Made by a program: the position numbers and the translations under genes. The notes under the pieces are model-generated. The model saw only the letters and a program-made list of their open reading frames with translations. It was not told where the DNA came from and ran no database searches. Source: Kordiimonas sp. SCSIO 12610 (GTDB lineage Bacteria; Pseudomonadota; Alphaproteobacteria; Sphingomonadales; Kordiimonadaceae). Taken from it: DNA of 64,000 bases. The DNA lies in contig NZ_CP073747.1 in assembly GCF_024398015.1 (NCBI RefSeq), positions 1,250,501 to 1,314,500 of the forward strand, read 5' to 3'. This document shows, piece after piece, positions 1 to 64,000 of this stretch. Every line of letters begins with the position of its first letter. The stretch's first letter is position 1.

Positions 1-140
1 GGTCCTGCTTGTGCTTCAGCGCCGTTTTCCCGTATCCCGCGCGCTGCCGGAATTAACACCAAAACGAATGTCAGAATAACGCTATAGAGTAAAATATTCA
101 GTTCAGTCGTCATCGACCCAATCAACGATCCCAGATTCAT
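1..140 (-). CDS. MAPEG family membrane protein, N-terminal part
   Basis: The visible 46 residues begin with a Met-Asn-Leu-Gly start and contain one strong hydrophobic helix (ELNILLYSVILTFVLVLIPA) followed by a basic and polar stretch. This first helix and the Thr-Thr-Glu-Leu just before it resemble the start of small four-helix MAPEG proteins, which are membrane proteins related to glutathione-dependent eicosanoid enzymes; many bacterial ones have no known substrate. The start at 140 has a GGGG run a few bases upstream; an internal ATG at 113 is an alternative. The gene continues beyond the left edge, so the family call rests on one helix only. It is divergent from the RimK-like gene. Confidence 0.55.
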   Translation of the reverse strand, partial: MNLGSLIGSMTTELNILLYSVILTFVLVLIPAARGIRENGAEAQAG

Positions 141-307
141 GTTTTTCCCCTTTTCTTTAGCTCCCAATCATCACTGAGCTTAAGATATCTTGGGATCAAT
201 GGAAAGGCCGTAAATTTTGCTGGACGTGTCACGAATTTTTCTTCAAAGAGAAATAGGGTTGCCTGATAAAACAGGCCAACTTGGGTCGGTGTTTAGGGGA
301 ATTTATC

Positions 308-1741
308 ATGGCGGAATACAAAGATAGTGGCGTAGTTGGCATTGATGTCGGATGGGAAGAATGGGTTGCGCTCAAGCAGCTTGGCTTGCCAGCACTGAAG
401 GCCAAGGTGGATACAGGGGCCAGAACATCAGCACTGCATGCGTTCACCATTCAGCCGTTTGGAAGTGAGGATAATCCCAAGGTTCGTTTTGGTATCCATC
501 CCATTCCGGATCGGCCTGATTTTGAAGTGTATTGCTCCGCATCGGTTGTCGACAGGCGTGAGGTAACATCATCAAACGGGCAGGTAGAACTTCGGTATGT
601 TATTGAAACGCCGATCACCATAGGCGGGAAAACATGGCCGGTGCAAATGACGCTGACCAACCGTGAAAATATGGCCTTTAAAATGCTGCTCGGTCGTCAG
701 GCGATGGAAGAGGATGTGGCGGGCGAGGTAGTGTCGGTTCGCCCTGACGCCGCTAACCTGCAGGGTGAATTATCCTATGATCTCTATAAAACGCTGAAGA
801 AGGCAAAACCGATCAGCAGACCGCTGCATATCGCTATTTTAACGCGGGAGCCCAATAATTATTCGAGCCAACGCATGAAAGAGGCTGCGGAGGCACGAGG
901 CCATACTGTGGCACTTGTGGATACCAAACGATGTTACTTGAATATTCAAAGCCACGCGCCCGAAGTTCATTATGACGGCGCACCGCTTCCTGCCTTTGAC
1001 GCAGTAATTCCAAGGATCGGTGCTTCGCTTACATTTTACGGAATGGCGGTTATGCGCCAGTTTGAAGCCATGGGGGCTTACTGTGTCAATACAGCCGCCG
1101 CGATTGGCGCATCGCGCGATAAATTGCAGGCGCATCAACTGCTGGCACTGCACCGCATTCCGATGCCGACAACCGCGTTTGCGAACCTGCCCAAAGATAC
1201 GGATAGCCTAATTGAGCTTGTCGGCGGTGCGCCGCTTGTGGTGAAATTGCTTCAAAGTACGCAAGGGCGGGGGGTCGTGTTAGGCGAAACCAAGAAAGCG
1301 GCTGAGGCGGTAATAGGCGCTTTCCAGGGGTTAGACGCCAACTTTCTCGTGCAGGAGTTTGTGAAGGAAGCCGCGGGCGAGGATTTACGTTGTTTTGTGA
1401 TTGGTAAACGCGTTGTCGCATCGATGATCCGTAAGGGAGAGGAGGGCGAATATCGCTCGAATCTTCACCGCGGTGGTGCTGCGAAGGCGGTGCGTATCAC
1501 AAAGGCCGAGCGCGAAGTTGCGGTAAAGGCTGCGAAGGTCATGGGCCTTCGAGTTGCCGGTGTTGATATTCTTCGTACTAACGACGGACCTGCGGTTTTG
1601 GAAGTGAACAGTTCACCGGGGCTTGAGGGTATTGAAAAAGCATCGAAGAAAAATGTGGCTGATTTGATTGTCGATCATATTGAAAATAACGTGCGACCCG
1701 TTGTTGGTAAATTGACAACAAGCCGCCGTAAAAAGCCGTGA
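308..1741 (+). CDS. Retropepsin-like protease domain fused to RimK-type ATP-grasp ligase
   Basis: Two domains are visible in this 477-residue protein. Residues about 10-150 carry [12 protein letters not shown] (Asp35), the signature of the RimB/'ATP-dependent zinc protease' family, a retropepsin-like fold. Residues about 165-470 are an ATP-grasp ligase of the RimK type, with the glycine-rich loop QGRGVVLG and the metal-binding end [11 protein letters not shown]. RimK ligases add glutamate to the C-terminus of ribosomal protein S6 or make related peptide bonds, and RimB-type proteins are known as its proteolytic partners; here both are one polypeptide. The ATG at 308 is chosen because AGGGGA lies eight bases upstream; an in-frame TTG at 281 lacks such a site. 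The actual substrate is not shown. Confidence 0.85.
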
Positions 1742-1802
1742 TCGCAGTCATCGCTTTGTGATGTTGGGCATTGATTGATGTATGTCTATCGATCAATCAG
1801 TT

Positions 1803-2984
1803 TTATTTCGAAGGCAGCCAAGTGCTGAGGAACTTTATGCTGTTTCCCCCCATAATCTTGCGAATATCATCAGGGTCAATGCCGAGTGCAATCAGCTCAG
1901 TGGTTATGACCGCCAAATCATCGGCTGCGATACTTTCGGTTGATCCATCCCAGTCAGACCCCAAGGCGATATGATCGCTACCGACAAGGTCAATCCCATA
2001 TTTAATCATCCCGGCGATTGATTGTGGGGACGGGTCGCATACCGCGCCGTCCCAGTAACCGAGTGCGATTAAGCCGCCCTTAGAAGCGATTTCCTTCATT
2101 AAATCATCAGGATAGTTTCGCGGGCTATCACAAAACCCTTTGAGCCCTGTATGGGAGATCACGACGGGGCGTGTGCTTAGGGCAAGGACATCACGTGCCA
2201 TTGCTTCTGAGGCGTGAGCGAGGTCGATGATTATTTCTTTTTCATCCAGTTGCTGGATCACCTGTTTGCCAAAGTCGCTGAGGCCAAGACCATTTTTACC
2301 GTGAAGGGAACCCCCGAGCTCGTTATCAAAAAAGTGCGTTAAGCCAACCATACGAAAACCAGCGTCATACATGCGGGTAATATTGTCGATATTCCCTTCA
2401 AGCGGATGCGCGCCCTCGGTGCCCAATAAGGCACCAATGGGTTTGACCTGAGAGGTAGATCGATGGCGGCTGATCAGGAATTGCTGCAGGTCTTCTTTGG
2501 ATTTGATCCAGATAAGCCCGCCATTTGAAGCAGTGATCAGGTTATCCAACTTCTGGGCCTGATAAAGCGCGCGTTCAAGGAGGCTGTTCCAGGTGCGGGT
2601 GGGCCAGCCCTGCACGATTGTAAGGGCGGTTATGCGGTCGCTATCGGCGCTGTTTTCCTCGTAATTTTGACCTTCAGGGGATTTTGTAACCGTTGTAAAC
2701 ATTTGAACGGCGATATTACCATCATTCAAACGGGGTAAATCCACATGGCCAAAATCATGACGGTTGAGGGCATTTCGGTCCCACAAAAGCGTGTCTGCAT
2801 GCCAATCCATAATCAGCATGTCTTTATGAAGCGTTCGTGCCTCAATCGGTACTGTGAATGGTTCGTGGGGCCATATTTTGTTGGTGGTTTTGTCGATATA
2901 TTCTGGCAGGAACAATCGCGTACCAACAATACCCGTTATCAGCAACGCAAGAATGATAAGTGGAATTTTCACAATCTTCGGCAT
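1803..2984 (-). CDS. Membrane-anchored dipeptidase, peptidase family M19
   Basis: This 393-residue protein matches renal-type dipeptidases of family M19, which are zinc enzymes that cleave dipeptides, including D-residue dipeptides in bacteria. The metal ligands are visible: His62 and Asp64 in MDWHADTL, the bridging Glu190 in LLGTEGAHPLEG, His257 in DLAHAS and His278 in VVISHTGLKG, followed by GSDWDGS. Residues 5-25 form one hydrophobic helix that should act as a signal anchor, placing the enzyme in the periplasm or at the inner membrane. It is convergent with the RimK-like gene and close to its end. The family call is secure; the natural substrate is not known. Confidence 0.9.
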   Translation of the reverse strand: MPKIVKIPLIILALLITGIVGTRLFLPEYIDKTTNKIWPHEPFTVPIEARTLHKDMLIMDWHADTLLWDRNALNRHDFGHVDLPRLNDGNIAVQMFTTVTKSPEGQNYEENSADSDRITALTIVQGWPTRTWNSLLERALYQAQKLDNLITASNGGLIWIKSKEDLQQFLISRHRSTSQVKPIGALLGTEGAHPLEGNIDNITRMYDAGFRMVGLTHFFDNELGGSLHGKNGLGLSDFGKQVIQQLDEKEIIIDLAHASEAMARDVLALSTRPVVISHTGLKGFCDSPRNYPDDLMKEIASKGGLIALGYWDGAVCDPSPQSIAGMIKYGIDLVGSDHIALGSDWDGSTESIAADDLAVITTELIALGIDPDDIRKIMGGNSIKFLSTWLPSK

Positions 2985-3072
2985 TAAAGATGTTCCTGAT
3001 AATCGACGGCAAACAAGTTAGAAAAAAATACGTTGTTGCTAACTTTAACCTGTTTCAGCGAGAATTAAAGAC

Positions 3073-3702
3073 TTATTGCATTTCTGAAATTGTATGCCCC
3101 ACTTTGTTCGCTAGGTAGACGCTCAACATTTTGACGTCGCTTTTTGTTTTTGTCTCATAACCAAATTCTTCGTAATCTTCTTTATCAAAATTGCCGAGAG
3201 TAATATTCAAATCCTTATCGTAAATGACTGTGTTTTCGGATGAAAATATTTTTAAATTTGCAATGAGGTGGCTTCGGTTGTTTGAGTGGGGAATTACATA
3301 GAAGGTATCATTGCGATAATGACCAATGTCGTTAGAGAAGAATGCGACAGGGTAACCATCAATCTTTATTTTTTTAATCTCGACCAAATATTTAGTTCTA
3401 TTGATGCTGCGATTTTTTAAATTATGTTTGATAAGTAGATCTATAATCCTGGATAATTCGAATCTTTCAACATTGTTAAAGATTTCATGATCTAGAAATG
3501 GAAGTTTTTTATATCTTAGCCGTCGATGATTTTCTTTGATATTTAAACTTTGAACCCGCTGGCTAAGCTTTTTTGAATAAATTACGCTTTTTGATAAAGA
3601 TACTGAGCTTTCAGCTATCGCTCCGTTATAATTAGACCCCAGGAAAAAAGTAACTAAAATTATAACTGTAATAGTTTGAAGTTTTGCCAAGAAATAATAC
3701 AT
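3073..3702 (-). CDS. Secreted single-domain protein related to the M56 sensor repeats
   Basis: About 209 residues with a signal peptide (residues 1-30, ending near AIAESS) and one copy of an unrecognised domain of about 170 residues. The domain is clearly related to the third repeat of the neighbouring M56 protein: both have YSxK...SLNxxEN near the start, then EIF/PIF-xx-(I/V)ERFEL, then a HNLKxR segment, an IKI-xx-Y-x-(I/V)AFFS strand, and a (F/Y)DKxDY...GY end. It lies 105 bases downstream of the M56 gene on the same strand and is probably co-transcribed with the repressor and protease. The reading frame is open further upstream, but the ATG at 3702 follows GGGGGG by six bases and opens the signal peptide, so it is preferred. 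Its base composition is AT-rich. Function is unknown; a ligand-binding partner or decoy for the sensor is an inference. Confidence 0.75.
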   Translation of the reverse strand: MYYFLAKLQTITVIILVTFFLGSNYNGAIAESSVSLSKSVIYSKKLSQRVQSLNIKENHRRLRYKKLPFLDHEIFNNVERFELSRIIDLLIKHNLKNRSINRTKYLVEIKKIKIDGYPVAFFSNDIGHYRNDTFYVIPHSNNRSHLIANLKIFSSENTVIYDKDLNITLGNFDKEDYEEFGYETKTKSDVKMLSVYLANKVGHTISEMQ

Positions 3703-3807
3703 CATAATCCCCCCGTGATTATTTTTGCACGAATATACTGCGTCGTAGCAGTTGGTGCAACAATGACCGCGTCCCATCTATTTACCGCGAAGCCAACCTT
3801 CTCGGTA

Positions 3808-6800
3808 TTATAACGTCTTTCTTGGGTTTCTTATAGTTTGAGTATGATTGTTCTTTTCGATAAATGCGCTGACCTCATTGGAAAATATCGAGGTAAGTTG
3901 CTTTACCTTGCTTTTGGTTTGACGTTGATATCCATGAATTTGATAATCGCTTTTATCGTAATTCTGGATATCCACTTTAATGTCATGCGTTGAAATTGCC
4001 CCACTAATCTTGTTAGTTAACTTCAGCTTGCCCTTTATATGAGGAGGCTCGGCATGAGTTCCAAAAAAGGTGTCAAATGGTCCTGAAAAGAAGGCGATGC
4101 TGTATTGATTGATTTTGATTTCTTCCAATTCTAGCGAGAGGTCTATGTCTCTAAGATCAATTCCTCTGGATTTCAGGTTGTGGCCTAAAAGCTGTTCGAT
4201 AACTGTGGCCAATTCGAAACGTTCGATGTCATCAAAAATCGGGTCCTGAAGAAACGAATGCTTTTTGGACGTGTTTTTACGCTTATTCTCAAATGTGTTT
4301 AGGCTTCCAATTCGACGGGCAATTTTATCGCTATATGCCACTTTGATGGCTTGGAAGTTATTGTTTTTGTGGGGGCGACTTTCCGTGATTGTCTCGTTGG
4401 GATAAGTACTAGCAATTTTGTGAGCAACAGTATTTGCCAGCATTGTAAGGATGGATTTTAATCCCGTATCATCCCGAAAACCTATATAGCCGTATTTATG
4501 GTATTGGTTTATTCTAAAGTCATCTGGGTCGGTTTCAAGCTCAACAGTATCAATGATACTGCCATTGGGTGAAGTTATTTCCAAGGTTGCAGTTATTTGC
4601 TTTGGTTCACGATTCTCCGCTGAAATGTTTGTTTGCTGAGTTATGATATCCGCTTGGATTGAGGGGTAACCGTGCAGTCTGATAGCATTGATTTTGAGTG
4701 AATATTCAAAATCATAAACCCTGCGCTGCCTAAGTCCATGCCTTATAAGCGTTTCCAATACTTCATCAATTTCAAAGCGGCTTTTGCCAGCGAAGAGAGA
4801 GTGAGAAAGGAAGTTTCCGCCATTCACTGTTTCAGTCTGATTGATGACTGGGATATAGGGTTTTAAGGCATTTGAGAACTTTATATTAGAGCCATATGCT
4901 TCATGCTTCACTGCCTCATAGTATTCTTTATGATTTGTTTGTTTGTTCAATGAATATCGAGGGTGCGCATTTTCGTTCTTCAGCGCTTCCTGTATCGCTT
5001 CCGCTGCACGGTAACTGAAAACAGTGATCAGGCTTTTCATGCCTAAGACATCAATATAATCGCCTGGTTCTGAATTAAGATTCTTTAATTCTTGTGCAAG
5101 GTTGATATTTATTTTTTTCTTTGAGAGGACCTGCTCTTCATTGCCTAAAACTTCTAAACGTGCTGACAATGTTATTGATAAAAATCCATTATCAAAACAA
5201 TCTGATGAACATGAAGACAAATTGTTGATTACTGCAATGCCATAACCCGGGACATTGATTCCCTTGATGTGCAAATTATATGAAACATCGTCAATACCAC
5301 CGTCCCTCAGGTGATGTTCGATTAGCCTGGGGATAATTTCCGTTATGTCGAAGTCTGTAACGCCCTCAAATATGGGGAAGTCATAGTATGGATTGGCTTC
5401 AAGTTTCCTTTTTTGCATGGGTCTGGCGTCAAGTCGTGCTTCTTGTTTCGCTATGCTTCTTAGGTATCTTCTTAGACGGCTACTGAAGGTGATGTTGTAA
5501 TTGATAGTGCTAAGGTTTTCGTTTTCCACCCCATCAGAGGCGGTTGCTATTGAATATTGCTCGAAGGTCGGTGTGATTGACGTGTCGGGCGTGGACGGCG
5601 AAAGCGGAAAATGTTCCGCGGATATTTGTTTTACCAACCCGTCTTTGATATCAAAACTCAAGTCAGCTGTTGGAACCGTATTTTCTGCCTGATAAATGCT
5701 TCGCTCAACATGCCAGTCATTTTCCTCGCTTTCTGGCGGTGTGGGCTGTGTTGAAGTGTTTGCAAAATTCTGATTGTTATCAGTTTCAAATTGGGTTTGA
5801 ACCTTTTCAATAATCGTGTCCGAAGCGTCTGCAACAAAGGTGATATTGGGAACCGTTAGTGCGATTACCAGTATGACGCCAGCGGTCGACATAGATTTCA
5901 TGACCTCTACCTGATCTAATCTTTGGCGTTTTGCCTTCAGCAGGGTTTTAATCCTATTGGGTAGCAAAGAGTTATTGCTGGCCATCATGGCGTGCAGATT
6001 ACGTTCGCGCGTGCTGGATATATTTTGTGCACAAACATAGAGTGTTTCAGCAAGGTTTGTTGGTTCATTGGTATGTGCAATTGCCCATTGATCAGCATCA
6101 AATTCGGCAAGTTCTACCAATCGATTTCTCGCCAATAGAAAGAGGGGCTGGAAGAAACATAGTTTGTTCACAAACATAGTCGTCAGCAGCATTATAGGGT
6201 CGTTATTTGCGATATGGCCAAGCTCATGCGCCAATAAGCTTTCAAGCTGAACGGTTGGTAATTCGTCCTCAATCGCCCAAATAGGCAGGCAAATTTCGTG
6301 GTTTGATACGCAAACAGGGCTCTGTATATCGTGTGAGTATGTCAGGCGAATATGGCTTGTCAGGCCTGTTTTCGCCATCATGTTGTTGACAATATCATTT
6401 GCAATGTGGCTTGGCGGCACCTGCTTACGTTCGCCGAGCGCTCTATGGCTTTGGATATAGCTTATCAGGAAATACAGTATTCCGCCGCCAGTGATGAACA
6501 TCCAAAGGGCCGTGATGAAATCAGCATAACTATATCTTGGCGAGGAATAGGGTGCAGATGGAATAGTAAGCGAGGCAGGCGTGTTGGGTAATTCGATATC
6601 CTGCCTCGCTCCCCCAATCAAGCTTTCACTGTCGAAAGCAGATTGAACCGGGTGGGGTTCAGTTGGTTTGTTTAATGACGGAATGAAACTGGTAGTTTTG
6701 AGGGCTTGAAAAACTGGTTCGGCTGCTTCTTTCTTAATTTCGATCGCTGATTCTGAAGTGAATGAAATTGGCAGAGTGGCGATGAAGCATGCCATGTATG

Positions 6801-6963
6801 CCGTTTTCCAGGCCAGCTTTCTTAGAGCCGTTGACTTTAGAATTTTTGTTTTTTCCGCGACCCATACACAACTAAAAACAATTGTACTGGTCAGTAGGAA
6901 TTTAAAAAAGATTGCAAGAAAGGCCGTATTTGTGACTATGTCTATATTGATTGTATCCAGCAT
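3808..6963 (-). CDS. BlaR1-like M56 membrane metalloprotease with three tandem sensor domains
   Basis: A 1051-residue protein. Residues 1-380 are an M56 (BlaR1/MecR1) module: hydrophobic helices near 14-36, 52-68, 150-170 and 357-375, and the zinc site HELGH (His246, Glu247, His250) with Glu287 in ELAEFDAD. BlaR1 proteases sense a ligand outside the cell and trigger loss of a BlaI repressor. The outer part (380-1051) is not the penicillin-binding domain of BlaR1: it is a linker plus three copies of an unrecognised domain at about 486-662, 684-853 and 872-1036. Repeat 3 is closest to the two stand-alone secreted copies; repeat 1 has a Cys585/Cys589 pair. The gene starts two bases after the repressor stop codon, with AAGGGG as ribosome site. 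Ligand unknown; protease assignment secure. Confidence 0.85.
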   Translation of the reverse strand: MLDTINIDIVTNTAFLAIFFKFLLTSTIVFSCVWVAEKTKILKSTALRKLAWKTAYMACFIATLPISFTSESAIEIKKEAAEPVFQALKTTSFIPSLNKPTEPHPVQSAFDSESLIGGARQDIELPNTPASLTIPSAPYSSPRYSYADFITALWMFITGGGILYFLISYIQSHRALGERKQVPPSHIANDIVNNMMAKTGLTSHIRLTYSHDIQSPVCVSNHEICLPIWAIEDELPTVQLESLLAHELGHIANNDPIMLLTTMFVNKLCFFQPLFLLARNRLVELAEFDADQWAIAHTNEPTNLAETLYVCAQNISSTRERNLHAMMASNNSLLPNRIKTLLKAKRQRLDQVEVMKSMSTAGVILVIALTVPNITFVADASDTIIEKVQTQFETDNNQNFANTSTQPTPPESEENDWHVERSIYQAENTVPTADLSFDIKDGLVKQISAEHFPLSPSTPDTSITPTFEQYSIATASDGVENENLSTINYNITFSSRLRRYLRSIAKQEARLDARPMQKRKLEANPYYDFPIFEGVTDFDITEIIPRLIEHHLRDGGIDDVSYNLHIKGINVPGYGIAVINNLSSCSSDCFDNGFLSITLSARLEVLGNEEQVLSKKKININLAQELKNLNSEPGDYIDVLGMKSLITVFSYRAAEAIQEALKNENAHPRYSLNKQTNHKEYYEAVKHEAYGSNIKFSNALKPYIPVINQTETVNGGNFLSHSLFAGKSRFEIDEVLETLIRHGLRQRRVYDFEYSLKINAIRLHGYPSIQADIITQQTNISAENREPKQITATLEITSPNGSIIDTVELETDPDDFRINQYHKYGYIGFRDDTGLKSILTMLANTVAHKIASTYPNETITESRPHKNNNFQAIKVAYSDKIARRIGSLNTFENKRKNTSKKHSFLQDPIFDDIERFELATVIEQLLGHNLKSRGIDLRDIDLSLELEEIKINQYSIAFFSGPFDTFFGTHAEPPHIKGKLKLTNKISGAISTHDIKVDIQNYDKSDYQIHGYQRQTKSKVKQLTSIFSNEVSAFIEKNNHTQTIRNPRKTL

Positions 6964-6965
6964 TT

Positions 6966-7346
6966 TTATTCCCCTTGATTTTTATTGTTATCAAGAAGAG
7001 AGCGGATTTCCTCCAGATCGTCGTCGCTGAATTCATTCTCACGAACGAGGTGTGCCAAAAGACTTGAAGCATTTCCCTTAAATAGGGTGGAAACAAGCGA
7101 AGAAACCATGTTTTGCTGAATATCTTCTTCGCTTACAATAGCTTTGAAAATACGTTGTCGCCCACGCGGCTCGGATACAAGTACTCCCTTTTTCTCCAGC
7201 CTTGTTAAAATGGTTCCAACGGTTGTATGCGCCAGATTGAGCTCTTTGATATGGTGTTGCACATCTTTTGCAGACCCTTCGCCGAGTTCCCATAGGGCGC
7301 GAACGATCTGATACTGCTGATCACTAAGCTTGATGTTTTTGGACAT
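6966..7346 (-). CDS. BlaI/MecI-family winged-helix repressor
   Basis: About 126 residues with a typical BlaI/MecI layout: a winged helix-turn-helix (SDQQYQIVRALWELGEG; then AHTTVGTILTRLEKKGVL with the TTVxTxLxRLxxKG core) and a C-terminal dimerisation part. Such repressors bind paired palindromes and are inactivated when the partner M56 protease is activated. The start at 7346 follows GGGAG; the frame remains open upstream through the operator, which argues against a longer protein. It is the first gene of the operon with the M56 protease (two-base gap). Two TACA/TGTA-type palindromes lie just upstream, so autoregulation is likely. No beta-lactamase gene lies in this window. Confidence 0.9.
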   Translation of the reverse strand: MSKNIKLSDQQYQIVRALWELGEGSAKDVQHHIKELNLAHTTVGTILTRLEKKGVLVSEPRGRQRIFKAIVSEEDIQQNMVSSLVSTLFKGNASSLLAHLVRENEFSDDDLEEIRSLLDNNKNQGE

Positions 7347-7362
7347 AGAACACTCCCAATCG

Positions 7363-7406
7363 CTACATGTGTAGTAGAGATTGCTACACATGTAGTAGAT
7401 AGTCAA
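7363..7406 (-). promoter_or_regulatory. Promoter with two BlaI-type operators
   Basis: On the leftward strand a TTGACT -35 element lies at 7401-7406. Two 15-bp sites follow: CTACACATGTAGTAG at 7384-7398 and CTACATGTGTAGTAG at 7363-7377 (plus-strand reading). Their 12-bp cores are exact reverse complements of each other, each is nearly palindromic, and they are spaced 21 bp apart, two helical turns. The first sits in the promoter spacer and the second between promoter and repressor start. TACA/TGTA palindromes are known operators of BlaI/MecI proteins. The -10 element is poorly defined. Confidence 0.8.
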
Positions 7407-7481
7407 GGATTAAATGTCTATGCAATTATTTTGATACTTTTAAGTGTATGCTAGGTTGCTGACTTGAATAGGATAAATGAA

Positions 7482-7510
7482 AAAGCCCGCAGAAATATTC
7501 TGCGAGCTTT
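7482..7510 (-). terminator. Rho-independent terminator of the KAS III gene
   Basis: Arms of 13 bases (7482-7494 and 7498-7510) pair with one G-U, with a 3-base loop, and are followed on the leftward strand by a run of T. It lies just after the KAS III stop codon and separates that gene from the BlaI promoter. Confidence 0.8.
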
Positions 7511-7550
7511 CATGAAATACAACAAAGTGTTCAGTTGTTTTAAAGTCGAT

Positions 7551-8684
7551 CTATTGTTTTTCCACAATCAGACTACCGATGGAATAGCCCGCACCAAACG
7601 AGCAGATGATCCCGCGGTCGCCGCTTTTAAGGTCGTCACGATTTTTGTGGAAGGAAAGAATGGAACCAGCACCCGCTGTGTTTCCAAACGTATCTAAAAC
7701 TGTCGGCGCTTCGTGTGCTTCAGGTTCCCGGCCTAATAGTTTCTTAGCGGCATACATATTCATATTGATGTTCGCCTGATGCAACCACATACGCGAAAGG
7801 TTTTCGACGGTGAAATTCATGCCTTTTAATTGACGTGTGATAAAATCGGTTACAAGCGGCAAAAGTTCTTTGAACACTTTACGCCCTTCCTGAACGAAGA
7901 ACATATCATCTCGCAGCATGCTATCATCATCAAGGCGTGTCATCGGGCCATAATTGGAGCGAATATTATTAGAATATTGGGTTTCCGCCATAGTATCCAA
8001 AATCAACCAGCTCTCACGGCCTTCTTTTACAAGGTCAGCACGCTCAAGGACGACGGCAGTTGCCACATCACCGAAAATAAAGTGACTGTCGCGGTCACGG
8101 TAATTCACCATTGTAGAGAAAATTTCCGGATTGATCATCAGAACACGGTTCGCGATCCCGCTCTTGATCGCGTTCACTGCATTAATGATGCCGTATGTCG
8201 CTGACGAGCACCCCATGACCATGTCAAATGCAGAACCCTTGGTGCCAAGATGGTGTTGAATTTCAATGCCAATTGCGGGGAAGGCGCGCTGCATTACGGC
8301 GCTTGAGCACACAATCTGATCAATTTCGCCGGCGTCCAATCCTGCCTGCGAAAGTGCAGCCTTAGCCGCTTCAATACCCATATGGGCCTGTAGGCATGGA
8401 TCTTCAGTTGTGCCATGTCCGCCCTCGGGCATTTTTGACATCATGCGATTAAGGTCCATTACGCCGTCAACATCGACAAGATTTCTGGATTTAATCCCTG
8501 ACGCTTTTTCAACGAAGGCAGCGCTTGAATATTGTTTTGCAGTAATACGGCCCGCATCAATATCGGCTTTATGTTCTTCGTTAAATTGATCTACATGAGC
8601 ATTGAAGGCTTCAACAAGCTCTTCGTTAGTGATTTTGTTTTCAGGTACAAAGATACCCGTACCTGTGATCGCTACATCAACCAT
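7551..8684 (-). CDS. 3-oxoacyl-ACP synthase III family protein (FabH-like)
   Basis: A 377-residue thiolase-fold condensing enzyme. The KAS III triad is visible: Cys159 in MVMGCSSATYG, His302 in WLHQANINMNM and Asn335 in FGNTAGAGS. It is longer than classical FabH (about 320 residues), with an insertion near residues 25-95 (EEHKADIDAGRITAKQYSS and the GHGTTEDP segment), which places it with the Pseudomonas PA3286-type enzymes that prime fatty acid synthesis with medium-chain acyl-CoA. It should act in the cytoplasm on acyl-CoA and malonyl-ACP. It appears to be a single-gene unit with its own terminator. Family certain; substrate preference inferred. Confidence 0.88.
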   Translation of the reverse strand: MVDVAITGTGIFVPENKITNEELVEAFNAHVDQFNEEHKADIDAGRITAKQYSSAAFVEKASGIKSRNLVDVDGVMDLNRMMSKMPEGGHGTTEDPCLQAHMGIEAAKAALSQAGLDAGEIDQIVCSSAVMQRAFPAIGIEIQHHLGTKGSAFDMVMGCSSATYGIINAVNAIKSGIANRVLMINPEIFSTMVNYRDRDSHFIFGDVATAVVLERADLVKEGRESWLILDTMAETQYSNNIRSNYGPMTRLDDDSMLRDDMFFVQEGRKVFKELLPLVTDFITRQLKGMNFTVENLSRMWLHQANINMNMYAAKKLLGREPEAHEAPTVLDTFGNTAGAGSILSFHKNRDDLKSGDRGIICSFGAGYSIGSLIVEKQ

Positions 8685-8901
8685 TTATCCGACATCCCTT
8701 ATTTTATCATGTCATCGGGTTATACGTAATCGCCTTAAACCACCCATCAAGCTTACTGGAGTTAGTGCGAACGCATAGCTATATAGGCTTTTTAATCTTA
8801 GTCCAACCCCCGTTTGACGGATTTATGAAACTTTGTTGAATGTGATGATGTTTGTAAAAAATAGGCTGTGATCGAAAAAAAGACTGTGCTATCAAGCCAT
8901 T

Positions 8902-9633
8902 ATGTCTGTTTGGGGTAAAATAATTGGCACAACAGCCGGAATTGCACTTGGAGGCCCTTTGGGGGCTTTGCTCGGGCTTACGCTTGGGGCTGCGGTGGAT
9001 GCTGGGATCGAGAAAACTGTAGAGGACGATTCTACAGGGACCCGTAACATTACCTTTACCATCGGGGTTATTGCGCTGGCTGCTAAAATGGCGAAGGCGG
9101 ATGGCCGTGTGACCCGCGATGAGGTTGATGCCTTTAAAGCCATTTTCCGAGTGCCGGCTGAGGAAATGAAGAATGTTGGCCGTGTGTTTGATATGGCGCG
9201 CCAGCATACAGCAGGGTTTGAAGCCTATGCCCGTCAGGTGGAAAAAACCATGCGCGGCAATAAAGGCGTGCTTACTGACCTGCTGGACTCTTTGTTTTAT
9301 ATTGCTAAAGCTGATGGGCATGTGCACCCGAAAGAGTTGGAATATATAGAGGTAGTCGCCGGCATTTTTGGCCTCACGGGGATCGAAATTCGCTCGCTCC
9401 TTGATCGTCATGTTGGGCCCGATCCGGATAGCCCTTATACGATATTGGGTGTTTCCGCTGATATTAGTGACGAAGACTTGAAAAAGCGATACCGTCAACT
9501 TGTTCGTGAAACACACCCGGACCGCATGATCGCAGAGGGTGTTCCAAGCGATTTTATCGCCGTTGCAACACGCCGTGCGGCAGAGATTAACACGGCCTAT
9601 GATAAAATTATGGCGGAAAGGTCAAAATCCTGA
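8902..9633 (+). CDS. TerB-like/DnaJ domain protein, DjlA-like
   Basis: A 243-residue protein in three parts. Residues 1-35 are a glycine- and alanine-rich hydrophobic segment that may associate with the membrane. Residues 50-165 are a TerB-like all-helical domain with two acidic KADG motifs (MAKADGRV and IAKADGHV). Residues 175-240 are a J domain with the essential HPD motif (His205-Pro206-Asp207) and the YTILGV start. This order is that of DjlA, a membrane-tethered co-chaperone that stimulates DnaK. It lies upstream of an EamA transporter on the same strand. The partner and process here are not shown. Confidence 0.85.
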   Translation: MSVWGKIIGTTAGIALGGPLGALLGLTLGAAVDAGIEKTVEDDSTGTRNITFTIGVIALAAKMAKADGRVTRDEVDAFKAIFRVPAEEMKNVGRVFDMARQHTAGFEAYARQVEKTMRGNKGVLTDLLDSLFYIAKADGHVHPKELEYIEVVAGIFGLTGIEIRSLLDRHVGPDPDSPYTILGVSADISDEDLKKRYRQLVRETHPDRMIAEGVPSDFIAVATRRAAEINTAYDKIMAERSKS

Positions 9634-9718
9634 GATAAGGAGTTTCATGTTTTGCGTGTTGGCTCCGCATTGTTCACTTCACCGTCTTTTGCTTAATCAT
9701 TCTTGAAAGAATAAAATC

Positions 9719-10630
9719 ATGGCGCTGCGCGATATTATATTGGTGATTATTGTTAATATCGCATGGGGGCTTAATTTTATCGCGGTTTTGTTCGCGGTTG
9801 ATGGGTTCCCGCCGTTGCTTGCAAATACTATTCGTTTCGTAAGCGTTGTCGTATTTTTGCTGCCGTTTTTGAAAATCATTCCCGGCAGAATGAAGGATAT
9901 GATGACGATTGCCTTTGTCATGGGTGTTGTTCATTTCGGCGCGATCTTTATTGGCATGAGCAAAACAGAGGAAGTCAGCACAATCGCGATTGTTGGTCAG
10001 CTTAGTGTGCCATTTGCAACCCTGATGTCTGTTTTGATGCTGGGGGAAAGCGTTGGGTGGAAGCGGGCGGCGGCTATCGTTCTAAGTTTCGCGGGGGTTA
10101 TTATCCTTGGGTTTGATCCCAAAGTTTTTGGCTATATTGATGCTGTGCTTTGGATTGTTTTTTCGAGCTTTATATACGGTGTGTCAACGGTTCTCATGCG
10201 ACGCCTTAAGGACGTTCGGGCCACGACAACACAGGCATGGATCGCTGTTGGCGGTATTATCGGTTCGCTTATTCTATCATTACTTTGGGAAAGTGATCAC
10301 ATCAGGGTTATCCAAGCCGCTAGCCTGAGCGCTTGGGGCGGTGTGCTCTATAGTGCTATTGGCTCATCGATTATTGGGCATGGGGGCGTTAATTATCTTC
10401 TTCGTAAATATGAAGTGTCGGTTGTTGCACCTTATTTGCTGATGACTCCCTTTTTCGCCATATTAGGGGGTATAGTCTTCCTTGGTGAGGCGCTTACGTG
10501 GCGGGTTATCGTTGGCGGCGCCATGACGCTATTGGGTGTTTTAATCGTAACACTAAGGAACAAGGCACGCGTTGAAGAAGAATTGGATGCAGAGGGCCTC
10601 AATAACGAAACATCGCATCAGGTACGTTGA
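9719..10630 (+). CDS. EamA (DMT superfamily) transporter
   Basis: A 303-residue membrane protein with about ten hydrophobic helices arranged as two EamA repeats; the second starts near residue 140 (YIDAVLWIVFSSFIYG). The first helix has the NIAWGLNF pattern and the last ones end in GEALTWRVIVGGAMTLLGVLIV, both typical of drug/metabolite exporters of the inner membrane. It ends 9 bases before the amidase start, so the two may be co-transcribed. Substrates of this family range from amino acids to drugs and cannot be predicted here. The ribosome site before the ATG is weak. Confidence 0.88.
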   Translation: MALRDIILVIIVNIAWGLNFIAVLFAVDGFPPLLANTIRFVSVVVFLLPFLKIIPGRMKDMMTIAFVMGVVHFGAIFIGMSKTEEVSTIAIVGQLSVPFATLMSVLMLGESVGWKRAAAIVLSFAGVIILGFDPKVFGYIDAVLWIVFSSFIYGVSTVLMRRLKDVRATTTQAWIAVGGIIGSLILSLLWESDHIRVIQAASLSAWGGVLYSAIGSSIIGHGGVNYLLRKYEVSVVAPYLLMTPFFAILGGIVFLGEALTWRVIVGGAMTLLGVLIVTLRNKARVEEELDAEGLNNETSHQVR

Positions 10631-10639
10631 AGAAAAATC

Positions 10640-11383
10640 ATGACAATACGGCCTTACCCATCGCCAAATTATAATGATCGCCCCGGCAACTGTCAGCCTG
10701 ATATGGTTGTGCTGCATTATACCGGAATGGAAACAGGGCAGGGCGCATTGGAGCGACTATGTGACCCAAAGGCAGAAGTTTCCGCGCATTATCTGATCGA
10801 AGAAAGCGGGGAAACTTATCAGTTAGTTGAACCGGATAAACGTGCGTGGCACGCAGGAATTTCCCATTGGCAGGGGCGTGATAATTTAAATCATTATTCC
10901 ATCGGCATTGAATTGGTGAACCCTGGCCACGAATTTGGCTATCGTTCCTTTCCCGAGACACAGATTGCGTGTTTGCTTGAATTGCTGCAAACGCTTAAGC
11001 AGCGTTACGGGATAAAAAAGCATATGTATGTGGGGCACAGCGATATCGCCCCCGACCGTAAAGAAGATCCCGGTGAGAAATTTCCTTGGCAACAGCTTGC
11101 AAGTGAAGGTTTCGGCATTTGGTCGGAGGTGAACGGGAATAGCCAGCAAGCGTTACTTGACGATAGCGCCGCAGTCAGCCAGCGGGAAATGATTATCGTG
11201 TTGCAGGAAAAGCTGAGGTCAATTGGATATGGAATAGAGATTTCCGGTGTTTATGACAAGCTTACAACGGCGTGTGTTCGTGCATTTCAGCGGCGATGGC
11301 GTCAAAAACATGTGACTGGTGAATATGATGCTGGTACAGACCGTATAGTTAATGATATAATATATCAATATAGTCAGTTTTGA
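10640..11383 (+). CDS. N-acetylmuramoyl-L-alanine amidase, AmiD/AmpD type, with peptidoglycan-binding domain
   Basis: A 247-residue enzyme that should cleave the amide bond between MurNAc and L-alanine in murein or its fragments. The Amidase_2 domain spans about residues 10-160, with zinc ligands His26 (LHYTGM), His133 (GHSDIAPDRKEDPG) and a following Asp, plus AWHAGIS and SIGIEL motifs. Residues about 185-245 form a PG_binding_1 domain. No signal peptide is visible, which fits AmpD-like cytosolic recycling, although AmiD-type enzymes of this two-domain form are often in the envelope. It follows the EamA gene closely. Confidence 0.9.
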   Translation: MTIRPYPSPNYNDRPGNCQPDMVVLHYTGMETGQGALERLCDPKAEVSAHYLIEESGETYQLVEPDKRAWHAGISHWQGRDNLNHYSIGIELVNPGHEFGYRSFPETQIACLLELLQTLKQRYGIKKHMYVGHSDIAPDRKEDPGEKFPWQQLASEGFGIWSEVNGNSQQALLDDSAAVSQREMIIVLQEKLRSIGYGIEISGVYDKLTTACVRAFQRRWRQKHVTGEYDAGTDRIVNDIIYQYSQF

Positions 11384-11456
11384 AGATGAAATTGCAGGGA
11401 AGGTTACGCCTCATTTTTATATTGGCGATCTTTTCTAATTTGGCAGGATAAGAAAA

Positions 11457-12704
11457 ATGAGAAAAATAATTTTGACAGCGATCGCAGGCACAAGCTTGTT
11501 GGCAACAACCGCCCTCAGCGCTAAAAATACGGGCCAAAATACGGGGCAGAATGGCGGGCAAAATGGTGTCGCATCTAGTCATAAGCCCAATGAATATACA
11601 ACAGCCTGCCTGGAAGCATTGTCGCGGGATTGTGCGATTTCATCTGCAATGCAAACCGTTATTGCTGAAGAGTTAGGGCTCGAGCGGGCCAAGGTTTTGG
11701 TTGGCGTTGCTCGGTCCTTGATCGCGCTGGGTGATAACGACCGGGCAATCCAAACGCTTAAGTTAGCCCTTGAGGAGGCCCGCAGTGTCCGCCTCACCTT
11801 GATCACGCAGGAAAAAATCAAAGAAATTGCCCCCTTGCTGGCAAAGGCCGGAGATTTGGATGAAGCGTTAAAATTAAGTGCAGAACTTCAGATTGATTCT
11901 GTACGTGATAAAACGCTTGCTGCAATTGCCAAAGAGACTGTCAAACTTGGCAGCCTTGCCGACGTTAAGCGGGCAACCAGTCAGATGAAGAATAGGGTAA
12001 GAGCGTTCTGGGAAGATGCAGAATCTTATGTGTTTGCGCCTGCTGATCAACTCTCTTTGGGTGAAGTGGCGTCGTTAGAACAGGAAATTCGTCTGCTGGA
12101 TAAGGCGGAAACAAAATACCGTGGTATTGTTTACCTTGCGATCATTGCCGGGAAAATGGGCAATACAGAGCGCCGCGATGCCTTAATGTTGGAAGCACAG
12201 GATATTTTCTCCGCAATTACCGGACTTAGTCAGCGTGGTCGCGCGGCGGTGCAGCGCCTTGAGGCAATGGTAAAAGCGGGAGTAAGTGATGAATTTATTC
12301 AGGCTTCTTACGAATTTGCGAAACTGCACGGATCTCGGCTTCGCGGCGGCGATGTTACAGACTTTTCAAAAGCAATAGGCGCTGTTGAAGCCAAGCTTGG
12401 TTTGATGGATGTTGCCCTAAACAGGGTGCCTGTTTTTCCGACGCCCGAGCAAAGAGTGTCCTATTTGTCTGGTTTGGTAAATGATAACGCTGCGGGCGGC
12501 CCGCTTGCTTTGGCGTATGCGTCAATACTTGACGAAATTAGCGAAATTGAAGGCGTTTACGAGCGCGATATTGCCAGGGTCATGCTGCTTGAAGGCGCCG
12601 TTTCTAGTAAATCGGTTGACCTGTCACTGCCAGTTATTAGGGCGCTTGAAGATGATGATAATCAGGCACTTGGGCTCGCGCTTTTGGCATCAATTATCGA
12701 ATAA
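11457..12704 (+). CDS. Secreted helical-repeat protein of unknown function
   Basis: A 415-residue protein I do not recognise. Residues 1-22 are a signal peptide (ending TTALSA), followed by a short low-complexity stretch rich in N, T, G and Q (a TGQN/GGQN repeat). The rest is strongly helical and built of TPR-like units: RAKVLVGVARSLIALGDNDRAIQTLKLALEEA, then AGDLDEALKLSAEL and KLGSLADVKRA. Such repeats usually form a solenoid for protein contacts. It is most likely periplasmic. It stands after the amidase on the same strand and ends two bases before the convergent RND gene. Function cannot be given. Confidence 0.7.
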   Translation: MRKIILTAIAGTSLLATTALSAKNTGQNTGQNGGQNGVASSHKPNEYTTACLEALSRDCAISSAMQTVIAEELGLERAKVLVGVARSLIALGDNDRAIQTLKLALEEARSVRLTLITQEKIKEIAPLLAKAGDLDEALKLSAELQIDSVRDKTLAAIAKETVKLGSLADVKRATSQMKNRVRAFWEDAESYVFAPADQLSLGEVASLEQEIRLLDKAETKYRGIVYLAIIAGKMGNTERRDALMLEAQDIFSAITGLSQRGRAAVQRLEAMVKAGVSDEFIQASYEFAKLHGSRLRGGDVTDFSKAIGAVEAKLGLMDVALNRVPVFPTPEQRVSYLSGLVNDNAAGGPLALAYASILDEISEIEGVYERDIARVMLLEGAVSSKSVDLSLPVIRALEDDDNQALGLALLASIIE

Positions 12705-12706
12705 AT

Positions 12707-15700
12707 CTATACTGCTTGCTGCTCAAAGGGCTTTGACGTTTTCGCGGGCTTCGGCCTGTCGGCACCGCTACCTCGTGGTGCTGAAACCGGACGTTTGCGC
12801 GTTAGCCACAGGAATGCAGCCGGGGCAAAATAGAAACTAACAATCATCGATAGGAAAGCACCGCCGGCAATCGCAACTGCAAACGGTGGCCAGAAAGCGC
12901 CGCCCGCCAGGATAAGCGGCATAAACCCACCTACAGTTGTCAGTGTCGTTGAGAAGATATGACGGCCTGTTTTCATAACGCCGTGAACAACTGCGTCCGG
13001 GTCGCCCGCACGCGCGGCATCAATACCTCGAAGCTCAGATAATATAACGATAGCTGCATTGATCGCGAGGCCCACCAGCCCCATAAGGCCGAAGATCACA
13101 ACAAAGCTAAGCGGGTAATTGAAGAACCAAAGGGAGAACAGCCCTAGTCCACCTGCCTGAACGGCGGCAGCGAAAGTGACAAGTGCCATCCGGAAACTGT
13201 TGAAGGTCAATACGATAGCGAGGATCATCATAATAACCAACATACCAGCAGTGCCGAACAGCTTCCCAACGGCTTCGTTGCGTTTTTCACTTTCGCCGCC
13301 AAACTGAATTTTATACCCGGGGGGCACGGTAAAGTTTCGTTCTGCGATGCGTTCCTGAAGGGCTTTGAAGCCAACTTCCGGCAGAACACCAAATTCAAGA
13401 TAAGCCTGAACCTTGTTCATGCGCTCGTTATTATAGTGCGAAATTGAGCCGACCTTAGTGCCAAGTTCAACATCAGCGACCGCCGATACAGGAATATCAG
13501 CGAACGATTGATCTTGCTCAAGCTCCTGATTAACGCCGATCAGGTTCATATCTGCGATCGAAGAAATATCGCGGCGGCGCGCGCGTTCTGCGATCAATTT
13601 AATAGGAACCTGCTGCGTTTCTTCTATTAGGAATGAGGTTGTAATACCGTTTGTTAAGGCCTGTAGTTGGCTTTCCACATCGCTTAGTGTTAAACCTGTT
13701 GTGGATACATCATCCTCGCGTGCATTCACAGTGATCTGCGGACGCCCCGGTTTCAGGGATGTTCTTGTATTGGTAACGTCTGGGATCGTTGCGATAATGC
13801 TTCTGATTTCATCGCCCAATTCCTGTAATACCGCGAGGTCGGGACCGAGAACACGAACTTCAAGTGGCGCTTGGATAGGGGGGCCGCTTCCAAATTCGCG
13901 GACGATGATTGTCGCCTCTGGCACCAAAAGCGAAATGTCATTCTGAAGCTGCGGAATAAGATCTGGAATATCATTAAAGTGGCCAACCGTAACAATTGCC
14001 TCAGCAGCGCTGACAACGCGGTCATTGCTAGCAATCATGCTATAATAAAATTTGGCTGGCCGTGTTCCCATGAACCAATGGGCGCTTTCAATAACCGGAT
14101 AGTTATCGAGTGTTGCATGTATCCGCTCAACAGCGCCGCGCGTTTCCTCAATAGACGCCTGTGCGGGCATTGAAACCTGAATACGGAACTGATTTCTGTC
14201 GCTTACAGGGAAAAACTGTTCGGTCAATTGCCCTGCAAGGGCAAACCCCATCAACGGAATGCCCATGGCAACTACGATCGACCTCAAGGGGCGCCTTACG
14301 GACCATTGAAGCGAGGCTTCAAACCATTTTGCGAGGTATCCCCCCTGAATGCCATCACGCCACCATACGCGCTCTTCGGCTGTGTTAGCCGTTGCCGCAG
14401 TTTCTGGCTTGCGACCTTCCACCACACGGCCCGCGACTGCGGAAATGATGGTGAAGGCGATAACATAGGACGCAACAAGGGATGCGATCACCGCCGCCGG
14501 CACACCGATCAAAAAGTCACCAGCATTACCCGGCATCAGAATAAGCGGCATAAAGGCGATAATCGTGGTTAGTGTACTTCCAAGAAGGGGAAGCCAAAGT
14601 TTTTGAACTGTCATCGCAACAGACTTTGAGCGCCCTATGCCTTTTAGGCGAAGCTGCTGGATTTCATCTGTGATCACAATGGCATTATCCACCATGATGC
14701 CAAGGGCAACAATCAAACCAGTAACCAACACTTGTTCGATCCGCATGCCAAACAGGTTGGTGATTGCAAGCGCGGCTAAAAGCGTGAGGGGCAGGATAGA
14801 CGCTGATACAATTGACGCGCGCCAGCCCAGTGAGACAAAAAGCACAACCAAAACCACAAGGGCACCAACAGCCAGGTTGGACATCAGGTTATTTAACCGC
14901 TCGTCCGCATAAAGACGCTGGTCAAAGATACGTTCCAATTTAATCGATGCTGGAAGGGTTTCCCGTGTTGCTTCTAGAAGTTCGCCAACATCCTCTGACC
15001 ATGCATCAATACGTGAATTTTCAAACATCCTCGCGGCGACAATCACACCGTATGTACCGTTCACATAGGCAAGGTTGCTTGGTGGGTTTTCAAACGAACG
15101 TTCAACCTTGGCAACGTCGCCAAGCCTTAGGCTGGCCCCTTCAGGGTCAAGACCAAGGGGAATACGTCTGATACGAGCAAGGCTATCGAGCGCGCCGGAC
15201 ACTTCTACGACAAGGCGGTTATTGGCACCAGTTACAACCCCCGCAGACCCACGAGCGTCAGAACCTCTGATGCGGGCGGCGACATCCGCCATAGTGAGGC
15301 CGCTAGACGCCAGCTCGCGGTCATCGACTGATATGCGGATTTCCTCGTTTGGCAAGCCGAGTACGTCAACAAAGTCAGTGCCGCTGAGGTTCCGCATTTT
15401 ACTTTCGAGTTCAGAGGCATGGCGGCCAAGGATAGCATAATTAATCGGGCTATCGCTTTCCCATGTTAGGGCGATAATTGCGGAGTGAGCATAGATTTGT
15501 GTGTCCGAAAGGTCAGGGGCAGACGTGCCAGCCGGAAGGTCCGTGACCTCGGAAATCTTATCACGTAAGCGCGCAGTGATTGGTTTTGCGTTATTGACCC
15601 GGTCCTCAAGCTCAATCGTTACCACGGAAATGCCAGCGGATGATGTGCTGTTAACCTCTTTGACTTCTGGGATTTCGCGAACTTTGCGTTCCAGTTTTTC

Positions 15701-15886
15701 TGTGATTTCTGCTTCCACGCGCTCTGCTGATGCACCGGGGTAAAAAGTTTTTACCTGAACGACACGGCTCTCCATGTGCGGGTCTTCAAGGCGCGGCATT
15801 GTGGTAAAGGCGTTGAAGCCAGCAATGATGATCAAGAGAAGTAAAAGCCAAACCGCGCGTGGGTGATTATATAGCGAACCTTTCAT
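12707..15886 (-). CDS. RND efflux permease, AcrB/HAE-like
   Basis: A 1059-residue inner-membrane proton antiporter of the RND superfamily. It has the two-fold layout: helix near residue 15, a large periplasmic loop to about 330, six helices, a second helix near 545, a second loop and six more helices. The TM4 proton-relay region reads GIMVDNAIVITDE, with one Asp where AcrB has two. Its membrane fusion protein is encoded just upstream with an 11-base gap; GGAG precedes the start. No outer-membrane channel gene is in the window. Substrates are unknown. The divergent TetR-type gene is the likely regulator. Confidence 0.92.
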   Translation of the reverse strand: MKGSLYNHPRAVWLLLLLIIIAGFNAFTTMPRLEDPHMESRVVQVKTFYPGASAERVEAEITEKLERKVREIPEVKEVNSTSSAGISVVTIELEDRVNNAKPITARLRDKISEVTDLPAGTSAPDLSDTQIYAHSAIIALTWESDSPINYAILGRHASELESKMRNLSGTDFVDVLGLPNEEIRISVDDRELASSGLTMADVAARIRGSDARGSAGVVTGANNRLVVEVSGALDSLARIRRIPLGLDPEGASLRLGDVAKVERSFENPPSNLAYVNGTYGVIVAARMFENSRIDAWSEDVGELLEATRETLPASIKLERIFDQRLYADERLNNLMSNLAVGALVVLVVLFVSLGWRASIVSASILPLTLLAALAITNLFGMRIEQVLVTGLIVALGIMVDNAIVITDEIQQLRLKGIGRSKSVAMTVQKLWLPLLGSTLTTIIAFMPLILMPGNAGDFLIGVPAAVIASLVASYVIAFTIISAVAGRVVEGRKPETAATANTAEERVWWRDGIQGGYLAKWFEASLQWSVRRPLRSIVVAMGIPLMGFALAGQLTEQFFPVSDRNQFRIQVSMPAQASIEETRGAVERIHATLDNYPVIESAHWFMGTRPAKFYYSMIASNDRVVSAAEAIVTVGHFNDIPDLIPQLQNDISLLVPEATIIVREFGSGPPIQAPLEVRVLGPDLAVLQELGDEIRSIIATIPDVTNTRTSLKPGRPQITVNAREDDVSTTGLTLSDVESQLQALTNGITTSFLIEETQQVPIKLIAERARRRDISSIADMNLIGVNQELEQDQSFADIPVSAVADVELGTKVGSISHYNNERMNKVQAYLEFGVLPEVGFKALQERIAERNFTVPPGYKIQFGGESEKRNEAVGKLFGTAGMLVIMMILAIVLTFNSFRMALVTFAAAVQAGGLGLFSLWFFNYPLSFVVIFGLMGLVGLAINAAIVILSELRGIDAARAGDPDAVVHGVMKTGRHIFSTTLTTVGGFMPLILAGGAFWPPFAVAIAGGAFLSMIVSFYFAPAAFLWLTRKRPVSAPRGSGADRPKPAKTSKPFEQQAV

Positions 15887-15897
15887 GATGGTGGCTC

Positions 15898-17055
15898 CTA
15901 TCCGCGCGGTGATACGGTTTCAACAGATTGCACGCGTTGACCGGGCGCAAGTTTGTCGATGCCGTCTGCGATTACAATATCGCCTTCCTTAATTGTTCCA
16001 GAAACAAAAACGCTGTTGCCGTCGCTATATTGAATTTGAACATTTTCAAACCTGACTTTAGGGCCATCAGGGCCATCAAAGACCTTATAGACACGCCACA
16101 AGCCTCGAACATCAGCGGAAAGCGCCCGAAGCGGAAGCCATGCGCCGCTGGTTTCCTGCCAGTCATCAACGACGGCATTGATCAATTCCCCGCGTGATGT
16201 GCTATCACTCGGTAGGTCGAACGAGACCATCATTGTCCGCGTGGTGCCTGTAATCACAGGAACGACCGACCGCATTGTTGCATTTCTGATAGCTTTTCTA
16301 TCACCGTTGCGCAGCGAAAATTTAGCACCGTTCTTAATTGCCTGCGCAAACTCTGGTGGCATACCAATGCGTGCTTCCATACGGCTGTCTTCTGAAAGTT
16401 CCAGAACGGCAAGGCCAGCGTTTGCAATCGTGCCTTCATCCAGCATTCTTGCTGTGATCGTTCCTGAAAAGGGTGCCTTTATAGTCGCGCGGTTAATGTC
16501 AACATCAAGCGAATTTAAGGATGCATTCAATCGTGCAAGGCGAGCTTTGAGCGATATAGCGTTTGCTTCTGCTTCGTCAAGGCGCTGCGCTGAGGCATGA
16601 CCCTGTTTGAAAGTGTCGCTAACACGTTTTAAGGTCCGGTTTGCAAGCTCAAGGTTTGCTGTAACCTCATCCTTTTCCGCTAATAATTCACCGCGGCGTG
16701 CATCAAGAACTGCTGTGTCCAGCTCGGCAAGGGTATCACCTTTCTGAACGCTACTACCCAAATCAACATACACATGCTTGAGTGTGCCATTCAGTTCAAA
16801 GGCGAGTGGGCTAACACGGCCAGCAACCGCGCGCCCTGTGAAGGTACGTTTAGCAAAATACCCATTTTCCATTTGGATATTGACCGTGCGCACTGGCAAC
16901 TCTTTCGTTGTCGTGGAGAGAGGGGAGGACTGAGCTGTCAGGCGCACGGTCAGGGGAACGCTTATGGATGCAATTATGGCAATGAGCCCTGCCAATTTCA
17001 GGAACCGGGAGTTCTGCAACACACTTGAACCATTCCTTGATAAGAGCTTTCTCAT
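15898..17055 (-). CDS. RND efflux membrane fusion protein (HlyD family)
   Basis: About 385 residues, the periplasmic adaptor that links the RND permease to an outer-membrane channel. A hydrophobic segment at about residues 20-45 should anchor it. The lipoyl/hairpin region is visible as LKHVYVDLGSSVQKGDTLAELDTAVLDA followed by a helical hairpin (about 110-180) and the matching half INRATIKAPFSGTI. The start at 17055 is preferred because AGGA lies eight bases upstream; an ATG at 17064 overlaps that site. It is first in the operon with the permease. Confidence 0.9.
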   Translation of the reverse strand: MRKLLSRNGSSVLQNSRFLKLAGLIAIIASISVPLTVRLTAQSSPLSTTTKELPVRTVNIQMENGYFAKRTFTGRAVAGRVSPLAFELNGTLKHVYVDLGSSVQKGDTLAELDTAVLDARRGELLAEKDEVTANLELANRTLKRVSDTFKQGHASAQRLDEAEANAISLKARLARLNASLNSLDVDINRATIKAPFSGTITARMLDEGTIANAGLAVLELSEDSRMEARIGMPPEFAQAIKNGAKFSLRNGDRKAIRNATMRSVVPVITGTTRTMMVSFDLPSDSTSRGELINAVVDDWQETSGAWLPLRALSADVRGLWRVYKVFDGPDGPKVRFENVQIQYSDGNSVFVSGTIKEGDIVIADGIDKLAPGQRVQSVETVSPRG

Positions 17056-17414
17056 ATTTACCATCCTGGGGTCTCGCTATCGGTCATAAAACCGAACAAA
17101 CTATTCATGTACAATTACTATTAATACGAGTGTCGTTATTTTTTTATTAATATTATCAGCCCCAATATTACCTATGATTTTTATATTATGGACTGTTACG
17201 TCTAATAAATAGGATTTTTTTGTGGACTGTCAAGTCTATTAAATGTAGAGAGTGAAAAAATTAATGAATGCAAGCTATTCATATTTGAAATCAAATCTTC
17301 TGATGATACGATATTTTGTGTTCATTGGATTTTTGTGAATATATGCGCTAGCATTTGATAGAGTTTAGAAAAGTCACCAGGGAATTCTGGTGGAATGGGG
17401 AAAAGGAAATTTGC
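17056..17414. promoter_or_regulatory. Divergent efflux/TetR promoter region with two 22-bp repeats
   Basis: This 359-base AT-rich gap lies between the efflux operon and the TetR gene. It contains two 22-bp direct repeats, 17189-17210 and 17223-17244, identical at 19 of 22 positions, both starting TGGACTGT and ending TAAAT. The second contains the inverted half-sites GACT-N4-AGTC. The repeats are 34 bp apart and are the best candidates for the regulator's operators; this is inferred from position only. I see no gene here. Confidence 0.6.
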
Positions 17415-18074
17415 GTGCCTGACAACGCTCTGACTTGTGACGATCAATCACCGCTTTGCAAACCCGCTCGTGGTAGGCCGAGAAGTGATGCCAAAAACCT
17501 TGCTATTATGGAAGCAGCAAGCCAGCTGTTCATGGAAAACGGTTTTGACGGCACGAGTATGGATGAGGTTGCCAAAAGGGCGGGTGTTTCAAAGCAAACG
17601 GTTTATAGCCACTTCGCGAATAAAGAGCAGCTTTTCAGTGCGGCAATCCGCGGTAAAATTGCTGAATATTTCCCGGATAGCCTGTTTCAGCATATGCCGG
17701 ATCATACCCTTGAAGATGATTTCAGGATTGTTTGCCGAACTTTCTGTGCGCTTCTTGTTAGTGAAGATGCGATCGCAATGTTCAGAGTGCTGACTGGCGC
17801 TGCTGCGAAAAACTCAAACCTCGCAAAAATATTCTGGGACGCTGGACCAGAAGACATGCTGACAAAATTGATTGATTTTCTCCAGTCGTGGATCGATCGC
17901 GGCGAGCTAGAGATTAAAGATACCGAGCGTGCTGCCACGCAGCTGATTTCCCTTTTGAAAGGTAACCTGCATTTCCAATTGGCGATTGGCTTGGTTGAAC
18001 AGGTTTCAAATGAAGAAATTGAGCATCATGTCAATGAGTGCATGTCGGCATTCCTGAAAATTTATCGCGCTTAA
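17415..18074 (+). CDS. TetR/AcrR-family transcriptional regulator
   Basis: A 219-residue regulator. Residues about 15-75 hold the TetR DNA-binding domain: RGRPRSDAKNLAIMEAASQ, then GFDGTSMDEVAKRAGVSKQTVYSHFANKEQLF, which is the classical helix-turn-helix. The C-terminal part is a TetR_C-type ligand and dimer domain, with a YRA end. The GTG at 17415 is chosen because AAGGAA lies seven bases upstream; a longer frame from a TTG at 17355 is unlikely. It is divergent from the RND operon and probably represses it in the absence of inducer. Confidence 0.88.
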   Translation: MPDNALTCDDQSPLCKPARGRPRSDAKNLAIMEAASQLFMENGFDGTSMDEVAKRAGVSKQTVYSHFANKEQLFSAAIRGKIAEYFPDSLFQHMPDHTLEDDFRIVCRTFCALLVSEDAIAMFRVLTGAAAKNSNLAKIFWDAGPEDMLTKLIDFLQSWIDRGELEIKDTERAATQLISLLKGNLHFQLAIGLVEQVSNEEIEHHVNECMSAFLKIYRA

Positions 18075-18081
18075 CTTGTGC

Positions 18082-18165
18082 TCAGGTTATGCCATCGTTT
18101 AAGGCATCAACAATTTTGATAGCCTTGTCTTCTGATATTTTGTCAATTGCGCTCTTTTTGGGCAT
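18082..18165 (-). CDS. Possible 27-residue small protein
   Basis: A short open frame follows the lipoprotein gene by 42 bases on the same strand. It starts with ATG, preceded by AAGGGG with seven bases of spacing, which is a better ribosome site than many real genes here. The predicted peptide is hydrophilic and charged (starts MPKKSAIDKISEDKA), helix-forming, with no signal or membrane segment. Nothing else supports it, and it could be chance. Confidence 0.35.
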   Translation of the reverse strand: MPKKSAIDKISEDKAIKIVDALNDGIT

Positions 18166-18207
18166 TGCTAACCCCTTTCTCGATTACGTTAGCGCAATAA
18201 GGATTAG

Positions 18208-18432
18208 TTATTGGCTTCCGTCCTCGGATTCCAGATTATTGCCTTTACGTTCTTCGGGTAGATATTGTGCATTTTCGCTATCACCAACAAGGCCTTCATC
18301 CAGTTCACGGATTTGAAGCTTGGTTTCTGGGCCCAGTGCGGTATCGAAAATTATTTCGTCGCCGTCGCCGCCACCAAATATGCTGCAAGCCCCTAACGAT
18401 AAAAACAGCGGGGCTACTATTAACTTTTTCAT
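18208..18432 (-). CDS. Small lipoprotein of unknown function
   Basis: A 74-residue protein with a clear lipoprotein signal: MKKLIVAPLFLSLGAC, where Cys16 would be lipidated after LSLGA. The mature part is about 58 residues, acidic, with a glycine patch (FGGGDGDE) and no recognisable domain. AAGG precedes the ATG by eight bases. It should sit in the outer or inner membrane facing the periplasm. A perfect inverted repeat lies just upstream at 18448-18470. Function unknown. Confidence 0.7.
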   Translation of the reverse strand: MKKLIVAPLFLSLGACSIFGGGDGDEIIFDTALGPETKLQIRELDEGLVGDSENAQYLPEERKGNNLESEDGSQ

Positions 18433-18447
18433 TTTAAATCCTTAAAC

Positions 18448-18470
18448 TACGTACAAAAAAACGGTACGTA
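18448..18470. promoter_or_regulatory. Inverted repeat upstream of the small lipoprotein
   Basis: TACGTAC (18448-18454) and GTACGTA (18464-18470) are exact complements around a 9-base spacer, 16 bases before the lipoprotein start. It may be an operator or a leader hairpin; no binding protein is suggested by the sequence itself. Confidence 0.5.
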
Positions 18471-18560
18471 TCTTATATCATGATTATGTTATTGCCGCAT
18501 AATCTTTAAACAATCAACTTGTAAACTGCTTTAAGCTGGTTATTGGCTTAATTTTAGATA

Positions 18561-19214
18561 TTACTTATTAATTTGAGTGTCATATTCTTCAGCAATTTTT
18601 TTGCCTATTTTGTTTGCTAGGTAAGCGCACAATAATTTAGCGGCCTCATTTGTATCTTTATCATAACCATATTTTTCAAAGTCTTTCTTATCATAGCTCC
18701 GAAGCGTAACTTTTATTTTGCGATTGAATAAAATATCTCCGTTTTTGTCCAAGAGTTTTGCTTTTGCTTTTATGTAACTTGCACCGGAAATTCTAGCCAT
18801 TCCAGGAAATTCAAACTCTGTTGAAAAACCACTTCCGCTAGAAAAATAGGCAACAGGGTAATGATCTATCATGATTTTCTTGATTTCTACGTGGTAATTG
18901 GCGAAAGCAATATTTCTTGCTTTTAGGTTTTCTTCAATGAGGCGATTGAGAACTATAGAAAATTCAAAGTCGTTTATATCATCAAATATTTCATGATTAA
19001 GATAAGATATCTTTTTATAATTTTTATTATATTTTTTATTTTCTAAAGTATTTAAACTATTAATGTTTTTGAGAATTTTTTTACTGTATGTGACTGTACC
19101 TTTAATTTCTGAGTTTATTTCAATCGCTACATCATTGCTTTTTACAGGTGAAGCAAATGCGGTAAAAATCATAATAAAGTTTATGAACACTATTTCTGTG
19201 AAAGATAATTTCAT
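18561..19214 (-). CDS. Second secreted single-domain protein of the M56 sensor-repeat family
   Basis: About 217 residues with a signal peptide (1-22, ending TAFASP) and one copy of the same unrecognised domain found in the M56 protein and its secreted neighbour. Shared features in order are YSKK...SLNTLEN, HEIFDDI-xx-FEF, ENLKARNI, VEIKKI-x-IDHYPVAYFS, YDKKDFEKYGY and LANKI. It is closest to the 3073-3702 protein. The ATG at 19214 follows GGGGGG, the same unusual run seen before the other stand-alone copy; an upstream in-frame start is less likely. The gene is AT-rich. It lies about 12 kb from the M56 operon, and no BlaI-type palindrome is seen upstream. Function unknown. Confidence 0.75.
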   Translation of the reverse strand: MKLSFTEIVFINFIMIFTAFASPVKSNDVAIEINSEIKGTVTYSKKILKNINSLNTLENKKYNKNYKKISYLNHEIFDDINDFEFSIVLNRLIEENLKARNIAFANYHVEIKKIMIDHYPVAYFSSGSGFSTEFEFPGMARISGASYIKAKAKLLDKNGDILFNRKIKVTLRSYDKKDFEKYGYDKDTNEAAKLLCAYLANKIGKKIAEEYDTQINK

Positions 19215-19387
19215 GGCCCCCCATCCTTTATCTAAAAGCATAAATATACACTTATAAGTTATATGGATATATTTTAAGAGAGGTTAATGTCAAACTCCGT
19301 GATGAAGCTAGTTAAAAACAACGAGGATAAATAATCATCATTGCTAAATAATATCGTATTGACCTAGATGGCTTTAGATGCTTGAAA

Positions 19388-19768
19388 GGGCGCGCAGATG
19401 GCTGGATGGTCGCCGCTCTAGAGAAGAGGGGAGGAAAGTCCGGGCTTTATGGAAACACGGTGCCAGTTAATGGCTGGCGAGGGTGACCTCAGGGAAAGTG
19501 CCACAGAAAGCAAACCGCCAGCTATAGGCTGGTAAGGATGAAAGGGTGCGGTAAGAGCGCACCGCGTCGCTGGTAACAGGGATGGCAGGGTAAACCCCAC
19601 CGAAAGCAAAACCAATAGGGATGGTTGCCTTTAATGGCAGGCGGGTTTCCACGCTATCGTCCGGGTAGGTTGCTTGAGTTTGCTGGCGACAGCAAATCTA
19701 GATGAATGATCATCGAAATGTTGAAATGGAAACATGGAACAGGACCCGGCTTATAGGCCATCTGCCCT
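19388..19768 (+). ncRNA. rnpB: RNase P RNA, type A
   Basis: The catalytic RNA that matures tRNA 5' ends. Conserved parts are visible in order: GAGGAAAGTCCGGGCT (P4 5' strand and J3/4), ACAGAAAGCAAACCGCC, AAGGGTGAAAGGGTGCGGTAAGAGC-like core (P10-P12 region, slightly varied), and the 3' P4 strand within GGACCCGGCTTA. The ends pair as P1: GCAGATGGC at 19394-19402 with GCCATCTGC at 19757-19765. The exact ends are approximate. A TTGACC -35-like element at 19359-19364 lies upstream. Confidence 0.93.
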
Positions 19769-19780
19769 ATACTTTAGCTG

Positions 19781-21052
19781 TTATGATCCATTCGTTCTTT
19801 TCAGATAGGCTTCGTTCTCTGTAACCAGTGAACCCGTTTCGTTAACGTGCAGCCCAAGTCGATCAATCATTGTGCGTTTAAAATCGGTTATGCGCTCTGG
19901 CAAGTTTGTGATTTCTTCATAGGGGGTGTTGTATGATGGGATGGTTATCTTTTTCGGCATCTGGGTTTCGAGAAACTGTGCCAAACCTTTGAGTACATTT
20001 TCAGGCGCGTCACGGAATTCTTCTAGCGTAACCATTTTAACAGTTGGGTTGTCTCTGAAGAATAATTCTACCCTTGCCTCTGTATCCATTATTTCCAGCA
20101 TTGTACGCCACGCGGTTTCATTATTAACCTTGCGGTTTTTGGAAAATATATTTTTTTGGTGCGGTGGCATATGCCAGATGGAACGCATGTGATGGTCTTC
20201 CATCAAGGCCTGCACGGCGGTCTGTGCTATTTTATCGCGGCGATAAAAGTAGATAACATTGATACCGGCCTTCAGAATGTGATTATAGAATTGCTTAAAG
20301 GTGAAACGGCTTCTGAACAAGATTTGATTGAGCACATCGGTTTGCAGATGAATAAAGCTATTCTCTCCGCCGTTTGTGATCTGATCATGGTATGTCTGAA
20401 CGGCTTTTAGAAACCGTGCGATCTGAAAATGCTCTGTATATTCAATCGTATGGCGAAAAGGCTTGTTAAAAATATGCGGCGCCTTGCCAAACCCATTATC
20501 TTCAAGTGTTTTCAGGAAATATTCGCAGTCGCTTCCAGGTGAGGAAACAACAAGCGTTATCTTTTTAAATGTGTCAGCAATTGGTGTCTCTGTATAATCA
20601 GTTTTTATGTCCGCCGGCAGTTCAAAAGGGTGCCATAATTTGCTCGGAATAATATCATAGAGGGTGGAATAAACCTTGGCGTCCGGAAACTGTTTCCGTA
20701 ACTCCCTAACAAATCGTGCTTCGTCTTTCTTGACGAGGACGATAATGCAGTCAAACCCCTTTTCCTTAATTTCGTCAAAGGCATCACTGCGCTCAATATA
20801 AGGTATCTTAAGGTCTTTAATTTCCCGTTTCATCAGGCCTATAAAATCATTTTCAGATACAAAGCACGCATTCGCACCCGCACGCTCTAGCAGGCGACCC
20901 CAGCTCCAGAAACGAAGGGATTGCAATAATTTCTTTGACTGTTTTGCAGGTTCCACAGTTTCGATAAGCTGTCGTGTCAAGTTTGTCATATCTGCTACGT
21001 TTCTTAAATAAATGAAATTTACGGGTTCATATAAACAGGATTGCCGCTGCAT
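19781..21052 (-). CDS. Stf0-like sulfotransferase family protein
   Basis: A 423-residue protein that resembles Stf0-type sulfotransferases, which move sulfate from PAPS to a glycan. Evidence is the segment ITLVVSSPGSDCEYFLKTL at about residue 165, in the place of the PAPS-binding loop, and INVIYFYRRDKIAQTAVQ, which matches the family's RRDKxAQAVS motif. The loop is degenerate compared with the usual STPRSGSTLL, so activity is uncertain. Residues 30-150 are an extra N-terminal part without a recognised fold. The start is ambiguous: 21052 or 20989 (MTNLTRQ), neither with a strong ribosome site. It follows the LicD-like gene with a 50-base gap. Confidence 0.6.
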   Translation of the reverse strand: MQRQSCLYEPVNFIYLRNVADMTNLTRQLIETVEPAKQSKKLLQSLRFWSWGRLLERAGANACFVSENDFIGLMKREIKDLKIPYIERSDAFDEIKEKGFDCIIVLVKKDEARFVRELRKQFPDAKVYSTLYDIIPSKLWHPFELPADIKTDYTETPIADTFKKITLVVSSPGSDCEYFLKTLEDNGFGKAPHIFNKPFRHTIEYTEHFQIARFLKAVQTYHDQITNGGENSFIHLQTDVLNQILFRSRFTFKQFYNHILKAGINVIYFYRRDKIAQTAVQALMEDHHMRSIWHMPPHQKNIFSKNRKVNNETAWRTMLEIMDTEARVELFFRDNPTVKMVTLEEFRDAPENVLKGLAQFLETQMPKKITIPSYNTPYEEITNLPERITDFKRTMIDRLGLHVNETGSLVTENEAYLKRTNGS

Positions 21053-21102
21053 GAAAATATAAAATTTATCGTGCTGTCACCCCATTGAGTTGCTGTGCGT
21101 AA

Positions 21103-23028
21103 TTACATTTCAAAGGCCGCGATGGGTGTACGCCATGTTTCACCGTATCTTGCAAGAAGCACAGCCTCCGGATCTTTTGGTCCAAGAAAGACTCTATCCT
21201 TAAATTCCATTTCCTTGAGCGGCAGGAAGATATCTGAGGGGGCTTGATCCATTTTCATATATGATGTGGGCCAATGAATGATACCGTCAATGTTGCCCAG
21301 AACAAATAAATCAACTGTAATGCCTTCCATTCGGCAGTGAAGCAATGGTGCGCTGGTGCGGGCGAGGTTACAATTCACGCCCATATCGCGCAGCACATCG
21401 ACGAGTTGATTGGCTTTATCAAACAAATCTTCAACGGAAGTTGCGTTTATAATGGTGGCGAGGTCAATATCATCGTCATGTTCGATGAAATCTTTTTCCC
21501 GGATTGCCCCGAGAAGCGTTCCATACATCAAAAATGCGTCAACACCGGCTTCTTTGAAGTTATCAATAAGGGTATGTAAAACACGCATGATTTTATTCTG
21601 GTTTTGATATTTTACCGGAACCTGCAGGCCATGCTTCGTTAGGCGTAAAGGCGGGGCGTGTTTAATAAGAGGCAGGGCATCTAGTGTCCCTTTTTCAAAT
21701 GCGCTGAGTGTATCCTCATCCTTTTTAACCAACCCGCTGATTTGCGTGATAGGGCCTGTTTGCCTGTATAAAGTGAAAAGTTTGCCGATGATTTTAGCGT
21801 ATTCAGGATGCCATAATCTATCATTCATAATGTCACTTAGGCGTAGGGCCTTCATCATATTTAGATAGAGGTCACCGCTATCATGCACGGTTTGCCAGTT
21901 TTCATTATCTTCGCTCAGCATAATTTTATGGAACACCGAAGTTCCATTATAACGACGATCTTTGTTCCATAATAAAATGCGTTCCACAGGCATAAGTTCG
22001 CCGAGATCAACGGTTTCCCCGTGCCAGGGCGTGGTCAGTCCATATTGATAATGTTCGCTATTTTCGTAACTTGGCTTAAAGTTTTTAAGCTTCCGATCAC
22101 TTAGCCAGAATGTTTTTTGCTCACGGGCGTTGTTCTCTGCTTCATTGCTGTTTGGCGCCTCTAGTTGGATGCCACCTATGTCAGAGGCAAACTTTCCGTA
22201 CAATTCTATCCGGGCAAAGCGTGCATTGGTTATCGGAATTGTAACATCGCAGGCAGTTGGTCTTGTGCCGCCAAAATCAGGACTTTCATCAATGAAGCTA
22301 AATAACATCTGCAAATAGCTAGTATGAAGCGTGGCAAACGTTTGTGTGCCACCGTCGTTCGTTAAATACGTTTGCAGTTCATCCAGCCAATTTTCTATCT
22401 GACTTTTCTGCATGTCATCCGCGCGGTCATGAAAATAAGTAAGGCCGGATTTAAAATGGAACAGCGTTTCTTCAAGAAAGCTTTGTTTGTTGGCATCGCT
22501 TTGTGCGTCGTAGATTAAATCTTCCTCGCCAAATGCAGTGATGCCATACACATGTAACCGGTTTGATCGATAACCGGCTTCGTCAAGCCTGTTGTAGAAA
22601 TAGATCTGATTAACCAGGCAGTTATTCGGAAAACTTGCTTGCCACCATGGTTTTATTTCTGGTGCTGTATGAATATTGGTAGAATGACGCGCACCTTTGA
22701 TACCAGCATGGGGGTCGCAGAATGCGTCACTCGAATAGGAACTTTGGGTGCAGTTTGCATGCTCATTCAATAGCCTGCTGGTTGATGTATTTTTATGATA
22801 ACCGGCAAAAACGATGAATGAGAAATTCAAAACTTCAGGGGCGGTATTGTTCAGTTGGAATTTGAAACGTGAATACTTCTTCGTAACTGGGATATGTACC
22901 GGTCGTAATTGGCCGGTTATTCTTGAAAATAAATCAGGAAAAAGCTGGGTTCTGAGGTTTTTGTCGACAAGTCGCTCGCGAAGCAAGGCTGTTGTCTTGA
23001 TGAATAAATCATTTTCATTCAAAGTCAT
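21103..23028 (-). CDS. LicD-like phosphotransferase with N-terminal discoidin-like domains
   Basis: About 641 residues. The C-terminal quarter (about 480-641) is a LicD/fukutin-type nucleotidyltransferase-fold domain: FLMYGTLLGAIREKDFIEHDDDID, with the catalytic DDDID near residue 518, and the later VDLFVL strand. LicD enzymes attach phosphocholine and fukutin-type relatives attach ribitol- or glycerol-phosphate to glycans. The N-terminal part contains two regions that look like F5/8 type C (discoidin) domains: about 80-190 with PWWQASFPNNCLVNQIYFYNR, and about 320-380 with ETVDLGELMPVERILLWNK. The ATG at 23028 is used; the frame extends only to a TTG. It is divergent from the TagD-like gene. 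Confidence 0.75.
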   Translation of the reverse strand: MTLNENDLFIKTTALLRERLVDKNLRTQLFPDLFSRITGQLRPVHIPVTKKYSRFKFQLNNTAPEVLNFSFIVFAGYHKNTSTSRLLNEHANCTQSSYSSDAFCDPHAGIKGARHSTNIHTAPEIKPWWQASFPNNCLVNQIYFYNRLDEAGYRSNRLHVYGITAFGEEDLIYDAQSDANKQSFLEETLFHFKSGLTYFHDRADDMQKSQIENWLDELQTYLTNDGGTQTFATLHTSYLQMLFSFIDESPDFGGTRPTACDVTIPITNARFARIELYGKFASDIGGIQLEAPNSNEAENNAREQKTFWLSDRKLKNFKPSYENSEHYQYGLTTPWHGETVDLGELMPVERILLWNKDRRYNGTSVFHKIMLSEDNENWQTVHDSGDLYLNMMKALRLSDIMNDRLWHPEYAKIIGKLFTLYRQTGPITQISGLVKKDEDTLSAFEKGTLDALPLIKHAPPLRLTKHGLQVPVKYQNQNKIMRVLHTLIDNFKEAGVDAFLMYGTLLGAIREKDFIEHDDDIDLATIINATSVEDLFDKANQLVDVLRDMGVNCNLARTSAPLLHCRMEGITVDLFVLGNIDGIIHWPTSYMKMDQAPSDIFLPLKEMEFKDRVFLGPKDPEAVLLARYGETWRTPIAAFEM

Positions 23029-23231
23029 AAACAAGATCTATCTGAAAAATAATGGGTTCGTCCAGCTTTTCAATTGTTAAAGCTTATATAAACCGATAAA
23101 CACGTTACAAATTTTATAGAGGCTTCAGGCCATAGGTTCAATTTCAATCTTCGCAAATTGATCCTGAATGACGCATTTATAATATGATCATGAAAAATAC
23201 TGATATCTAGATCATTCTAGTGAGAGTTAAA

Positions 23232-23624
23232 ATGAAACGTATAATTACTTTTGGTACTTACGACCTGCTTCATGTTGGTCACATCAGAATCTTGGAACGG
23301 GCGGCCAAGCTTGGCGATTATTTGATCGTCGGCGTTTCCAGCGATGAGTTGAATATTTCAAAAAAGGGTCGGGCGCCGGTTTATTCAACGGCTGACAGGG
23401 TTGAAATCATCGAGAGTATCAGATGTGTGGACGAAGTTTTTGTCGAACATTCGCTCGAGGAAAAAGGCCAATATATCAAAGATGCCAAAGCTGACATTCT
23501 TGTGATGGGGGATGACTGGGCTGGTAAGTTTGATGAATTTAATGATATCTGTGAAGTTGTATATTTACCGCGCACTGAAGGGATATCGACAACGCATTAT
23601 ATCGCGGAAATAAGCGAGCGCTAA
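23232..23624 (+). CDS. tagD: Glycerol-3-phosphate cytidylyltransferase-like protein (TagD type)
   Basis: A 130-residue cytidylyltransferase. Both family signatures are present: HVGH in FGTYDLLHVGHIRIL (CTP binding) and RTEGISTT near the C-terminus. TagD makes CDP-glycerol from CTP and sn-glycerol 3-phosphate, the donor for teichoic acid and other phosphoglycerol-bearing glycans. The length matches the family. The ATG at 23232 is preferred over a GTG at 23220. It is divergent from the LicD-like gene, which is a candidate user of its product. Ethanolamine-phosphate or related cytidylyltransferase activity is an alternative. Confidence 0.85.
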   Translation: MKRIITFGTYDLLHVGHIRILERAAKLGDYLIVGVSSDELNISKKGRAPVYSTADRVEIIESIRCVDEVFVEHSLEEKGQYIKDAKADILVMGDDWAGKFDEFNDICEVVYLPRTEGISTTHYIAEISER

Positions 23625-23655
23625 GTCATCATTTTAGGTGCTAACGAGGGGATAA

Positions 23656-26124
23656 ATGATCATGAAGATCGGGAATTTTTTAATGGGGATGGCCGCAACG
23701 GCAGGATTACTGTTGTCGGCGGTAGCTAATGCGGATTTTGCAGAAGCTGTAAAGGGTCTGGATAAACGCAGTGGCCTTATTGAAACCTACGTAGATACTT
23801 CAAAGTCCCGTATCCTTTTGAATTTGGATGCGCCGAATGAAAATGGTGTTGCTGGGCGCTATATATACGCCGGCTATTTAACCGGTGGTTTGGGCTCTAA
23901 CCCTGTTGGTCTTGATCGAAGCGTTCCAGGCGGTAGCGAAATCATTGTTTTCAAACGTGTTGGCGATAAGGTTATGGCCTTCTTTGAAAACACAGCCTTC
24001 CGGGCTAGTGCTGATAATCCAAGTGAAAAGCGTGCAGTTGAAACCAGCTTTGCTCAGTCGATTGTCTGGTCTGCACCTATCATGGAAACCAGCGACGATG
24101 GTAAATTGCTTGTGGACGCAACCAAGCTTTTCATGCGGGATGCAATTGGTGTTTCAGCGCGGCTTGCATCGCGAGGGCAGGGTAACTTCAGCATCGCTGC
24201 TGATCGCTCTTATGTAGATACTACGGAAACGCATGTTTTCCCGATCAATATGGAAGTTGATGCATATCTGACTTTTTCAGGTCGTAATCCGGGCGGTGAA
24301 GTTCGTACAACAACACCTGTTCCAAATAGCGTGACATTGATTGCTCATACAACATTGATGAAGCTGCCAGAAGACGGCTATGAAATCAGAATGAATGATG
24401 ACCGCGCGGGTGTTATCAATACGCCGTTTGTTGATATGTCAGCGCCGCTTGACGGGAATACGGTTGTCAGTTTTGCAAGGCGCTTCCGGTTGCAAAAAGA
24501 TCAAAACGGCAAGGTTATTAAGCCTATTGTTTTCTATGTAGATAATGGTGCGCCCGAGCCAATCAGGAGCGCGCTTGTAGAGGGCGGTAACTGGTGGGCG
24601 ACGGCCTTTGAAAAAGCAGGCTTTCCCGGTGGATACCGTGTCGAAGTGTTGCCTGAAGGTGTTCATCCCTTGGATGCACGGTATAATGTTGTGAACTGGG
24701 TGCACCGCGCCACACGCGGTTGGTCTTACGGTGCTGCACTTCATGATCCACGCACGGGTGAAACTCTCCGCGGTGTTGTGCTTTTGGGCTCATTGAGGGT
24801 GCGCCAGGATATCAAGATATTTGAAGCGCTTGCAGGTGCAGCGAAAACCGGATCGGGCGGCGCCGATGATCCGGTCCAGATGGCGCTTGCACGCATCAGG
24901 CAGCTTTCAGCGCACGAAATTGGTCATGCGCTTGGATTTTCACATAATATGGCGGCCAGCACATACGGCGACCGCGCCAGTGTGATGGATTATCCAGCAC
25001 CGCATGTGATTGCAGGCCGCGATGGTTCGCTTGATTTCTCCGATGTTTACGGTGTCGGCGTTGGTGCATGGGATGACTGGGTAACCAATTTTCTTTACGG
25101 CGATTATGAAGGTGACGAAGCCGAGTATCAGGCTAAACTGATCCGCGAAGCTGACGAAAAGGGCTTGCTGTTTGTTTCCGATCCGGATTCTCGTTCCGTA
25201 GGGTCAGGGCACCCTAAAGGGGCTGTTTGGGATAATGGTACTGACCCGATCGCTAGCTTGCGTAACGTTCTTGAAGTGCGCCGTGTTGCCTTGGAAAAGT
25301 TTGGTGCTGCAAACCTGCGTGCGGGTGAGAGCTATCAGGCGCTGCAAACCAAATTTGTTCCGCTCTATCTCTATCATCGCTACCAGTTGGCTGCTGCTGT
25401 CAAATCGCTGGGTGGTGTAGATTTTGAGTATCGTCATCAAGGTGATGGCCGCGCTGACCCGCAATATGTTGCCGTTGAAAAGCAGCTGGAGGCACTTGAT
25501 GTTCTTCTGTCGGCAATCGCGCCGGAAGCGCTCGAAATTCGTGACGAGACAATCAGGGTATTGTCGCCGCTTGGTTTTGCAAATGGCGATCCTCAGTTTA
25601 ACCGCGAAGTGTTCAGAGGGCGTGCGGGCCCGCAGTTCGACGCGGTTAATGCGGTACGTGTCGCAAGCGATATGACGCTTGCTGCTATTCTTGATCCACG
25701 CCGTGCTGCGCGCTTGTTAGAGCAAGGGGTGCAGCAAAAAGGCCATCCGGGACTTCAGGGTGTTCTGGACCGTATGCTTGGCGTGTTCAAGGATCGCAAT
25801 AAAACAAAGAACGAAGCGCATAAGCTTATCCAAAGCGTTGTCTACGAACGTTTCGCCGAGCGTTTGATTAGTTTGATGGACGACCCGGCTGGGACATTGC
25901 CGGTTCGTGATGTTGCCTTTAACACGCTCCGCGATATGAAGTCAGATTTGGTTTTCAAACGCCTGAGCTTTGGTGATGCGATCCAGAAACGCATTGATAA
26001 TGCGCTTGCGCGTGCAAATACGCCTGCGCTCACGCCGCCGTCTGGTCCATCTGTGCCACCTGGAAGCCCGATTGGTGAGAGCTGTTGGCACTGTGATACT
26101 GCTGAGCTGTTTAACGTAAAGTAG
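23656..26124 (+). CDS. Secreted zinc metalloprotease (DUF5117/DUF4953 type)
   Basis: An 822-residue secreted protease. Residues 1-27 are a signal peptide (MAATAGLLLSAVANA). The zinc site is HEIGHALGFSHN: His420, Glu421, His424 and His430, the metzincin-like HExxHxxGxxH layout. The regions before it (PIVFYVDNGAPEPIRSALVEG, then EALRYNVVNWVHRA-like) match the large family of uncharacterised bacterial zinc-dependent proteases with DUF5117/5118 regions. AGGGGA precedes the start; an ATG at 23662 is an alternative. It ends with a Cys-containing tail (SCWHCD) of unknown meaning. A terminator follows at 26211. Substrate unknown. Confidence 0.88.
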   Translation: MIMKIGNFLMGMAATAGLLLSAVANADFAEAVKGLDKRSGLIETYVDTSKSRILLNLDAPNENGVAGRYIYAGYLTGGLGSNPVGLDRSVPGGSEIIVFKRVGDKVMAFFENTAFRASADNPSEKRAVETSFAQSIVWSAPIMETSDDGKLLVDATKLFMRDAIGVSARLASRGQGNFSIAADRSYVDTTETHVFPINMEVDAYLTFSGRNPGGEVRTTTPVPNSVTLIAHTTLMKLPEDGYEIRMNDDRAGVINTPFVDMSAPLDGNTVVSFARRFRLQKDQNGKVIKPIVFYVDNGAPEPIRSALVEGGNWWATAFEKAGFPGGYRVEVLPEGVHPLDARYNVVNWVHRATRGWSYGAALHDPRTGETLRGVVLLGSLRVRQDIKIFEALAGAAKTGSGGADDPVQMALARIRQLSAHEIGHALGFSHNMAASTYGDRASVMDYPAPHVIAGRDGSLDFSDVYGVGVGAWDDWVTNFLYGDYEGDEAEYQAKLIREADEKGLLFVSDPDSRSVGSGHPKGAVWDNGTDPIASLRNVLEVRRVALEKFGAANLRAGESYQALQTKFVPLYLYHRYQLAAAVKSLGGVDFEYRHQGDGRADPQYVAVEKQLEALDVLLSAIAPEALEIRDETIRVLSPLGFANGDPQFNREVFRGRAGPQFDAVNAVRVASDMTLAAILDPRRAARLLEQGVQQKGHPGLQGVLDRMLGVFKDRNKTKNEAHKLIQSVVYERFAERLISLMDDPAGTLPVRDVAFNTLRDMKSDLVFKRLSFGDAIQKRIDNALARANTPALTPPSGPSVPPGSPIGESCWHCDTAELFNVK

Positions 26125-26184
26125 GCACTATGCATTAATAGAGCCTGTCAGGCCCGTATCTGAGTCGTGAAAAATGACTCGATT

Positions 26185-26209
26185 TGGGAAAATATGGGAA
26201 AAAATGGAA
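26185..26209 (+). repeat. Three 10-bp-phased TGGGA-like repeats (MraZ-box-like)
   Basis: TGGGA at 26185, TGGGA at 26195 and TGGAA at 26205 are separated by exactly 5 bases, as in the known MraZ binding sites (TGGGN repeats with 5-bp spacers). They lie before the terminator of the upstream gene, about 330 bases from mraZ, so a role in mraZ control is doubtful. Confidence 0.35.
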
Positions 26210-26210
26210 A

Positions 26211-26235
26211 AAGAGGGCATTTCGCCCTCTTTTTT
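26211..26235 (+). terminator. Rho-independent terminator after the metalloprotease gene
   Basis: AAGAGGGC (26211-26218) pairs perfectly with GCCCTCTT (26224-26231) around a 5-base loop, followed by a T run. It ends the metalloprotease transcript and isolates the dcw cluster. Confidence 0.9.
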
Positions 26236-26371
26236 GCATTTTTGGGCGTTAGTTTTCGAAAATGGCGGTGAAATATTGTGAAATCATATGAAGGAGAACA
26301 AAGAAAAAACAAATGATCATAACTATATGATTTATAGAGATAAATTGTATGAAATTGGGGAGGTTTTAGGG

Positions 26372-26434
26372 TTGAGTTAAGATTCTATTTACCATACAAA
26401 ACCATTGTATCCCATAAATAACCATGTTATCCCA
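26372..26434 (+). promoter_or_regulatory. mraZ promoter overlapped by five MraZ-box repeats
   Basis: A -35 TTGAGT at 26372-26377 and -10 TACAAA at 26395-26400 are spaced 17 bases. Overlapping the -10 and the start region are five repeats at an exact 10-base period on the minus strand, each TGGTN or TGGGN, at 26390-26394, 26400-26404, 26410-26414, 26420-26424 and 26430-26434. MraZ proteins are known to bind TGGGN direct repeats with 5-bp spacers and repress their own operon. Three or four repeats are usual; five are seen here. Confidence 0.75.
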
Positions 26435-26529
26435 AGTGTGTTCAGGCGACGGTCTGAATGCCCTTTCGCGAGTCAAAAAGATCAATCGATCAAAACTTGT
26501 GGGGCAGGGAACAAGAATTCTTGGGGAAC

Positions 26530-27075
26530 ATGGTCGTGGCGACATTTTTGTCCACATCTACAAATAAAGTTGATCGGAAGGGTCGGGTTTCCGTGCCTGC
26601 ATCATTCCGTAATGCGGCCGCTACCCCAGCTTTCAATGGTATTGTTGTCCGTATCCCCTTGGACGATAAGCCATATATTGAAGGCGAAGATATTACCTAC
26701 ACCGAAGCTTTCGCAAACGACCTTCATGACAATTTTGATCTCGATGACGAAGAACAGATGGCTATGGCGACCGAGTATCTCGCGAGCGCCGAGCAGCTAC
26801 AATTTGACCCAGAAGGTCGTGTAACACTGCCTGCTTATTTGCGGGAATATGCAGGGATTGAGAGCCACGCCGTTTTTGTGGGTCTTGGTAAAACATTCCA
26901 GATTTGGGAGCCAAAGGCTTTTGAAGATCATAAGGCAAGCCAGCGCAGTCTTGCCCGCGAAGCTAAGGCTAAGATGAAATCGATGCGTCGCCCCCGTGGT
27001 GGCCTCAAGATGAATGCTGGTGGTAATTCTGAGGGGGGCTCTGATGGTCCTCCTGGAAGTGGGGAGCGGTCATGA
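26530..27075 (+). CDS. mraZ: Transcriptional regulator MraZ
   Basis: About 181 residues, first gene of the dcw cluster. Two MraZ/SpoVT-AbrB-like repeats are seen: FLSTSTNKVDRKGRVSVPASFR near the start and LQFDPEGRVTLPAYLREYAG in the middle, each with the conserved DxKGR or DxxGR motif. MraZ forms a ring-shaped oligomer and binds its own promoter. The C-terminal 45 residues are a basic, then glycine- and serine-rich tail absent from short homologues. The ATG at 26530 or the GTG at 26536 is the start; the frame extends further upstream without homology. The stop codon overlaps the rsmH start. Confidence 0.93.
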   Translation: MVVATFLSTSTNKVDRKGRVSVPASFRNAAATPAFNGIVVRIPLDDKPYIEGEDITYTEAFANDLHDNFDLDDEEQMAMATEYLASAEQLQFDPEGRVTLPAYLREYAGIESHAVFVGLGKTFQIWEPKAFEDHKASQRSLAREAKAKMKSMRRPRGGLKMNAGGNSEGGSDGPPGSGERS

Positions 27076-28073
27076 GCGCGCCCCTGAATGCACCAGAGAA
27101 TACAAGCAAACATATCCCCGTTCTTTTGAATGAAGTTGTCATGGCCATGTCGCCTAAAGACGGCGAGGTGTATGTGGATGGAACCTTTGGTGCTGGTGGG
27201 TATACGCGGGCTGTTTTAATGGCTGCTAATTGTACGGTCATTGCAATTGACCGTGATCCTGATGCGATCAAGCGGGCTGAGGCGTTGAAGGATGAATTCG
27301 GTGACCGCTTCATCATTCTTGAAGGCTGCTTCGGCGATATGGAACGATTGCTCGCTGAGGCTGGTATTAGCCAGGTTGACGGGATTATGCTCGATATCGG
27401 CGTTTCCAGTTTCCAGCTTGATGAAGCCGAGCGCGGTTTTTCTTTTCAGAAAGATGGTCCTTTAGATATGACGATGACCCAGTCTGGTGAGAACGCAGCC
27501 GACGTGGTTAACGCATACCCTGAAGCAGAAATCGCAGACATTATCTATAAATATGGTGACGAGCCTAAATCACGTCATATTGCAAGGGCAATCGTTGAAC
27601 GCCGTGCAGAAAAACCCTTTGAGCGCACGCTGGAACTTGCGGACCTGATTGAAAATGTTGTGGGTAGGCCGCGCCCTAAAAAAGGCAAGAAAGTAACTCA
27701 TCCGGCAACGAAAAGCTTTCAGGCGCTGCGTGTTTTTGTAAATGATGAGTTAGGCGAATTAGAACGTGCCCTTGGTTCAAGCGAGCGATTGCTATGTACT
27801 GGAGGCCGTTTGGTTGTGGTTTCATTCCATTCCCTAGAGGATGGAATGGTAAAGCAATTTATGGCTGAGAAAAGTGGTCGAGTTGCAGGTGGTAGTCGAC
27901 ATGCGCCAATCCAGTTGGAAAGCGCTGCGCCGTCGACATTTATGTTAAAGAAAAAAAGCGCGATCAAACCATCTAAAGAAGAGATGGAGCGCAATATAAG
28001 GGCAAGGTCTTCAAGGCTTAGGCTTGCTGTGCGGACTGATGTTCCATCGTCAGGCAAGGGGGGTGTGCTATGA
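27072..28073 (+). CDS. rsmH: 16S rRNA m4C1402 methyltransferase RsmH
   Basis: A 333-residue SAM-dependent enzyme that methylates N4 of C1402 in 16S rRNA. The motifs HIPVLLNEVV, GTFGAGGYTRAVL (SAM binding), LDIGVSSFQLDEAERGFSF, PATKSFQALRVFVNDEL and VVSFHSLED are all typical of MraW/RsmH. Its start overlaps the mraZ stop as ATGA, and its stop overlaps ftsL in the same way, so translation is likely coupled. Length matches the family. It is called by its old name mraW in many dcw clusters. Confidence 0.97.
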   Translation: MSAPLNAPENTSKHIPVLLNEVVMAMSPKDGEVYVDGTFGAGGYTRAVLMAANCTVIAIDRDPDAIKRAEALKDEFGDRFIILEGCFGDMERLLAEAGISQVDGIMLDIGVSSFQLDEAERGFSFQKDGPLDMTMTQSGENAADVVNAYPEAEIADIIYKYGDEPKSRHIARAIVERRAEKPFERTLELADLIENVVGRPRPKKGKKVTHPATKSFQALRVFVNDELGELERALGSSERLLCTGGRLVVVSFHSLEDGMVKQFMAEKSGRVAGGSRHAPIQLESAAPSTFMLKKKSAIKPSKEEMERNIRARSSRLRLAVRTDVPSSGKGGVL

Positions 28074-28522
28074 GACGGTATATCCCACTTGTTGCAGCGG
28101 GTGTTGCATTGCTGTCTGGTGCTGCGGTTTTGCAGCTGAAGTATGCGGTGCAGGAACAATCCTCAAAGGTTAAGGCGATTGCCCGTCAAATTCACCGGGA
28201 CGAAGAGGCGATTAGGGTGTTGAAGGCCGAATGGTCATATAAAACAACGCCAGCAGTTTTGCAGGATCGCTCACTCCGATTTTTGGCATTAATGCCGCCG
28301 CACTCAGATCAAATCATCGTCAGCCCGCAGGTTATCCCGTTCAGAATTAATGTGGACGCCGAGGTTGACCCTGATCCTGGGGTGCTTTTGAGCGAACATA
28401 GCAACAGGAAAAAGAAAAACAGGTCTGATCGCTCGAATTCAAAACGAGGTTTCAGGCTTCAGATCAGTGAAAAAATTAAACAGGATATTCAAGCAAAACC
28501 CCAGCGAGAAGAGGCGCTATGA
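28070..28522 (+). CDS. ftsL: Cell division protein FtsL
   Basis: A 150-residue small bitopic protein in the usual place between rsmH and ftsI. One membrane helix (about residues 5-22) is followed by a periplasmic coiled coil (QLKYAVQEQSSKVKAIARQIHRDEEAIRVLKAEW) and the short conserved end (LQDRSLRFLAL with the MPPHSDQ motif seen in alphaproteobacterial FtsL). FtsL forms a complex with FtsB and FtsQ and activates FtsWI. The C-terminal 50 residues are basic and poorly conserved. Assignment rests on position and layout, as FtsL sequences vary greatly. Confidence 0.88.
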   Translation: MRRYIPLVAAGVALLSGAAVLQLKYAVQEQSSKVKAIARQIHRDEEAIRVLKAEWSYKTTPAVLQDRSLRFLALMPPHSDQIIVSPQVIPFRINVDAEVDPDPGVLLSEHSNRKKKNRSDRSNSKRGFRLQISEKIKQDIQAKPQREEAL

Positions 28523-30267
28523 CAATGTTGTCCACATCGTTGATGAAAGCACCAGCTGGTAATTCAGCGAATAATCCCGCGCGACCTGGTTCATATTGCC
28601 TTGAAAACGCAGATGTTTGCGACAAGGCGATGTCGAAAGCGCGATCACGTTTGCTGGTTGGTGTGGCTGTTTTCTTCTGTTCATTTGCGCTTATGGGGGT
28701 GCGAACTATTGAGCTTGGGTTTTCAGAGCCGATGGCAGAGCGCCCTGTTGCGCATAAGGTTGTTGTGCAACCCGTTGAGTTTGGTCGCGCGGATATACTG
28801 GATCGTAACGGTGAGATTCTTGCGACAAACCTTGAAACATCGTCTCTCTATGCAAACCCGTCAATGATTGAAGATGCGGCTGAGGCAACACGCAAGCTTA
28901 TTGAAGTATTGCCCGAGCTTTCAGAGGCCGACATCCAAAGTAAGCTCTCGAGTAGTCGCAAATTTGTTTGGCTGAAACGGAAGTTAACCCCGCGTGAAAA
29001 ATGGGAAGTGAATGCCCTTGGTATTCCGGGTTTTCAGTTCCAGCGTGAAGAAGAGCGGATTTACCCGCATGGCCGCTTGGCATCGCATGTTCTTGGGTAT
29101 GTTGATGTGGATGGTAATGGCCTTGGGGGTGTAGAACATTTCTTCGATTATCGGTTGAATGAAAAATCGCGTCGTAATGAACCAATTCAGCTATCCCTCG
29201 ATATCCGCGTACAATATGCATTGGCTGATGAATTGGAAGCTGCCATGCGTGCCCATGAGGCAAAGGGCGCGGCAGGGCTTGTTCTGGATGTGAACACTGG
29301 TGAAGTGGTCGCGATGGCATCATTGCCTGATTATGACCCAAACAATATGCGCGGTGTAGGTGGTCAGGAACGGTTTAACCGCGTAACCCAGGGTGTTTAT
29401 GAACTTGGTTCTACTTTCAAAACCTTCACCTTCGCGGCGGCGATGGATAACAACATCATCGATTTTGAAGACGAATATGATGCAACCAAACCCCTTCGGG
29501 TGTCGCGCTTCTGGATCAGGGATGATCATCCTAAAGCTCGGGTTTTAACTGTGCCTGAAGTGTTCGCGTTTTCCTCAAATATTGGAACAGCGCAGATCGC
29601 CCTTGATTTGGGGACGGACCAGCAAAAAGAATTCCTGAGTGAACTTGGCCTTTTGGAGCCAAGCAATCTTGAGCTGACAGAGGTTGGGGCGCCACTTTAT
29701 CCTTCTAATTGGCGCAAGGTTTCTACGATGACAATTTCGTATGGCCACGGCATTGCGGTTAGTCCTGTTCAGCTTGCTAGTGGAATTGCCACAATGGTGA
29801 ACGGAGGTAGGCATATTCCTGCCACACTCATCCATAAAAACGAAGACTGGGCAGATGGAAGACAGGTGATCAAGCCTTCCACCAGTCAAAAGATCAGACA
29901 GCTTCTTCGCCTTGCTGTCATGAAAGGCACAGGCGGAAATGCAAATGCGGTTGGATACAGAGTTGGCGGAAAGACAGGAACTGCTGAAAAGGCGCAGGAC
30001 GGTGGTTACAACCGTAAAGCCCTGATCTCTTCATTTATTGGGGCTTTCCCGATGGATAATCCGCAGTATGTGGTTTTTGCCTTGTTGGATGAGCCAAAAG
30101 GAACGCGCGAGACCCATGGGTTTGCCTCTGGTGGCTGGACAGCAGCCCCTGTGGTCAGAAATGTAATTATGCGGGCAGCCCCTTTGTTGGGTGTGTCGCC
30201 CGTTGAAGAGGATGAAGGTCTTTATCATCAAGCTGGTTTGTTGATTGAAGATAAAAAGAAACGATAA
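28519..30267 (+). CDS. ftsI: Septal peptidoglycan transpeptidase FtsI (PBP3)
   Basis: A 582-residue class B penicillin-binding protein that cross-links septal murein. Visible parts are a cytoplasmic tail, one membrane helix (about 43-64), a PBP dimer domain (about 90-230) and the transpeptidase domain with Ser298-x-x-Lys301 (GSTFKTF), Ser352-Ser-Asn354 and Lys485-Thr-Gly487 (GGKTGTAEK). It partners with FtsW, encoded later in the cluster, as the septal synthase. Its start overlaps the ftsL stop. The first 40 residues are unusually long and polar. Confidence 0.96.
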   Translation: MTMLSTSLMKAPAGNSANNPARPGSYCLENADVCDKAMSKARSRLLVGVAVFFCSFALMGVRTIELGFSEPMAERPVAHKVVVQPVEFGRADILDRNGEILATNLETSSLYANPSMIEDAAEATRKLIEVLPELSEADIQSKLSSSRKFVWLKRKLTPREKWEVNALGIPGFQFQREEERIYPHGRLASHVLGYVDVDGNGLGGVEHFFDYRLNEKSRRNEPIQLSLDIRVQYALADELEAAMRAHEAKGAAGLVLDVNTGEVVAMASLPDYDPNNMRGVGGQERFNRVTQGVYELGSTFKTFTFAAAMDNNIIDFEDEYDATKPLRVSRFWIRDDHPKARVLTVPEVFAFSSNIGTAQIALDLGTDQQKEFLSELGLLEPSNLELTEVGAPLYPSNWRKVSTMTISYGHGIAVSPVQLASGIATMVNGGRHIPATLIHKNEDWADGRQVIKPSTSQKIRQLLRLAVMKGTGGNANAVGYRVGGKTGTAEKAQDGGYNRKALISSFIGAFPMDNPQYVVFALLDEPKGTRETHGFASGGWTAAPVVRNVIMRAAPLLGVSPVEEDEGLYHQAGLLIEDKKKR

Positions 30268-30269
30268 AA

Positions 30270-31727
30270 ATGGTAACATTGGGTGCATTGTTAGGGTTGA
30301 AAGGCGGACGTGCCGAGATCGCGATCTCGGGCATGACAGCTGACAGCCGTTCGGTTAAGTCCGGTGATATTTTTGCAGCTCTTCCAGGTGTTGATTTTGA
30401 TGGTCGTGATTTTATTGACAGTGCGATCGCGAAAGGTGCCGTAGCCATTCTAACCACACCGGATCTGGATAAAGATTTTGGTGATATTCCTGTCATTGAG
30501 GACATCAACCCGCGGCGCAAATATGCAGAACTTGCTGCACGGTTTTATAAGAAACAGCCAAAAACACAAATTGCTGTCACCGGGACAAATGGAAAAACAT
30601 CCGTCGCTGATTTTACGCGTCAAATCTGGTCGTATGCAGGGTTAAAAGCCGCAAGCGTTGGTACGGTTGGTGTTTTGTCTGATGTGTTATCATTGCCAGG
30701 TGGGCTTACGACGCCAGACCCGATGAAAATGCATGATGTGTTGAGCACGCTTAGCGAAAAGGGTGTTGACTATGCAGCCCTTGAAGCCTCCAGTCATGGA
30801 TTGGAACAATACCGGGTGGACGGCGTTAAGCTGGATGCTGCTGCCTTTACAAACCTCACACGTGATCACCTTGATTATCACGGAACCGAACTGAATTATT
30901 TTTATGCCAAGGCAAGGCTTTTCGGTGATGTGCTGCGGCCCGGTTCAACGGCGGTTATTAATGTTGATGATAAATGGGGTCGTGTTCTTGAGGATATTGT
31001 CTGGGGGCGTGGCCTTAAGTGCATAACGGTTGGCCATGCTGAAGAAGCAACCATTCAGATTTCTGCTCATACGATTACTCAAAAAGGTCAGGCTGCAAAA
31101 CTGCGATACAGCGATCAGGAATTTGAAGTTTCGCTGCCATTGATCGGATCATTTCAATTCGAGAATGCTATTCTTGCTGCGGGCTTGGCTATCGCGACCG
31201 GTGTAAAACCAACCATAGCTTTTGAAGCGCTTGATAGCTTGAAGGGTGTACCGGGGCGGATGGAATTCATTGGCGAGAATGAAAAAGGTGGAAGCGTTTT
31301 TGTGGATTATGCCCACACGCCAGACGGGTTAAAGACCGTTCTGGAGGCAGCGCGTGCACACAATCCAAACCATTTACATGTGGTTTTTGGCTGCGGCGGC
31401 GACCGCGATAAAGGCAAACGGCCACAAATGGGTAAAATTGCCGCCGATTATGCGGACTGTGTCTATGTGACAGATGATAATCCAAGAAGCGAGGACGCGG
31501 GCGTTATACGGAGCGAAATCCTAGCAGAATGCGCGGATGCAAAAGAATTTGACGACCGGGCACAGGCGATAGAGACCGCCATCAATAGTTTGCAACACGG
31601 TGACATGCTTGTGGTTGCAGGCAAAGGCCACGAAGAAGGCCAGATACTTAAAGATAAAACAATCGAATTTTCCGACATAGGGACGGTCAGGAATATTTTG
31701 GTGAGAGGGGAGCGCCATGTTGGTTGA
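30270..31727 (+). CDS. murE: UDP-MurNAc-L-Ala-D-Glu:meso-DAP ligase MurE
   Basis: A 485-residue Mur ligase that adds the third stem-peptide residue. The ATP loop is TGTNGKTSVADF, and the substrate motif DDNPRSED contains the DNPR sequence that marks enzymes using meso-diaminopimelate, which predicts DAP-type murein as in other Gram-negative bacteria. Further motifs are LEASSHGL and DYAHTPDGL. It starts two bases after ftsI and overlaps murF by 11 bases. Length fits the family. Confidence 0.97.
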   Translation: MVTLGALLGLKGGRAEIAISGMTADSRSVKSGDIFAALPGVDFDGRDFIDSAIAKGAVAILTTPDLDKDFGDIPVIEDINPRRKYAELAARFYKKQPKTQIAVTGTNGKTSVADFTRQIWSYAGLKAASVGTVGVLSDVLSLPGGLTTPDPMKMHDVLSTLSEKGVDYAALEASSHGLEQYRVDGVKLDAAAFTNLTRDHLDYHGTELNYFYAKARLFGDVLRPGSTAVINVDDKWGRVLEDIVWGRGLKCITVGHAEEATIQISAHTITQKGQAAKLRYSDQEFEVSLPLIGSFQFENAILAAGLAIATGVKPTIAFEALDSLKGVPGRMEFIGENEKGGSVFVDYAHTPDGLKTVLEAARAHNPNHLHVVFGCGGDRDKGKRPQMGKIAADYADCVYVTDDNPRSEDAGVIRSEILAECADAKEFDDRAQAIETAINSLQHGDMLVVAGKGHEEGQILKDKTIEFSDIGTVRNILVRGERHVG

Positions 31728-33189
31728 AGAACCACTTTGGACATCAAGCGAATTAAGTGCGATCAGCGATGCGATTTGTAATCGACCATGGTTTGCCGAT
31801 GCTGTTCAGGTTGATAGCCGGGAAGTTTTGCCTGGTGATCTCTTTATAGCACTCAGGGGAACAAACCTGGACGGTCATGATTATGTGACCGAAGCCCTTT
31901 CGCGCGGCGCGGCAGCTGTGATCGTGAGCGAAAGACCAAACGGGATATCCCAAGACGATCCTCGTCTGATTAAGGTCGATGACACTCTGGTTGTTTTGGC
32001 AGAGATGGCTCGTTATGCGAGAACGCGGGCGCCGATGAAAACAATTGCTGTTACCGGAAGTGCAGGAAAAACCAGCGTGGTACAGGCGCTGAGGAAAGCA
32101 CTGTCGAAGGTCGGCCCCACGCATTCATCTATCAAAAGCTTCAATAACCATGTCGGGGTTCCCTTATCGCTTTCACGCATACCGCGTTCGACCCGTTATG
32201 GCATTTTTGAATTGGGAATGAACAGACCGGGTGAAATCGCGAACCGAAGCGCGCTTGTTCAGCCTGATGTGGCAATCATTACGAACGTTAGTTCTGCTCA
32301 TCGTGGTAATTTCGATGTACTAGAGGATATCGCGCGCGAAAAGGCGTCTATTCTGGAGGGTGTTAAAGAGGGCGGTACAGCTGTTATCAATATTGACCAT
32401 CCGCATGTTAAAATATTGAAAGCAGCGGCTTTCGACCTTGGTGTTGAGCTAGTGACCGTATCGCTTAACCCTGAAGCTGGTGCTGATATATACCCAATTC
32501 AAATGACAGAACGCTATGATTGCACCTGCATGACTGCACAGGTTGGTGACGCCACAATTACTTACAAGATTTCGCAGCCGGGACCAGAGTGGGCAATGAA
32601 TAGTTTGCTGGTGCTCGCGGGCGCACGGGCAGTTGGTGCTGACCTTGGGGAAGCGGTTTTGGCGCTTGCATCACTGGAGGCAGAGCTGGGCCGTGGTCAA
32701 ATGCATTTGATTGATATGGGTGACGGAAACTATAGCCTTATCGATGATAGCTATAATGCAAACGTTGCAAGCATGGAAGCCGCGTTTAAACGAACGTCGA
32801 TGGTTCCTTTGGCACCGCAGTCGCGCCGTTTCGCAATCTTGGGTGATATGCGCGAATTGGGTCAGGAAAGCGAGATTATACATCTCTCCTTAGCTAAGCA
32901 ATTGCGTAAAGCTGGCATTCATAAGGTTTTTGCCGTCGGGCCAATGATGGAAAAGCTTGCGCGCCATGCAGATATCGCGTGTGAAGCTTTTGATAATACC
33001 GATGGTTTGGCAGACCGTGTGATGACTAACTTGCAAGGCGGCGATGTTTTGCTCGTCAAGGGAGCGAATAGCGTTGGATTGGGTGAAACCGTTAGTCAAC
33101 TGATCCGTATGGGTGCAGAAAGCTATGCCTTTCAGTCCTTTGGTCGTCCTTATGGTAGCTTGTTTGGCGAAAAGATGGTTGCAGAATAA
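31717..33189 (+). CDS. murF: UDP-MurNAc-tripeptide:D-Ala-D-Ala ligase MurF
   Basis: A 490-residue Mur ligase that joins D-Ala-D-Ala to the UDP-MurNAc tripeptide. The ATP loop is TGSAGKTSVVQALR, with ELGMNRPGEI, TNVSSAH and DSYNANVASMEAA as further MurF motifs. It starts inside murE, so the two are translated together. It needs D-Ala-D-Ala from a Ddl ligase, which is not encoded in this cluster and must come from elsewhere in the genome. Confidence 0.97.
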   Translation: MLVEEPLWTSSELSAISDAICNRPWFADAVQVDSREVLPGDLFIALRGTNLDGHDYVTEALSRGAAAVIVSERPNGISQDDPRLIKVDDTLVVLAEMARYARTRAPMKTIAVTGSAGKTSVVQALRKALSKVGPTHSSIKSFNNHVGVPLSLSRIPRSTRYGIFELGMNRPGEIANRSALVQPDVAIITNVSSAHRGNFDVLEDIAREKASILEGVKEGGTAVINIDHPHVKILKAAAFDLGVELVTVSLNPEAGADIYPIQMTERYDCTCMTAQVGDATITYKISQPGPEWAMNSLLVLAGARAVGADLGEAVLALASLEAELGRGQMHLIDMGDGNYSLIDDSYNANVASMEAAFKRTSMVPLAPQSRRFAILGDMRELGQESEIIHLSLAKQLRKAGIHKVFAVGPMMEKLARHADIACEAFDNTDGLADRVMTNLQGGDVLLVKGANSVGLGETVSQLIRMGAESYAFQSFGRPYGSLFGEKMVAE

Positions 33190-33204
33190 AGGGTTATTAG
33201 AAGT

Positions 33205-34281
33205 ATGCTTTACCATCTATTGTCGCCATATGCCTCTGAATACGGGATTTTTAATCTCTTCAACTACCTGACATTCCGTTCGGGCGGTGCTGTTATTACG
33301 GCATTACTGATATGTTTTGTGTTTGGTCCTTCGATTATTCGCTGGCTGAAGTCAAAACAGAAGAAAGGCCAGCCAATCCGTGAAGACGGGCCTGAAGGCC
33401 ATATTATCGCGAAGGCAGGTACCCCGACGATGGGTGGGTTTATGATCCTCTTAGGGCTTGGCCTTTCAATCCTGTTATGGTCGGACCTTACAAATCCCTA
33501 TATTTGGGCTGTGATTATTGTAACCATTTCCTTTGGTGCGATTGGTTTTGTTGATGATTATATGAAAGTCACGAAGGCGTCACCCAAGGGCGTGCCAGGT
33601 AAGGTGAAATTTATCATTGAATGGGGCGTCGCCGGTGTTGTTGCCTGGTGGCTCGGCGATTTAACGGGGCAAACCATTGCTTTGCCATTTTTGAAGCAGG
33701 TCGAGCTTAATATTGGCCTTTTCTATATCCCGTTCGCCGCCTTTGTAATGGTAGGCACCTCAAATTCCGTAAACCTAACCGATGGGCTGGACGGGCTTGC
33801 AATTGTACCGGTGATCATTGCGGTGAGCGCCTTTGGATTTATCGCCTATATGGTCGGGAACTCGGTCTACAGCGAATATCTGGGCGTTATTCCCGTGTCT
33901 GGTGCTGGTGAACTTGCCATTGTCGCTGGCGCCATGATCGGCGCAGGGCTTGGTTTTCTGTGGTTCAATGCACCGCCTGCAATGGTTTTTATGGGTGACA
34001 CTGGTTCGCTCGCACTTGGCGGTACCCTCGGGACTATGGCGGTTATCACCAAGCATGAGATCGTCCTTGGTATCATTGGTGGCCTGTTCGCGCTTGAGAC
34101 AATTTCCGTCATTGTTCAGGTCGCGAGCTTCAAACTAACGGGCAAACGCGTGTTTAGAATGGCACCTTTGCACCATCACTATGAGAAAAAAGGCTGGGCC
34201 GAGCCAACAATTGTAATTCGGTTTTGGATCATTGCTGTGATGCTGGCGCTTATTGGCCTTGCAACCTTGAAACTTCGATAG
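33205..34281 (+). CDS. mraY: Phospho-MurNAc-pentapeptide translocase MraY
   Basis: A 358-residue inner-membrane enzyme that makes lipid I from UDP-MurNAc-pentapeptide and undecaprenyl phosphate. About ten hydrophobic helices are seen along with the cytoplasmic catalytic motifs: [15 protein letters not shown] (catalytic Asp pair), [22 protein letters not shown] and [14 protein letters not shown]. It follows murF by 15 bases. Length matches the family. It is the first membrane step of lipid II synthesis, followed by MurG. Confidence 0.98.
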
Positions 34282-34290
34282 GAATTAAGG

Positions 34291-35649
34291 TTGATTGAAG
34301 CACGAACATATCAGGGGAAAACAATCGGCGTATTCGGGCTTGCACGCACAGGTGTCGCGGCGGCGGAGGCCTTGATTGCGTCTGGTGCTGAAGTTTGGGC
34401 GTGGGATGATAACACTGAACGCACTGCGTCAGCCCCCTTCGACACGGTCAACCTACATACTGCAAATTTTAATGACCTTGATGCATTGTTGCTGGCCCCC
34501 GGGGTGCCGCTTACGCACCCTGAACCGCACGCACTTGTTAAAAAAGCCCAAGAGGCTGATGTTAGGATTATAAGCGATTTTGATGTTTTTGAAGGTGGGC
34601 GGAAAGACCTGCCAGCGCATCAAACAGTTGCTATCACCGGGACGAATGGAAAATCCACAACAACAGCCCTGATAACCCATATGATCGCAGAATGCGGCAA
34701 GCCTTCTGTTATGGGCGGAAATATCGGTACGGGGGTTTTGACGCTTGACCCGATGCCAGAAGGCGGCGTGTATGTTTTTGAAATGTCTTCCTTTCAGCTT
34801 GATATCACAAGTGATTTTCGCCCTGATATATCAGTCCTTTTGAACATGACACCTGATCATCTTGACCGACACGGTGACATGGATGGTTACGCAAAAGCAA
34901 AAGGTCGGATTTTTGAAATTCAGGATAAAAACGCGAAAGCCGTTATCAGCGTGGATGACGAATATTCGCGCTCGTTTGCAAAACAGTATTCTGACCGAAC
35001 TATTCCTGTGTCGGTTAAGGTTATCTTGGATAACGGTATATCCGTTCAAAATGGTGTTTTGCACGACAGGTTGGATGATAATCATCAAAACTACAACCTT
35101 CTGGATGCAAAAACCTTGGTAGGTGAACATAATCACCAGAATGCAGCAGCGACCTACGCGGTTGGAAGGCTATTGCGCTTCGATGGTGCTGCAATCGTCA
35201 ATTCCTTTGCGTCCTTTCCTGGTTTAACCCACAGGCAGGAACTTGTGGCAGAATTGGATGGTGTTCGCTTCATTAATGATAGCAAGGGAACGAACCCTGA
35301 CGCTGCTGCTCGTGCACTTGATGCATTTACTCATATCCATTGGATCGCCGGTGGGCGCGCAAAAGGGGCGTTGGGGAATTCCCTTAAGGATCATCTCTCG
35401 GCTGTTAAACATGCCTATTTGATCGGTGAAAGTGCGGATGAACTTGCAGGCCTTATTGGCGACAAGGTCCCTTGTGATATGTCGGGTACTTTAAAGGCCG
35501 CGATTGCGGCTGCAAAGGAAAATGCAGCTTCGGGTGATGTGATTTTGCTATCGCCCGCCTGTACTGCCTTTGACCAGTTTCAGAATTTTGAAGACCGCGG
35601 GGATGCCTTCAAGGCAATCGTGAAAGAGTATGGGGGGCAAAATCAATGA
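34291..35649 (+). CDS. murD: UDP-MurNAc-L-Ala:D-Glu ligase MurD
   Basis: A 452-residue Mur ligase that adds D-glutamate. The ATP loop is TGTNGKSTTTALI, followed by EMSSFQLD, NMTPDHLDRHG, FINDSKGTNPDAAARAL and LLSPACTAFDQF, all characteristic. The only start that gives a full N-terminal domain is the TTG at 34291, with AGGAA a few bases upstream. It begins ten bases after mraY and its stop overlaps the ftsW start as ATGA. Confidence 0.97.
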   Translation: MIEARTYQGKTIGVFGLARTGVAAAEALIASGAEVWAWDDNTERTASAPFDTVNLHTANFNDLDALLLAPGVPLTHPEPHALVKKAQEADVRIISDFDVFEGGRKDLPAHQTVAITGTNGKSTTTALITHMIAECGKPSVMGGNIGTGVLTLDPMPEGGVYVFEMSSFQLDITSDFRPDISVLLNMTPDHLDRHGDMDGYAKAKGRIFEIQDKNAKAVISVDDEYSRSFAKQYSDRTIPVSVKVILDNGISVQNGVLHDRLDDNHQNYNLLDAKTLVGEHNHQNAAATYAVGRLLRFDGAAIVNSFASFPGLTHRQELVAELDGVRFINDSKGTNPDAAARALDAFTHIHWIAGGRAKGALGNSLKDHLSAVKHAYLIGESADELAGLIGDKVPCDMSGTLKAAIAAAKENAASGDVILLSPACTAFDQFQNFEDRGDAFKAIVKEYGGQNQ

Positions 35650-36797
35650 TGACATTTTCACGCGCGGATAATTCACTTCTTTCCCGCTGGTGGTGGACAG
35701 TTGATCGCTGGATGCTGGCACTTGTGTTTATTCTGATCACGACGGGTATTTGGCTTACGCTAACGGCAAGCCCTGCGGTCGCAGAACGGATCGGCCTGGA
35801 TGCCTTTCATTTCGTTAAACGACAAAGTTTTTTCCTGACACTCGCCCTTATAACGGTGGTTGGGGTTTCTGTGTTGCCGATCAAATGGGTGAAAAGAATG
35901 TCGCTGATTGGGCTTCCTGTTACCGTTTTGCTTCTAATTTTAACACTTGTGATCGGACCAGAGATTAAGGGAGCGACCCGCTGGTTACAGATTGGCAGTT
36001 TCACACTACAGCCAAGCGAATTTATGAAGCCGTTTTTCATCGTAAGTATGGCATGGATATTGTCCGCGGAATTTACGGGTAAACCGATCCCAGCGAAGAA
36101 AATTGCTACATGCATTTATGCGTTCATTGCTGGCCTTTTGGTCTTGCAACCTGATTTTGGCCAGACGGTCTTGATCAGCGGTGTCTTTTTTGCGCAAATG
36201 GCGCTTGCAGGCATGCCAATGACATGGATCGTTATGTCCGGCCTTGCGGGTGTTATGGGGCTCGGCCTCGCGTATTCATTATTGCCGCACGTAGCGAGCC
36301 GGATTGATCGGTTCATCAATCCCGCAAGCGGTGATACCTACCAAACAGATAAGGCGCTTGAAGCGTTTGAAAGCGGTGGTTTGTTGGGTAAAGGGCCGGG
36401 TGAAGGGTCAGTGAAACTTTATTTGCCTGACGCGCATGCGGATTATATTTTTGCTGTTGTTGGTGAAGAGTTCGGCGCCATTGCATGCGTTATGCTTCTT
36501 TTGTTGTTCGCGGGTATTGTTGTTCGCGGCCTTGCGCACTTGTTGGATGAAGCAAACCCGTTTCGCCTTCTCGCTGCCGCAGGCCTGATCATTCAGTTTG
36601 GTTTTCAGTCGCTTATCAATATTGGCGTTAACCTTGCCGTATTACCATCAAAGGGTATGACCCTTCCTTTCATATCTTATGGCGGGTCTTCCATGCTTGC
36701 GCTTGCAATCGGTATGGGCATGGTGCTTGCGCTTACGAAACGAAATCGTTTCATTGCACCCAACACAGACATGGTGGGCTGGAAGGCGGCTGAATAA
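35646..36797 (+). CDS. ftsW: Septal peptidoglycan glycosyltransferase FtsW
   Basis: A 383-residue SEDS-family membrane protein with about ten helices. Conserved pieces include GATRWLQIGSFTLQPSEFMKP, LQPDFGQT, LPDAHADYIFAVVGEEFG and LPFISYGGSSMLA. SEDS proteins polymerise lipid II into glycan strands and act with a class B PBP, here FtsI. Its start overlaps the murD stop and its stop shares a base with the murG start. Length matches the family. Confidence 0.97.
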   Translation: MMTFSRADNSLLSRWWWTVDRWMLALVFILITTGIWLTLTASPAVAERIGLDAFHFVKRQSFFLTLALITVVGVSVLPIKWVKRMSLIGLPVTVLLLILTLVIGPEIKGATRWLQIGSFTLQPSEFMKPFFIVSMAWILSAEFTGKPIPAKKIATCIYAFIAGLLVLQPDFGQTVLISGVFFAQMALAGMPMTWIVMSGLAGVMGLGLAYSLLPHVASRIDRFINPASGDTYQTDKALEAFESGGLLGKGPGEGSVKLYLPDAHADYIFAVVGEEFGAIACVMLLLLFAGIVVRGLAHLLDEANPFRLLAAAGLIIQFGFQSLINIGVNLAVLPSKGMTLPFISYGGSSMLALAIGMGMVLALTKRNRFIAPNTDMVGWKAAE

Positions 36798-37921
36798 TGA
36801 CCTCAAAGGCAAGGCATATTGTTTTAGCAGCAGGCGGCACAGGCGGGCATATGGTTCCGGCTGAAGCGCTTGCTGATGCCTTGAAGGCGCGCGGAGAAGC
36901 AGTATCCTTGGTAACCGACATGCGCGGTGATGCGTACCGGAACATTATGGTTGATATTGACCGCATGGTCCTTCGGGCAACCAGTCATATGCGTGGTGGT
37001 ATCATCGGCAAGGTTGGTTCTGTATTTTCAATCATGACAAGCTTTTTTGCTGCTAGACGGTATTTAAAAAAGGTTGGTGCAACGCAGATAGTGGGATTTG
37101 GTGGGTATCCTTCCATGCCTGTAATCCTTGCAGCACGAAGCCTTGGAATACCCTTCGGTTTGCATGAGCAAAATGCCGTCTTGGGCAGGGTTAATCGCTG
37201 GATGGCGGAAAAAGCAAGCTGGGTGGCATTAAGCAATGCGAATACAACATTAGTTCCAGAAGGTGTTCAGCAAATTCATGTCGGCAATCCGGTTCGGTCA
37301 GCAGTACAGGCGATCGCGGGTAACCCCTATCAAGCGCCAGAGGCTGCATCTGTCATCCGGTTATTTATTCTTGGAGGTAGTCAGGGGGCACATATTCTGT
37401 CCCGTGAAATACCGAGCGCCCTTGTTGCATTACCTGAATATATTCGCATGCGGTTGATTATTACACATCAAGCGCGGACTGAAGATATCGACGCCGTGAA
37501 GCGCACTTACGGCGAAGCAGGGATTAGCGCCAATGTTCAAAGCTATTTCGATGATGTCGCGTCAATCTTAGACGATACCCATTTGGTGATCAGCAGGTCT
37601 GGTGCATCAACGCTTGCAGAATTAACAGCAACAGGAATGCCCGCGATTTTGGTACCCCTCGCGATTGCAGCGGATGATCATCAAAGCGCCAACGCCAAAC
37701 CACTGGGAGCAAAGGGCGCTGCCATTGTGATGGCTGAGCCCGAGTTTCGCGCACCTGCGTTAACGGAAACGTTGGAGCACATCTTGGATAGTGATGATGC
37801 GCTTTCTGAGATGGCAAAAAATATGAAATCTTTTGCGCGCCTTGATGCGGCCGAACGCCTTGCCGACACAGTATTGAATGCAAATGAAGAAACCCCAAAA
37901 GCTAAAGAGATAACGCCGTGA
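36797..37921 (+). CDS. murG: UDP-GlcNAc transferase MurG
   Basis: A 374-residue GT-B glycosyltransferase that makes lipid II from lipid I on the inner face of the membrane. The N-terminal loop [53 protein letters not shown] and [11 protein letters not shown] are the family motifs. Its start shares a base with the ftsW stop, and its stop overlaps the GTG of murC. A short tail at the C-terminus is not conserved. Confidence 0.97.
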
Positions 37922-39327
37922 AAAATATCCCCTTCGACATAGGAACAGTGCATTTTGTCGGGATCGGCGGGATCGGAATGTCTGGCATCGCGGAGGTCAT
38001 GCATAACCTTGGCTATAGCGTCCAAGGTTCTGACATGAGCGAGAACGCAAATGTTACGCGCCTGAAGGGGCTTGGCATCAAGGTGATGATCGGTCAAAGA
38101 GCTGAAAACCTTGAGGACGCAAAGGTGATTGTTGTTTCAACAGCCATCAAAGCCGATAACCCGGAAATGGTCGAAGCTCGTGCTCGTCATATTCCGGTTG
38201 TGCGCCGCGCAGAAATGTTGGCTGAATTGATGCGCCTTAAATGGTGTGTATCGGTTGCTGGAACCCACGGTAAAACAACAACCACATCGATGGTTGCGAC
38301 GGTATTGGAAGCCGCCGGAATTGACCCGACTGTCATTAATGGCGGCATTATTAATAGTTACGGCACCAACGCGCGCCTGGGCGAGGGCGATTGGATGGTT
38401 GTGGAAGCGGACGAAAGCGATGGAACATTTGTGAAGCTTCCTGCGACGATTGCTGTTGTTACCAATATGGACGCGGAGCATCTGGATTTTTACGGTACTT
38501 TCGAGGCAGAAAAAGAAGCGTTCAAAACCTTTCTGGAGCGCGTGCCCTTTTATGGTGCCGCGATACTTTGCATCGATCATCCTGAGGTTCAGGCGCTTAT
38601 CCCGCAAATATCCGACCGCAAACTTGTAACCTACGGCACATCAGCGCAGGCCGATGTGAAGGCCCATAATATGCGGACGCATGAGGGTGAGGTTACCTTT
38701 GATGTCAGTTTAAAAAGCCGCGGCGGTGATGAGGCCCGTGAAATAACGGATATTCATTTGCCGATGCCGGGGCTTCATAATGTTCAGAATGCACTTGCAG
38801 CCATTGCCGTTGGCCTTGAAATGGGTGCAACTGACGACACGCTTCGTTCGGCCTTTAAGGGGTTCGGCGGGGTGAAGCGCCGTTTCACGAAAACAGGCGT
38901 GGGCGCAGGCATTACGGTTATTGATGATTATGGCCATCACCCTGTGGAGATTGCGGCCGTTCTGAAGGCCGCGCGCGATAGTTTTGATAATAAGGTTATC
39001 GCGGTGGTACAACCACACCGTTACACACGTGTGGAAAGCCTGTTTGAAGAATTTTGTACCTGTTTCAATGACGCCGATACGGTTCTGGTATCGCCTGTTT
39101 TTGAAGCAGGTGAAAGCCCCATAGAAGGTGCTGATCAAATCGCACTTGTTGAAGGTTTGCGGGCGCATGGTCACCGCGAAGTCGATACGGTTGCAGGTGA
39201 TAGTGACCTCGCGGATCAGGTGCTCAATTACGCATCTGCTGGTGATGTGGTGATCTGTTTGGGCGCAGGATCAATAACAGTGTGGGCGAATGCCCTTCCT
39301 GACGCATTGAATGAGGCAGCGGGTTAA
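37918..39327 (+). CDS. murC: UDP-MurNAc:L-Ala ligase MurC
   Basis: A 469-residue Mur ligase that adds the first stem-peptide residue, L-alanine. Motifs are [32 protein letters not shown] (ATP loop), [21 protein letters not shown] and [10 protein letters not shown]. It uses a GTG start that overlaps the murG stop. The next gene, murB, begins on the last base of its stop codon. Length is typical. Confidence 0.97.
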
Positions 39328-40322
39328 TGGCGAATTTCAACATATCAGAATTTGTTGAAGGGATGCCCCATCTGAAAGGCCGCTTGGTTGAGGGGGCACC
39401 GCTCGCGCGCCTTAGCTGGTTCAGAACGGGTGGTCCGGCTGATTTATTGTTCGAACCTGCCGGTGAAGCAGATTTGATTACGTTCCTACGGCATCTGCCA
39501 GCATCTGTTCCCTTAACGGTAATTGGTGTTGGCTCGAACCTGTTGGTGCGTGACGGCGGTGTCGAAGGTGTGGTGATCAGACTTGGTCGATCATTTGCGA
39601 ATATCGAAGCACGCGGCAATATCGTCAAAGCAGGTGCGGGCGCGATGGATGTCCATGTGGCACGGTTCTGCGCCGACAAAGGATTATCGGGGCTTGAGTT
39701 TCTGGTTGGTGTCCCGGGCACAATTGGCGGGGCTGTGAAAATGAATGCGGGTGCCTATGGGCGCGAAATTGCGGATGTGTTTGTTCACACGCATGCGGTT
39801 GATCGTTTGGGCCATATTCACGAGCTTGGGCCCGATGACCTCAAGTTTGCTTATCGGAAAAGTGCCGTCACGGATGATTATATCATTTTGGGAGCGGCTT
39901 TTAAAACATCACCTGATGATGCAGAAATAATCAAAGTCCGTATGAATGAGATTACAACAAACAGGCAGGACAGCCAGCCAATTGGCACACGCACGGGCGG
40001 CAGCACATTTAAAAACCCTGACGGTATGAAGGCATGGGAGCTTATTGATCAAGCGGGATGCCGTGGCATGCGTGTTGGCGACGCACAAATATCAGAAAAG
40101 CACTGCAATTTTCTGATTAATCATGGATCGGCCAGTGCGGCTGATATCGAAACATTGGGGGAAGCAGCCCGCGACGCGGTGCGCGAAAAAACAGGCGTTA
40201 CTTTGGAATGGGAAGTGCGCATCATTGGCCGCGTTGCTGCTGATGTGAATGCCGCAGCTCAGCCAACTAAAAATATGCAGAAAAATGATAATCAGGCAAA
40301 CAACGAGAGGGCAAGCGCATGA
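39327..40322 (+). CDS. murB: UDP-N-acetylenolpyruvylglucosamine reductase MurB
   Basis: A 331-residue flavoenzyme that reduces UDP-GlcNAc-enolpyruvate to UDP-MurNAc. The FAD-binding region shows SWFRTGGPADLLFEP and VIGVGSNLLVRDGGVEG; GVPGTIGGAVKMNAGAYG and the substrate motif GSTFKNPDG follow. It is type II-like in length with no large insert. The last 20 residues are polar and non-conserved. Its stop overlaps the ftsQ start; in most alphaproteobacterial clusters ddl would stand at this junction. Confidence 0.97.
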   Translation: MANFNISEFVEGMPHLKGRLVEGAPLARLSWFRTGGPADLLFEPAGEADLITFLRHLPASVPLTVIGVGSNLLVRDGGVEGVVIRLGRSFANIEARGNIVKAGAGAMDVHVARFCADKGLSGLEFLVGVPGTIGGAVKMNAGAYGREIADVFVHTHAVDRLGHIHELGPDDLKFAYRKSAVTDDYIILGAAFKTSPDDAEIIKVRMNEITTNRQDSQPIGTRTGGSTFKNPDGMKAWELIDQAGCRGMRVGDAQISEKHCNFLINHGSASAADIETLGEAARDAVREKTGVTLEWEVRIIGRVAADVNAAAQPTKNMQKNDNQANNERASA

Positions 40323-41116
40323 CAGCAGTTCTATTGAAACACCGGAAAGCCGTTGGCACGGGCTTTATGGCGCTTCTAAGCAGTTTGATGTTGATCCTGT
40401 TCCTGATCGGGAAGTTAGAGGTGGGGGCATGGTTCATGAACACCACCCGTGATGCCGGTTTTGTCTTGAATGACCTGAAGGTTGAAGGGCAATTCAGAAC
40501 ATCAGACAATGCAATCCTCGCACAGTTGGATATCGAAGACGGTATGCCGTTATTTGCAATTAACCTTGGGCAGATCAAAGATCGCTTGATCGCGCTTCCT
40601 TGGGTTAAGGATGCGCAGGTTGTGCGCAAGTTCCCAACTGGTTTGGAGATTAAAATAACCGAGCGTGAGCCCTATGGCCTTTGGCAACATAAGGGTGAAG
40701 TATATATTATTGACATCACTGGAACTGTTGTGAAGGGTCAGGATGTCTCAAATTACGCCTACTTGCCTTGGGTGGTTGGGGACGGTGCAGCCGCTAACGC
40801 ACGCGCGCTTTTTGATATGCTCAACCTTGCGCCTGAATTGTTCGCTAATGTGAAACAGGCTGTCCGGGTCGGTGACCGTCGCTGGGATATTATTTTTAAT
40901 AACGGTATTCGGGTCAAATTACCGGAAACGGCCCTGAACCCAGAGACAGAATATGGTGCAGAGGCTTCATGGCTTAGGTTTGCGAAAATCCAGAATGAGC
41001 ACAAGCTATTATCACGGGAATTAAATGTTATTGATATGCGTATTTCTGATCGGGTGATCATGCGTATCACCCCCGAAGGCGAGCGTGCAATCGAAGGCAA
41101 GGAATGGGCCGCATAA
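40319..41116 (+). CDS. ftsQ: Cell division protein FtsQ
   Basis: A 265-residue bitopic divisome protein. One membrane helix lies at about residues 14-35, followed by a POTRA domain (about 50-120, with FVLNDLKVEGQFRTSDNAI and LPWVKDAQVVRKFPTGLEIKITEREP) and the FtsQ beta domain (ELNVIDMRISDRVIMRITPEG near the end). FtsQ connects early and late division proteins through FtsB and FtsL. It directly overlaps murB, and a 128-base gap separates it from ftsA. Confidence 0.94.
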   Translation: MTAVLLKHRKAVGTGFMALLSSLMLILFLIGKLEVGAWFMNTTRDAGFVLNDLKVEGQFRTSDNAILAQLDIEDGMPLFAINLGQIKDRLIALPWVKDAQVVRKFPTGLEIKITEREPYGLWQHKGEVYIIDITGTVVKGQDVSNYAYLPWVVGDGAAANARALFDMLNLAPELFANVKQAVRVGDRRWDIIFNNGIRVKLPETALNPETEYGAEASWLRFAKIQNEHKLLSRELNVIDMRISDRVIMRITPEGERAIEGKEWAA

Positions 41117-41244
41117 GGTAAAGTTAGATTATCTGATTTTTAAGAGAGAAAGGGCTTGAATGCCGAGGGGGACAATCGTAAAGGAAAGCGCAAACGTTTA
41201 CCAAAATCGTTTCCCCTAAAATTTGGAAGTTTAGAGAAAACCAC

Positions 41245-42501
41245 ATGGCTGTTAATACAGAATCCTTAATTGCTGCGATTGATGTTGGATCATCAAAGGT
41301 TGCTTGTTTAATCGCGAGGATTTCGCCTTCAAATGAAATTAGGGTTTTGGGTGTTGGCAACCGACTATGTGAAGGTGTTGCAGGCGGCGTTGTGGTCGAT
41401 ATGGAAGCTGTAGAGCTTGCGATCCGCGCCTCTGTGGATCAGGCCGAGAAGATGGCTGGCCGCACAGTAAGCGAAGTGTTCCTGTCTTTCTCGGGCGGAG
41501 AGCCGAAAACCCACATTGTTGAAACTGAAATTGATATTAAGGGCGAAGCTGTTACCGAAGCCGATGTCGCGAAGGTTATTGATAAAGCAAAAGGCATGAT
41601 TGACGCGGGCAATGAAGCCGTTTTGCACACATTTCCGGCCGCCCTTTCGGTTGATGGGACATTTGGTGTCACATCGCCAATTGGAATGTTTGGAAATAGC
41701 CTTGGTATCGCGCTTCTTGCTGTTACGGTTCAAAAAGGCCCTCTTAAAAACCTGGAAGCCTGTATTCGCCGTGCGCACTTGAATGTTGTGGATGTTGTTT
41801 TGTCACCCTATGCGGCAGGCCTGTCCGTTCTTGATGAAGACGAACTGAAGATGGGGGTCGCTTGCGTCGATATGGGTGGGGGTACAACGGGAATTTCCGT
41901 CTTTGCCCGCGGTGCTTTGGTGCATAGCGAAGTATTGCCGCTTGGTGGTGGTCAAATCACTGATGAAGTTGCGCGCAAGTTCCTGACACCCTTTGATCAG
42001 GCTGAGCGGCTAAAAACGTTTATGGGGTCTGCGATCACTGACAGCGCGGACGCAAGGTTAGAAATCGAAGTGACGCAGGTTGGGGAAGCGACTGGCAAAG
42101 AAAATATTGCACGCATGCCCAGAAGCGACTTAACGGATCTGGTTCAAAAGGAACTGGAACTTTTGTTTGCAACGGTTGGTGAACATTTGGATGCGTCCGG
42201 GTTTTCGGGTGTCGCCGGAAGACGCGTGGTTTTAACCGGTGGGGTGGCACAAACCGAAGGTATCAGAGATTTCGCCTCCCAGATTTTAGGGCGGCGTGTT
42301 CGGGTTGGTACACCAAAAATAATTAGCGGACTTCCACAGGCTGCGCAGGGGCCAGCCTTTGCAACTACTGTGGGATTATTGCTGCATGCAGCGTCGCTTC
42401 CAAGCGAGGAACGATCCCTGAGGGAACAGGCAAAACTTCAGGAAATGCAGAAAAAAGGCCTCTTGGGCCGATTGGGTTTATGGATGAAGGAAAACTTCTA
42501 A
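41245..42501 (+). CDS. ftsA: Cell division protein FtsA
   Basis: A 418-residue actin-like ATPase that tethers FtsZ to the membrane. Motifs are IAAIDVGSSKVACLIAR (phosphate 1), VDMGGGTTGISVFARG (phosphate 2) and VVLTGGVAQTEGI (adenosine). The last 15 residues (LLGRLGLWMKENF) form the amphipathic membrane-targeting helix. The 128-base gap before it could hold a promoter. It is followed by ftsZ after 91 bases. Confidence 0.97.
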   Translation: MAVNTESLIAAIDVGSSKVACLIARISPSNEIRVLGVGNRLCEGVAGGVVVDMEAVELAIRASVDQAEKMAGRTVSEVFLSFSGGEPKTHIVETEIDIKGEAVTEADVAKVIDKAKGMIDAGNEAVLHTFPAALSVDGTFGVTSPIGMFGNSLGIALLAVTVQKGPLKNLEACIRRAHLNVVDVVLSPYAAGLSVLDEDELKMGVACVDMGGGTTGISVFARGALVHSEVLPLGGGQITDEVARKFLTPFDQAERLKTFMGSAITDSADARLEIEVTQVGEATGKENIARMPRSDLTDLVQKELELLFATVGEHLDASGFSGVAGRRVVLTGGVAQTEGIRDFASQILGRRVRVGTPKIISGLPQAAQGPAFATTVGLLLHAASLPSEERSLREQAKLQEMQKKGLLGRLGLWMKENF

Positions 42502-42592
42502 AGAATTCCTAAAAAAATCCATAAAATATTAACCTTTTGCTAGCATTCGCGACTCGGGCGAGGTACAAAAGGTAAAACGGAGGTAACGGGCA

Positions 42593-44494
42593 ATGTCGAT
42601 TGATTTCGAAAACACAGAACTTACAGAATTAACTCCTAAAATTGCGGTAATTGGTGTTGGCGGTGCAGGTGGGAATGCTGTCAATAATATGATCACATCC
42701 AACCTTCAGGGTGTTGATTTTGTTGTCGCAAATACGGACGCACAGGCGCTTTCGAAAAGCGGTGCTGACACCCGAATTCAATTGGGTGTTGAGATCACAC
42801 AAGGCTTGGGCGCGGGCGCGCAGCCAAAGATTGGTGAAGCCGCAGCCGAAGAAGCGTTAGAACGTGTTGATGAAATTCTTGACGGTTGCCATATGGCCTT
42901 TATCACCGCAGGCATGGGCGGTGGAACGGGCACGGGTGCTGCGCCTGTTATCGCCCGCCGGGCACGTGAACGCGGTATCTTAACCGTTGGGGTTGTCACC
43001 AAGCCGTTCCAGTTTGAAGGCGGCCGCCGCATGAAAATTGCGGAAGCAGGCATTCAGGAACTTGCTGGGCACGTTGACACACTCATTATCGTTCCAAACC
43101 AGAATTTGTTCCGTGTCGCGAATGAGCGCACAACCTTTGCCGAAGCCTTCAATCTTGCGGATGAAGTTTTGCATTCTGGTGTTCGCGGCATTACCGACCT
43201 TATGGTCATGCCGGGCCTTATTAACCTCGATTTCGCTGATGTTCGCACTGTTATGTCTGAAATGGGTAAGGCCATGATGGGCACTGGTGAAGCTGACGGT
43301 GAAACCCGCGCGCAGGATGCGGCAGCAGCAGCAATTTCAAACCCACTTCTGGAGGAAGCATCGCTTCAGGGTGCAAAGGGCGTTATTATCAACGTAACGG
43401 GCGGCATGGATATGACGCTTTACGAAGTTGATGAAGCCGTGAATATGGTACGCGAGCAGGTTGATCCCGAAGCCCTTATCGTGTTCGGCTCTGCGTTTAA
43501 TCAGGAACTTGATGGCAAGCTTCGTGTCTCTGTTGTGGCAACAGGCATTGAGGGCGGTAACGGCGAATATATCCCGCGCCCGAAAGTTGAGAAAAAGGTT
43601 GAGCCAGCTTCTGTTGTTGAGACAGAGGCAGCACCAGCGGCGACACCGGAAAAAGTCGATGACAGCGTAATGGCTGATATCGTGGCCACGGGCGCAACCG
43701 TCAATAATCAGGAAACAGTGCAACAAGACAACCCTGCTGACGGAAACGTCGAAGCCGCAGACCGCGAAGAGGATATGTTCACAGGCGAGCATGTGGATGA
43801 AACCACTGTTGAAGCAAAAGAAACATTTGAGGAAGCTGTAGAGTCTACGAAAACGGTTGATTTTGAAATGGGTCTTGAAGACCAAGATGGCCCATCCCTG
43901 AGCGGTAATATGATCAAACGCCCAAGTGAAGAGGCGCAGGCACAGTCTGCGTCGTTCAGCGAAGAGGAAGTGATGGAAGAGCGCGCGCTCGCAGAACAGG
44001 AAATGCAGGGCGCGTTTGTGGCCGATGCCCCCATGACGCCGAAGGTTGATCAGGGATATACACAGGGCCAAGCTAATATCTTTCAGGAAGCAGCTTATGC
44101 GAGCGGCGCGAAAGATAAGGAAACAGTTGTAGAAGATCATAGCGCTGACGAGGAACAGTATGAGGCTGTTGAGCCAGCAACTGTTCAACCTGCGGAACCA
44201 AAACCGGAAGCCAAACGTAGCCTCTTTCAGTTGATGACTGCGGGCCTGCGCGGTGGCAACGAAGCCGAAGCGAAAGAAGAACTGGAGCGCGCGCCGTCAA
44301 ATGATCGTGGTAGTGTTCGGATGAATTCGATCGTCAAGAAAGAACCAACGGTTTCTTCAAACGCTGGTCAGGAGACTGGTCAGGCCTCTGCATCAGTTGG
44401 CGGTGTATCCGGCGAGGACCGGCCCGCTGCTGCACCAAAGCAAGCTAAAGACCAATTGGAAATCCCAAGCTTCTTAAAGCGGCAGCAGAATTAG
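42593..44494 (+). CDS. ftsZ: Cell division GTPase FtsZ with long C-terminal linker
   Basis: A 633-residue FtsZ. The GTPase core (about 1-320) has [14 protein letters not shown], the tubulin signature [11 protein letters not shown] and [11 protein letters not shown]. Residues about 330-615 are a long acidic, disordered linker rich in Glu, Ala and Val, and the last dozen residues hold the conserved peptide IPSFLKRQ that binds FtsA and other partners. Typical alphaproteobacterial FtsZ proteins have long linkers, but this is at the long end. GGAGGT precedes the start. A GACTC (GANTC) site and a TTAACC CtrA-like half site in the 91-base gap hint at cell-cycle control. Confidence 0.97.
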
Positions 44495-44523
44495 ATACGA
44501 TCTAAATTTTAAATAGACTTTTA

Positions 44524-44547
44524 TAAAGCCGGGGTTTCCCGGCTTTA
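44524..44547. terminator. Bidirectional terminator between ftsZ and the GNAT gene
   Basis: TAAAGCCGGG (44524-44533) pairs perfectly with CCCGGCTTTA (44538-44547) around GTTT. It ends the dcw transcript after ftsZ and, in the other direction, includes the GNAT stop codon. Confidence 0.85.
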
Positions 44548-45057
44548 TTGTTTTGAACGCCTGTAAAGATCAACATCAGACGATTTATAGGTGTCAGAGC
44601 CGTACCTTTGGAACCCTAGGTTTAAGGCAACCTTTATTGATGCTGTATTTTCTTGGTCGATGATTGCGTTAACGGTTTTCGGGCTTGGTTGGGTATCCAC
44701 CCAGCTTAAAATAGCAAGCATTGCTTCGGCGGCATATCCTTGACCGCGAACATCTGTTGAAGGGCGCCAAAAGGCCTCCGGGTATTGATCGAGTTGGTCG
44801 TTGATACCGCGCTTGAAATAGGCGGTTCCTGCTTCACCAATAATTGTATGGCTGTTTTTGGCAGTGATACAAAAAGCGCCAAAATTATAGCGATGCCAAT
44901 GACCAATGAAGCGAAGATATCTGGACCATATTTCTTCTTGAGAAAGAAAGTTTATGGGGCCATCTGTTTGTTTTTTCCAAAACATTAAATATTCTGAAAA
45001 ATCGCAGAGGTTTATACTTTTGATCGTAAGGCGATTGGTTTGAAGGGTAATATCCAT
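44545..45057 (-). CDS. GNAT-family acetyltransferase (RimJ/RimL type)
   Basis: About 170 residues. It begins MDITLQTNRLTIKS, a pattern typical of RimJ/RimL-like GNATs, and contains the acetyl-CoA loop region DVRGQGYAAEAM and the end NTASIKVALNLGFQRYGS. GNATs move an acetyl group to amines on proteins or small molecules; the substrate here is unknown. The start at 45057 lies just after the moaE stop. It is convergent with ftsZ and shares the terminator. Confidence 0.85.
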   Translation of the reverse strand: MDITLQTNRLTIKSINLCDFSEYLMFWKKQTDGPINFLSQEEIWSRYLRFIGHWHRYNFGAFCITAKNSHTIIGEAGTAYFKRGINDQLDQYPEAFWRPSTDVRGQGYAAEAMLAILSWVDTQPSPKTVNAIIDQENTASIKVALNLGFQRYGSDTYKSSDVDLYRRSKQ

Positions 45058-45068
45058 ATAAAATGAGA

Positions 45069-45512
45069 TTACCAACGTTCAAGCGCGTCATCATCGCTTG
45101 ATTTGGCGTCCACCCAGTTTTCACCTTTGTTGGTGGCTTCCTTTTTCCAGATGGTTGCGTTGGTTTTAAGGAAATCCATCAAAAATTCTGCGCTTTCAAA
45201 GGCCGCTTTGCGGTGCGGGGACGCCGTGATAACAAGTACAATATTATCACCGGGTTCCATCCGGCCAACCCGGTGGATGATCGTGCAATCAAGAATTGGC
45301 CAGCGCTCATACGCGGTCGCCGCGATACGCTCCAATTCCTTTTCCGTCATGCCCGGATAGTGCTCTAATGTCATGGAACTCAGGTCGCCAAGCGTATCGC
45401 GAACAGTACCTGTGAAACTAACAACCGCGCCGATATCTGTGCGGCTTTGCCGGATCAACTCAATCTCGGCACCGATATCAAAATCATCGTTTTGAACGGA
45501 TATCTTGCTCAT
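45069..45512 (-). CDS. moaE: Molybdopterin synthase large subunit MoaE
   Basis: A 147-residue catalytic subunit of molybdopterin synthase, which puts two sulfurs from MoaD onto precursor Z. Motifs are GAVVSFTGTVRD, LEHYPGMTEKEL, IHRVGRMEPGDNIVLVITASPHR and the Lys-rich active region ATIWKKEATNKGENWV. It lies six bases downstream of moaD, as expected for a two-subunit enzyme. Length matches the family. Confidence 0.96.
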   Translation of the reverse strand: MSKISVQNDDFDIGAEIELIRQSRTDIGAVVSFTGTVRDTLGDLSSMTLEHYPGMTEKELERIAATAYERWPILDCTIIHRVGRMEPGDNIVLVITASPHRKAAFESAEFLMDFLKTNATIWKKEATNKGENWVDAKSSDDDALERW

Positions 45513-45518
45513 TATTGC

Positions 45519-45773
45519 TTATCCACCTGTTACAGGAGGGAAAAAGGCAATTTCATCGGTGTTTGTTATGGGGCTATCAAATTTTGCATGGGTTTGATTA
45601 ACGGCGGCTCGAATGAAAATTGTACTTTCAAAAGCATGTTCAAATTCACCGCCGCGAGCGCGGAGCAGCATGGCTAAGTCCTGAACTGTTTTCAGGTCCT
45701 CAGTGATTTCAATCACTTCTTCACCAAGTCCCAAACGTTCCTTAAGGGCACCAAAATAAAGTATATTTGCCAC
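45519..45773 (-). CDS. moaD: Molybdopterin synthase sulfur carrier subunit MoaD
   Basis: An 84-residue ubiquitin-like protein ending in VTGG; the terminal Gly-Gly is activated by MoeB and carries the sulfur as thiocarboxylate. The start YFGALKERLG and the ADEIAFFPPVTGG-like end are typical. It forms one transcript with moaE and probably with pgsA upstream, 12 bases away. Confidence 0.95.
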   Translation of the reverse strand: MANILYFGALKERLGLGEEVIEITEDLKTVQDLAMLLRARGGEFEHAFESTIFIRAAVNQTHAKFDSPITNTDEIAFFPPVTGG

Positions 45774-45785
45774 GGGTCTATCCCT

Positions 45786-46337
45786 TTAAACCATGTGCTT
45801 AAGGCCAGCGCGGAGGTAATCATAGCCTGTATAAAGCGTTAGTGTCGCGGCGATCCAAAGTAAGACAATACCAACATCATTCGCCGGTAAGCCAAGCTGC
45901 GGCGCACCCTTTGACCACACAAGGGCACCGAGGGCGACCATTTGGACCGTGGTTTTCCATTTAGCGAGGAAGGTTACTGGCACGCTTACCTGAATGCCTG
46001 CGAGGAACTCCCTGAGGCCAGAGACCATGATTTCACGGCACATGATGATCACGGCCGCAACAACGTGAATGCCTTCAACCCACTTAAAGGCAACAACCAT
46101 CAAAATAACGGCGGCAACCATCAATTTATCAGCGATAGGATCAAGAAACTGGCCGATCTTTGATACGCTGCCGGTGGCGCGCGCCAGATAGCCGTCAAAA
46201 AAGTCTGTAATACCTGCAAGCGCAAAAAGGACAAATGCCAGATGGCTGCCGAATGGTTGTTCCAAATAAAACGAGAGCACCAGCACGGGAATTACGAAAA
46301 TTCGCGACATGGTTAATAGATTGGGTATTGTCCACAT
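45786..46337 (-). CDS. pgsA: CDP-diacylglycerol-glycerol-3-phosphate 3-phosphatidyltransferase
   Basis: About 183 residues, an inner-membrane enzyme of phosphatidylglycerol synthesis. The CDP-alcohol phosphotransferase motif D-G-x2-A-R-x8-G-x3-D-x3-D is visible in DFFDGYLARATGSVSKIGQFLDPIADK. The start MWTIPNLLTMSRI at 46337 is the typical PgsA start; an in-frame ATG at 46382 with a strong GAGGGGG nearby would add 15 residues and cannot be excluded. It lies upstream of moaD on the same strand and after uvrC. Confidence 0.94.
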   Translation of the reverse strand: MWTIPNLLTMSRIFVIPVLVLSFYLEQPFGSHLAFVLFALAGITDFFDGYLARATGSVSKIGQFLDPIADKLMVAAVILMVVAFKWVEGIHVVAAVIIMCREIMVSGLREFLAGIQVSVPVTFLAKWKTTVQMVALGALVWSKGAPQLGLPANDVGIVLLWIAATLTLYTGYDYLRAGLKHMV

Positions 46338-46460
46338 AATTAATTGCCCGGTGGTCTCAGTTCTAGTTACATGCCTGAACATACCCCCTCAGCTATTCAG
46401 GTCAACCATAGTTCTGAAATCATTTGGAATTACGATCTAAATATATTTGAGCCGGACGGA

Positions 46461-48353
46461 TTAATCCTGAAAATGGTCATAGATATGCTGGGCCATGGCT
46501 TTTGAAATCCCTTCCACGCTCTCAAGGTCTTTTACGCTTGCACCAGCAACTGCCTTGGCTGATCCGAAATGATGAAGGAGGGCTTTTTTACGTTTGGGGC
46601 CAATACCGTCCACTTCATCAAGCGGTGATTTTTTAATATCTTTTGAACGTCGTGCGCGGTGACTTCCGATCGCAAATCGGTGTGCTTCATCGCGTAGTCG
46701 TTGAAGGTAATAAAGAACGGGATCATTGATCGGCAACATAAAGGTATCATGACCGACACGGTGGAATTGTTCGCGCCCTGCGTTTCGGTCTGGTCCTTTC
46801 GATATGGCAACAACAGCAACATCATCAGCAATACCCAGATCATTCATAACGTCCATAACGGACGATAGTTGCCCTTTGCCGCCGTCAATGAGTAGCAGGT
46901 CAGGCCACATGCCTCTGTCCTTGTCGCTGTCTTCTTTGATTAGGCGTGAAAAGCGACGATGGATAACCTCTCGCATCATTCCGAAATCATCACCGGGTGT
47001 TAGCTCTTCGGACTTGATATTGAATTTTCGGTAGCTGTTTTTCATGAAGCCATCGGGCCCGGCGACAATCATACCGCCAAGCGCATTGGTGCCCTGAATA
47101 TGGCTGTTGTCATAAACCTCAATGCGTTCTGGTGGGCCATCGAGATCAAACAGTTTCGCAACACCGTCGAGTAGCCTTGCTTGCCCCGCACTTTCTGCCA
47201 TTTTGCGCTCCAGGGCCTCTTTTGCGTTTCTAACGCTTTCTTTTACCAGATCGGCTTTATCGCCGCGTTTTGGTACTGTAATCGCGACCTTGAAGCCCAT
47301 GCGCTCACTCAGGGCATCGGCAATAAGGGTGTTTTCGTTAAGAGCATGGGACGTCAGGATTAATTTAGGAGCGGGTTTATTATCGTAAAACTGGGTTACG
47401 AACGCGGTTAGCACATCAGCAGTATCGTCATTTTTATCGTGTTTGGGGAAATAGGCACGATGACCCCAGTTTTGACCTGTTCGAAAGAAAAAGACCTGTA
47501 TCCCAACCTGTCCTGCAATATTGGCTGCCGCGATAACATCGGCCTCATCAACCATTGCATTCACCATGCTTTGATGGCTTTGAATATGGGTAAGGGCCTT
47601 CAGGCGATCGCGGTAAACGGCTGCCGCCTCAAAATCGAGTGTGTCGCTTGCGGCCTGCATCGCGTCTGCGAACCGTTTTTGAATGTTTGATGTCTTGCCA
47701 GATAGAAAGGACCGTGTTTCCTCCACCATATCGGCGTATTCACTGTCGGTGACTTTATCAACACACGGTGCGGAGCAGCGCTTTATCTGATGCAAAAGGC
47801 AGGCGCGGCTTCGGCTCTCGAGCGTTGTGTCAGAACATGATCTCAGTTGAAAAACCTTCTGTAGCGTGTTCAGTGTTTGGTTTACCGAACTAACACTCGC
47901 GAAGGGGCCAAAATACTGACCTTTATGTTTTCGCGCACCACGGTGCTTGGTAATTTGTGGCCATGTGTGGTCGGTTCGCAAGAGGATATAGGGGAAGGAT
48001 TTATCGTCTTTTAAAAGGACATTGAAAGGGGGCTTAAAGCGTTTGATCAGAGACGCTTCTAAAAGCAGGGCTTCGGCCTCGGTGCGCGTTGTTACGAACA
48101 CCATGGATACGGTCGCGCTGACCATTCTGAGTAATCGGTTGGTCAGTCTGTTTGGTTGAGTGTAAGACGTGATCCGCTTCTTAATATTCTTTGCTTTGCC
48201 CACATAAAGAACATCCTCGTTTTTATCGAGCATCCGATATACCCCGGGGGCGGTAGGCGCGGTTTTCAAATATCCTTTGATGATGTCGATACCGGATATT
48301 TCGATCGATATATTTTCTGCCTTATCGGACAAAGCGACTTCTTCCCTCACCAT
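46461..48353 (-). CDS. uvrC: Excinuclease ABC subunit UvrC
   Basis: A 630-residue subunit that makes both incisions in nucleotide excision repair. An N-terminal GIY-YIG domain (GVYRMLDKNEDVLYVGKAKNIKKR), a Cys cluster (CLLHQIKRCSAPC), a UVR motif, the RNase H-like C-terminal nuclease (EVYDNSHIQGTNALGGMIV, LLIDGGKGQL) and a helix-hairpin-helix end (LDEVDGIGPKRKKALLHHFGS) occur in the expected order. About 10 residues at the N-terminus are uncertain. No LexA box is evident upstream. Confidence 0.96.
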   Translation of the reverse strand: MVREEVALSDKAENISIEISGIDIIKGYLKTAPTAPGVYRMLDKNEDVLYVGKAKNIKKRITSYTQPNRLTNRLLRMVSATVSMVFVTTRTEAEALLLEASLIKRFKPPFNVLLKDDKSFPYILLRTDHTWPQITKHRGARKHKGQYFGPFASVSSVNQTLNTLQKVFQLRSCSDTTLESRSRACLLHQIKRCSAPCVDKVTDSEYADMVEETRSFLSGKTSNIQKRFADAMQAASDTLDFEAAAVYRDRLKALTHIQSHQSMVNAMVDEADVIAAANIAGQVGIQVFFFRTGQNWGHRAYFPKHDKNDDTADVLTAFVTQFYDNKPAPKLILTSHALNENTLIADALSERMGFKVAITVPKRGDKADLVKESVRNAKEALERKMAESAGQARLLDGVAKLFDLDGPPERIEVYDNSHIQGTNALGGMIVAGPDGFMKNSYRKFNIKSEELTPGDDFGMMREVIHRRFSRLIKEDSDKDRGMWPDLLLIDGGKGQLSSVMDVMNDLGIADDVAVVAISKGPDRNAGREQFHRVGHDTFMLPINDPVLYYLQRLRDEAHRFAIGSHRARRSKDIKKSPLDEVDGIGPKRKKALLHHFGSAKAVAGASVKDLESVEGISKAMAQHIYDHFQD

Positions 48354-48706
48354 TCTTTATGGGCTTTGCATACAAAACTGGGACTTTTCCGTCAAAGAAT
48401 CAATGATACTTTTATGACAGTAAAAGATATCCACGAAACCTGTGGATAACTTTGTGGGTAATATGGGGGATTGGACTGCAACTATACTGTAACACTAGGG
48501 TTTTATCATTTTGCCTATTTTTTGTGCAAAAAAACTAAGTGTTTGTTTTTATTGTATTTTATCGAAGTCAATGTGATAATTTTATAAAAAATAAAAACGT
48601 AATATTGCATCTATAGTGGGTTTATTGCAGTTGTTGATTCGATGTGCACAAACCGTATAACAAAATTGTTAGCTGGTAGCAGAAAAGCTTAAATGTTACC
48701 AATATG
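48354..48706. other. 353-base gap with DnaA-box-like sites and an AT-rich stretch
   Basis: No gene is seen between uvrC and folB. Near the uvrC side are a perfect DnaA consensus (TGTGGATAA, 48441-48449) and a one-mismatch copy (TGTGGGTAA, 48453-48461), 12 bases apart in the same direction, plus a weak site in the other direction near 48428. From about 48490 to 48605 the DNA is strongly AT-rich. The layout is origin-like but the number of sites is small; DnaA control of uvrC or coincidence are alternatives. Confidence 0.45.
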
Positions 48707-49132
48707 TTAACAGGATTTATGCCGTTCAATCTCTACACCAACGCTCAGTGCACCAACGACCGCTTCCAGTTTTTCGATTTTGACCCTGGCGCCAATCACT
48801 TGTGAATTTTCAAGCGACATATCCGCAATATTTTCAGCGAGTGTTTCCACCAGATTGATATGACCCTGAGCTAGAATATTTTTAATGTTTGTTACGATCT
48901 CATTGTAGCAAACAACATTATCAAGTTGATCATCATGATGCTCTATGTTTTCACGCACGGATAGATCGACATTGATCCGGATTTTCTGTGTCGACCCTTT
49001 TTCGTGATCCCAAACGCCGATTTCAGCATCGGTTTCAAAATCACGGATAAACACATGGCGCACACCGCGTGTCGCATCTGCATACGGTAGATGCATTACA
49101 TTTGTTTCATGGGTGTTGTCATCATAAGCCAT
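48707..49132 (-). CDS. folB: Dihydroneopterin aldolase FolB
   Basis: A 141-residue FolB/FolX-type enzyme that turns dihydroneopterin into 6-hydroxymethyl-dihydropterin for folate synthesis. The T-fold is recognised from DFETDAEIGVWDHEKGSTQKIRINVDL, the VCYNEIV segment, the catalytic region LVETLAENIADM and the end ARVKIEKLEAVVGA. GGAG precedes the start. It lies 56 bases downstream of an SDR with a pteridine-reductase motif, so a pterin role for both is likely. The first 20 residues are extra. Confidence 0.9.
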   Translation of the reverse strand: MAYDDNTHETNVMHLPYADATRGVRHVFIRDFETDAEIGVWDHEKGSTQKIRINVDLSVRENIEHHDDQLDNVVCYNEIVTNIKNILAQGHINLVETLAENIADMSLENSQVIGARVKIEKLEAVVGALSVGVEIERHKSC

Positions 49133-49188
49133 AGGTGGCTCCTTCCATACGTCTATTCGCTCGCGAACACATGGAGTAAAAAAATAGG

Positions 49189-49947
49189 TTAGTCAACTAT
49201 ATCTGGCGTTCGCCATGCAAGGTGCTGACCTCCATCAAGTGCGATCATCTGCCCGGTCATGGACGGCGTGCTTAAAATAAACTCTACTGTTTTCGCAATC
49301 TCATCAAGGGCAGGGCCTTTTTTCAAAAGCACATTGTCGGCTTCTGCCTGAAAGCTACCAGCGGTTTGATGAATGCTCTCTAACACTGGGCCCGGACCAA
49401 TGGCGTTTACCCTGATATGGGGGGCCAGTGCCTGTGCAGTGGTTCGGGTAAGTGAATACAGCGCGGCTTTAGAGGCGGTGTATGTCATGAACTGAGGGTT
49501 TGGTTTCCATACCCGCTGATCGATGATGTTGATGATGTTACCGTTTTCACCGTTCGGCAGTAATTTTTCGAAAGCCTGCGTTAAAATAAGCGGCGCGAGG
49601 GTGTTTACCCCCATATGCATGTGCCACGCTTTCGCGTCAAAATCGCGGACGCTGTCATTCTCGAATACAGACGCATTATTGATGAGTGCATTGCACGGCA
49701 TGTCAAATTGTTCGGCAGCTTTCGGGATCAACTCAGAAACCGCAGTTTCATCCTGTAGGTCGGTTTGAAATGTATACGCCTTGCCACCTTTTGCGCGGAT
49801 TATATCTGCAACCTCTTCGGCATCTGCTTTTGAACCATTATAATGGATGCCAACAGCGAAACCTTTTTGGCCAAAATAGAGCGCAAGATGGCGGCCAACA
49901 CGTTTCCCTGCACCTGTGATCATCATAAACCCGGTTTGTGATGTCAT
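49189..49947 (-). CDS. SDR oxidoreductase, pteridine reductase-like
   Basis: A 252-residue short-chain dehydrogenase. The cofactor loop is TGAGKRVGRH, a TGxxxRxG form known from trypanosomal PTR1 and bacterial FolM rather than the usual TGxxxGxG. The catalytic YTASKAAL and NNAS motifs are present. PTR1/FolM enzymes reduce dihydropterins with NADPH. The adjoining folB gene supports a pterin substrate. It overlaps the exchanger gene upstream as ATGA. A general SDR with another substrate remains possible. Confidence 0.8.
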   Translation of the reverse strand: MTSQTGFMMITGAGKRVGRHLALYFGQKGFAVGIHYNGSKADAEEVADIIRAKGGKAYTFQTDLQDETAVSELIPKAAEQFDMPCNALINNASVFENDSVRDFDAKAWHMHMGVNTLAPLILTQAFEKLLPNGENGNIINIIDQRVWKPNPQFMTYTASKAALYSLTRTTAQALAPHIRVNAIGPGPVLESIHQTAGSFQAEADNVLLKKGPALDEIAKTVEFILSTPSMTGQMIALDGGQHLAWRTPDIVD

Positions 49948-50921
49948 AAAGGCATCCCCATCGCAGACGCGCTCTCAGCAGAGTTAGCAAGATGATACAT
50001 ATATCCACTATATAGTATAATCATGACGAGGCCGCTTATTTTACCCACATGTTTTCTTGTTTTATAATAGGGAATAAGCAAAAGCGATGCGCCAAGCATG
50101 ACCCAAAGATCAAATTCTATAAAGCTGTCAGGAACTGGAATGTCACCGAAAAGCGATGAAACGCCAATGATCCCAAGCGTGTTGAAAATATTGGAGCCTA
50201 TAACGTTACCGACAGCGACATCGCAGTGACCGCGCACAGCCGCAACAATCGCGGTAACCAGTTCAGGCAGGCTTGTGCCGATCGCAACGAGCGTCAGGCC
50301 AATAACCGCCTCCGAAACACCGAGCGAGCGCGCGACGTTGACAGAGCCGCCAACCAATAGGTCAGCGCCGAATGAAAGCCCAACGAGCCCGGCAATGATC
50401 AAAAAAGATGCCTTGCCGTAGCTTACAGGTTCTTCCGCCAATTCCTCGTATTCTGCAATCAGTTCTGCGTCCCCCTTGCTTTTCTTGCCTTGGAGGGCTG
50501 AAAACAAAAGAAAGCAGAAAAGTAATAACAAAAGAACGAACCCGTTCCCCGATGTTATGGTGCCGGATGACGCCATAAAGAAAAATAGGGCGCCTGCCGC
50601 AATCATGATGATCATGTTCCTGCCCATTTTGGGGGCGTTACAAGCCATCGGGGCGATGAAGGCGGGAATACCAATCACTAAAAGGACGTTCGCAATATTT
50701 GACCCGACAACATTTCCAAGAGCCAGCGTCGGGGCACCAGTGACGACCGCATCTATACCAACAACCAGTTCTGGCGCAGAGGTACCGAACGCAATGATTG
50801 TCAGGCCAATTATCAGGGTTGGCACACCAAATCTCTGCGCTAGCGATACCGCTCCGCGAACAAGGAAATCACCGGCAAACAACAATAAAACCAAACCGAT
50901 GACTATATTCACATAATCCAT
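49944..50921 (-). CDS. Calcium/sodium antiporter, CaCA family (YrbG-like)
   Basis: A 325-residue membrane protein with about ten helices in two inverted halves. Each half has the family's repeat: GTSAPELVVGIDAVVTGAPTLALGNVVGSNIAN in the first and GTSLPELVTAIVAAVRGHCDVAVGNVIGSNIFN in the second. The Glu in each PEL motif binds Ca2+. Such proteins export Ca2+ using Na+ or K+. It is translationally coupled to the SDR gene. Ion specificity is inferred. Confidence 0.93.
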   Translation of the reverse strand: MDYVNIVIGLVLLLFAGDFLVRGAVSLAQRFGVPTLIIGLTIIAFGTSAPELVVGIDAVVTGAPTLALGNVVGSNIANVLLVIGIPAFIAPMACNAPKMGRNMIIMIAAGALFFFMASSGTITSGNGFVLLLLLFCFLLFSALQGKKSKGDAELIAEYEELAEEPVSYGKASFLIIAGLVGLSFGADLLVGGSVNVARSLGVSEAVIGLTLVAIGTSLPELVTAIVAAVRGHCDVAVGNVIGSNIFNTLGIIGVSSLFGDIPVPDSFIEFDLWVMLGASLLLIPYYKTRKHVGKISGLVMIILYSGYMYHLANSAESASAMGMPL

Positions 50922-51026
50922 ATGGCGTGTTCGTCCTTACTTCATGTTGGTACTGATTTGCTCTGAATGCAGGGCTAACAGCACACACTTTCAGCTTATA
51001 TAGGTATTGTTATCAAGAAAGGGAAG

Positions 51027-51971
51027 TCAGTATCCGCGTTTTAGGTCGAGCACATTTTCGAGAGGTCGGCCATTTTTATAGTTTTCGATGTTTCTAAGTA
51101 CATATTCAGCCGCGGTTTTAGGGCGGGTGACCGCAGCAATATGAGGGGTTATCAGAATTTTAGGGTGTTCCCACAAGGGGTGTGCTTTATCAACGGGTTC
51201 CTCCTCGAAAACATCCAAAATAGCGCCGCTTAAGTGTTTTAAATCCAACTGTTTGATCAAATCATCAATGACAATCAGGTTCCCACGCCCTGCGTTGATT
51301 ATGGATGCACGTTTCGGAAGATTCTGAAGCGTTTCCATATTCAAAAGTCCAGTGGTCTCTTGTGTGTTCGGAAGAATCCCTACAAGGATATTGGTGTTTG
51401 CCAAAAAGTCTTCAAGGCCCGCCATACCTTGATAGTGGGTAACGCCATCTTCCGCAGCCTTCGGGGATGTTGACCAGCTGTTGATCTTGTACCCAAGGGG
51501 TTTGAGGGCAGCAGCACACTTTTGCCCAAGTGCGCCGTACCCCATAATGCCAACATTGATGCTTGACGCCGCGGGGGCAAATATGCGTGCCCAATGTTTG
51601 CGGCTTTGCGCGTCAATAAGGTCAACCATCCCGCGGTGTAGCATTAAGACACTCATGACTACAAATTCAGCCATCCCTTCCTTCAGGCCATCATCAGCCA
51701 TCCGGACAATGGGAATATGATCAGGCAGATTTGGGTCACGCATGATATGGTCAATGCCTGCGCCAATGGAAAACGTAACCTTGCTACCGGAATATTCCTT
51801 CAACAACCCCGGCTTTGGTTGCCACACGAGACTGTATGTATCCTCCGTTGTATTCTCAGGATCGCCCCAATCCGGATAGCTTCTGAAATCAATAGTTGGA
51901 TCAATCGCATGAAAGGCATCGCGCCAGATATCATGTGAATACTCTTCCAGATAAAAAAGGATACGTGTCAT
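51027..51971 (-). CDS. ghrA: Glyoxylate/hydroxypyruvate reductase A-like D-2-hydroxyacid dehydrogenase
   Basis: A 314-residue enzyme with a GhrA-like N-terminal half (FYLEEYSHDIWRDAF, GAGIDHIM) and a Rossmann half with GIMGYGALGQKCA. Catalytic Arg, Glu and His are expected in NAGRGNL, DVFEEEP and TPHIAAVT, all present. GhrA reduces glyoxylate and hydroxypyruvate with NADPH. It is alone between the exchanger and a secreted unknown. The gene symbol is by family resemblance; other 2-oxo acids could be the substrate. Confidence 0.82.
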   Translation of the reverse strand: MTRILFYLEEYSHDIWRDAFHAIDPTIDFRSYPDWGDPENTTEDTYSLVWQPKPGLLKEYSGSKVTFSIGAGIDHIMRDPNLPDHIPIVRMADDGLKEGMAEFVVMSVLMLHRGMVDLIDAQSRKHWARIFAPAASSINVGIMGYGALGQKCAAALKPLGYKINSWSTSPKAAEDGVTHYQGMAGLEDFLANTNILVGILPNTQETTGLLNMETLQNLPKRASIINAGRGNLIVIDDLIKQLDLKHLSGAILDVFEEEPVDKAHPLWEHPKILITPHIAAVTRPKTAAEYVLRNIENYKNGRPLENVLDLKRGY

Positions 51972-51998
51972 AACTTAAAACTCAAAGGTGGATTATGG

Positions 51999-52694
51999 TT
52001 ACTGAACTTTCACGGCAAGTGTATCATGGTGGCCCACAATCAGTTCGCGGAGTAAGAAACTGATGTCTGCACGGTTTTTAAAGCCAGAAGCCTTGGCCGC
52101 AGCCTCCATTTCCGCAGGCGTCATGTCAGGACGCTTGGCATATTGCACGAGGTCACGGTAAAAACCGACTGTGAAGTTATCAACGTCACTGCCGTAAATT
52201 GTTTCAAAAATAACATTGGGTTTGATACCGATCCTTACCAGATAATCATTTTCCATCTGGCGTTCTTTCAATAGGGCTTCGTGCTTGCCTGCACCCGCCA
52301 TGAACATTTCGATATGATAGAGGCCTGATGTTTCATTGAGTTTCTGAAGCTCGGTCCAGCTAACATCTGATTTCGCCGTAAAGCTTACTTCTGAATCGAC
52401 CAATGTGTTAATCACGGTCTCATAGGCATCGTGGGCTTTCGAGCAGGCATCGGTTTCGCATGATGTTGAACCAGCCCCCAAAAGCATTAAATCCCAGTGA
52501 TTGCCCTGGCTATGTCGCATCATGATAGGTTTATCAAAGCCAAGGGCTTTCCAGTCTGTTGCTTTTACAACATCAAGCAGTTCAGGGAACTTCCCTTGCG
52601 CTGCCCGGTACTGGGAAATCCAGTATTCATCGGCTACGGCATTTTGCTGGAACGCGAATAGTGTTGCGGCTGTAAGAATGAGTTTTTTAATCAT
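51999..52694 (-). CDS. Secreted protein of unknown function
   Basis: A 231-residue protein with a signal peptide (MIKKLILTAATLFAFQQNAVA) and no domain I recognise. The mature part has a HWDLMLLGAG segment, a Cys pair (SCETDAC) that may form a disulfide, an amphipathic middle and a FLLRELIVGHHDTLAVKVQ end. AGGAA precedes the start. It lies 32 bases downstream of the M14 peptidase gene and may be co-transcribed with it. Periplasmic or extracellular location is likely. Confidence 0.7.
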   Translation of the reverse strand: MIKKLILTAATLFAFQQNAVADEYWISQYRAAQGKFPELLDVVKATDWKALGFDKPIMMRHSQGNHWDLMLLGAGSTSCETDACSKAHDAYETVINTLVDSEVSFTAKSDVSWTELQKLNETSGLYHIEMFMAGAGKHEALLKERQMENDYLVRIGIKPNVIFETIYGSDVDNFTVGFYRDLVQYAKRPDMTPAEMEAAAKASGFKNRADISFLLRELIVGHHDTLAVKVQ

Positions 52695-52726
52695 TTTTTA
52701 TTCCTAATAATAGCGAAGCGACTGGA

Positions 52727-55447
52727 TTATCGAACAGGTCGGGCGTGCGCTGTGCCGCCGAAGATCGCGTTCATATAAATAAGGTTCAGACCGTCAAGAT
52801 AGGCACGGGTTGTTGGTTCCTGTGTGAAACCAATCACCATGCCGCGGCCAAGGTTTTCGTGGATCAAAAACGGCTTGTAAGCAAGTTGTGCCTTGTTTTC
52901 TTCCCAGATATGACCGCTCGCGAGCAACTCATCCTTGCCTTTGAAATAGGCGACATTGGTGCCAGTGTTCAGATCAACAGGTGTGTAGATATCGCCGCCA
53001 CGCACCAATACCTTCAATTCGTCTGCGACACCGTTGGCAAGCCAGTGATCCTTATCAACATCAGCGTTCACAATCACGCCGGGGATGCTGTCAGGCCCTT
53101 CCTTTGCGGGTTCGATCGCTTTGCGAAGGTCTGCATAATTTTCAAAATTACGGCCATCTGTGCGCCCACCATCGAGTTTAGCTTCCTTTACCTCTTCCTT
53201 GGCCTGGTTTTCGCGTTTGGCATTCAATAGACCAACTTTTTCGTCGCTCAGGAAACGAACAGCCGTTGAGTTGCCGATCAAAACACCGCCTCTTGATACC
53301 CAATCCTTAAGGTTCTTGGCACCACCTTCGCCAAGGGCGGTCATATAATTACTGCGGAAGCCCTGTGCTGGAAGGATAAGCACATCATAGCGCGATAGGT
53401 CAGCACGGCGCAGCGCTGGCGTGCGGATCACTGTCACGGGATAGCCAAATTGTTGCTCGATCACATAGCGGGTATTGCCGGCACTATACTGGCTTGTGGC
53501 TTCATCCCACGCCATCGCAATTTTGGGCGCGTGCATTCTGTTAACCGAACGGCTGCCGAAATCCATCCCACTTTCGATCCAGCTTGTGTCCACACCAACA
53601 ACTTCAGCGCCTGTTTCTTTTGCAATATTTGCAAGTTCTTGGCCCACATTTGCTTCATTCGCTGCCACATCGATGATAAGAGACCCCGTGGGGTATGTGC
53701 GGCCATTTTGTGTAAACTCGCTGTCGTTCGATTTTACGGTAATACCAGCGCGAAGCGCCTTGGTCAGCAATCTGCCTGCTGCCATATCACCCCACGGCAC
53801 AAGGTATGCAACCTTGGCGTCCGTTTTGTTGATACTGCCGGGGGTGTGCTCAAACGCGTCCACCAAGTCACCGGCCACATTCACTGGACGCCCGCAGCGG
53901 TTCATGTCCACATTATACATGATTGGGAGCGACCAACCTGTGACATCATAGATATCGTGATCCAGGTTCTTCTCCCGCCTGCGTTCCTGTTCTTTGACAA
54001 AATCAGCGTTCATATCTACCTGTGGGTCAAGCAGGCTTCTGACCATGCGTTTTCGTGGCTGCGCGAGGTCAATCACATAAGCACCAGCCTTATAGCTGAC
54101 GTTACACGCTTTAAAGTCTGCGCTTGCCCGTGTGATTTCAACACCTTGGGCTGCCAAAACGCCTGCGAGTTTGTTGTTTGCCGCCTTGTCACGGGTTGCA
54201 GGGAAGATATAAGTGCGGTTCTGTCGGTCGTTAGAGCCTTCGCTGATCGCACTTACCTGATAATCATAAAAATTCTGAAGGAATGCCTTGCGGTTTTTGG
54301 CAACTGTTTCTGCGGTTGCGAGCGAGGTCAGGAAATGCCCTTTCACGGTATCGCGGTAATCAAATTCGCTGCCATCAGTGCGGCGATATTTTAGGCCGCG
54401 TGATGATGCCTGCTCATAGGTCATGGCAACAGCGCCGTAATAGGCGGGCCAGCTTGCGCCGTAACCGGGGTAAAAGGCGTCGAAAATATCACGCGTGAAA
54501 TAGGGGCGGCCAAATGCGTCAAACCATTTGGCGTTATTCTGACCAAACAGAATCAAGCTACTGCGCTGGCTATCGGCCAAGTGCGGGTTATAGGGAATGG
54601 CCTCTGGCGCAAAATAATAGGTGCTGTCGCCGCCCATTTCGTGAAGGTCCACGAACGTAAGTGGATACCATTCCTGAAGCGCTTTGACTTGCTCCCTGAT
54701 TTCGGGTTGCGTCAGGGAAATCCAGTCCCGGTTCATATCAAAAAGATAGTGGTTGGTACGCCCCGATGGCCACGGTTCGTTATGCTCTGCGGAAAGGCGG
54801 TCGCTATCAGCTTCCAATCCTTTTGCGCTTCTGAAACGGTGGATAAAGCGATCACGCCCATCCGGGTTTTGCATCGGATTGATAAAGACAATCGTGTTGT
54901 CGAGAATTTCGGGCGCACGTTCATCCCCCTTGGATGCGAGTAGATGATAGGCTGTCATAATACTGGCATCGGTGGAGGAAATTTCATTGCCGTGAACACC
55001 GTAGGATAACCAGACAGAGGAGGGCAGGGTATCAATCAGCCGCTCAGCCTCTGCCTGTGATGTTTTGCGCGGGTCCGCTAGCGCCTGAATGCCAGCTTTA
55101 TGGTCATCAAGTTTCGCGATATTTTCTGCGCTTGAGATCGCAAGATAATAAAGCGACCGTCCTTCCCAGCTTTCGCCGTATTCAAACATGCGAACCTGAT
55201 CCGGTTTTGCGGCAGCAAGGGCCTCAAAATATTTGCGGGTGTTGGCGTGCGTTGTGATCTTGTCACCGGATTTGTGCCCCACCACGCTCTCTAAGCTTGG
55301 GACATCATCCGTATATGCCGCGTTCGGCCAGTAGGTGAAATTGTCTTCTGCATTCAGTGCAGCTGTGCTCGTACCAAGGAGTGCAAGTGATAGCACTGCG
55401 GTGGTTATTGTTGATTTTCCAACTTTTAATAATGATGTCATGATCAT
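52727..55447 (-). CDS. Secreted M14-family zinc carboxypeptidase
   Basis: A 906-residue protein with a signal peptide (residues 1-33). The M14 domain is at about 60-350, with zinc ligands His152 and Glu155 in VHGNE, the substrate region NPDGRDRFIH and the third ligand His269 in VDLHEMGGDS. The second half (about 400-900) has LVPWGDMAAGRLL and a stretch VLILPAQGFRSNYM...GVLIGNSTAVRFL that looks like the glutamine amidotransferase-like domain found behind many M14 peptidases. It probably degrades peptides outside the cytoplasm. AT the start there are two possible Met residues. Confidence 0.88.
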   Translation of the reverse strand: MIMTSLLKVGKSTITTAVLSLALLGTSTAALNAEDNFTYWPNAAYTDDVPSLESVVGHKSGDKITTHANTRKYFEALAAAKPDQVRMFEYGESWEGRSLYYLAISSAENIAKLDDHKAGIQALADPRKTSQAEAERLIDTLPSSVWLSYGVHGNEISSTDASIMTAYHLLASKGDERAPEILDNTIVFINPMQNPDGRDRFIHRFRSAKGLEADSDRLSAEHNEPWPSGRTNHYLFDMNRDWISLTQPEIREQVKALQEWYPLTFVDLHEMGGDSTYYFAPEAIPYNPHLADSQRSSLILFGQNNAKWFDAFGRPYFTRDIFDAFYPGYGASWPAYYGAVAMTYEQASSRGLKYRRTDGSEFDYRDTVKGHFLTSLATAETVAKNRKAFLQNFYDYQVSAISEGSNDRQNRTYIFPATRDKAANNKLAGVLAAQGVEITRASADFKACNVSYKAGAYVIDLAQPRKRMVRSLLDPQVDMNADFVKEQERRREKNLDHDIYDVTGWSLPIMYNVDMNRCGRPVNVAGDLVDAFEHTPGSINKTDAKVAYLVPWGDMAAGRLLTKALRAGITVKSNDSEFTQNGRTYPTGSLIIDVAANEANVGQELANIAKETGAEVVGVDTSWIESGMDFGSRSVNRMHAPKIAMAWDEATSQYSAGNTRYVIEQQFGYPVTVIRTPALRRADLSRYDVLILPAQGFRSNYMTALGEGGAKNLKDWVSRGGVLIGNSTAVRFLSDEKVGLLNAKRENQAKEEVKEAKLDGGRTDGRNFENYADLRKAIEPAKEGPDSIPGVIVNADVDKDHWLANGVADELKVLVRGGDIYTPVDLNTGTNVAYFKGKDELLASGHIWEENKAQLAYKPFLIHENLGRGMVIGFTQEPTTRAYLDGLNLIYMNAIFGGTAHARPVR

Positions 55448-55574
55448 GCCTCCCGTCAGGTTGCCCCGGATATTGATGTATCCCCAAAATATCTGATTAA
55501 TACGGTTATATGGTTTTCATTGGATTTGGAAGGGGAATACGGCTGTTTCCTGAAAAATTGGGGGCAGGATCGAT

Positions 55575-55937
55575 TTACGGACCAAGGTTGCTAATCACTA
55601 TCGCAAGAAGGAGCACATAGAAGAAGATAGAATAAAGGCATTTAATAGCGATGGTTTTTTTGAAAAATCGCAGTATCAGATAGTTGGCAAAAATTCCAAT
55701 GATGGATGTGATAGCAAAGGCTATGCCTGCTTTATGGTTTTCAGCGTACCAGATTTCTGGTGAACTAACGGTGTAGTTGGTTCGAAATCCGATAGGGCCG
55801 TTTGGCGGCACCAATTCCAAAATCATTGGAATGGATAGTAGGAGAATAAGAAGAGGGAAGCCATAGGAAGCCCAGACCAAAATGCGTTCGCCGAATGCAT
55901 CATATTCCTGTTTCAGTGCCTGATAGTCATCTGTCAT
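55575..55937 (-). CDS. SdpI-like membrane protein
   Basis: A 120-residue protein with three hydrophobic helices (about residues 20-42, 70-88 and 95-116). Between the first two is IGFRTNYTVSSPEIWYAENHKAG, which fits the GxRTxxTxSxxEIW motif of the SdpI/YhfL family. SdpI of Bacillus gives immunity to the toxin SdpC; relatives in Proteobacteria have no assigned role. No toxin gene is seen nearby. It stands alone between the M14 gene and rpmF. Confidence 0.75.
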   Translation of the reverse strand: MTDDYQALKQEYDAFGERILVWASYGFPLLILLLSIPMILELVPPNGPIGFRTNYTVSSPEIWYAENHKAGIAFAITSIIGIFANYLILRFFKKTIAIKCLYSIFFYVLLLAIVISNLGP

Positions 55938-56175
55938 ACACTAAATCTATTCCCTGGCTGAAATGCTGTCAAATCCGCTTTATATTTTGGTTACATTTGG
56001 CTTATACAAACACATGAATATGGCTCATGAATCTTTCGCTTGCATTTTTTAGGGCTACCCCTTATGTTTCGCGCCTCGAATCACAGGGTTTACAAATGGG
56101 TAGGCCCAAACAATAGCCTGACGGTCGCGATAGAGCATTTTAAAGCGAGCCGGGGCGTGCGAAAAGGTTAAGAAA

Positions 56176-56361
56176 ATGGCAGTTCCAAAAAGTAAAGTAA
56201 CCGGCTCCCGTCGTGGTATGCGCCGTTCACATGACGCCCTGAAGAATGTAAACTTTCAGGAAGACTCAAACACTGGCGAATACAAACTTCGCCACCACAT
56301 CGACCTAAAAAGCGGTCAGTATCGTGGTAAGCAGATTCTTGAGCCAAAAGGCGATTTCTAA
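56176..56361 (+). CDS. rpmF: 50S ribosomal protein L32
   Basis: A 61-residue basic protein that begins [22 protein letters not shown], a clear L32 signature. This form lacks the zinc-binding Cys pairs found in some L32 proteins. It ends just before a strong terminator at 56393. It is a single gene here; the usual plsX or fabH partner is not adjacent. L32 is part of the large ribosomal subunit near the peptidyl transferase centre. Confidence 0.97.
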
Positions 56362-56392
56362 GAAATATTCCTTGGAAAACAAGTTTTGATAG

Positions 56393-56426
56393 AAACCGGT
56401 GTTGTTCATTCAGCACCGGTTTTTTC
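56393..56426 (+). terminator. Rho-independent terminator after rpmF
   Basis: AAACCGGTG (56393-56401) pairs with CACCGGTTT (56414-56422) around a 12-base loop and is followed by a T run. Confidence 0.85.
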
Positions 56427-56529
56427 TTTGTCTTATCGACATCACCAAGCTTTCTTTTGCCATATTGCCCGATTATTTATATTCTGAATGTCATATTGTA
56501 TCTGATTCCAATCATGAAGGGGGAACCTC

Positions 56530-57321
56530 ATGCTTATTAAACGCGTTCTGCTTGGTGTTATACTGCTGTCACTTTCTGCCTGTGTCACAACAAATGAGGT
56601 TACGGGGCGGCGGCAATTGATTACAATTCCACCAAGTCAGGATATTGCGCTCGGCGCGTCCGCATTAAGCGAGGTGAAGAAAACAGCGCCCGTTGTGACA
56701 ACAGGGCCGCAGGCAGAACGTATTAAGCGGATTGGACAGCGTATCGCCGCCATATCCCACGCGCCCAATATGGAATGGGAATTTATCATCATTGACGAGC
56801 CTGTGTTGAACGCATGGGCATTGCCGGGTGGCAAGATCGCAGTTTATTCAAAAATGGCTGAAACCTTCAATACGGACGCTGAAATTGCGGCTATCCTTGG
56901 TCATGAGGTTGCGCATGCGGTCCTCCGCCACGGCGCAGAGCAGGTTAGCCGCGGGCAACTTCAAAACCTTGCAATTGCGGGGCTTGGTGTGGCGGTCGGT
57001 GCAACCACCGAGGATGCAAAAACTGCGCAGCTTGCGGTCGCGCTTGGCTCAATGGCGGCACAGGGGTTTGTGCAATTGCCGCACAGCCGCGCGATGGAGC
57101 TGGAGGCTGATGATGTGGGAACATCCTATATGGCAAAAGCGGGTTTTGACCCGCGTGCATCCGTAAAATTGTGGCAGAAAATGAAATCGCTTAAGGACGG
57201 AAAACAGGCTCCATCCCCCTTCTTTTCAACCCATCCTGCGGATGATCAGCGTATCGCGCGCTTGCAAACGAAAATGGATGTGTATCTGGCGGAGTATAAA
57301 GGAGCCGTTCGGAGGTATTAG
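56530..57321 (+). CDS. M48-family metalloprotease lipoprotein
   Basis: A 263-residue envelope protease. The lipoprotein signal is LLSLSAC with Cys18. The zinc motif is HEVAHAVLRH (His125, Glu126, His129), followed by the SRAMELEADDVG segment that supplies the third ligand. This is the LoiP/YggG-type single-domain group; relatives act in outer-membrane quality control. It is convergent with the HEPN-like gene, overlapping it by a few bases. Substrate unknown. Confidence 0.9.
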   Translation: MLIKRVLLGVILLSLSACVTTNEVTGRRQLITIPPSQDIALGASALSEVKKTAPVVTTGPQAERIKRIGQRIAAISHAPNMEWEFIIIDEPVLNAWALPGGKIAVYSKMAETFNTDAEIAAILGHEVAHAVLRHGAEQVSRGQLQNLAIAGLGVAVGATTEDAKTAQLAVALGSMAAQGFVQLPHSRAMELEADDVGTSYMAKAGFDPRASVKLWQKMKSLKDGKQAPSPFFSTHPADDQRIARLQTKMDVYLAEYKGAVRRY

Positions 57322-58184
57322 AGAAGAAGTTTTAAGTGTTTAAGCGTTTGTTTTGATACAGGAATGTTTTCGCGTATCCATATCTGAAGTTGATTAATGA
57401 TTTTGTGATTTTCGTTAGATTGATCTATTTTATGATGATGTTGCAGAACGGTACGAATAGGTGATCCTCTAAATACTAAACCTCCAAAAGTTTGCTCATT
57501 TTGGTTGTGATCTTTAAAGAAAAATAGATTCATATTTTGAAAATAAAATCGAAGTTCTTTTGTGTGTCCGATACCTAAGCGATTTTCTGATAATTTTTCA
57601 AGTAGCATAGTTGTGTCGATCATCCACTCAGGGTAATCATTTTTTGGTTTCTTGGACGTATAAAAGGCTTCTTCAGTTGGGTCAAAAAGATCTAAAGCTA
57701 AAAAATTCTGATACCTGATCATCTTCCTAAAATACACTGCTAATTGATCAATTATGTGAATTTGTGGACCTATCAGGGCTGTGCCTAATATGTTATATCT
57801 ATTATCTGGTGATCCGAAATAATTCAGATGGGCTATATATTCTTCTATTGTTTGTTCATGCCATTCATCGCTATGCAATGCATCTGTAGTAGGAATAGTG
57901 ATTTTGTTTGGGATTATTTGTTTTTTATCTTGTATGCGAACATTGTTAAATAATTTATTTAAATCATGTTTGTAGGGTTTTACTGATTGATTCTGAAATA
58001 GTATTATCGCTTTTAAATACTTCTCTATTGCTTGTGCCGCACACCAGTAAAAGTTTTGAAATATTCCGTTGTGATAAGCCCATCGTGCGGTAATATAATC
58101 TTGATCCGCAGAGTCGATGTACAACCTTTTAATGATGTATGATTTACGCTTGTCTAGAGACATATCTATCGAATGTTGATGCAT
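57318..58184 (-). CDS. HEPN-domain-like protein
   Basis: A 288-residue protein. Residues about 20-80 look like a HEPN domain: DSADQDYITARWAYHNGIFQNFYWC, then AQAIEKYLKAIILF and KPYKHDLNKLF, the pattern of HEPN proteins that pair with MNT nucleotidyltransferases or act alone as RNases. The rest is not recognised. An R-x4-H string occurs at Arg244-His249, but outside that region, so RNase activity is not shown. No MNT partner is next to it. The gene is AT-rich compared with its neighbours, which suggests transfer. Start by first ATG; an ATG at 58163 is an alternative. Confidence 0.55.
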   Translation of the reverse strand: MHQHSIDMSLDKRKSYIIKRLYIDSADQDYITARWAYHNGIFQNFYWCAAQAIEKYLKAIILFQNQSVKPYKHDLNKLFNNVRIQDKKQIIPNKITIPTTDALHSDEWHEQTIEEYIAHLNYFGSPDNRYNILGTALIGPQIHIIDQLAVYFRKMIRYQNFLALDLFDPTEEAFYTSKKPKNDYPEWMIDTTMLLEKLSENRLGIGHTKELRFYFQNMNLFFFKDHNQNEQTFGGLVFRGSPIRTVLQHHHKIDQSNENHKIINQLQIWIRENIPVSKQTLKHLKLLL

Positions 58185-58216
58185 CTATTTAGCTTTAACA
58201 AGTTAAGGTTACTCAA

Positions 58217-59542
58217 ATGAAAATATTAATTTCGTCTAAATCTAATTATAGTATCTCAATTGTAATATTTGTACTTATGATTTTTGCTGTAACTGGAAAT
58301 ATGTCTGCCCAAGACCTCCCTCCGGCGTCGGCGGAGCGGATGGAAGCGCGGATTGTGGCCTTGTCCGAATTCGGTAAAAACGCCGATGGCGGTGTGGACC
58401 GTGTTGCGTATTCGCAGGCGGATATTGATGGCCGTGCGTATATCATGGGGCTGATGCGCGAACAGGGCCTTCAGAATATTCGTATTGATGTTGGCGGTAA
58501 TATTATTGGCCGCAGGGCTGGCACCGACGCAGGTGCCAAACCCATCATGATTGGTTCGCACACCGATAGCGTACCGGGCGGGGGTAACTATGACGGCGAT
58601 GTCGGGGTGATATCAAACCTTGAAGTGATTGATCTGTTGAACGCGGCGAATATTCGGACGAGATCCCCGATTGATGTGGTTGTGTTCTCAAACGAGGAAG
58701 GCGGCCTTGTTGGTAGCCTTGCAATGACAGGGAAATTACAGCCAGGAACCCTTGATGTCATGAGCCATTCAGGCCTCACGATCGGGGAGGGTATTCGTGC
58801 CATTGGCGGTGACCCTGATAATATCACCCGCGATATTATCAAACCCGGCGTTTTGAAGGCTTTTGTTGAACTCCATATCGAACAGGGTGCGTTTCTGGAC
58901 GAAGAAGATATAGATATCGGCGTGGTTCAGGGCATTGTCGGGATCAACTGGTGGGATATTACGATCGAGGGCACGGCAAACCACGGTGGCACCACACCGA
59001 TGAACCGTCGGCAGGATGCGATGGTGGCCGCCGCGCACTTGACGCTCGCGGTCAATAAAATCGCAAACGAATTACCGGGCCGTCAGGTCGCAACCGTTGG
59101 CCGTATAGAGGCCTTTCCGGGTGCGCCAAATGTGATCCCCGGTAAGGTGATCATGAGCCTAGAAGTTCGCGACCTTGAGCAAAGCAAGATGGATCAGGTT
59201 TTTGCGCTCGTGCAGCAGGAAGCAAAAAAGATAGAGGCGGAAACAGGTACCAAAATCGGGTTTGAATTTATCGATGTGGCGTCACACCCTGCGCCAACGG
59301 ATGAACGTATGCGAACCATCATTGCGGATGCCGCGAAGGACGCTGGTTATAGCTATAAATTGATGCCATCCGGCGCAGGACACGATGCACAGGATATGGT
59401 TTCCATTGCACCAACGGGTATGATTTTCGTGCCATCAAAGGGCGGGATCAGCCACAGCCCCCATGAATATACAAGCCCCGCTGAAATGGCGAAGGGTGCT
59501 GATGTTTTGCTGCGCACGATACTGGCGTTGGACGCAGAGTAA
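58217..59542 (+). CDS. Exported M20-family amidohydrolase (N-carbamoyl-amino acid hydrolase/allantoate type)
   Basis: A 441-residue enzyme with a signal peptide (about 1-31). Family motifs are MIGSHTDSVPGGGNYDGDVGV (metal ligands His115 and Asp126), VVFSNEEGG (Glu161 region), VELHIEQG (His220) and the GTANHGGTTPMNRR dimer part. Cytosolic relatives hydrolyse N-carbamoyl-L-amino acids, ureidoglycine or allantoate; an exported version is less common. The first 30 codons are AT-rich like the upstream gene, while the remainder resembles the core genome. Substrate unknown. Confidence 0.85.
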   Translation: MKILISSKSNYSISIVIFVLMIFAVTGNMSAQDLPPASAERMEARIVALSEFGKNADGGVDRVAYSQADIDGRAYIMGLMREQGLQNIRIDVGGNIIGRRAGTDAGAKPIMIGSHTDSVPGGGNYDGDVGVISNLEVIDLLNAANIRTRSPIDVVVFSNEEGGLVGSLAMTGKLQPGTLDVMSHSGLTIGEGIRAIGGDPDNITRDIIKPGVLKAFVELHIEQGAFLDEEDIDIGVVQGIVGINWWDITIEGTANHGGTTPMNRRQDAMVAAAHLTLAVNKIANELPGRQVATVGRIEAFPGAPNVIPGKVIMSLEVRDLEQSKMDQVFALVQQEAKKIEAETGTKIGFEFIDVASHPAPTDERMRTIIADAAKDAGYSYKLMPSGAGHDAQDMVSIAPTGMIFVPSKGGISHSPHEYTSPAEMAKGADVLLRTILALDAE

Positions 59543-59557
59543 GCTTATTCGCGTAGT

Positions 59558-59650
59558 GTCATACCGTGACTTGATCACGGTATCCATTGAAGACATAGGT
59601 CGATAAATATTTATAATGGTGGACTCCGGGATCAAGTCCCGGAGTGACAA
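59558..59650. repeat. Pair of inverted palindromic elements between convergent genes
   Basis: Two hairpins occur: ATACCGTGA/TCACGGTAT (59561-59583) around CTTGA, and ACTCCGGGA/TCCCGGAGT (59623-59645) around TCAAG. The flanks are complementary too, so the 90-base unit is an imperfect inverted pair of one element. Elements of this style (TCCCGGGTCAAGCCCGGGA-like) are common intergenic palindromes in Alphaproteobacteria. It may also end transcription from both convergent genes. Confidence 0.7.
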
Positions 59651-59678
59651 TGTTCGGGATTGGCGTGCGCCCGGGTAG

Positions 59679-60569
59679 CTAAGCCGCCTTGGTCTTCATC
59701 AGCTTTCTTTCCCGAAGGAAACTATAGATACCCATTGTAACGACGATACCGCTGCCGATCAGAGTATAAGCATCGGGGTAGTCAGCGAAAACAAAGATAC
59801 TGAGCGCCATCGCCCACACGAGGTACGTATAGCGAAACGGGGCAACAAACCCTACATCGCCCAAGCGCATCGCCATAACAGTACCGATATAGCCGAGAAA
59901 GATGAAAACAGCCGCACCCGCGAGCATAGCCATATGAACAAGTGTGATCACCTTCCACGGCTCAAAAACCGAGAGGATGGCCCCCATCAGCATTACAGCA
60001 AGGCTTGTATAAAAGGCGATGAACATGCTTGGGATATTGGGTGAAATTCTTCGGGTCGTCAGGTCACGCACCACCATGCAGGCGATGGTGCCAAAAAGCA
60101 TAAGGAAATAGATATTAAATCCCCCGCCTTCTGCGCTACTGCCGTCCGGTTGGATGACAAGCATAACGCCAAAAAATCCGATTAAGATCGCAAGATAACG
60201 GCGCCAACCAACGGCCTCACGCATGAAAAGCGCGGCGGCAAGGGTAACCGCAAGCGGCATGACTTGTAATACAGCACTCGCGTCCGCCAAGGACACATGG
60301 ACAAGTGCGGTTAGGAAAAAGATCGTACCGCCAAGTTCACACAACGTGCGCACAATGATATGGCGGTTAAAATGCTGGCGGCTGTTCTTTAGTGCGTCAG
60401 AGCGAACAGCGAGGATACCAAGAAACGCGGTCGCAAAAATACCGCGCACAAAAATCGACTGATAAAGATTAAGGTCAGCCAATACGAGCTTCATGAAGGC
60501 GTCGTTTACTGCAAACCCCATCATGCCCAGCATCATATAAAATGCGCTTTGAATATTTTCCGACTGCAT
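59679..60569 (-). CDS. EamA (DMT superfamily) transporter
   Basis: A 296-residue inner-membrane protein with about ten helices in two EamA halves. The first half begins SAFYMMLGMMGFAVNDAFMKL, and the glutamate-bearing FMREAVGWRRYLAILIGFFGVML segment ends it. Helices in the second half match the RarD/YijE style of exporters. The start at 60569 is chosen because AAGG lies upstream and the protein then begins just before the first helix; an open frame runs to 60650. Substrate unknown. Confidence 0.87.
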   Translation of the reverse strand: MQSENIQSAFYMMLGMMGFAVNDAFMKLVLADLNLYQSIFVRGIFATAFLGILAVRSDALKNSRQHFNRHIIVRTLCELGGTIFFLTALVHVSLADASAVLQVMPLAVTLAAALFMREAVGWRRYLAILIGFFGVMLVIQPDGSSAEGGGFNIYFLMLFGTIACMVVRDLTTRRISPNIPSMFIAFYTSLAVMLMGAILSVFEPWKVITLVHMAMLAGAAVFIFLGYIGTVMAMRLGDVGFVAPFRYTYLVWAMALSIFVFADYPDAYTLIGSGIVVTMGIYSFLRERKLMKTKAA

Positions 60570-60679
60570 CTGCCCAAACCTTACCCAGCGCACGGTGCGC
60601 AATACCCCATCAAGGCAAACAGCAATAGGGGAATATGATGTTTGGAGCAAACAAGAATTTAAAGGGTATCAGGTAAAAT

Positions 60680-61066
60680 CTATATTTGTAGGTGTTTAAC
60701 CCATATTTGACTGAAAAAGCCAACGACTAGCCCGGCTAATATGGAGAAACCTGTACCGTCAAGCGTCAGTGACTTTTCAAGAGCAAAAAGATAGCCAATT
60801 ACCCCGCCTAGACCAGTACATAAATATACCATAAATCCCCATTTTTTAGGGTCGACCTCAATTGCAAATGTTAGAGCGATTAATGTACCTAGTAGAATTG
60901 ATAATGTTGCCGATAGTCCTTTGTTAAAGAACAAGGAAGCAATCAGCGCAAGTAAGCCAAACCATAGGAAAATGGGGAGCCAATCAGTTCTAAGCGCCCA
61001 GTTACTATTCTGGCTTATTTTTATAGTTTTACGTTTTCTTCTTTTTTTGTTTTTCTGTTTTTTCAT
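60680..61066 (-). CDS. Four-helix membrane protein of unknown function
   Basis: About 128 residues. A very basic N-terminus (MKKQKNKKRRKRK) is followed by four hydrophobic helices at about 28-46, 50-66, 75-92 and 105-122. No motif is recognised. The positive N-terminus would keep that end in the cytoplasm. The ATG at 61066 is the only good start. It is upstream of the EamA gene on the same strand. Confidence 0.6.
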   Translation of the reverse strand: MKKQKNKKRRKRKTIKISQNSNWALRTDWLPIFLWFGLLALIASLFFNKGLSATLSILLGTLIALTFAIEVDPKKWGFMVYLCTGLGGVIGYLFALEKSLTLDGTGFSILAGLVVGFFSQIWVKHLQI

Positions 61067-61177
61067 ATCGTCCAAATACTTCGCGCTTGTCTATTGATAT
61101 ATATGTGGCACAGTTAATTTTGCAATGAATGAACACAAAGTAGCTCGTTTGTAATTTGACGATGAGAGGGATTGGGG

Positions 61178-62014
61178 ATGCAGAAAACCTACAATTGCAT
61201 AGTGTTGTTGTGTGTGCTGTTCATGTCTACTCATGCGGTTCTTGCCGAAAAATATACGTGCCAGTCGCCTGTGGATATGACCTCAGTTATTAATGCGATT
61301 GAGGATGAGAAGTTGATATTTATCGGCGAACTTCATGGCTCCAACGAAATGCCTGTTTTTTTGTCTGCTCTAGCATGCCATTATGCAATGGCGGGCGAAC
61401 GGGTGTTGGTGGCGCTTGAGATGCCTGTGTATCAAAATGATGTTCTGACAGATTTTGTGCAAGCAGGAAATGATGTGGATGCTGCAACAGCCATCGATCG
61501 ATTGACTACAAATGAGTTTTGGTTTCAGCACGGCGACGGTCGTCAAAGCAAGGCTATGTTAGGCATGATTAATGACCTCAGGCAGCTATCGAAAGGCTTT
61601 CAGCTCGATGTGGTAGCAGTTGATTTACCCCAGACTGAGCATGATAAGAGTGCGATTTCTGTCACACGCGATGAGTTTATGGCTGAAAACATTGATGGTT
61701 ACATCAAAACAGGTATTTATGACCGTATCCTATTTTTTGGAGGAAATAATCATACACGACTTACAAAGCGACAAGGTGTTGACAAGCCAATCGCCTTGCA
61801 CCTTAAGGCCATGAAACCTTTTTCAATCGTTTTATCTTTTAAAACAGGAGAAGTCTGGGCATGTATTAATAGCTGTGGGTTGAATAAGCTGGAGTATAAT
61901 AAAGGCAATCCAGCACCTGAGAACGTTTTTCTAGAGAGAGCTTCAGATGATTTTGACGGGATTGTTTATTTTTCAAAAATAACAGCTTCCGAACCAGTTT
62001 TTATAAAGCCGTAG
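61178..62014 (+). CDS. Exported EreA/ChaN-like protein
   Basis: A 278-residue protein with a signal peptide (about 1-24, ending HAVLA). It has IFIGELHGSNEMP, LVALEMPVYQ and FFGGNNHTR, the spaced Glu/His motifs of the EreA/ChaN/Tiki fold, which includes haem-binding ChaN and erythromycin esterase. Those folds use a Glu and His at the same places. Mature Cys residues (CQSP, CINSCG) could form disulfides. GAGAGGG precedes the ATG by seven bases. Its role, such as haem or ester binding, is not shown. Confidence 0.75.
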   Translation: MQKTYNCIVLLCVLFMSTHAVLAEKYTCQSPVDMTSVINAIEDEKLIFIGELHGSNEMPVFLSALACHYAMAGERVLVALEMPVYQNDVLTDFVQAGNDVDAATAIDRLTTNEFWFQHGDGRQSKAMLGMINDLRQLSKGFQLDVVAVDLPQTEHDKSAISVTRDEFMAENIDGYIKTGIYDRILFFGGNNHTRLTKRQGVDKPIALHLKAMKPFSIVLSFKTGEVWACINSCGLNKLEYNKGNPAPENVFLERASDDFDGIVYFSKITASEPVFIKP

Positions 62015-62022
62015 ACTTTGAC

Positions 62023-62877
62023 CTAACCGCCATAATCCAAACCAATGTCAACCGCGGGGGCAGATTGGGTCAGACGTCCGACAGAGATAAAATTGATGCC
62101 CGTTTCAGCGATCGCCCTAATGGTTTGAAGATTGACGCCGCCTGATGCTTCGCACGGTATTTTGCCGCCCACAATTTCAAGCGCCTGACGCAGTGTTTCG
62201 GGCGGCATGTTATCAAGAAGAAGGCTATTGGCACCAAACTTAAGGGCATCGGACACTTGGCTGAGCGTGTCGCACTCGACTTGAATATCCCGCCGTCCAG
62301 CAGCTTTCGCGCCCAAAATTGCCTTTTCAACCGAGCCCGCGACCGCGATATGATTGTCTTTAATCATCACTGCGTCAAAAAGGCCGATACGGTGGTTTTT
62401 GGCACCGCCCATTTTCGTCGCGTATTTGCCGAGCATCCTGAGCCCCGGAATGGTCTTTCGCGTATCGAGTAAGCGGGCGTTTGTGCCTTCGATCACATCA
62501 ACATACTGGCGGGTGAGGGTCGCAATGCCGGATAAATGCTGTAGCGTATTGAGGGCCGTGCGCTCAGCGGACAAAAGCGCCCGCGCCTTACCGCTAATGG
62601 TCATGATTTTACTGCCGGGGCTAAGCCTTTCGCCGTCTTCGGCGAAAGTCTCTATCGTACAATCGGGGTCGAGGCGTTTGAAGATGGGGGTCATTAAGGG
62701 TAGGCCAGCGATGACCATATCTTCGCGTGCGTTCATCGTTGCGGATAATATTGCACCCTCAGGGATAACTGTTTCGCACGTTACATCACCCGCACCGATA
62801 TCCTCTGCGAACGCCGTATCGATAAAATGGTCAATCTCTGCGCTAGAGAGTGGGAAATCCCCGTTTGCCACACTCAT
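62023..62877 (-). CDS. nadC: Nicotinate-nucleotide pyrophosphorylase NadC
   Basis: A 284-residue enzyme that converts quinolinate and PRPP to nicotinate mononucleotide and CO2. Motifs are EDIGAGDVTCETVIPEG, SAERTALNTLQHLSGIATLT, DTRKTIPGLRMLGKYATKMGGAKNHRIGL-type core, VMIKDNHI, and EASGGVNLQTI. It follows nadA by two bases on the same strand, together giving two of the three de novo NAD steps; nadB is not in the window. Convergent with the ChaN-like gene. Confidence 0.97.
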   Translation of the reverse strand: MSVANGDFPLSSAEIDHFIDTAFAEDIGAGDVTCETVIPEGAILSATMNAREDMVIAGLPLMTPIFKRLDPDCTIETFAEDGERLSPGSKIMTISGKARALLSAERTALNTLQHLSGIATLTRQYVDVIEGTNARLLDTRKTIPGLRMLGKYATKMGGAKNHRIGLFDAVMIKDNHIAVAGSVEKAILGAKAAGRRDIQVECDTLSQVSDALKFGANSLLLDNMPPETLRQALEIVGGKIPCEASGGVNLQTIRAIAETGINFISVGRLTQSAPAVDIGLDYGG

Positions 62878-62879
62878 GG

Positions 62880-63878
62880 TTATTCACCAATCGCCGATAC
62901 ATCCTTCGATGGGCCTTTGGTTGGGCTGAGTTCCAGCATACGGCGAAGCGGCTTTTCCGCGAGCACGCGAGTTTCCTCATCAAGGTCAATTTCGGGGCCG
63001 AGATCGCGCAGGCATGTATAAAGCTTTTGCATGGTATTGAGCGCCATATAAGGGCAGGTGTTACAGTTACAATTGCCGTCCGCGCCCGGCGCGCCGATAA
63101 AGGTTTTATGGGGGGCCGCTTTTTCCATCTGGTGGATAATGCCTGGTTCTGTCGCGACAATGATTGTATCGGCATCCGATTTGATTGAAAAATCGAGGAT
63201 CGAGCTTGTGGAACCCACATGGTCTGCATGCTGAACGATCTGATCAGGGCACTCGGGGTGCGCTGCAACCGGCGCGTCAGGGTGCTTTGCTTTCAGCTTG
63301 ATCAGTTCTTTTTCACTAAAGAGTTCGTGGACGATACAGGTCCCTTGCCACAGTAGCATGTCACGGCCAAGTTTGCGTGACAGGTAACCGCCCAAATGCC
63401 TGTCAGGCGCGAAAATAATTTTCTGGTCTTCGGGTAATGAAGATACGATATGTTCGGCGTTGGAGCTGGTGACGATAATATCGGTCATTGATTTAATTGC
63501 CGCTGAACAATTGATGTAAGAGAGCACCATATGGTCAGGGTTGGCATCGATGAATTTTCTGAATTCGTCGGGTGGGCAGCTATCTTCCAAACTGCATCCG
63601 GCCTTCAGGTCTGGTAATACTACTGTTTTATTCGGGCTCAGTATTTTTGCCACTTCAGCCATAAACTTAACGCCGCAGAAGACGATAACATCAGCGTCTG
63701 TTTCAGCGGCCTTACGTGACAAATCAAGGCTGTCGCCGACAAAATCAGCGATATCCTGAATTTCGGCAGCCTGATAATAGTGGGCAAGGATAACAGCATT
63801 TTTCTCACGACGTAGGCGATTGATTTCCTCAACCAAGTCAAGGGTTGGATCAACTTCTGGGGTTGAAACAAGATTCAT
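62880..63878 (-). CDS. nadA: Quinolinate synthase NadA
   Basis: A 332-residue 4Fe-4S enzyme that condenses iminoaspartate with dihydroxyacetone phosphate to quinolinate. Motifs are AHYYQAAEIQDIADFVGDSLDLSR, FCGVKFMAEVAK, GCSLEDSCP, HPECPD and the Cys cluster GNCNCNTCPYMALN, which includes the iron-sulfur ligands. The ATG at 63878 is used, with GGGAG upstream; a TTG one codon earlier is less likely. First gene of the nadA-nadC pair; the remaining 120 bases to the window end show no gene. Confidence 0.97.
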   Translation of the reverse strand: MNLVSTPEVDPTLDLVEEINRLRREKNAVILAHYYQAAEIQDIADFVGDSLDLSRKAAETDADVIVFCGVKFMAEVAKILSPNKTVVLPDLKAGCSLEDSCPPDEFRKFIDANPDHMVLSYINCSAAIKSMTDIIVTSSNAEHIVSSLPEDQKIIFAPDRHLGGYLSRKLGRDMLLWQGTCIVHELFSEKELIKLKAKHPDAPVAAHPECPDQIVQHADHVGSTSSILDFSIKSDADTIIVATEPGIIHQMEKAAPHKTFIGAPGADGNCNCNTCPYMALNTMQKLYTCLRDLGPEIDLDEETRVLAEKPLRRMLELSPTKGPSKDVSAIGE

Positions 63879-64000
63879 CAATCATCTCCCGTTTGCGGTA
63901 AAACAGACCGCATTCTTTTAAACTTCGATAAGCTGGTATCTATACAGTATCATACTGGCGCTGGATCATGGCCATTGCCGATAATCGAGCTTTGAGTTAA

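Follow-up and report, generated by a model that had tools for sequence, protein, structure and literature searches.

Among the closest described counterparts of the locus reported here is the BlaR1-BlaI system of Staphylococcus aureus (PMC9834060; structures 8exs and 8exp), with which it has in common a HEXXH and EXXXD zinc site with equivalents of Asp210 and Arg294, a BlaI-family repressor, and an extracytoplasmic part placed after the last membrane helix. A precedent for a BlaI/BlaR1-type pair with a signal other than beta-lactams is PetR/PetP of Synechocystis, which is copper-responsive and has a small regulon (PMC7896320); the likeness is one of pair and signal, with outer parts left aside. 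The window, meaning the whole stretch of DNA that was analysed, covers 64,000 nt of Kordiimonas sp. SCSIO 12610 (GCF_024398015.1, NZ_CP073747.1, positions 1,250,501-1,314,500, forward strand). In contrast to BlaR1, its M56 metallopeptidase has no penicillin-binding SXXK sensor of class D type; the place is taken by an unrelated domain present three times, and the likely operon has no beta-lactamase gene. Below, the genome of the window is G000 and that of its sister species, the sole congener sampled, is G001.

The blaI-M56 locus and its putative operator

The BlaR1-type M56 protein (1051 aa, 3808..6963, minus strand) is the only M56 in the genome, matches PF05569 at 60.1 bits against a Pfam cut-off of 31, and was aligned to BlaR1 8exs. 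Its gluzincin HEXXH/EXXXD site, of cytoplasmic type, is intact, with zinc-site residues H246, H250 and E287 accompanied by D255, D291 and R337. In such proteins four membrane helices are expected, and the zinc site should lie between helices three and four. Of these helices the window protein shows three by the hydropathy cut-off (15-33, 149-167, 360-378); the second falls short of it here but passes in G001 at 56-74. In a weak alignment to 8exs (E 0.0039), Leu304 takes the position of Tyr261, a residue near strictly conserved in BlaR1 (PMC9834060). Both this leucine and the three-helix count speak against reading the locus as a switch.

Adjoining it is blaI (6966..7346, minus strand, 126 aa from ATG), whose BlaI-type repressor product is the sole above-cut-off match to PF03965 in the genome (95.9 bits versus 22.6 in Pfam) and matches the MecI structure 1sd6 at E 2e-12. 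The likely third gene of the operon, S1 (3073..3702, minus strand), encodes a secreted single-domain protein of 209 aa with a signal peptide read from the sequence, and the likely final gene (1803..2984, minus strand) encodes an M19 protein (PF01244, 210.2 bits against a Pfam cut-off of 26) that we take to be membrane-dipeptidase-like. These four genes, blaI-M56-S1-M19, likely form one operon. Neighbouring genes presumably encode ribosomal L25-like and PRPP synthetase-like proteins; RND and KAS III are likewise presumptive labels. The M19 gene directly follows the M56 gene in G001, which lacks S1; the switch can therefore do without S1. Among 20 fetched relatives, blaI adjoins M56 in every one and an M19 gene lies near M56 in 12. 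The missing S1 of the sister species and the incomplete occurrence of M19 are again points against a switch.

A dyad of the TACAnnTGTA type, which we take to be the BlaI operator consensus, is present at blaI's own promoter as a putative operator. Dyad 1 (7384..7395, CTACATGTGTAG on the minus strand), conserved in G001, starts 6 bases downstream of the likely -35 hexamer TTGACT of the presumed blaI promoter (7401..7406, minus strand; TTGACA in G001), and dyad 2 (7363..7374, CTACACATGTAG on the minus strand) has CTACAGATGTAG as its G001 counterpart. This double-dyad pattern occurs once genome-wide, and two exact dyads lie upstream of blaI in 16 of the 20 relatives. The preliminary description had suggested listing the genes that carry the operator: the exact dyad CTACANNTGTAG has three genome sites, two of them in the operon's own promoter and the third 178 bases before a 388-aa ORF. 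A wider regulon was rejected for exact dyads, as the third site stands alone against one genome occurrence of the reversed control pattern. With looser matching, the window yields 14 sites where 14.16 would be expected by chance. No exact dyad was found for S2, the second secreted single-domain protein (217 aa, 18561..19214, minus strand, 11.6 kb off); among the matches listed, its near match has two mismatches and falls inside the S2 coding sequence, at chance level. A domain copy without an operator does not favour the switch reading either.

One domain in five copies and its secreted relatives

A single domain of ~170 residues occurs five times in the window, three times in M56, C-terminal to its last membrane helix, and once each in S1 and S2. 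Within M56, all on the minus strand, copy c1 spans 4960..5517 (residues 483-668) and is orthologous to the single copy in the G001 protein, c2 spans 4384..4926 (residues 680-860), and c3 spans 3829..4368 (residues 866-1045). The preliminary description had placed these three at residues 486-662, 684-853 and 872-1036; profile envelopes lie at 478-670, 681-865 and 862-1048, the ORF coordinates of M56, S1 and S2 hold, and the shared blocks align in all five in the order claimed. Identities to the first of the five copies in the alignment are 39, 39, 25 and 24%, so copies 1 and 2 are the most diverged, as had been proposed. Such fast divergence of c1 and c2 also fits weak constraint, an observation that counts against a switch. 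Searching the 3.5-Mb genome with a single secreted copy recovered the other four at E 2.7e-36, 4.4e-27, 6.5e-11 and 2.3e-10, and leave-one-out profiles built from four copies scored the fifth at 74.0-153.5 bits, against best scores of 10.9-13.8 bits in a shuffle control of 2000 per copy.

That the domain could not be placed is borne out by the profile searches, in which no model of Pfam, NCBIfam, PHROGs or PADLOC reached its curated cut-off on the copies, and an origin of the copies in different known families was rejected on the same searches. Matches to T5orf172 (Pfam, E 0.0026, below cut-off) and phrog_4531 (E 0.0014, no stretch passing alone) were judged chance, as was AMP-binding on L056 (E 2.6e-4, below cut-off, over the signal-peptide region); RUN, AMG1_III and YlmH_1st were also sub-threshold on the domain. 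The best result of a PDB sequence search with A6 was an unrelated LysR-type regulator (E 1.4), and a literature search found no paper on the domain or on M56 in Kordiimonas.

AlphaFold models of S1 (pLDDT 80.0, pTM 0.78) and c1 (pLDDT 75.9, pTM 0.76) agree on a predicted beta-alpha-beta-beta-alpha fold. Its modelled arrangement is similar to that of PqiC/DUF330 (8q2d, 2iqi), LptE (8h1s), CsgG (4uv2, 6lqh) and CT253 (6uxc), a resemblance rather than membership; the window domain has no PDB sequence match, and unlike the PqiC/LptE/CsgG-like lipoproteins, S1 and S2 have signal peptides without a lipobox cysteine. The best rows (PqiC, DUF330, CT253, CsgG c1) have VIA Z of 7.0-9.2 over 109-125 residues, with maxima of 8.5 and 9.2 for the two models; the tool itself cautions that models without a match often reach a Z of about 8. 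Foldseek returned no match at E <= 0.001 for either model (best E 0.046 and 0.0037). PelC and FlgT are also named in the fold lists.

The domain did not arise here; secreted proteins related to it occur in other genomes of the order. The family, mostly secreted, was seen in 31 of the 396 genomes sampled from this order, as proteins of ~210-280 aa with signal peptides and no transmembrane protease that usually stand alone and sometimes form tandem pairs. Of the 31 genomes with a match, only G000 (1057 aa) and G001 (682 aa) show the domain in a frame of M56 size, and all other matching frames are <=493 aa. A class-wide search with A6 matched 2 of 385 genomes, namely the window's own and a weak partial match (E 6.2e-5), and S2 had no match in plasmid records. 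Profile, hhalign and tree all identify the secreted Kordiimonadales-type proteins as having the same domain: a window-only profile finds members in three other genera (E 1.2e-6 to 1.9e-4), with a secreted-only profile the four proteins that should match come out ahead of all others in a set of 277 ORFs (E from 2.7e-14 to 1.7e-5, the runner-up at 0.77), and hhalign of window domain against secreted family gives 98.0% (E 2.3e-13). The secreted members have an N-terminal E..FR block and a C-terminal RVGP block, whereas the five window copies have neither. RVGP is also absent from the G001 M56 copy, and these six therefore make up a separate subfamily; the domain tree (46 rows, with envelopes <150 residues and window M56 repeat fragments dropped) unites the fused copies, the secreted window copies and the G001 copy in one clade (100/99), with c1 and the G001 copy joined at 99/95. 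The window's genome has a sixth and more distantly related member at another place, which both species retain with 78% identity, and the fused clade lies far from it on long branches. The five copies without the RVGP motif are one more observation at odds with a switch.

A different outer part in relatives

In the 20 fetched relatives, other Kordiimonadaceae, blaI adjoins an orthologous M56 whose outer part consists of a beta segment and 34-residue SDYE-type repeats, and the two kinds of outer part show no cross-match. The M56 tree unites 22 syntenic cores in one clade (100/100); it has 42 rows and carries long-branch warnings, and it excludes L087, L090 and L104 (of 23 paralogue loci; no usable frame), the syntenic-looking G009 and G006 proteins, and matches that had no locus. 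The repeat profile was built from the very 20 proteins on which it was tested, so that 20 hits there are a given; an independent test is provided by the search of 118 relatives (12 of the 20 genomes outside the profile), in which SDYE repeats occur in 25 and are absent from G000 and G001. In L116 the SDYE regular expression sees one repeat, and the sequence has SDFE repeats. At the blaI-M56 locus our domain is confined to G000 and G001; the look for such operons in other genomes, as the preliminary description had advised, turned up the sister species and none of the 20 fetched relatives.

Judged from the sequences, the putative input module is replaced and the BlaI relay kept in two related Kordiimonas-type bacteria. 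The preliminary description had proposed a different sensor on the same proteolytic relay, with soluble partners that may bind the same ligand. What stands is that the M56 protein carrying the domain keeps its zinc site, is encoded next to a BlaI repressor and a double operator, and lacks a penicillin-binding domain. This lack is not in itself unusual: the 20 syntenic orthologues have SDYE-type repeats at that place, and PetR/PetP is a published pair of BlaI/BlaR1 type with a copper response (PMC7896320).

A possible switch and its alternatives

On balance, we lean towards the locus being a self-regulating BlaI-M56 switch with a periplasmic input captured from a secreted envelope protein. BlaI would bind the double dyad overlapping its own promoter and so repress blaI-M56-S1-M19, and the three tandem domains, which profile and tree derive from the secreted Gram-negative envelope family, would be periplasmic, to go by hydropathy and BlaR1 topology. 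A periplasmic or envelope signal, whether ligand or partner protein, may change the domain array, and the M56 protease probably then turns the genes on by cutting BlaI, by analogy with BlaR1/BlaI, derepressing the operon. Induction would raise the amounts of the M19 dipeptidase, which is probably the effector, and of S1, in which the putative sensor domain exists in soluble form. In the weakest step, S1 would most likely dampen the response because it competes with the M56 domains for their ligand or partner. In favour of this reading count the M56, zinc-site and BlaI matches, the double operator and its conservation, the constant pairing of blaI with M56 in the relatives, the single clade of M56 cores whose outer parts show no cross-match, the ties to the secreted family by profile, hhalign and tree, and the agreement of the two models.

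An ordinary beta-lactam receptor with a diverged sensor is highly improbable. It would account for the BlaI-type operator and M56 relay, and some animal M19 dipeptidases hydrolyse certain beta-lactams, but the Pfam listing (E up to 1) contains no penicillin-binding or transpeptidase model for M56, NCBIfam blaR1_generic scores 36.1 bits against a cut-off of 400 and covers residues 148-401 only, and among the fold matches listed the models bear no likeness to class D beta-lactamase. We consider it rather unlikely that the M56 copies are a bait derived from S1, S2 and the sixth copy, the real clients; on this reading the fused domains would have kept their binding to an envelope partner of the secreted proteins, and M56 would report on the state of that partner (free, saturated or disturbed). 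In its support, the same genome encodes secreted homologues of the input domain, both species retain the sixth copy, and proteins of similar fold (PqiC, LptE, CsgG, PelC, FlgT) are parts of envelope complexes. However, the fused clade is distant from the sixth copy and no longer has the RVGP block, which leaves a shared partner conjectural. We are equally doubtful that the domains are no input at all and serve as a tail for structure or dimerisation, or persist as a decaying passenger, with the relay taking its cue from the membrane part or having no specific signal. The rapid divergence of c1 and c2, the long branches and a copy number of three versus one in the sister species would suit this, but the five copies keep recognisable blocks in open frames, the two models fold alike (pTM 0.76-0.78), and BlaR1 has its sensor at the equivalent position (PMC9834060, PMC7593790).

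An undescribed secreted family with a predicted envelope-protein-like fold is here linked for the first time to a signalling protein. To our knowledge, few BlaI-M56 systems outside the beta-lactam receptors have a known input. There is a small chance that the protein is a bacterial integrated-decoy receptor, in which a protease that cuts a repressor acquired a copy of an envelope protein's own domain, while S1, S2 and the sixth member, as soluble copies, compete for the same partner and set the threshold; if so, the cell would read the state of an envelope protein's partner through a bait of its own making. Because the same relay and operator are found with an SDYE-repeat input in other Kordiimonadaceae, we propose that the relay is modular. 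The same core, repressor and operator with a wholly different outer part in close relatives amount to a natural domain-swap experiment, which makes this modularity directly testable.

The repeated domain and its operon

The complete genome of Kordiimonas sp. SCSIO 12610 is a single contig of 3.50 Mb, and the M56 and BlaI-type proteins of the locus described here were the sole matches above curated cut-offs in a genome-wide search. Reading leftwards on the minus strand, the locus consists of the BlaI-type repressor gene (7346-6966, -), the M56 gene (6963-3808, -; 1051 aa), the gene for a secreted single-domain protein, S1 (3702-3073, -), and a gene for an M19 dipeptidase-like protein (2984-1803, -). 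A second secreted single-domain protein, S2, is encoded at 19214-18561. Between the M56 operon and S2 are genes that we labeled from their sequences as an RND-type pump and adaptor (12707-17064, -) and, divergent from these, as TetR-type (17355-18074, +). The class A RNase P RNA (19394-19769, +) is divergent from S2, and the two have a short intergenic stretch in common.

The preliminary description had proposed that a domain of ~170 residues occurs three times in tandem in the outer part of the M56 protein (c1, c2, and c3) and once each in S1 and S2, with conserved blocks in a fixed order. This was borne out, as the five copies align in that order. S1 as a lone query retrieved the other four copies in a genome search (E 2.7e-36 to 2.3e-10), and each copy scored 74.0-153.5 bits against a profile built from the remaining four, compared with no more than 13.8 bits for any of the 2000 shuffles per copy. 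Alignment, search, and leave-one-out profiles together confirm the repeated domain as an observation. No Pfam or NCBIfam model reached its cut-off in the five copies or in six single-domain relatives; PADLOC gave no match to the domain, and PHROGs gave weak partial matches only.

The M56 core retains H246, H250, E287, and D291, which define the zinc site of BlaR1, and D255 and R337 occupy the positions of BlaR1 Asp210 and Arg294, but the Tyr261 position is Leu (reference residues from PMC9834060). Hydropathy segments were found at 15-33, 149-167, and 360-378; the expected second membrane helix falls under the threshold here and above it in the M56 protein of the sister species (G001). By analogy with BlaR1 topology, the protein beyond residue 378 would be periplasmic. 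We judge the earlier reading of a non-penicillin input on a BlaI-M56 relay to be right; the soluble partners that it suggested, with a ligand perhaps in common, are putative.

A mostly secreted family with an envelope-protein-like predicted fold

A profile of the five copies detected the domain in the sister genome (E 3.5e-34) and in three more (E 1.2e-6, 4.5e-6, and 1.9e-4), which with the window's own makes 5 of 196 genomes. Once enlarged with sequences from these four genomes, it gave matches at E ≤ 1e-4 in 31 of the order's 396 genomes, spread over 13 of 84 genera; a sample of 385 genomes of the class yielded two, the window's own and a second in which the match is weak. Members are mostly secreted proteins of about 210-280 aa, with a few longer mechanical frames. 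A profile made from secreted members only ranked the window M56, S2, S1, and the sister M56 at the top of 277 ORFs (E 2.7e-14 to 1.7e-5; next ORF 0.77), and hhalign of the window set against the secreted set gave 98.0% and E 2.3e-13, making the family link non-circular. Judged by these sequence similarities, the domain belongs to a wider family whose members are mostly secreted. Some genomes of family f6 encode two such proteins in tandem (L022 7753-9539 and L060), and the L022 pair adjoins a large secreted protein.

The window's genome also holds a sixth, more distant member, with 78% identity to its sister-species counterpart. It is flanked by genes that we take to be L25-like and PRPP-synthetase-like, a setting that recurs in another relative (G027). 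A family member with 65% identity to this sixth copy occurs in L064 (SMNZ01000006.1). That record bears the title Alteromonadaceae bacterium M269; an error in the title or in the assembly is possible. A tree of 46 domains set 40 secreted ones apart from a single clade (100/99) made up of the five window copies and the sister M56 copy. Within this clade c1 pairs with the sister copy (99/95), so c1 was already on the M56 protein before the two species split; c2, c3, S1, and S2 may have been gained in the window lineage or lost in the sister.

AlphaFold models built with ten sequences (S1, pLDDT 80.0 and pTM 0.78; c1, 75.9 and 0.76) have a strand-helix-helix-strand-strand-helix arrangement, with a loose loop following the second strand. 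Foldseek returned no match at E ≤ 0.001 for either model, the best being PqiC for S1 (0.046) and LptE for c1 (0.0037). VIA-align matched S1 to CT253 (Z 8.5, rmsd 2.9, 111 residues) and DUF330 XCC0632 (Z 7.8, 3.5, 117), and c1 to XCC0632 (Z 9.2, 3.4, 125), CT253 (Z 8.9, 4.0, 122), and PqiC (Z 7.9, 3.4, 120), with FlgT, CsgG, PelC, LptE, and TolB lower down. Ribosome hibernation factors are in both lists, and the likeness is therefore partly a common arrangement; we take the predicted fold to be envelope-protein-like without claiming membership in those families.

An exchanged outer part in orthologous M56 proteins

An M56 search matched 35 of 59 relatives, and 20 loci with long M56 frames were fetched for comparison. 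All 20 have an adjoining BlaI gene and 12 have an M19 gene nearby; upstream of blaI, 16 carry two exact CTACAnnTGTAG dyads, two carry one, and two have near dyads only. Two dyads are also present in the window and the sister species. In a tree of the M56 core, the 20 proteins group with those of the window and sister at 100/100, to the exclusion of 20 other M56 proteins, and the window and sister proteins pair at 100/100.

The outer part of the 20 relatives' proteins consists of a beta segment followed by 34-residue repeats with an SDYE or SDFE signature. These syntenic proteins (L114-L133) come from Kordiimonadaceae and relatives, and in the four scanned the repeats had no Pfam model above cut-off. 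In L130 (2681-3714), from relative G005, ~1 kb separates the M56 and M19 genes; this stretch holds a short frame with further SDYE-type repeats, which suggests that the 3' end of the M56 gene is frameshifted. A repeat-part profile did not match the window M56 and reached the sister M56 only at E 1.3, and the window-domain profile found none of the 20 proteins better than E 0.35. The outer part is thus exchanged at an orthologous M56 locus. Across 118 relatives, SDYE-type repeats were found in 25, belonging to families f1, f2, and f8, and were absent from the window and sister genomes; running the search without its positive control gave the same outcome. The window's genome belongs to f1, not to f2 or f8, and on the most parsimonious view the repeats therefore came first and were replaced in this genus, although the opposite order, with the domain older, is conceivable.

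Proposed working of the switch

The first dyad sits between the likely -35 and -10 of the blaI promoter, which BlaI would occupy via the double dyad. BlaR1 cuts BlaI (PMC9834060); by analogy, the periplasmic domain array most likely meets a signal, upon which M56 would cleave BlaI and expression of the operon would rise. Induction would then raise both S1 and the M19 dipeptidase. The latter is suggestive of cell-wall peptides as the signal, a weak guide because M19 is near only 12 of the 20 relatives' genes and their outer part differs. S1, we think, may be a soluble brake; it was not found in the sister species, the switch of which is taken to work without it, and this fits S1 as an accessory.

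A lone perfect dyad, CTACATATGTAG, lies at G000:C1:3375526-3375537 (L083), 178 bases ahead of an ORF of 388 aa, and may be there by chance. Because this is the only other place in the genome with the exact dyad, the level of a control pattern, the BlaI-M56 circuit is probably small, and in this it would resemble PetR/PetP, for which a regulon of four genes is reported (PMC7896320).
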